Below are positions 1-13,649 of a DNA stretch of 13,649 nt, in pieces (the first letter of the stretch is position 1; each line of letters opens with the position of its first letter). The notes under the pieces were generated by a model. The model searched no databases, was not told the DNA's origin, and saw only the letters and a list, made by a program, of their open reading frames with translations. The position numbers and the translations under genes are program-made. Origin of the DNA: Halococcaceae archaeon (lineage in GTDB: Archaea > Halobacteriota > Halobacteria > Halobacteriales > Halalkalicoccaceae); contig SKWB01000126.1 of assembly GCA_007129135.1 (NCBI GenBank), positions 1 to 13,649 on the forward strand. Reading direction: 5' to 3'.

Positions 1-1
1 A

Positions 2-487
2 CGCTTCGGCGTGGACGAACTGACCGACGAGGAGACGGAGCACCTCAACCGCGTCTGGCACCGACTCGACCCCTGGCCGGACGCGATTCCCGGCCTCACC
101 CGGCTCCGTTCGGACTACGTGATCGCGCCGCTGTCGAACGGTCACGTGCGGCTGCTCACGAACATGGCCAAGCGGGCGGGCATCCCGTGGGACCTGATCC
201 TCTCGGCCGAACTCTCGGGACACTACAAACCGGACGAGGAGACCTACCTGACCGCCGTCGACTATCTGGACCTCCGGCCGGAGGAGGTGATGATGGTCGC
301 GGCTCACGAACGGGACCTCGACGCGAGCCGTGAGGTGGGCCTCCGGACCGCGTACGTTCACCGGCCGCTGGAACGGGGTCCCGACCGGGCCGAGGAGGTC
401 GAGAGACCCGCCGAATCGGCATACGACGTCCTAGCCGAGGACTTCGTCGACCTCGCGGACCGGCTCGGTTCGGAGCACCTGATCTGA
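2..487 (+). CDS. HAD-family hydrolase (haloacid dehalogenase type II-like), 5' end missing
   Basis: This is the C-terminal part of a HAD-superfamily hydrolase. The frame is open to the left edge, so the N-terminal DxD nucleophile motif lies outside the window. Visible motifs fit HAD: PLSNG (motif II Ser), HYKPD (motif III Lys) and an acidic motif IV around VAAHERDLDASREVGLRTAYVHRP. The helical stretch with HLNRVWHRLDPWPD followed by GLTRLRSDY resembles the cap-to-core transition of 2-haloacid dehalogenase-like proteins (type II). Such enzymes form an aspartyl intermediate and hydrolyse C-halogen or phosphate bonds. The real substrate cannot be read from this fragment, and haloarchaeal genomes carry several paralogues. 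The stop is TGA at 485-487. An in-frame GTG lies at 11, but the reading frame before it suggests it is internal. Family assignment is confident; substrate is unknown. Confidence 0.85.
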   Translation, partial: RFGVDELTDEETEHLNRVWHRLDPWPDAIPGLTRLRSDYVIAPLSNGHVRLLTNMAKRAGIPWDLILSAELSGHYKPDEETYLTAVDYLDLRPEEVMMVAAHERDLDASREVGLRTAYVHRPLERGPDRAEEVERPAESAYDVLAEDFVDLADRLGSEHLI

Positions 488-723
488 GAGGGGTCGTCGG
501 AGGAACCCGTCGTTTCTCGACCGCGAATCGAACGGCACCGGTGGTGTGTAGGGCCGAGAGGGACGATCGGCTCCGGATCCACTCGAAGCAGGTTCACCCG
601 AGCGGCCGCTCTGGAACTATCGTGCTGGATCAGGATCGTCAGGTGTGAGTCGCGAGCGGAATGCGGCCGCTGGGCTCTCGGGTCGGAGGCTCGCGGTCGT
701 GAGGATTCGAAACTCGGAGGGAG

Positions 724-796
724 TAGTCCTGCCTGGATTCGAACCAGGGTCCTTGCCTCCAGAGGGCAAGAGGATTGGCCGCTACCCCACAGGACT
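724..796 (-). tRNA. tRNA-Gln (anticodon CUG)
   Basis: Read on the minus strand, the 73-nt sequence folds as a complete tRNA. The acceptor stem is AGTCCTG paired with CAGGACT, followed by discriminator A, and no CCA is encoded. The T arm is CCTGG-TTCGAAT-CCAGG. The anticodon stem is TTGCC/GGCAA with loop CTCTGGA, placing CTG at positions 34-36, which reads the Gln codon CAG. The D arm has GGGT/ATCC. No intron is visible. It lies 46 bp downstream of the stop of the ArsC-like gene on the same strand. Confidence 0.95.
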
Positions 797-820
797 TCAC
801 CAGTCCGTACCTGTCCTCGC

Positions 821-830
821 CACTTATGCC
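821..830 (-). promoter_or_regulatory. Putative TATA box of tRNA-Gln
   Basis: On the minus strand GGCATAAGTG lies 25-34 nt upstream of the tRNA 5' end. This is the spacing expected for an archaeal TATA box, and CATAAGT resembles haloarchaeal boxes. It suggests the tRNA has its own promoter instead of depending on read-through from the ArsC-like gene. This is a positional inference only. Confidence 0.4.
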
Positions 831-842
831 TGTCGAACCGCC

Positions 843-1283
843 TTACTGGCCCACCGAGACCTCCGCCTCGAGTTCGTCGAACAGCGCCTCGACACGGCCC
901 TCGATCTCGTCTCTGATCTCCCTCACTCCAGCCTCGTCCTTCCCGTCGGGGTCGGTGAGATCCCAGTCCCGTACGTCCACGTCGGCGTCCAGGCTGAGCG
1001 TCGAGCAGCCCATCGTCGCGACCACGTCACAGGAAGCGAGTTCCTCGTCCGTGACCTCCTTCGGCACCCGCCCCGAGAGGTCGATCCCGACCTCGGACAT
1101 CGTCTCGACGACCTCCGGGTGGACGTGATCCGCGGGGAGCGTTCCACCCGTGAGGACCTCCACGTCGACACCTCTCCGCTCGGCTTCCCGTTCGGCGAAG
1201 GCGGCGGACATCTGGCTCCGCCCGGCGTTCTGCACGCAGACGAACCCGAGTTTCGGACGCCCGTCGGTCGTGGGCTTGCTCAT
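843..1283 (-). CDS. Low-molecular-weight phosphatase / ArsC-like arsenate reductase
   Basis: A 146-residue protein of the low-molecular-weight protein tyrosine phosphatase fold. The P-loop CVQNAGRS (Cys16 to Arg22) fits CX5R-S. The acid segment RDWDLTDPDGK (residues 105-115) carries the expected Asp-Pro. Thioredoxin-coupled ArsC enzymes use a Cys triad. Here Cys93 in ATMGCS is in place, but the second resolving Cys normally a few residues later is absent (TLSLDADV), and Cys85 is the only other Cys. The protein could be an ArsC using another thiol partner, or a phosphatase. The start is the ATG at 1281-1283; an in-frame extension upstream reaches 1457 but crosses the promoter region and is not typical coding sequence. 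It is divergent from purO. No arsenic-resistance neighbours (arsB/acr3, arsA, arsR) are visible, so an arsenate role is not supported by context. Confidence 0.85.
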   Translation of the reverse strand: MSKPTTDGRPKLGFVCVQNAGRSQMSAAFAEREAERRGVDVEVLTGGTLPADHVHPEVVETMSEVGIDLSGRVPKEVTDEELASCDVVATMGCSTLSLDADVDVRDWDLTDPDGKDEAGVREIRDEIEGRVEALFDELEAEVSVGQ

Positions 1284-1326
1284 ACCGGACGTACCCACGC
1301 GATCCACAAAACAGCACCGGTGGAAA

Positions 1327-1377
1327 CGCCGATTTTCGGCGATAGAACTCTCCTTAGGCGTGTATAGCGCTATATAC
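1327..1377. promoter_or_regulatory. Divergent promoter region with two palindromes
   Basis: This lies between the ArsC-like gene (minus) and purO (plus). It holds a perfect 15-bp inverted repeat, CGCCGATTTTCGGCG (1327-1341), and a perfect 12-bp palindrome, TATAGCGCTATA (1363-1374). The second runs into TATATAC, so it contains AT-rich boxes that could serve as TATA elements in both directions. The purO ATG is about 62 nt downstream and the other start about 88 nt away. Operator function is an inference from position and symmetry. Confidence 0.45.
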
Positions 1378-1437
1378 GGTCGTCGGCCTCCACGGCGAAA
1401 CCGACACCGCCATGAGCCGACGGGGTGAGCGTCGCGT

Positions 1438-2061
1438 ATGTACGTCGGACGGTTCATCGTCGTCGCGCCCTCGCTCGCGGGCTACCGCGTCTCCTCCCGG
1501 TCGTTTCCCGACCGCCGGGTGATCGAACGAGACGGGACGCTCACGGTCGCGCCGACGCCGGATGCCGAGGAGACCGACAACCCCTACGTCTCGTACAACT
1601 GCGCGCGGTTCGTCTCGCCCGGTGAGCCCGAGAGTGAGCCGACGGAGGCGGATTGCGCGGTGATCGGCAACGGCTCGCAGGTCGATCCGATCGCGGAGAA
1701 GCTCGCCTCGGGCTACCCCGCCCGCGACGCGCTCGCGACGGCGCTGCTGGCGCTGGATTACGAGAAGGACGCGTACGACACGCCGCGGATCGCTGGCGTG
1801 CTCGACTCCGCGGAGGGCGAGCCGGTCGCGACGATCGGGATCGTCCGGAGGGACGCACTGCTGATCGAGGAGGTGGACGAGCCGACGCTCGTCGCGACCT
1901 ACGAGCGTGACACGCCCGAGGCGTTCTCGCTCGACGCGGCGAGCGCGGAGGGGGTCGCGGACGAGCTCTACGACCACCACTTCGAGCACGCGGTCTGTGC
2001 GGCGGCTGTCGAGCGGACGGGCGCGGGCTTCGAGGTGGCGATCGAGAACGGCGGTCGGTAA
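1438..2061 (+). CDS. purO: IMP cyclohydrolase, archaeal PurO type
   Basis: A 207-residue protein matching archaeal PurO along its length. It catalyses the last step of de novo purine synthesis, closing the ring of FAICAR to IMP, a reaction done in most bacteria and eukaryotes by the unrelated PurH domain. Recognisable PurO segments are MYVGRFIVV at the N-terminus, [11 protein letters not shown] (about 20-30), [11 protein letters not shown] (about 50-60), [15 protein letters not shown] (about 79-93), GYPARDAL (about 96-103) and [18 protein letters not shown] (about 107-124). Length is normal for the family. The start ATG at 1438 is chosen because MYVGRF is the conserved N-terminus; a GTG at 1425 is in another frame. 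It is the first gene after the divergent promoter and sits 44 bp ahead of a same-strand metallophosphoesterase, so the two may be co-transcribed. No other purine genes are in the window. Confidence 0.95.
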
Positions 2062-2105
2062 GACCGCGCCGAGGAGTGAAGGGGCTCGCGGCGTTCGCTT
2101 CGAGT

Positions 2106-2765
2106 ATGCGCGTGGGAGCCATCTCGGACGTACACGGGAACCGGGTCGCTCTGGCGGCCGTCCTCAGCGACATGCCCGCGGTCGACCTGCTCGTCTGTGC
2201 GGGCGACGTCGTCGGTTACAACCCCTGGCCGGCCGAGTGCGTCGAGGAGATCCGCTCTCGGGAGATCCCGACCGTGATGGGCAACCACGACCGCGCGGTG
2301 GTCGAGGGGAGCGGGTTCTGGGGCAACGAGATGGCCGATGCGGGGGTGCAGTACGCGATCGACCGACTAGCGGAGAGTCAGCGGGAGTGGCTCGCCGGGC
2401 TCCCCGAGCGGCTGACGGTCGCTGACGGGCGGGTGAAGCTCGTCCACGGCCACCCCGACGACCCGGACCGCTACACCTACCCGGAGTCGTTCTCCGCTTC
2501 GATGCTCGGCGACGAGGAGCTGCTCGTCCTCGGTCACACCCACGTCCAGGGTCATCGGCTCACGGGGGAGGGGATCGTCTGCAACCCGGGGAGCGTCGGC
2601 CAGCCTCGCGACGGCGACCCGCGGGCGGCCTACGCGGTCGTGGACCTCGGTACGGAGTCGGTCGAAGAACGCCGGGTCGAGTACGACGTCGACGCCGTGG
2701 TGGAGGCGATCGAGGAGGTAGGGTTGCCGACGAGAACCGGCGAGCGGCTCTCCCGGGGGAACTGA
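2106..2765 (+). CDS. YfcE/MJ0936-type metallophosphoesterase
   Basis: A 219-residue calcineurin-like phosphoesterase with all metal-binding motifs: SDVHGN (Asp8, His10), CAGDVVGY (Asp34), MGNHDR (Asn60, His61), LVHGHP and LGHTHVQG. It closes with CNPGSVGQPRDGDPRAAYAV, a hallmark of the YfcE/MJ0936 subgroup. These are dinuclear-metal enzymes active on phosphodiesters in vitro; the physiological substrate is usually unknown. The start is ATG at 2106, which places the beta-strand MRVGAISDVHG at the N-terminus as in homologues; an in-frame GTG at 2076 would add ten residues without conservation. It follows purO by 44 bp, compatible with an operon. Its TGA ends directly at the stop of the convergent aspartate kinase gene. 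No transmembrane segment or signal peptide is seen. Confidence 0.9.
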   Translation: MRVGAISDVHGNRVALAAVLSDMPAVDLLVCAGDVVGYNPWPAECVEEIRSREIPTVMGNHDRAVVEGSGFWGNEMADAGVQYAIDRLAESQREWLAGLPERLTVADGRVKLVHGHPDDPDRYTYPESFSASMLGDEELLVLGHTHVQGHRLTGEGIVCNPGSVGQPRDGDPRAAYAVVDLGTESVEERRVEYDVDAVVEAIEEVGLPTRTGERLSRGN

Positions 2766-3944
2766 TCAGAACGCGTCCTGGATGATCGAGAGGGCGTCCT
2801 CGCGGTCGCTCCAGTCGACGAAGATGGCGACGCTCGTCGCGCTCGTGATCACGTCGTGGATCGTGATGTGGGCGTCTGCGAGCGGGTCGACGATCCCCTG
2901 TATGACGCCGGGCTGGTTGGGGAGTTCGCCGCCGGTCACTCTGACCACCGCGATCTCGTCCTCGACGGTGACGCTCGAGAGGAGGTCGTCCGCGACGACC
3001 GAGTCGTGGAGCACCGCCTCGGCGTGCTCGGCTCTGTCCTCGTCGACGTAGAAGGTGACCGAGTCCATCCCGCTCGCGACCGCGTCGATGTTGATCTCGC
3101 TGTCGGCGAGCGCGTTCGAGAGTTCGGCGAGGATCCCGTAGCGGTTCCTGATCGCGCGGCCCGCGACCGTAATGCAGGAGAGCTGCTCCTCGCGCATGTC
3201 GATCAGGTTGCGGAACTCCCCCTCGATGCTCGTCCCCCCGGTCAGGAGATCGCCGTGTTGGTAGTGGACCACCCGGACGTCCATCCGGCCGTCCTTGTAG
3301 CCGAGCGCAGAGGGTGCGACGACCTCCGCGCCACGGAACGAGAGGCTCCGGAGCTCGTCGACGCTAATCTCGCCGACGTTTCTGGCACCCTCGACCACCG
3401 AGGGGTCGCCCGTCATGACGCCCTCGACGTCGGTGACGATCACGACCTGGTCGGCGTCCATGTACTGGCCGAGCATCACGGCGGTGGTGTCGGACCCGCC
3501 CCGGCCGAGCGTCGTGACCGTCCCGTCTCTCGTCTCCGCGAGGAAGCCCGTGATCACCGGGACGACCTCGTCCAGTCGGGCGGCGAGCGCTTCGGCGCGC
3601 CGGGTGGTCTCCTCGACGTCGACCTCGCCGTGCTCGTCGGTGACGACCGGCCAGTCGGGGTGACCCGGTTCGACGAAGACGGCCTCGACGCCGCGGGCGG
3701 CGAGCGCCGCCTTCAGCATCCGGACCGAGGTCCGCTCGCCCATGCTAACGATCTCCGCCCGGTCGGGGTCGGCCGCGTCGAACGTGATCTCCGAGAGGAG
3801 GTCGTCGGTCGTCGACCCCATCGCGCTCGCGACGACCGCGATCTCGTGGCCCTCCTCCGACGCCGCGGTCACCGAGTCGGCCGCCCGCTCGATCCGATCG
3901 CCGCTCCCGAGGCTCGTCCCCCCGAACTTCGCTACGACCCGCAT
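2766..3944 (-). CDS. lysC: Aspartate kinase
   Basis: A 392-residue aspartokinase, which phosphorylates L-aspartate as the committed step toward threonine, methionine and, where present, lysine. The amino acid kinase domain starts with MRVVAKFGGTS (Lys6 and the GGTS nucleotide loop). It includes SMGERTSVRML, ITGFLAETRDGTVTTLGRGGSDTTA (catalytic and nucleotide-binding segment), TDVEGVMTGDP and EVVAPSALGYK. Two ACT-like regulatory domains follow: about 262-325 (ITVAGRAIRNRYGILAELSNAL) and about 333-392 (VAVVRVTGG-type start, ending with a strand-helix). Feedback control by amino acids is therefore likely, though the ligand cannot be inferred. The ATG at 3942-3944 gives the conserved N-terminus; the frame continues far upstream only because the opposite strand is GC-rich coding sequence. 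A Shine-Dalgarno sequence (3951-3955) and a TATA-like box (3999-4005) fit this start. The gene converges on the metallophosphoesterase with no gap. Confidence 0.93.
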   Translation of the reverse strand: MRVVAKFGGTSLGSGDRIERAADSVTAASEEGHEIAVVASAMGSTTDDLLSEITFDAADPDRAEIVSMGERTSVRMLKAALAARGVEAVFVEPGHPDWPVVTDEHGEVDVEETTRRAEALAARLDEVVPVITGFLAETRDGTVTTLGRGGSDTTAVMLGQYMDADQVVIVTDVEGVMTGDPSVVEGARNVGEISVDELRSLSFRGAEVVAPSALGYKDGRMDVRVVHYQHGDLLTGGTSIEGEFRNLIDMREEQLSCITVAGRAIRNRYGILAELSNALADSEINIDAVASGMDSVTFYVDEDRAEHAEAVLHDSVVADDLLSSVTVEDEIAVVRVTGGELPNQPGVIQGIVDPLADAHITIHDVITSATSVAIFVDWSDREDALSIIQDAF

Positions 3945-3950
3945 CGGCTC

Positions 3951-3955
3951 CCTCC
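3951..3955 (-). promoter_or_regulatory. Ribosome binding site of aspartate kinase
   Basis: GGAGG on the minus strand (within GGAGGGAG, 3948-3955) stands 6 nt before the ATG at 3944. It fixes the start against the long upstream extension of the frame and implies a leadered transcript. Confidence 0.6.
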
Positions 3956-3998
3956 GGTGAGACCGCGTACAGACATGGCGTAGCCTACCCACAGGTGC

Positions 3999-4005
3999 TA
4001 AATAA
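3999..4005 (-). promoter_or_regulatory. Putative TATA box of aspartate kinase
   Basis: TTATTTA on the minus strand is the most AT-rich patch in this intergenic region, about 55 nt upstream of the start codon. Transcription would begin near 3973, giving a short leader that contains the ribosome binding site. Position-based inference. Confidence 0.45.
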
Positions 4006-4121
4006 CCCTGTCCATGGGGACCGATCCACCGACAGCGGTAAGCTTCTCGGGGTTCAGAGGTGAAAGAAGCTATGAGCTGGACGGGACGGGCTCCCACGCC
4101 CACGGCGGCCGACGACCGACG

Positions 4122-7100
4122 ATGAACGGAGAGGACCGGTTTCGCGTCGTCGTCCTCGGTGACGACGACCTCGCGGCGACGCTCGACGGGACGGTCGACG
4201 CCGTCGTCGAGGCGGGCGATCCGAGCGCCGTCGGCGACGACGTGGCCTGCGTCGTGCTCGTCGACGGGGGTCGTGAGGGGCGAGCGGAGGAGCTCTCGAG
4301 CGGGATCGGCGAGAGCGCGCTGCTCGTCGTCACCGACGATCCGGAGCCGGCCATCGACGCCGGTGCGGACGAGGTCGCACCCCGTGGCTCGATCCCCGTC
4401 CTCGTCAATCGGCTCGAGCGCCTCCTCGCCCATCGACGGCTCGAACACGAGCGGGAGGCGAGCAGGGGCGATCACGAGCGGCTCGCCGAGGCGCTCCCGA
4501 TCGGGATGATCCACCACGGACGGGACGGTGAGATCCGGTTCGCGAACCGGCGGGCACGGGAGCTGCTCGGCCGACCGATCGAGGAGATCACCGCGCTCTC
4601 GTACGACGCCGAGGAGTGGGGCCTCTCCGACCCCGACGGAAACCCCCACTCAGTCGACGACCTCCCGTTCGCGCGGGTGATCTCTGGCGAGTCCCGGATC
4701 GAGAACCACGAGGTGTCCGTCGAGCGGCCGGATGGGAGCCGTGTCAGCCTCTCGGTGAACGCCGCGCCCGTCCCCCTCTCCAAGGGGACCGACGGCGTCC
4801 TCGTCGCGTTCGAGGACCTCACCGAGCGTGTCCGTCTGGAGACCGAGCTCGAATCCCTGCTCGGGCGGGTCACGGACGCCTTCTTCGGGCTCGACGACCG
4901 GTGGCGCTTCACGTACGTCAACGATCGGGCAAGAGAGCAGATCGAGCCGGAGAACCAGGACCTCGTCGGGGAGGTCGTCTGGGAGCTGTTTCCCGACGCC
5001 GTCGGAACGGCGTTCGAGACCGAGTACCGACGGGCGATGAGGACCGGCGAGCCGACGACGTTCGTCGAGTACTACCCCGCCCCCCTCGACGCCTGGTTCG
5101 AGGTGAACGCCTACCCCGACGAGACCGGGCTCTCGGTCTACTTCCGCGACGTCACCGAGCGGGTCGAACGCTCGCGCGAACTCGAACGGTACGCGACCGC
5201 CATCGAGACGCTGCCGACCGGGGTCCTGATCTTCGACCGCGAGGGCGTCGTCTTCGCGAACGACCAGGCAGAGGAGATACTCGGCCGGTCCGCCGACGAG
5301 ATGAGCTCCCTCTCTCACGACGCCGCGGAGTGGGAGATCAGGACGTTCGGGGGCGAGGAGCTCCCCTCGGACCGCCTCCCAGTCGAACGCGTGTTCGAGA
5401 GCGGGGACGCGCTGTTCGACGAGGAGCACACCGTGAACCGGCCGGACGGGTCGACCACCTATCTCTCGGTCAACGCCGCCCCCCGCGGGCCCGGGGAGAC
5501 CGTCGAGGAGGTGACCGTGACGCTCACCGACGTGACCGAGCAGATCCGGCTGGAGAACGAACTCGCCGCCGTCTTCTCTCGCGTCTCCGACGCCGTCTTC
5601 GCGCTCGACGACGAGTGGCGGTTCACCTACGCCAACGACCACGCGACGGAGCTGTTCGGTGCCGACGGGGAGCTCCTCGGCCGCCCGCTCACCGAAGCGG
5701 CCCCCGAGTTCGAGGACTCGGCCGCCTCCGAGTCGTTCTCACGGGCGATGGAGACACAGGAGTCGGTGGGTTTCGAGTGGCACCGCCGCGAACGCGGCCG
5801 ATGGTTCGAGGTGAGTGCATACCCCGGCGAGACGGGCCTCTCGGTCTACGTCGCGGACGTCACGGAACGAAAACGGTTCGAGCGGACGCTGACGGCGCTC
5901 TACGAGATGACGAGCGACCTGCTCTACGCGGAGACGATGGTCGCCGTCTTCTCGCTGGCGACCGAGGCGGCGACCGACGTGATCGGCCTCGACGAGTTCG
6001 AGATATCCCGGTTCGATCCCGCCGAGAACGCCCTCTACCCGGTCTCGGACGAGCGCGGCGCTGGTCGGGCGGACAGGCGCATCTGGCGGGCGTTTTTGAC
6101 CGGGGAGTCACTAGTCGTCGACGAGGGGGATCGGTCGACGTCGATCGTCCCGATCGGCCGTCACGGCGTCGTCGTCGCGTCGGTGGAGGACGCGGGAGAC
6201 CCGAGCGTCACGCTCCTCGAACTGCTGGCGGAGACGACGAACGCGGCGCTCGATCGCGTCGAGAGGGAGACCGCGCTCAGAGAGCGCGACGAAGCGCTCC
6301 GTCGGCGAACGGAACGCCTCGAACGGCTGAACCACAGGGTCGAGACGATGCGGGAGATCGGGGCGGCGCTGCTCGGTGCCGACACGAGAGAGCAGATCGA
6401 GCGGGCCGTCCCCGAACGCCTCGTCGCCGCCGGGTTCCCGCTCGCCTGGATCGGCCGCGTCGACCGCGACGGCGGCGTCGAGGTCGATCACTGGGCTGGC
6501 GAGAGCCGCGAGTATCTCGACCGTCTGGAGGCCGCCGGGCGTTCCGACGAGCCGTCGCACCGAGCGGCCACCGAGCGGGAGGTCGTGGTCGTCTCGAACG
6601 TCTCCTCGAGGCTCCACACCGAGTCCTGGCGGGCTGAGGCGCTCGCTCAGGGCTACCAGTCGGTCCTCTCCGTGCCCCTCTCGCACGACGGTGTCACCTA
6701 CGGGGTAGTGAGCGTCTACGCCGACCACCCGAGGGCGTTCGACGAGCAGAGCGAGGCCGCGTTCGCGGAACTCGGTGACGACGTCGCGTACGCCATCGCC
6801 GCCGTCGAGACCAGACGGGCCCTGCTCTCGGATCGGGTGGTCGAACTGGACCTCCGTCTCCACGGCGTCGAGTGTCCCCTCGGGGACGTCGCCATCGCCG
6901 CGGGCTGTCCCGTCGAGTACGTCGAGAGCAGGCTCACTCCCGACGGGACCACCCACCTCACGGTCGTCGCGGAGCGCGTTCCCGAGGACGGGTTCCGGAG
7001 CCGACTCGAAGGGACACCGGGGATCGAAACCGTCGGTCCACCCACCGGAGACCGCTCGTTCGACGTGGTCACGACCCGTCCAGTGCTCGCCACGCGTCTC

Positions 7101-7499
7101 GCCGGCTTCGGTGCCCGACCGAGGCGGCTACGCACCGATCCGGACGGCGAGATGCGGGCGGTCGTCGAACTCGCACCCGGAACGGACGTCCGCTCGTTCG
7201 TCGAGCACCTCCGGACGGTCCACCCCGACGTCGACCTCCACGCCCGACGTGAGGCCGAGAGAGCCGGGATGACGAACGGGTCGGAGCCCCTCGCGCCGCT
7301 CACCGACCGACAGCGGGAGATCCTCACGACGGCCTATCGGGAGGGCTACTTCGAGTGGCCCCGCGAACGGTCCGGTCAGGACCTGGCGGCCGACCTCGGT
7401 ATCTCCCAGCCGACGTTCCACCGCCACCTCCGGGTCGGAAGCCGCCGCCTGCTCGACGACCTCATCGACGGCGAGCGCGACTCCGAGCCGACTGACTAA
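4122..7499 (+). CDS. Bat-type multi-PAS/GAF sensor with HTH_10 DNA-binding domain
   Basis: A 1125-residue one-protein sensor-regulator related to the bacterioopsin activator Bat. The order is: degenerate receiver-like domain (1-110; VVLGDDD, CVVLVDGG, then TDDPEPAIDAGADEV, with Arg in place of the usual late Lys); PAS1 (about 120-235), PAS2 (246-345), PAS3 (357-470), PAS4 (485-583), each closing with DLTER/DVTER/DVTEQ; a weak GAF-like region (590-712); a coiled coil rich in Arg/Glu (712-745); a clear GAF domain (745-900); a Bat regulatory domain (905-1045); and HTH_10 (about 1060-1115; LTDRQREIL, then SGQDLAADLGISQPTFHRHLR). No His-kinase domain or transmembrane segment is present, so it should act as a soluble transcription regulator. 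PAS1-PAS2 and PAS3-PAS4 are a tandem duplication. ATG 4122 is preferred; an in-frame ATG at 4014 would add 36 residues of unlikely sequence overlapping the promoter region. Target genes and signal are not readable. The HalOD1 gene follows on the same strand. Confidence 0.92.
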   Translation: MNGEDRFRVVVLGDDDLAATLDGTVDAVVEAGDPSAVGDDVACVVLVDGGREGRAEELSSGIGESALLVVTDDPEPAIDAGADEVAPRGSIPVLVNRLERLLAHRRLEHEREASRGDHERLAEALPIGMIHHGRDGEIRFANRRARELLGRPIEEITALSYDAEEWGLSDPDGNPHSVDDLPFARVISGESRIENHEVSVERPDGSRVSLSVNAAPVPLSKGTDGVLVAFEDLTERVRLETELESLLGRVTDAFFGLDDRWRFTYVNDRAREQIEPENQDLVGEVVWELFPDAVGTAFETEYRRAMRTGEPTTFVEYYPAPLDAWFEVNAYPDETGLSVYFRDVTERVERSRELERYATAIETLPTGVLIFDREGVVFANDQAEEILGRSADEMSSLSHDAAEWEIRTFGGEELPSDRLPVERVFESGDALFDEEHTVNRPDGSTTYLSVNAAPRGPGETVEEVTVTLTDVTEQIRLENELAAVFSRVSDAVFALDDEWRFTYANDHATELFGADGELLGRPLTEAAPEFEDSAASESFSRAMETQESVGFEWHRRERGRWFEVSAYPGETGLSVYVADVTERKRFERTLTALYEMTSDLLYAETMVAVFSLATEAATDVIGLDEFEISRFDPAENALYPVSDERGAGRADRRIWRAFLTGESLVVDEGDRSTSIVPIGRHGVVVASVEDAGDPSVTLLELLAETTNAALDRVERETALRERDEALRRRTERLERLNHRVETMREIGAALLGADTREQIERAVPERLVAAGFPLAWIGRVDRDGGVEVDHWAGESREYLDRLEAAGRSDEPSHRAATEREVVVVSNVSSRLHTESWRAEALAQGYQSVLSVPLSHDGVTYGVVSVYADHPRAFDEQSEAAFAELGDDVAYAIAAVETRRALLSDRVVELDLRLHGVECPLGDVAIAAGCPVEYVESRLTPDGTTHLTVVAERVPEDGFRSRLEGTPGIETVGPPTGDRSFDVVTTRPVLATRLAGFGARPRRLRTDPDGEMRAVVELAPGTDVRSFVEHLRTVHPDVDLHARREAERAGMTNGSEPLAPLTDRQREILTTAYREGYFEWPRERSGQDLAADLGISQPTFHRHLRVGSRRLLDDLIDGERDSEPTD

Positions 7500-7505
7500 T
7501 TATAT

Positions 7506-7549
7506 AGTGTCGGGGTGGTCCCTCGGGCTAGTAGTATATCACCGACACT
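7506..7549 (+). promoter_or_regulatory. Promoter with inverted repeat upstream of the HalOD1 gene
   Basis: AGTGTCGG (7506-7513) and CCGACACT (7542-7549) form a perfect 8-bp inverted repeat with a 28-bp spacer. Just inside the right arm is AGTATATCA (7532-7540), a TATA-like box about 40 nt before the ATG at 7577. Binding to the arms would cover the promoter, so this could be a control site, perhaps for the neighbouring Bat-type regulator. As RNA it could also fold as a hairpin after the regulator stop codon. Function is inferred. Confidence 0.45.
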
Positions 7550-7576
7550 GAACCGCGACGCCGGTCTACTGGAGCT

Positions 7577-7876
7577 ATGAGTTCGGCTCCCATCGAACGA
7601 GACGTCGGGACGGAGGACATCTGTACGGTCGTGGTGAGCGCGGTCGCGGAGGCGAACGGGATCCACCCGCTCGACCTCGAACCGAAGCTCTACGACGTGA
7701 TCGAACCCGACGCCCTCACGGACCTCTGTTCGCCGCACGGCTCCCCGCCGCGCTCGATGGTGATCAGGTTCACGATGGCCGGCTGTTCGGTCACGGTCCA
7801 CGGCGACGGCCGCGTCGTCGTCACGCCCGAGACCGGGCCCGAGGACTCGGTCAGCGCCGACTTCCGCGAGCGATGA
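7577..7876 (+). CDS. HalOD1 output-domain protein
   Basis: A 99-residue protein almost wholly made of the haloarchaeal HalOD1 output domain. Residues 15-60 (ICTVVVSAVAEANGIHPLDL followed by EPKLYDVIEPDALTDL) and residues about 66-84 (MVIRFTMAGCSVTVHGDGRV) fit the family pattern: a helix with xxVVxAVAEAxGxxPxxLEPxLYDVIDPDAL, then a beta hairpin. HalOD1 domains occur alone or fused to sensor modules in haloarchaea and are proposed to act as signalling outputs; no biochemical activity is established to my knowledge. It begins 77 bp after the Bat-type regulator, and its stop overlaps the start of the next gene (ATGA), so translation of the two is probably coupled. No transmembrane segment is visible. 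Confidence 0.88.
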   Translation: MSSAPIERDVGTEDICTVVVSAVAEANGIHPLDLEPKLYDVIEPDALTDLCSPHGSPPRSMVIRFTMAGCSVTVHGDGRVVVTPETGPEDSVSADFRER

Positions 7877-8055
7877 CCCCAGGGACCGAGCGCGTCGCCG
7901 AGGCGACCGCCAGAGCCGATCGCTGTAGCGAGTGTGGTGGGCCGATCGAGACGACCGACTGGCATCCGGTGACGACCCGGGTCGACGAGGAGGGCTCGGT
8001 GGACCTCTACGTGTTCTGTAGCTGGCGCTGTCGGGATCGGTTCGAGGAGCGTTAG
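7873..8055 (+). CDS. Small zinc-finger-like haloarchaeal protein
   Basis: A 60-residue protein with a four-cysteine layout: Cys18-X2-Cys21 (RCSECGGPI) and Cys49-X3-Cys53 (VFCSWRCRDRFEER), separated by 27 residues. This is the pattern of a small zinc ribbon or TRASH-like metal-binding domain, and similar tiny proteins are common in haloarchaea. The start ATG at 7873 overlaps the stop of the HalOD1 gene by 4 nt, which indicates one operon and supports this start. Its TAG overlaps the stop of the convergent DP1 gene. The function is unknown; metal binding, or a partner of the HalOD1 protein, is an inference from cysteines and coupling. The short length and clean start-stop overlap argue that it is a real gene. 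Confidence 0.82.
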   Translation: MTPGTERVAEATARADRCSECGGPIETTDWHPVTTRVDEEGSVDLYVFCSWRCRDRFEER

Positions 8056-9638
8056 CCGAACGAGCGAGCCGTGACCGAGAGGGTATCGAGGTCGAGGATC
8101 ACCGCGTAGGCGACGTCGGGCTGGATGTTCACGCTCCGCTGAAACTCCGTCTGTGCCTGCCAGCACGCGCTGTTGACGATTCGCACCCCGTGGTACTCCC
8201 CCACGCCGAGTTTGTGGACGTGACCGGCGTGGAAGACGTCGGGTACCTCCCCTATCACGAGGTAGTCCCGCTCCTCGGGGGCGATCCGAATTCGTCCGCC
8301 GTACTGCGGGGCGACGTGGCGTTTCTTCAACAGCTGTGTCATCGTCCGCTCGATCGCGTCGTAGCTCGCCTTCGACTCGGGGAGTTCGGCGTTCACCTCG
8401 TCGAAGGAGGTCCCGTGGTACATCAGCACCGAGACGCCCTCGATCGTGACGAGCGAGGGGTTGCCCGTGACCCGCGCGTCGTGAGCCGACATGATCCCCC
8501 TGAGTTCGTCGTCGAAGCCCGGCTGTGGCTCCGCGAGACGAACCGCGTCGTGGTTGCCCGGGATCATCACGATCTCCAAGTCGCCGGGCACCGCCTTCAG
8601 GTGCTCTGCGAACCGCTCGTACTGCTCGTAGATGTCGACGATGGTGAGTTCGGCGTCCTGGTTCGGGTAGACGCCGACGCCCTCGACCATGTCCCCCGCG
8701 ATCAGGAGGTACTCGACGTTCGCTGCTTCCTCGGTGTGGAGCCAGTCGGCGAACCGCTCCCACGCCTCCTCGACGAACTCCTGGCTCCCGACGTGGACGT
8801 CGCTCACGAGCGCGGCCTGGACGTGCCTGTCGGCCGTGTTCGGCCGGTTGGTCCTCGGGACCTCGGGGAAGTGGATCTCGTCGGTGAAGACGATCCCCGC
8901 GTCGTCTGAGAGCGTTCCCCTGACCGCGATCACCTCGTCGCAGAGCAGCTCCCCGACGAGGTCGGCGATCTCCCTGTCCTTCATCACCAGGCAGGGGAAC
9001 CGTCCGGTCGTGTCCTCCAGTTCGATCAGCCAGTGGCCGTTCGCGGTCGAGCGGATGTCGTTGACCATCCCCACGAGGTCGACGTCGCTCCCGCCGGGCA
9101 TCCCGCGTACCGCACGCATCGGCCGGTGGTTCACCCGCCCGCGCAGCATCGCTGAGAGCCGTTCGTAGCGGTCGCGAAAGAGCGAGACGAACTGCTTGTA
9201 CTCGCCCGTGCCCGTGCTCCGTCCGGTGATGTCGCCGGTGATCTCGATCGGGTCGGTGGGTCTCGTCGCCAGCTCCCCGTCCGCTCCCGGTTCGAGCGCC
9301 GTTCCGTCGTCCGAGCCTGGGGGAGTCACCGAAGACCCCTTCGTTTCCACTGGAGCGTTTTCCGCTCCATCGGGCGGTTTCGGGTCCGGTGTTCCAGTGG
9401 AAACGGAGGGGTCCCCGTTCGACGGCGGCGAGGACGACGACCGACCTTTCACATCGAGGACGGACCGGACGTGCTCGCCGGTGAGGACCAGCGTCCCCTC
9501 CGGGAGGCTCTCGGTGACTCGCTCGACCGTCTCGTCGAACTCCTCGACCTCCGCGAGCAGCGTGAGCGCCTCTCGGTCGACGTTGATCCCACGGCTGGCG
9601 AGCGCCCTGAGAACCCGGCGGTCCGCCTCGTCTGACAC
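8052..9638 (-). CDS. polD1: DNA polymerase D small subunit DP1 (PolD exonuclease subunit)
   Basis: A 528-residue protein, the 3'-5' exonuclease/proofreading subunit of the archaeal replicative polymerase PolD. Residues 1-60 form the N-terminal helical domain (RRVLRALASRGINVDREALTLLAEV). Residues about 62-140 are a low-complexity linker rich in Gly, Pro, Ser and Asp. An OB-fold follows (about 180-265; VDLVGMVNDIRSTANGHWLIELEDTTG). The Mre11-like phosphodiesterase domain keeps all motifs: VSDVHVGS (about 278), IAGDMVEG (about 315), IPGNHDAV (about 360), MYHGTSFDE (about 408) and HAGHVHKLG (about 470), so it should be active. The start is GTG at 9636-9638, giving VSDEADRRVLRALA; no ATG lies nearby and the upstream frame is antisense to the next gene. 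The catalytic large subunit DP2 is not in the window. Two ORB-like DNA elements lie inside the linker coding sequence. Confidence 0.94.
   Translation of the reverse strand: MSDEADRRVLRALASRGINVDREALTLLAEVEEFDETVERVTESLPEGTLVLTGEHVRSVLDVKGRSSSSPPSNGDPSVSTGTPDPKPPDGAENAPVETKGSSVTPPGSDDGTALEPGADGELATRPTDPIEITGDITGRSTGTGEYKQFVSLFRDRYERLSAMLRGRVNHRPMRAVRGMPGGSDVDLVGMVNDIRSTANGHWLIELEDTTGRFPCLVMKDREIADLVGELLCDEVIAVRGTLSDDAGIVFTDEIHFPEVPRTNRPNTADRHVQAALVSDVHVGSQEFVEEAWERFADWLHTEEAANVEYLLIAGDMVEGVGVYPNQDAELTIVDIYEQYERFAEHLKAVPGDLEIVMIPGNHDAVRLAEPQPGFDDELRGIMSAHDARVTGNPSLVTIEGVSVLMYHGTSFDEVNAELPESKASYDAIERTMTQLLKKRHVAPQYGGRIRIAPEERDYLVIGEVPDVFHAGHVHKLGVGEYHGVRIVNSACWQAQTEFQRSVNIQPDVAYAVILDLDTLSVTARSFG
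9334..9354 (-). repeat. ORB-like element inside the DP1 gene, left arm
   Basis: Read on the minus strand, TCCAGTGGAAACGAAGGGGT matches the origin ORB core at 12428-12447 at 19 of 20 positions. It lies in the coding strand orientation of DP1 and encodes PVETKGS in the linker. It is the left arm of a divergent pair, with the G-run pointing left. The longer G-string of the oriC boxes is missing. Similarity is directly visible; Orc1 binding is inferred. Confidence 0.7.
9393..9413 (+). repeat. ORB-like element inside the DP1 gene, right arm
   Basis: TCCAGTGGAAACGGAGGGGT is identical to the left arm except for one base. It points the opposite way, so the G-runs face outward and the TCCA ends face a 38-bp spacer (9355-9392). 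On the DP1 coding strand this DNA encodes DPSVSTG, unrelated to the peptide of the other arm. The oriC boxes have the same divergent layout. Confidence 0.7.
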
Positions 9639-9716
9639 GCCCCGAGTTCCCCCCGGTGAGAGAAAAGCGTGGCGGAACCCAGAAGGTTCAAACGCGGACC
9701 CGTGTAATGGGAGTCG

Positions 9717-10586
9717 ATGAGTGGCCCCGAGGACGGCCCCCGAGACGGCGGCGGGTCGTCGCCACCGAACCGATCCGATACCGCCACCACCGGGACCCCG
9801 GGTGAGGAGCGCCCGGAGTCCCCTCGGGAGTGGGCCCACTGGGCGTGGACGGTCGACCACGGCTGGGTGATGGTCGGGAGGGAGATCGCGATCAGCGCGA
9901 GCGTCGTCCTCCTGATCGGTCTGTTGCTCTTCGGCGTTGCCGGCGTCTGGCCGCCGATGGTCGCGATCGAGAGCGGTTCGATGAGCCCGAACATGCACCA
10001 GAACGACCTCGTGTTCATCACCGCGCCCGACCGCTTCGCGAACGACGCCTCCATCGAGGGTACGGGGATCGTCCCCGCCGACGAGGCCGAAGAGGAGAGT
10101 TACAGCAAGTTCGGCGAGGCCGGCGACGTGATCGTCTTCACCCCCAACGGCAACGACCATCGCACGCCGATCATCCACCGTGCCGAACTCTGGGTCGAAG
10201 AGGGCGAGGACTGGTACGACCGGGCCGATCCCGAGGCGATAGGCACCGCGGAGAGCTGTGACGAGCTACAGAACTGTCCCGCGCCCCACGACGGCTTCAT
10301 CACCAAGGGCGACAACGAGGTGACGAACACCCAGTACGATCAGGTCCGCGGCCAGAGCGAACCCGTCAAGCCCGAGTGGGTGATCGGCACCGCCGAACTC
10401 CGGGTCCCCTATCTCGGCTGGGTGCGCCTCCAGCTCGCCGAACTGACCTCGCCGGGCACGGTGACCGTCGAAACCCTCTCGGAACCGAGGACGTCCCCCG
10501 ATCCCGTCGCGCCGGTCGAGCCAGTACGCGCGACCGACGCATCCGGGGTCGACCGAGCCGGAACAGACCGCTGTCTCCTCGCGTAG
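9717..10586 (+). CDS. sec11: Signal peptidase I (Sec11-type, archaeal)
   Basis: A 289-residue membrane peptidase that would cleave signal peptides of Sec-exported preproteins outside the membrane. The N-terminal 50 residues are a charged, low-complexity cytoplasmic tail. One transmembrane helix spans about 57-80 (REIAISASVVLLIGLLLFGV). The catalytic Ser is Ser88 in IESGSMSPNM. As in Sec11-type enzymes the general base is His (PIIHRAEL, His154), not Lys. Acidic residues follow in FITKGDNEVTNTQYD (Asp199, Asp208). Between Ser and His is an acidic halophilic insertion (about 105-130), and Cys181/Cys187 may pair. After VPYLGWVRLQL the C-terminus is a Pro/Asp-rich tail of about 45 residues with no second clear membrane helix. 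ATG 9717 is preceded by a TATA-like TTCAAAC (9687-9693) at leaderless-promoter spacing. The gene is divergent from DP1 and convergent with orc1, an order I recall from other haloarchaeal origins. Confidence 0.93.
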   Translation: MSGPEDGPRDGGGSSPPNRSDTATTGTPGEERPESPREWAHWAWTVDHGWVMVGREIAISASVVLLIGLLLFGVAGVWPPMVAIESGSMSPNMHQNDLVFITAPDRFANDASIEGTGIVPADEAEEESYSKFGEAGDVIVFTPNGNDHRTPIIHRAELWVEEGEDWYDRADPEAIGTAESCDELQNCPAPHDGFITKGDNEVTNTQYDQVRGQSEPVKPEWVIGTAELRVPYLGWVRLQLAELTSPGTVTVETLSEPRTSPDPVAPVEPVRATDASGVDRAGTDRCLLA

Positions 10587-10704
10587 GGAGTCGCGAGCAC
10601 GGAGTGTTTCTACAACGAGATGCGTCCCCAACCGGCGTCTCGTCTGTGGTGCGTGGGTGACAGGGATCCGACGACGTGACGGTCGGCCGACCGACACCCG
10701 ACCC

Positions 10705-12195
10705 TCAATTGTCGAATCGCGCCTGAACGAACGGCTGGACGTCCTCGATATCCCCGAGCCGTGAGTCGGCCATCAACACCGCCTCGGTCTCGTCGATCGG
10801 GACCGAGAGGGTGATCTCCTTCGTCCGACCGTAGCGACCCTTGCTCACGACCGAGGCGTTCGCGATGCCGAGCATGTCGAGTTCGCTGATCAGGTCCGTC
10901 ACCCGGCGCTGGGTGAGCGGGTCGGCGTCGATCTCCCCGCAGAGCCGTTTGTAGATGTTGTAGACTTCGCCGGTGTTGATCGTGTGAATCCCGTTCTTCT
11001 CCAGGAGGATAATCGCGAAGAGGACGAGCTTCGACTGTGTGGGAAGCGTCCGAACGACCTCGACGACCCTGTCGAGTTCGATCTTGTCCTGTGCCTGCCG
11101 GACGTGTTCCTCGTCGACCTCGCCGAGCCCTTCCCGTTCGGCGAGTTCGCCCGCGGTGCGAAGCAGGTCGAGCGCCCGGCGGGCGTCGCCGTGTTCCTGG
11201 GCGGCGAACGCCGCACAGAGCGGGATGACGTCTTCCGTGAGCGCGTCGGGTTCGAACGCGATCTCGGCACGGTGCTGGAGGATGTCACGGAGCTGCGTCG
11301 CGTCGTAGGGCGGGAAGACGATCTCCTCCTCGCCCAGACTCGATTTCACCCGGGGGTCGAGGAAGTCGGTGAACTTGAGATCGTTCGAGATGCCGATGAT
11401 CGACACGCGCGAGTTCTCGAGTTCGCTGTTCATCCGGGAGAGGTTGTAGAGCGTGTCGTCGCCGGACTTCTCGACGAGTTTGTCGATCTCGTCGAGCATG
11501 ATCACGACGACACGCTCTCTGTGATCGACCGCGTCGAAGAACTCTTGATAAACCCGGTCCGTCGGCCAGCCGGTCATCGGAACGGCCTCCATCCCCTCTA
11601 GCTCCCCCTCGAGCGTCTCGATCCGGTCGTCGACCGCCGAGACCGTCTCGAACGGGGTCTCCGCGAGCGAGTCGCGCTCCTCCCGTACGTCCTCGGCGAG
11701 CGTTCGAAGCCGGTCGAGGCCGCGTTCGACCCCTCGCTCGTTCGCCTCGATGAACTTGTTTCCGAGCTGTGCCAGCACCCGGTACTGGGTGTCGGTCACC
11801 TCGCAGTTGATGTACTCGACCTCACAGGGGACGTCGTACTTCTTCGAGGTCTGTTCGAGCTCCTGGCTGACGAACTTCGCGCTCGCGGTCTTCCCGGTGC
11901 CGGTCTTGCCGTAGATGAGGATGTTCGAGGGGGTCTCACCCCGGAGGGCGGCGACGAGGATCGTCGCCATCTTGCTGATCTGATCGGAGCGGTGGGGGAG
12001 TTCGTGGGGGGTGTAGGAGGGGCGAAGCACCTCCTTGTTCTCGAAGATCGGCTCCCCGCTCATCAGGTCGTCGAACAGTCCCTGGCTGGTCCCCTCGTCC
12101 TCGAGTACCTCCTCGATCTCGACGTCGAACGACCAGTCGTCGCCCGTCGCTCGACGCCCCCTGCCGTTCGTCCCTGATTCGTTGTCGCCCGTCAT
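10705..12195 (-). CDS. orc1: Orc1/Cdc6 replication initiator
   Basis: A 496-residue AAA+ initiator that binds ORBs and recruits the MCM helicase. Motifs: Walker A GKTGTGKT (96-103), Walker B IMLDEIDKL (DEID 235-238), sensor 1 IGISND (about 268-272), arginine-finger candidate in DPRVKSSL (Arg282), and sensor 2 EHGDARRALDLLR (335-346). A winged-helix domain runs from about 380 to the end (TGEVYNIYKRLCGEIDADPL, then RRVTDLISELDMLGI and SKGRYGRTKEI). Residues about 152-205 form an acidic, probably coiled insertion between Walker A and B. The first 45 residues are an acidic tail. The start at 12195 (ATG) gives the common N-terminus and is followed upstream by an ORB-like element 11-34 nt away, suggesting autoregulation. 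Its place next to an ORB-flanked AT-rich region identifies it as the initiator of this origin (oriC1-type). Confidence 0.96.
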   Translation of the reverse strand: MTGDNESGTNGRGRRATGDDWSFDVEIEEVLEDEGTSQGLFDDLMSGEPIFENKEVLRPSYTPHELPHRSDQISKMATILVAALRGETPSNILIYGKTGTGKTASAKFVSQELEQTSKKYDVPCEVEYINCEVTDTQYRVLAQLGNKFIEANERGVERGLDRLRTLAEDVREERDSLAETPFETVSAVDDRIETLEGELEGMEAVPMTGWPTDRVYQEFFDAVDHRERVVVIMLDEIDKLVEKSGDDTLYNLSRMNSELENSRVSIIGISNDLKFTDFLDPRVKSSLGEEEIVFPPYDATQLRDILQHRAEIAFEPDALTEDVIPLCAAFAAQEHGDARRALDLLRTAGELAEREGLGEVDEEHVRQAQDKIELDRVVEVVRTLPTQSKLVLFAIILLEKNGIHTINTGEVYNIYKRLCGEIDADPLTQRRVTDLISELDMLGIANASVVSKGRYGRTKEITLSVPIDETEAVLMADSRLGDIEDVQPFVQARFDN

Positions 12196-12205
12196 AGATG
12201 CAAGT

Positions 12206-12229
12206 GAACCCCCCTATTTCGAGTGGAAT
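12206..12229 (-). repeat. ORB-like element upstream of orc1
   Basis: On the minus strand ATTCCACTCGAAATAGGGGG (12210-12229) followed by GTTC keeps the TCCA...GAAA...GGGG frame of the ORBs, though the CGAA before the G-run is altered. It lies 11-34 nt before the orc1 ATG, overlapping the expected leader or promoter. Confidence 0.6.
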
Positions 12230-12418
12230 CCTCAGCCGCGGTACGTGGGTTCGGGGCCTACAGCCCCTCTATCGCCATAATTCCACGCGGAGAGCGGTGA
12301 GAATCGTGTACTTGAAGCAGACGAACGCAATGGTCAGCGGAGGCTTAAACCTATCCCTTCATCCGGAGAGCTCAGGCCGAGGGTCGGTCCGAGTCGTGTC
12401 TCCCGGTCGAGGGTACCG

Positions 12419-12450
12419 AACCCCCCCACCCCTTCGTTTCTACTGGAGAC
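12419..12450 (-). repeat. Origin recognition box with G-string (left)
   Basis: On the minus strand the core is TCCAGTAGAAACGAAGGGGT (12428-12447), followed by seven more G. The G-string points away from the AT-rich segment. Haloarchaeal ORBs are known to carry such G-strings. Confidence 0.85.
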
Positions 12451-12481
12451 GGACGAGAGGGGGACCCCCCACGGGAAGGAG

Positions 12482-12580
12482 TACGTTAAGGAAGCTTTAT
12501 ACCAAAAGCCTGTGAATATGGACCGTAACAGACCTAGTGCGGTTGTCTAGAGGCAGAATCTCTCTAGAATTATATCTGTC
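12482..12580. other. AT-richer segment, candidate DNA unwinding element
   Basis: This segment between the two G-string ORBs includes TTAAGGAAGCTTTATACC (12486-12503) and AGAATTATATCTG (12566-12578), well below the GC content of the surroundings. It also holds the inverted repeat TCTAGAG (12546-12552) / CTCTAGA (12562-12568) with a 9-nt loop. Position between divergent ORBs is what an unwinding element should have. Confidence 0.6.
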
Positions 12581-12620
12581 GCTGAACTCGGACCCCCGTA
12601 CCGTCGGTCTGCCGAACGGT

Positions 12621-12646
12621 CTCCACCCGAAACGAAGGGGTGGGGG
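12621..12646 (+). repeat. Origin recognition box with G-string (right)
   Basis: The core TCCACCCGAAACGAAGGGGT (12622-12641) is followed by five more G, pointing away from the AT-rich segment. With the left box it forms an inverted pair about 175 bp apart. Directly after it, GTTCC-GTGT-GGAAC (12646-12659) reads on the other strand as TTCCACACGGAAC, which resembles the first half of an ORB. Confidence 0.85.
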
Positions 12647-12786
12647 TTCCGTGTGGAACTCCCACAGGGATCCAGAACTCCGCTCCACCCGTGACTCCTC
12701 ATCACTCCCCAGTCTTCGACTCTGGTCCTCCTCACCCTCCCTGGTCTCCCTCTTCCTCTTTCCTGTGAGCTACACAGTCTCCTCAC

Positions 12787-12852
12787 CTCCCGTCTCCGCT
12801 CTCCTCCGTCTCCACTCTCCTCCCGTCTCCGCTCTCCTCCGTCTCCACTCTC
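12787..12852. repeat. 33-bp perfect tandem duplication in a pyrimidine-rich tract
   Basis: The units 12787-12819 and 12820-12852 are identical over 33 bp. Each unit is itself two imperfect 16-17-bp copies of the type GTCTCCRCTCTCCTCC. They sit inside a strongly C+T-biased stretch of the plus strand, about 12690-12870. No codon-like reading is credible. Such homopyrimidine tracts can adopt unusual structures and expand by slippage. Confidence 0.85.
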
Positions 12853-12870
12853 TTCAGTCCCCACAGACCC

Positions 12871-12892
12871 GACGGTGGAGTCCCCCACCGTC
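12871..12892. repeat. Inverted repeat (8-bp stem, 6-nt loop)
   Basis: GACGGTGG and CCACCGTC flank AGTCCC. The stem is perfect and GC-rich. It has no T-run after it, and no gene ends here, so a terminator role is unlikely. It marks the right end of the pyrimidine tract. Confidence 0.6.
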
Positions 12893-12974
12893 TGCGTCGC
12901 CTCTCTTCCGCCCGCGTCGGACGAGGTTCCTGTCTCCTCGCCGACTCCCGCTCGCTAACACGTGTCTGACACAG

Positions 12975-12981
12975 ATTTAAG
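12975..12981 (+). promoter_or_regulatory. Putative TATA box of oapA
   Basis: ATTTAAG is a typical haloarchaeal TATA-like heptamer, 59-65 nt before the oapA ATG. Transcription would begin near 13005, producing a leader of about 35 nt that carries the ribosome binding site and the inverted repeat at 13011-13029. Confidence 0.45.
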
Positions 12982-13010
12982 TGAGCCGAGGTGTGTTCTA
13001 CGGGCGTGTG

Positions 13011-13034
13011 TCCACCCGAACAGGGTGGAGGAGG
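13011..13034 (+). promoter_or_regulatory. oapA leader: inverted repeat overlapping the ribosome binding site
   Basis: TCCACCC (13011-13017) and GGGTGGA (13023-13029) pair around a 5-nt loop GAACA. The Shine-Dalgarno GGAGGAGG (13027-13034) starts within the right arm, and its GGAGG (13030-13034) stands 5 nt from the ATG at 13040. The first ten bases, TCCACCCGAA, equal those of the right-hand ORB, so the element may also be a degenerate ORB. Confidence 0.5.
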
Positions 13035-13039
13035 ATAGG

Positions 13040-13649
13040 ATGGGTCTGTTCACGGAGATTAGAAACAGTATTACACGCGCCGCCGACCGGTTGTTCGCCG
13101 CCGACACCCCGAAACGGATCGGGATCTACGGCCCTCCGAACGCCGGGAAGACGACGCTCGCAAACAGAATCGCCCGCGACTGGACCGGGGACGCGATCGG
13201 TCCCGAGAGCCACGTCCCTCACGAGACGCGCCGCGCACGCAGGAAGGAGAACGTCGAGATCCAGCGCAACGGCAAGTCGGTGACGATCGACGTCGTCGAT
13301 ACCCCGGGCGTCACGACGAAGGTCGACTACGAGGAGTTCCTCGAGTTCGAGATCGAGAAGGAGGACGCCGTCCGGCGCTCCCGCGAAGCCACGGAAGGGG
13401 TCGCGGAGGCGATGCACTGGCTCCGCGAGGACGTCGACGGCGTCATCTACGTCCTCGACAGCGCGGAGGACCCGTTCACGCAGGTGAACACGATGCTGAT
13501 CGGGATCATCGAGAGCCGCGACCTCCCCGTCCTCATCTTCGCGAACAAGATCGACCTGGAGGAATCGAGCGTCCAGCGGATCGAGAACGCCTTCCCACAG
13601 CACGAGACGGTGCCGCTGTCGGCGCTCGAGGGCGAGAACATGGACGAAG
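13040..13649 (+). CDS. oapA: Origin-associated Era-like GTPase OapA, 3' end missing
   Basis: The first 203 residues of a GTP-binding protein, cut by the window edge. The G domain shows G1 GPPNAGKT (31-38), G3 DTPG (87-90), G4 NKID (169-172) and G5 at PLSALEG (about 193-199). The switch-I region lies near SHVPHETRRARRKENVEI. An N-terminal helix, MGLFTEIRNSITRAADRLFA, precedes the G domain, and a charged helical insertion (about 93-125) follows G3, as in archaeal Era-like GTPases. In Haloferax volcanii the gene next to oriC1 and orc1 is named oapA (origin-associated protein) and is followed by oapB and oapC; position and family match here. Its cellular role is not settled. The strong GGAGG site 5 nt upstream fixes the start. 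It is divergent from orc1 across the origin. Confidence 0.9.
   Translation, partial: MGLFTEIRNSITRAADRLFAADTPKRIGIYGPPNAGKTTLANRIARDWTGDAIGPESHVPHETRRARRKENVEIQRNGKSVTIDVVDTPGVTTKVDYEEFLEFEIEKEDAVRRSREATEGVAEAMHWLREDVDGVIYVLDSAEDPFTQVNTMLIGIIESRDLPVLIFANKIDLEESSVQRIENAFPQHETVPLSALEGENMDE

Follow-up and report, generated by a model that had tools for sequence, protein, structure and literature searches.

Gene layout and ORB elements of the window

The window, the stretch of 13,649 nucleotides analysed in this study, is contig C66 of a haloarchaeal genome that is 70.9% complete and consists of 400 contigs totalling 2.70 Mb; counts given for this genome as a whole are lower bounds because the assembly is a draft. 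The locus is a meeting place of initiator, origin and polymerase genes, and includes a pair of ORB elements within the reading frame of DP1. The features are as follows:

8052..9638, minus strand: polD1/DP1, small subunit of the family D DNA polymerase (PF04042, PF00149), with a GTG start at 9638
9335..9354, minus strand: ORB right arm (3' arm in the gene), TCCAGTGGAAACGAAGGGGT, read in the DP1 sense and encoding PVETKG
9355..9392, no strand: spacer of 38 bp, unconserved in sequence and of the same length in 97 of 112 pairs
9393..9412, plus strand: ORB left arm (5' arm in the gene), TCCAGTGGAAACGGAGGGGT, read opposite to DP1 and encoding DPSVSTG in the DP1 sense
9717..10586, plus strand: gene between DP1 and orc1, with no Pfam match, at the position that the published map of haloarchaeal oriC1 gives to the signal peptidase (PMC4010727, excerpt)
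10705..12195, minus strand: orc1/cdc6 initiator gene (Cdc6_C, Cdc6_lid; best matches 2qby_A and 2v1u_A)
12428..12447, minus strand: orc1-proximal (left) ORB of oriC1, core TCCAGTAGAAACGAAGGGGT
12622..12641, plus strand: orc1-distal ORB of oriC1

The best matches of the window's Orc1 are the archaeal initiator chains 2qby_A and 2v1u_A, whose structures were reportedly determined in complex with origin DNA. A third ORB-like site, TCCACTCGAAATAGGGGGGT, lies at 12208-12227 (minus strand, 4 mismatches), 12 bp upstream of the orc1 start. Of 94 genomes with aligned orc1 starts, 47 have an ORB-like site of the same orientation between -90 and +30 of that start, and none has one on the opposite strand; these sites may possibly serve self-regulation of orc1. 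Elsewhere, the window carries a tRNA-Gln (CTG) gene at 723-796 (minus strand) and, at 4014-7499 (plus strand), a long open frame that resembles a multi-domain sensor-regulator and contains direct repeats spaced about 710 bp from each other.

The DP1 pair begins at nucleotide 227 of the gene and sits in the variable linker of the protein, which comprises 39-180 residues and is poorly alignable except for two peptide islands, DPSVSTG and PVETKG. Both arms carry the TCCA..GAAAC..GGGG core common to the origin ORBs of the same genome, and the pair is located 3.0 kb from oriC1. A sequence-only reading of the window had described an origin-like divergent ORB pair at this site, and its description was reproduced. 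Positions 9334-9354 (reverse-complemented) and 9393-9413, when re-read, agree at 20 of 21 positions, and the arms match the core of the left oriC1 ORB (12428-12447) at 19/20 and 18/20. The G-runs face outward and the TCCA ends inward around the 38-bp spacer, with no long G-run, and the arms encode PVETKGS and DPSVSTG, both in the DP1 frame. The two oriC1 ORBs of the window are also divergent, with starts 194 bp apart versus 58 bp for the DP1 pair.

Conservation, rarity and selection on the DNA

DP1 was found in all 145 sampled genomes of the class, the window's own included, with the gene of G092 cut off before the relevant stretch. A divergent pair within the DP1 frame was called in 112 of the 145 genomes when each arm was allowed up to 6 mismatches at its 18 fixed positions, a threshold on which the pair counts depend. 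These pairs are spread over 51 of 59 genera, their phase relative to the DP1 reading frame is identical in 112/112, and the spacing between site starts is 58 bp in 97, 55 bp in 11 and 70 bp in 4. In a second set of 80 titled contigs, probably overlapping in species with the first, the pair was present in 74, in 69 of them at a spacing of 58 bp. At 3 mismatches or fewer, the right arm was detected in 110, the left arm in 72 and at least one arm in 120 of the 144 informative genomes; a stretch of the same length in the catalytic part of DP1 came within 3 mismatches in none of the 144. A strict 78-bp pattern (both arms, exactly 38 free bases, no more than 3 mismatches in total) matched 147 of 391 genomes, the counts per genome covering all 391; outside the 145 genomes the matching place is not necessarily DP1. 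The match fell at one place in 145 of the 147 and at two in G116, which has two DP1 copies, and in G427. The backward control of this pattern gave no match in any of the 391 genomes.

Among close relatives, the expectation that the repeat would be kept held for the same genus and largely failed for a neighbouring one. The pair has 0 mismatches to the degenerate pattern in G420, the one other sampled genome of the window's genus, and 1 mismatch in the nearest named locus (L158, DP1 88% identical), whereas of the six genomes of g2, a neighbouring genus within the family, one passes the 3-mismatch pattern and five fail it. No pair was called in 33 of the 145 genomes, including G092 with its missing stretch. 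Of these 33, 19 keep the CCA, GAA and GGG codons of the right arm, among them all 15 genomes of genus g7, which retain right-arm codons only, and a few keep the left-arm codons alone. Neither arm was within 4 mismatches in 12 of 144 genomes, G060 of the window's own family being one of them. In the second set, the seven Haloferax loci have 6-11 mismatches summed over both arms, and the one Halorubrum locus has only the right arm, with 0 mismatches. Two further observations concern single sites. G021 (locus L152), a genome of the same taxonomic order whose DP1 is only 50% identical to that of the window, carries the left arm only, TCCAGACGAAACAGAGGGGT, encoding DPSVSSG. Three genomes of genus g23 share an ORB-like word, TCGAGTGGAAGCGAAGGGGT, beside DP1 and outside the pair, in L020 (1419), L022 (169) and L036 (4377).

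No linker pair was present in 40 outgroup genomes of the same phylum, a sample drawn from 160 outgroup genomes with DP1 found and covering 19 families; their linkers gave two single weak hits with 5 mismatches. With a looser 16-position core and up to 6 mismatches, 19 of the 40 outgroup DP1 genes showed a pair, but with scattered positions and spacings, and this setting is therefore regarded as noise in the outgroup. With the same core, up to 4 mismatches and the whole reading frame, any site was found in 5 of 40 outgroup versus 140 of 145 haloarchaeal genes. Three of the five outgroup sites are one shared single ORB-like site of family f18, TGCAGTGGAAATRGAGGGGG, in the DP1 frame of G152, G161 and G170 (L268, L272 and L279), outside the linker stretch scanned for pairs. 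It may represent a dp1 ORB of independent origin, or its likeness to an ORB may stem from the protein.

The sequence-only reading had allowed that equally good pairs might be common at random, and this did not prove to be so. Chance likeness is rejected by the genome scan, by permuted and backward cores and by the backward control of the strict pattern. In the 2.7-Mb draft, sites with no more than 3 mismatches to one arm number five (two in DP1, two in oriC1 and one on contig C350), and the backward-read arm pattern gave none at that threshold. When divergent pairs 20-150 bp apart inside the DP1 reading frame were sought in the 145 class genomes, the window's own among them, 100 permuted cores gave a pair in a mean of 1.6 genomes, with a maximum of 20, versus 112 for the real core. 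The core read backwards gave a divergent pair in 0/145, and the convergent arrangement of the real core was present in 5/145. At 3 mismatches or fewer, the DP1 N-domain and linker together (61 kb) contained 182 sites and the catalytic part (211 kb) contained 4, while 358 were counted in the 1008 kb upstream of DP1, where oriC1 lies.

Codon choice within the arms bears on whether the DNA itself is under selection, as had been claimed from the single sequence. In a protein alignment of the 145 genomes, with the expectation for a codon given its amino acid taken from each gene's own catalytic part, a large excess was observed for Pro CCA (124/127, expected 6.9), Glu GAA (137/138, expected 34.3), Gly GGG (122/129, expected 29.6), Val GTT (88/90, expected 6.0), Thr ACT (93/98, expected 5.0) and Gly GGA (93/99, expected 8.0). 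The excess was weaker for Pro CCC (86/99, expected 48.0) and Thr ACG (85/123, expected 53.0), and little was seen for Asp GAC (68/73 versus 62.7). This test is independent of any motif-based choice of genomes because it is built on the alignment of all 145, and its result was unchanged with one genome per genus. In 300 synonymous shuffles of each of the 112 pairs, which had been chosen by motif score, the mean number of mismatches was 13.99 versus 5.38 observed, and fewer than 1% of the shuffles were as good in 112/112 pairs. Comparison of the linker among relatives found the arms conserved and the spacer and flanks variable: in the 97 pairs of equal spacing, information content was 1.44 and 1.46 bits per base in the arms, 0.29 in the spacer and 0.27 in the flanks. 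The claim of selection on the DNA is strongly supported by the ORB-making codons, the synonymous shuffles and a spacer nearly fixed in length but unconserved in sequence, and such selection may be taken as shown as far as sequence allows. The protein also leaves its mark on the DP1 arms. Positions 13-15 are mostly GGA in DP1 arms and GAA in oriC1 ORBs, and the free triplet 5-7 is mostly GTC or GTT in the former and more often CCC, CTC or CCT in the latter.

Possible roles of the DP1 pair

The element is very probably a pair of Orc1 docking sites in the DP1 frame under DNA-level selection, a statement of its identity and not of its role; as a predicted Orc1 docking site, it is well supported by motif identity. 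Counting against it are the class genomes that lack a pair, the poorly matching g2 and Haloferax genes, the absence of a pair from the outgroup linkers and the differing base preferences of DP1 arms and oriC1 ORBs. Selection on the DNA would keep two back-to-back ORBs at nearly fixed spacing, with the encoded peptides (DPSVSTG, PVETKG) largely a by-product of ORB retention. As the known role of ORBs suggests, each ORB would be occupied by one Orc1 molecule, giving two bound molecules about 190-460 bp into the gene. Little is settled about how archaea avoid over-initiation and keep the supply of replisomes in step with initiation. That the bound pair acts in cis on DP1 is a tentative reading, somewhat short of an even chance: lying inside transcribed DNA, the pair might work as an operator or a roadblock and thereby make DP1 synthesis follow the level or the nucleotide state of Orc1. 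A location well inside the gene is unusual for a repressor and counts against the repressor form of this reading. Since the arms could be removed by synonymous change without touching the protein, in a tractable haloarchaeon, the role is directly testable.

A possible but rather doubtful alternative is that the pair acts as an initiator buffer, titrating or storing Orc1 and thereby damping re-initiation, as has been proposed for oriC2D and datA. Strong ORBs are scarce, from 1 to 9 per genome (16-position pattern, no more than 1 mismatch, 145 genomes), and the two in DP1 are hence a sizeable share, and the window pair, so close to oriC1, would double soon after firing. A precedent exists in 11 ORBs downstream of cdc6E that repress oriC2 without origin activity, as described in the excerpted text of PMC3936714. 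However, the pair offers two sites only, and titration requires no fixed spacing, orientation or residence in a single gene, all of which the pair has. Its geometry is fixed in one gene regardless of the distance to orc1, and an element acting on DP1 therefore fits somewhat better than an Orc1 buffer. The evidence obtained here does not separate titration from regulation of DP1.

It is unlikely that the pair forms part of the oriC1 machine, with Orc1 at DP1 looping to oriC1 or aiding helicase loading, or with the pair itself as an accessory origin. The layout is divergent as in oriC1, and among the 117 loci with enough upstream DNA, 95 have orc1 no more than 3 kb upstream of DP1 (71 of these 95 with the pair). 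The linkage of cdc6 and DP1 genes has been read as a DP1 role at the origin (PMC2643942, excerpt). In the remaining loci, orc1 lies 3.4-4.3 kb upstream in 3 and is absent from about 8-9 kb upstream in 19. The tally leaves out 28 loci with too little upstream DNA; where the upstream DNA was shorter than 2.5 kb, the ORB lists mix in DP1 sites and were excluded. Against a part in oriC1, the pair is retained in 12 of the 19 genomes without orc1 in the upstream DNA; in these 12, orc1 is about 5 kb away on the other side of DP1 in G042, G074 and G090, about 11-59 kb away in eight (in G037 the distance runs over the contig ends, its single contig being treated as a circle) and, in G045, about 193 kb away. 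Some of the moves among the 19 look recent: for both G045 and G120, orc1 is no more than 5 kb upstream in a congener (G046 or G116). Right-arm mismatches averaged 2.61 with orc1 within 5 kb (n=98) versus 2.58 without (n=19; p=0.54), and left-arm mismatches 4.05 with orc1 within 5 kb versus 4.53 with orc1 not in the upstream DNA (p=0.45), the unlinked set of 19 genomes representing 8 genera and few independent moves. A dependence on closeness to oriC1 is thus unsupported, arm quality showing no difference with linkage. Because the sites are kept with orc1 about 5-193 kb away, a part in oriC1 is less favoured than a role that is linked to the gene or does not depend on position.

The composition of the site also speaks against an origin. 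An AT-rich unwinding element between the ORBs is absent from the 38-bp spacer, whose GC content averages 0.63 (range 0.34-0.79, 97 pairs) versus 0.65 for the gene. The extended halophile-specific G-string after the core is missing from both DP1 arms of the window, and the 10 nt that follow the core contain 6 or more G for 23 of 224 DP1 arms versus 98 of 147 oriC1 ORBs; the DP1 arms are therefore not classed as origin-type ORBs. This G-string has been reported to be essential for oriC1 in Haloarcula hispanica (PMC3936714, excerpt). With a GC-rich spacer and the G-string mostly missing, an origin is unlikely, and the accessory-origin suggestion of the sequence-only reading is disfavoured.

Selection at the protein level, with DPSVSTG and PVETKG as interaction motifs of the linker and the DNA likeness secondary, is very improbable. 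The two peptides are indeed the recognisable islands of the linker. However, the codons are forced to ORB-making ones, several of them uncommon elsewhere in the same gene, and the residues vary where the ORB is degenerate (at its NNN triplet Val 88, Pro 25, Ala 8 and Asp 8). Third codon positions are the most conserved in the arms, at 1.53 bits, and the least conserved in the spacer, at 0.10, with 0.22 in the flanks (97 pairs). Protein-level conservation as the sole cause is rejected by the codon tests and is largely refuted. Equally improbable is that the inverted repeat serves the DP1 mRNA as a hairpin or a translation signal: the arms form an inverted repeat in the transcript and agree clearly beyond expectation only at positions 7 and 16 (z 4.6 and 4.4), but overall arm-to-arm agreement is 0.786 versus 0.776 with arms shuffled among genomes, each arm alone resembles the oriC1 ORBs, and right-arm codons persist in pair-less genomes as noted above, so that the arms vary independently and a conserved hairpin is unlikely.

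Relation to known initiator-binding systems

In four Thermococcales, the DP1 gene has been described as containing an ORB and mini-ORB repeats (Matsunaga et al. 2007, cited in Berthon et al. 2008, PMC2643942), a precedent that the sequence-only reading does not mention. As far as the excerpted text describes them, these sites resemble the haloarchaeal pair in being initiator boxes that lie within the DP1 coding sequence and close to cdc6/oriC, and both properties recur in haloarchaea. The haloarchaeal element differs in consisting of two divergent ORBs in the DP1 linker, mostly with a 38-bp spacer, and in its codon-level constraint and its retention away from orc1. The 2007 work of Matsunaga and colleagues is said to have found Cdc6/Orc1 bound to the dp1 cluster both in vivo (ChIP) and in vitro (gel shift), and the arrangement of the cluster is reportedly conserved within the order. 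A wider and rather doubtful proposal is that Orc1 directly controls DP1 synthesis through an operator in the codons of DP1, a two-Orc1 switch of fixed geometry in most haloarchaea that would form, together with the Thermococcales dp1 ORBs, one ancient archaeal circuit of initiator and polymerase.

Other systems share single aspects with the pair. According to the excerpts of the papers cited, oriC2D of Haloarcula hispanica likewise consists of non-origin ORBs downstream of a cdc6 gene in a haloarchaeon, without origin activity, and it is a recorded case of ORBs exerting negative control from outside an origin; however, it is an intergenic 11-ORB cluster beside cdc6E and oriC2, whereas the DP1 element is an intragenic pair near oriC1 (PMC3936714). 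Haloarchaeal oriC1 has the same ORB core and divergent orientation as the DP1 pair but is intergenic, with an AT-rich core between the ORBs and extended G-strings (PMC3528665, PMC3936714). The datA locus of E. coli, an initiator-binding locus outside the origin, is alike in working principle only, as it consists of bacterial DnaA sites and has no relationship to the DP1 pair (PMC3936714, PMC4010727).

Two haloarchaeal origin surveys searched, by their excerpted text, intergenic regions beside cdc6 genes (PMC3528665, PMC4595724); confined to intergenic DNA, they would have missed the DP1 pair. No report of ORBs inside haloarchaeal DP1 was found in the parts of the open-licence literature consulted, and the pair may still be published, since a search whose scope excludes subscription papers and supplements is no proof of novelty. 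On the excerpts compared here, ORBs in the dp1 gene are already known from Thermococcales, and what is new is a different architecture with a separate and larger conservation record: a DNA element within an essential coding gene that is visible through codon choice over most of an archaeal class.
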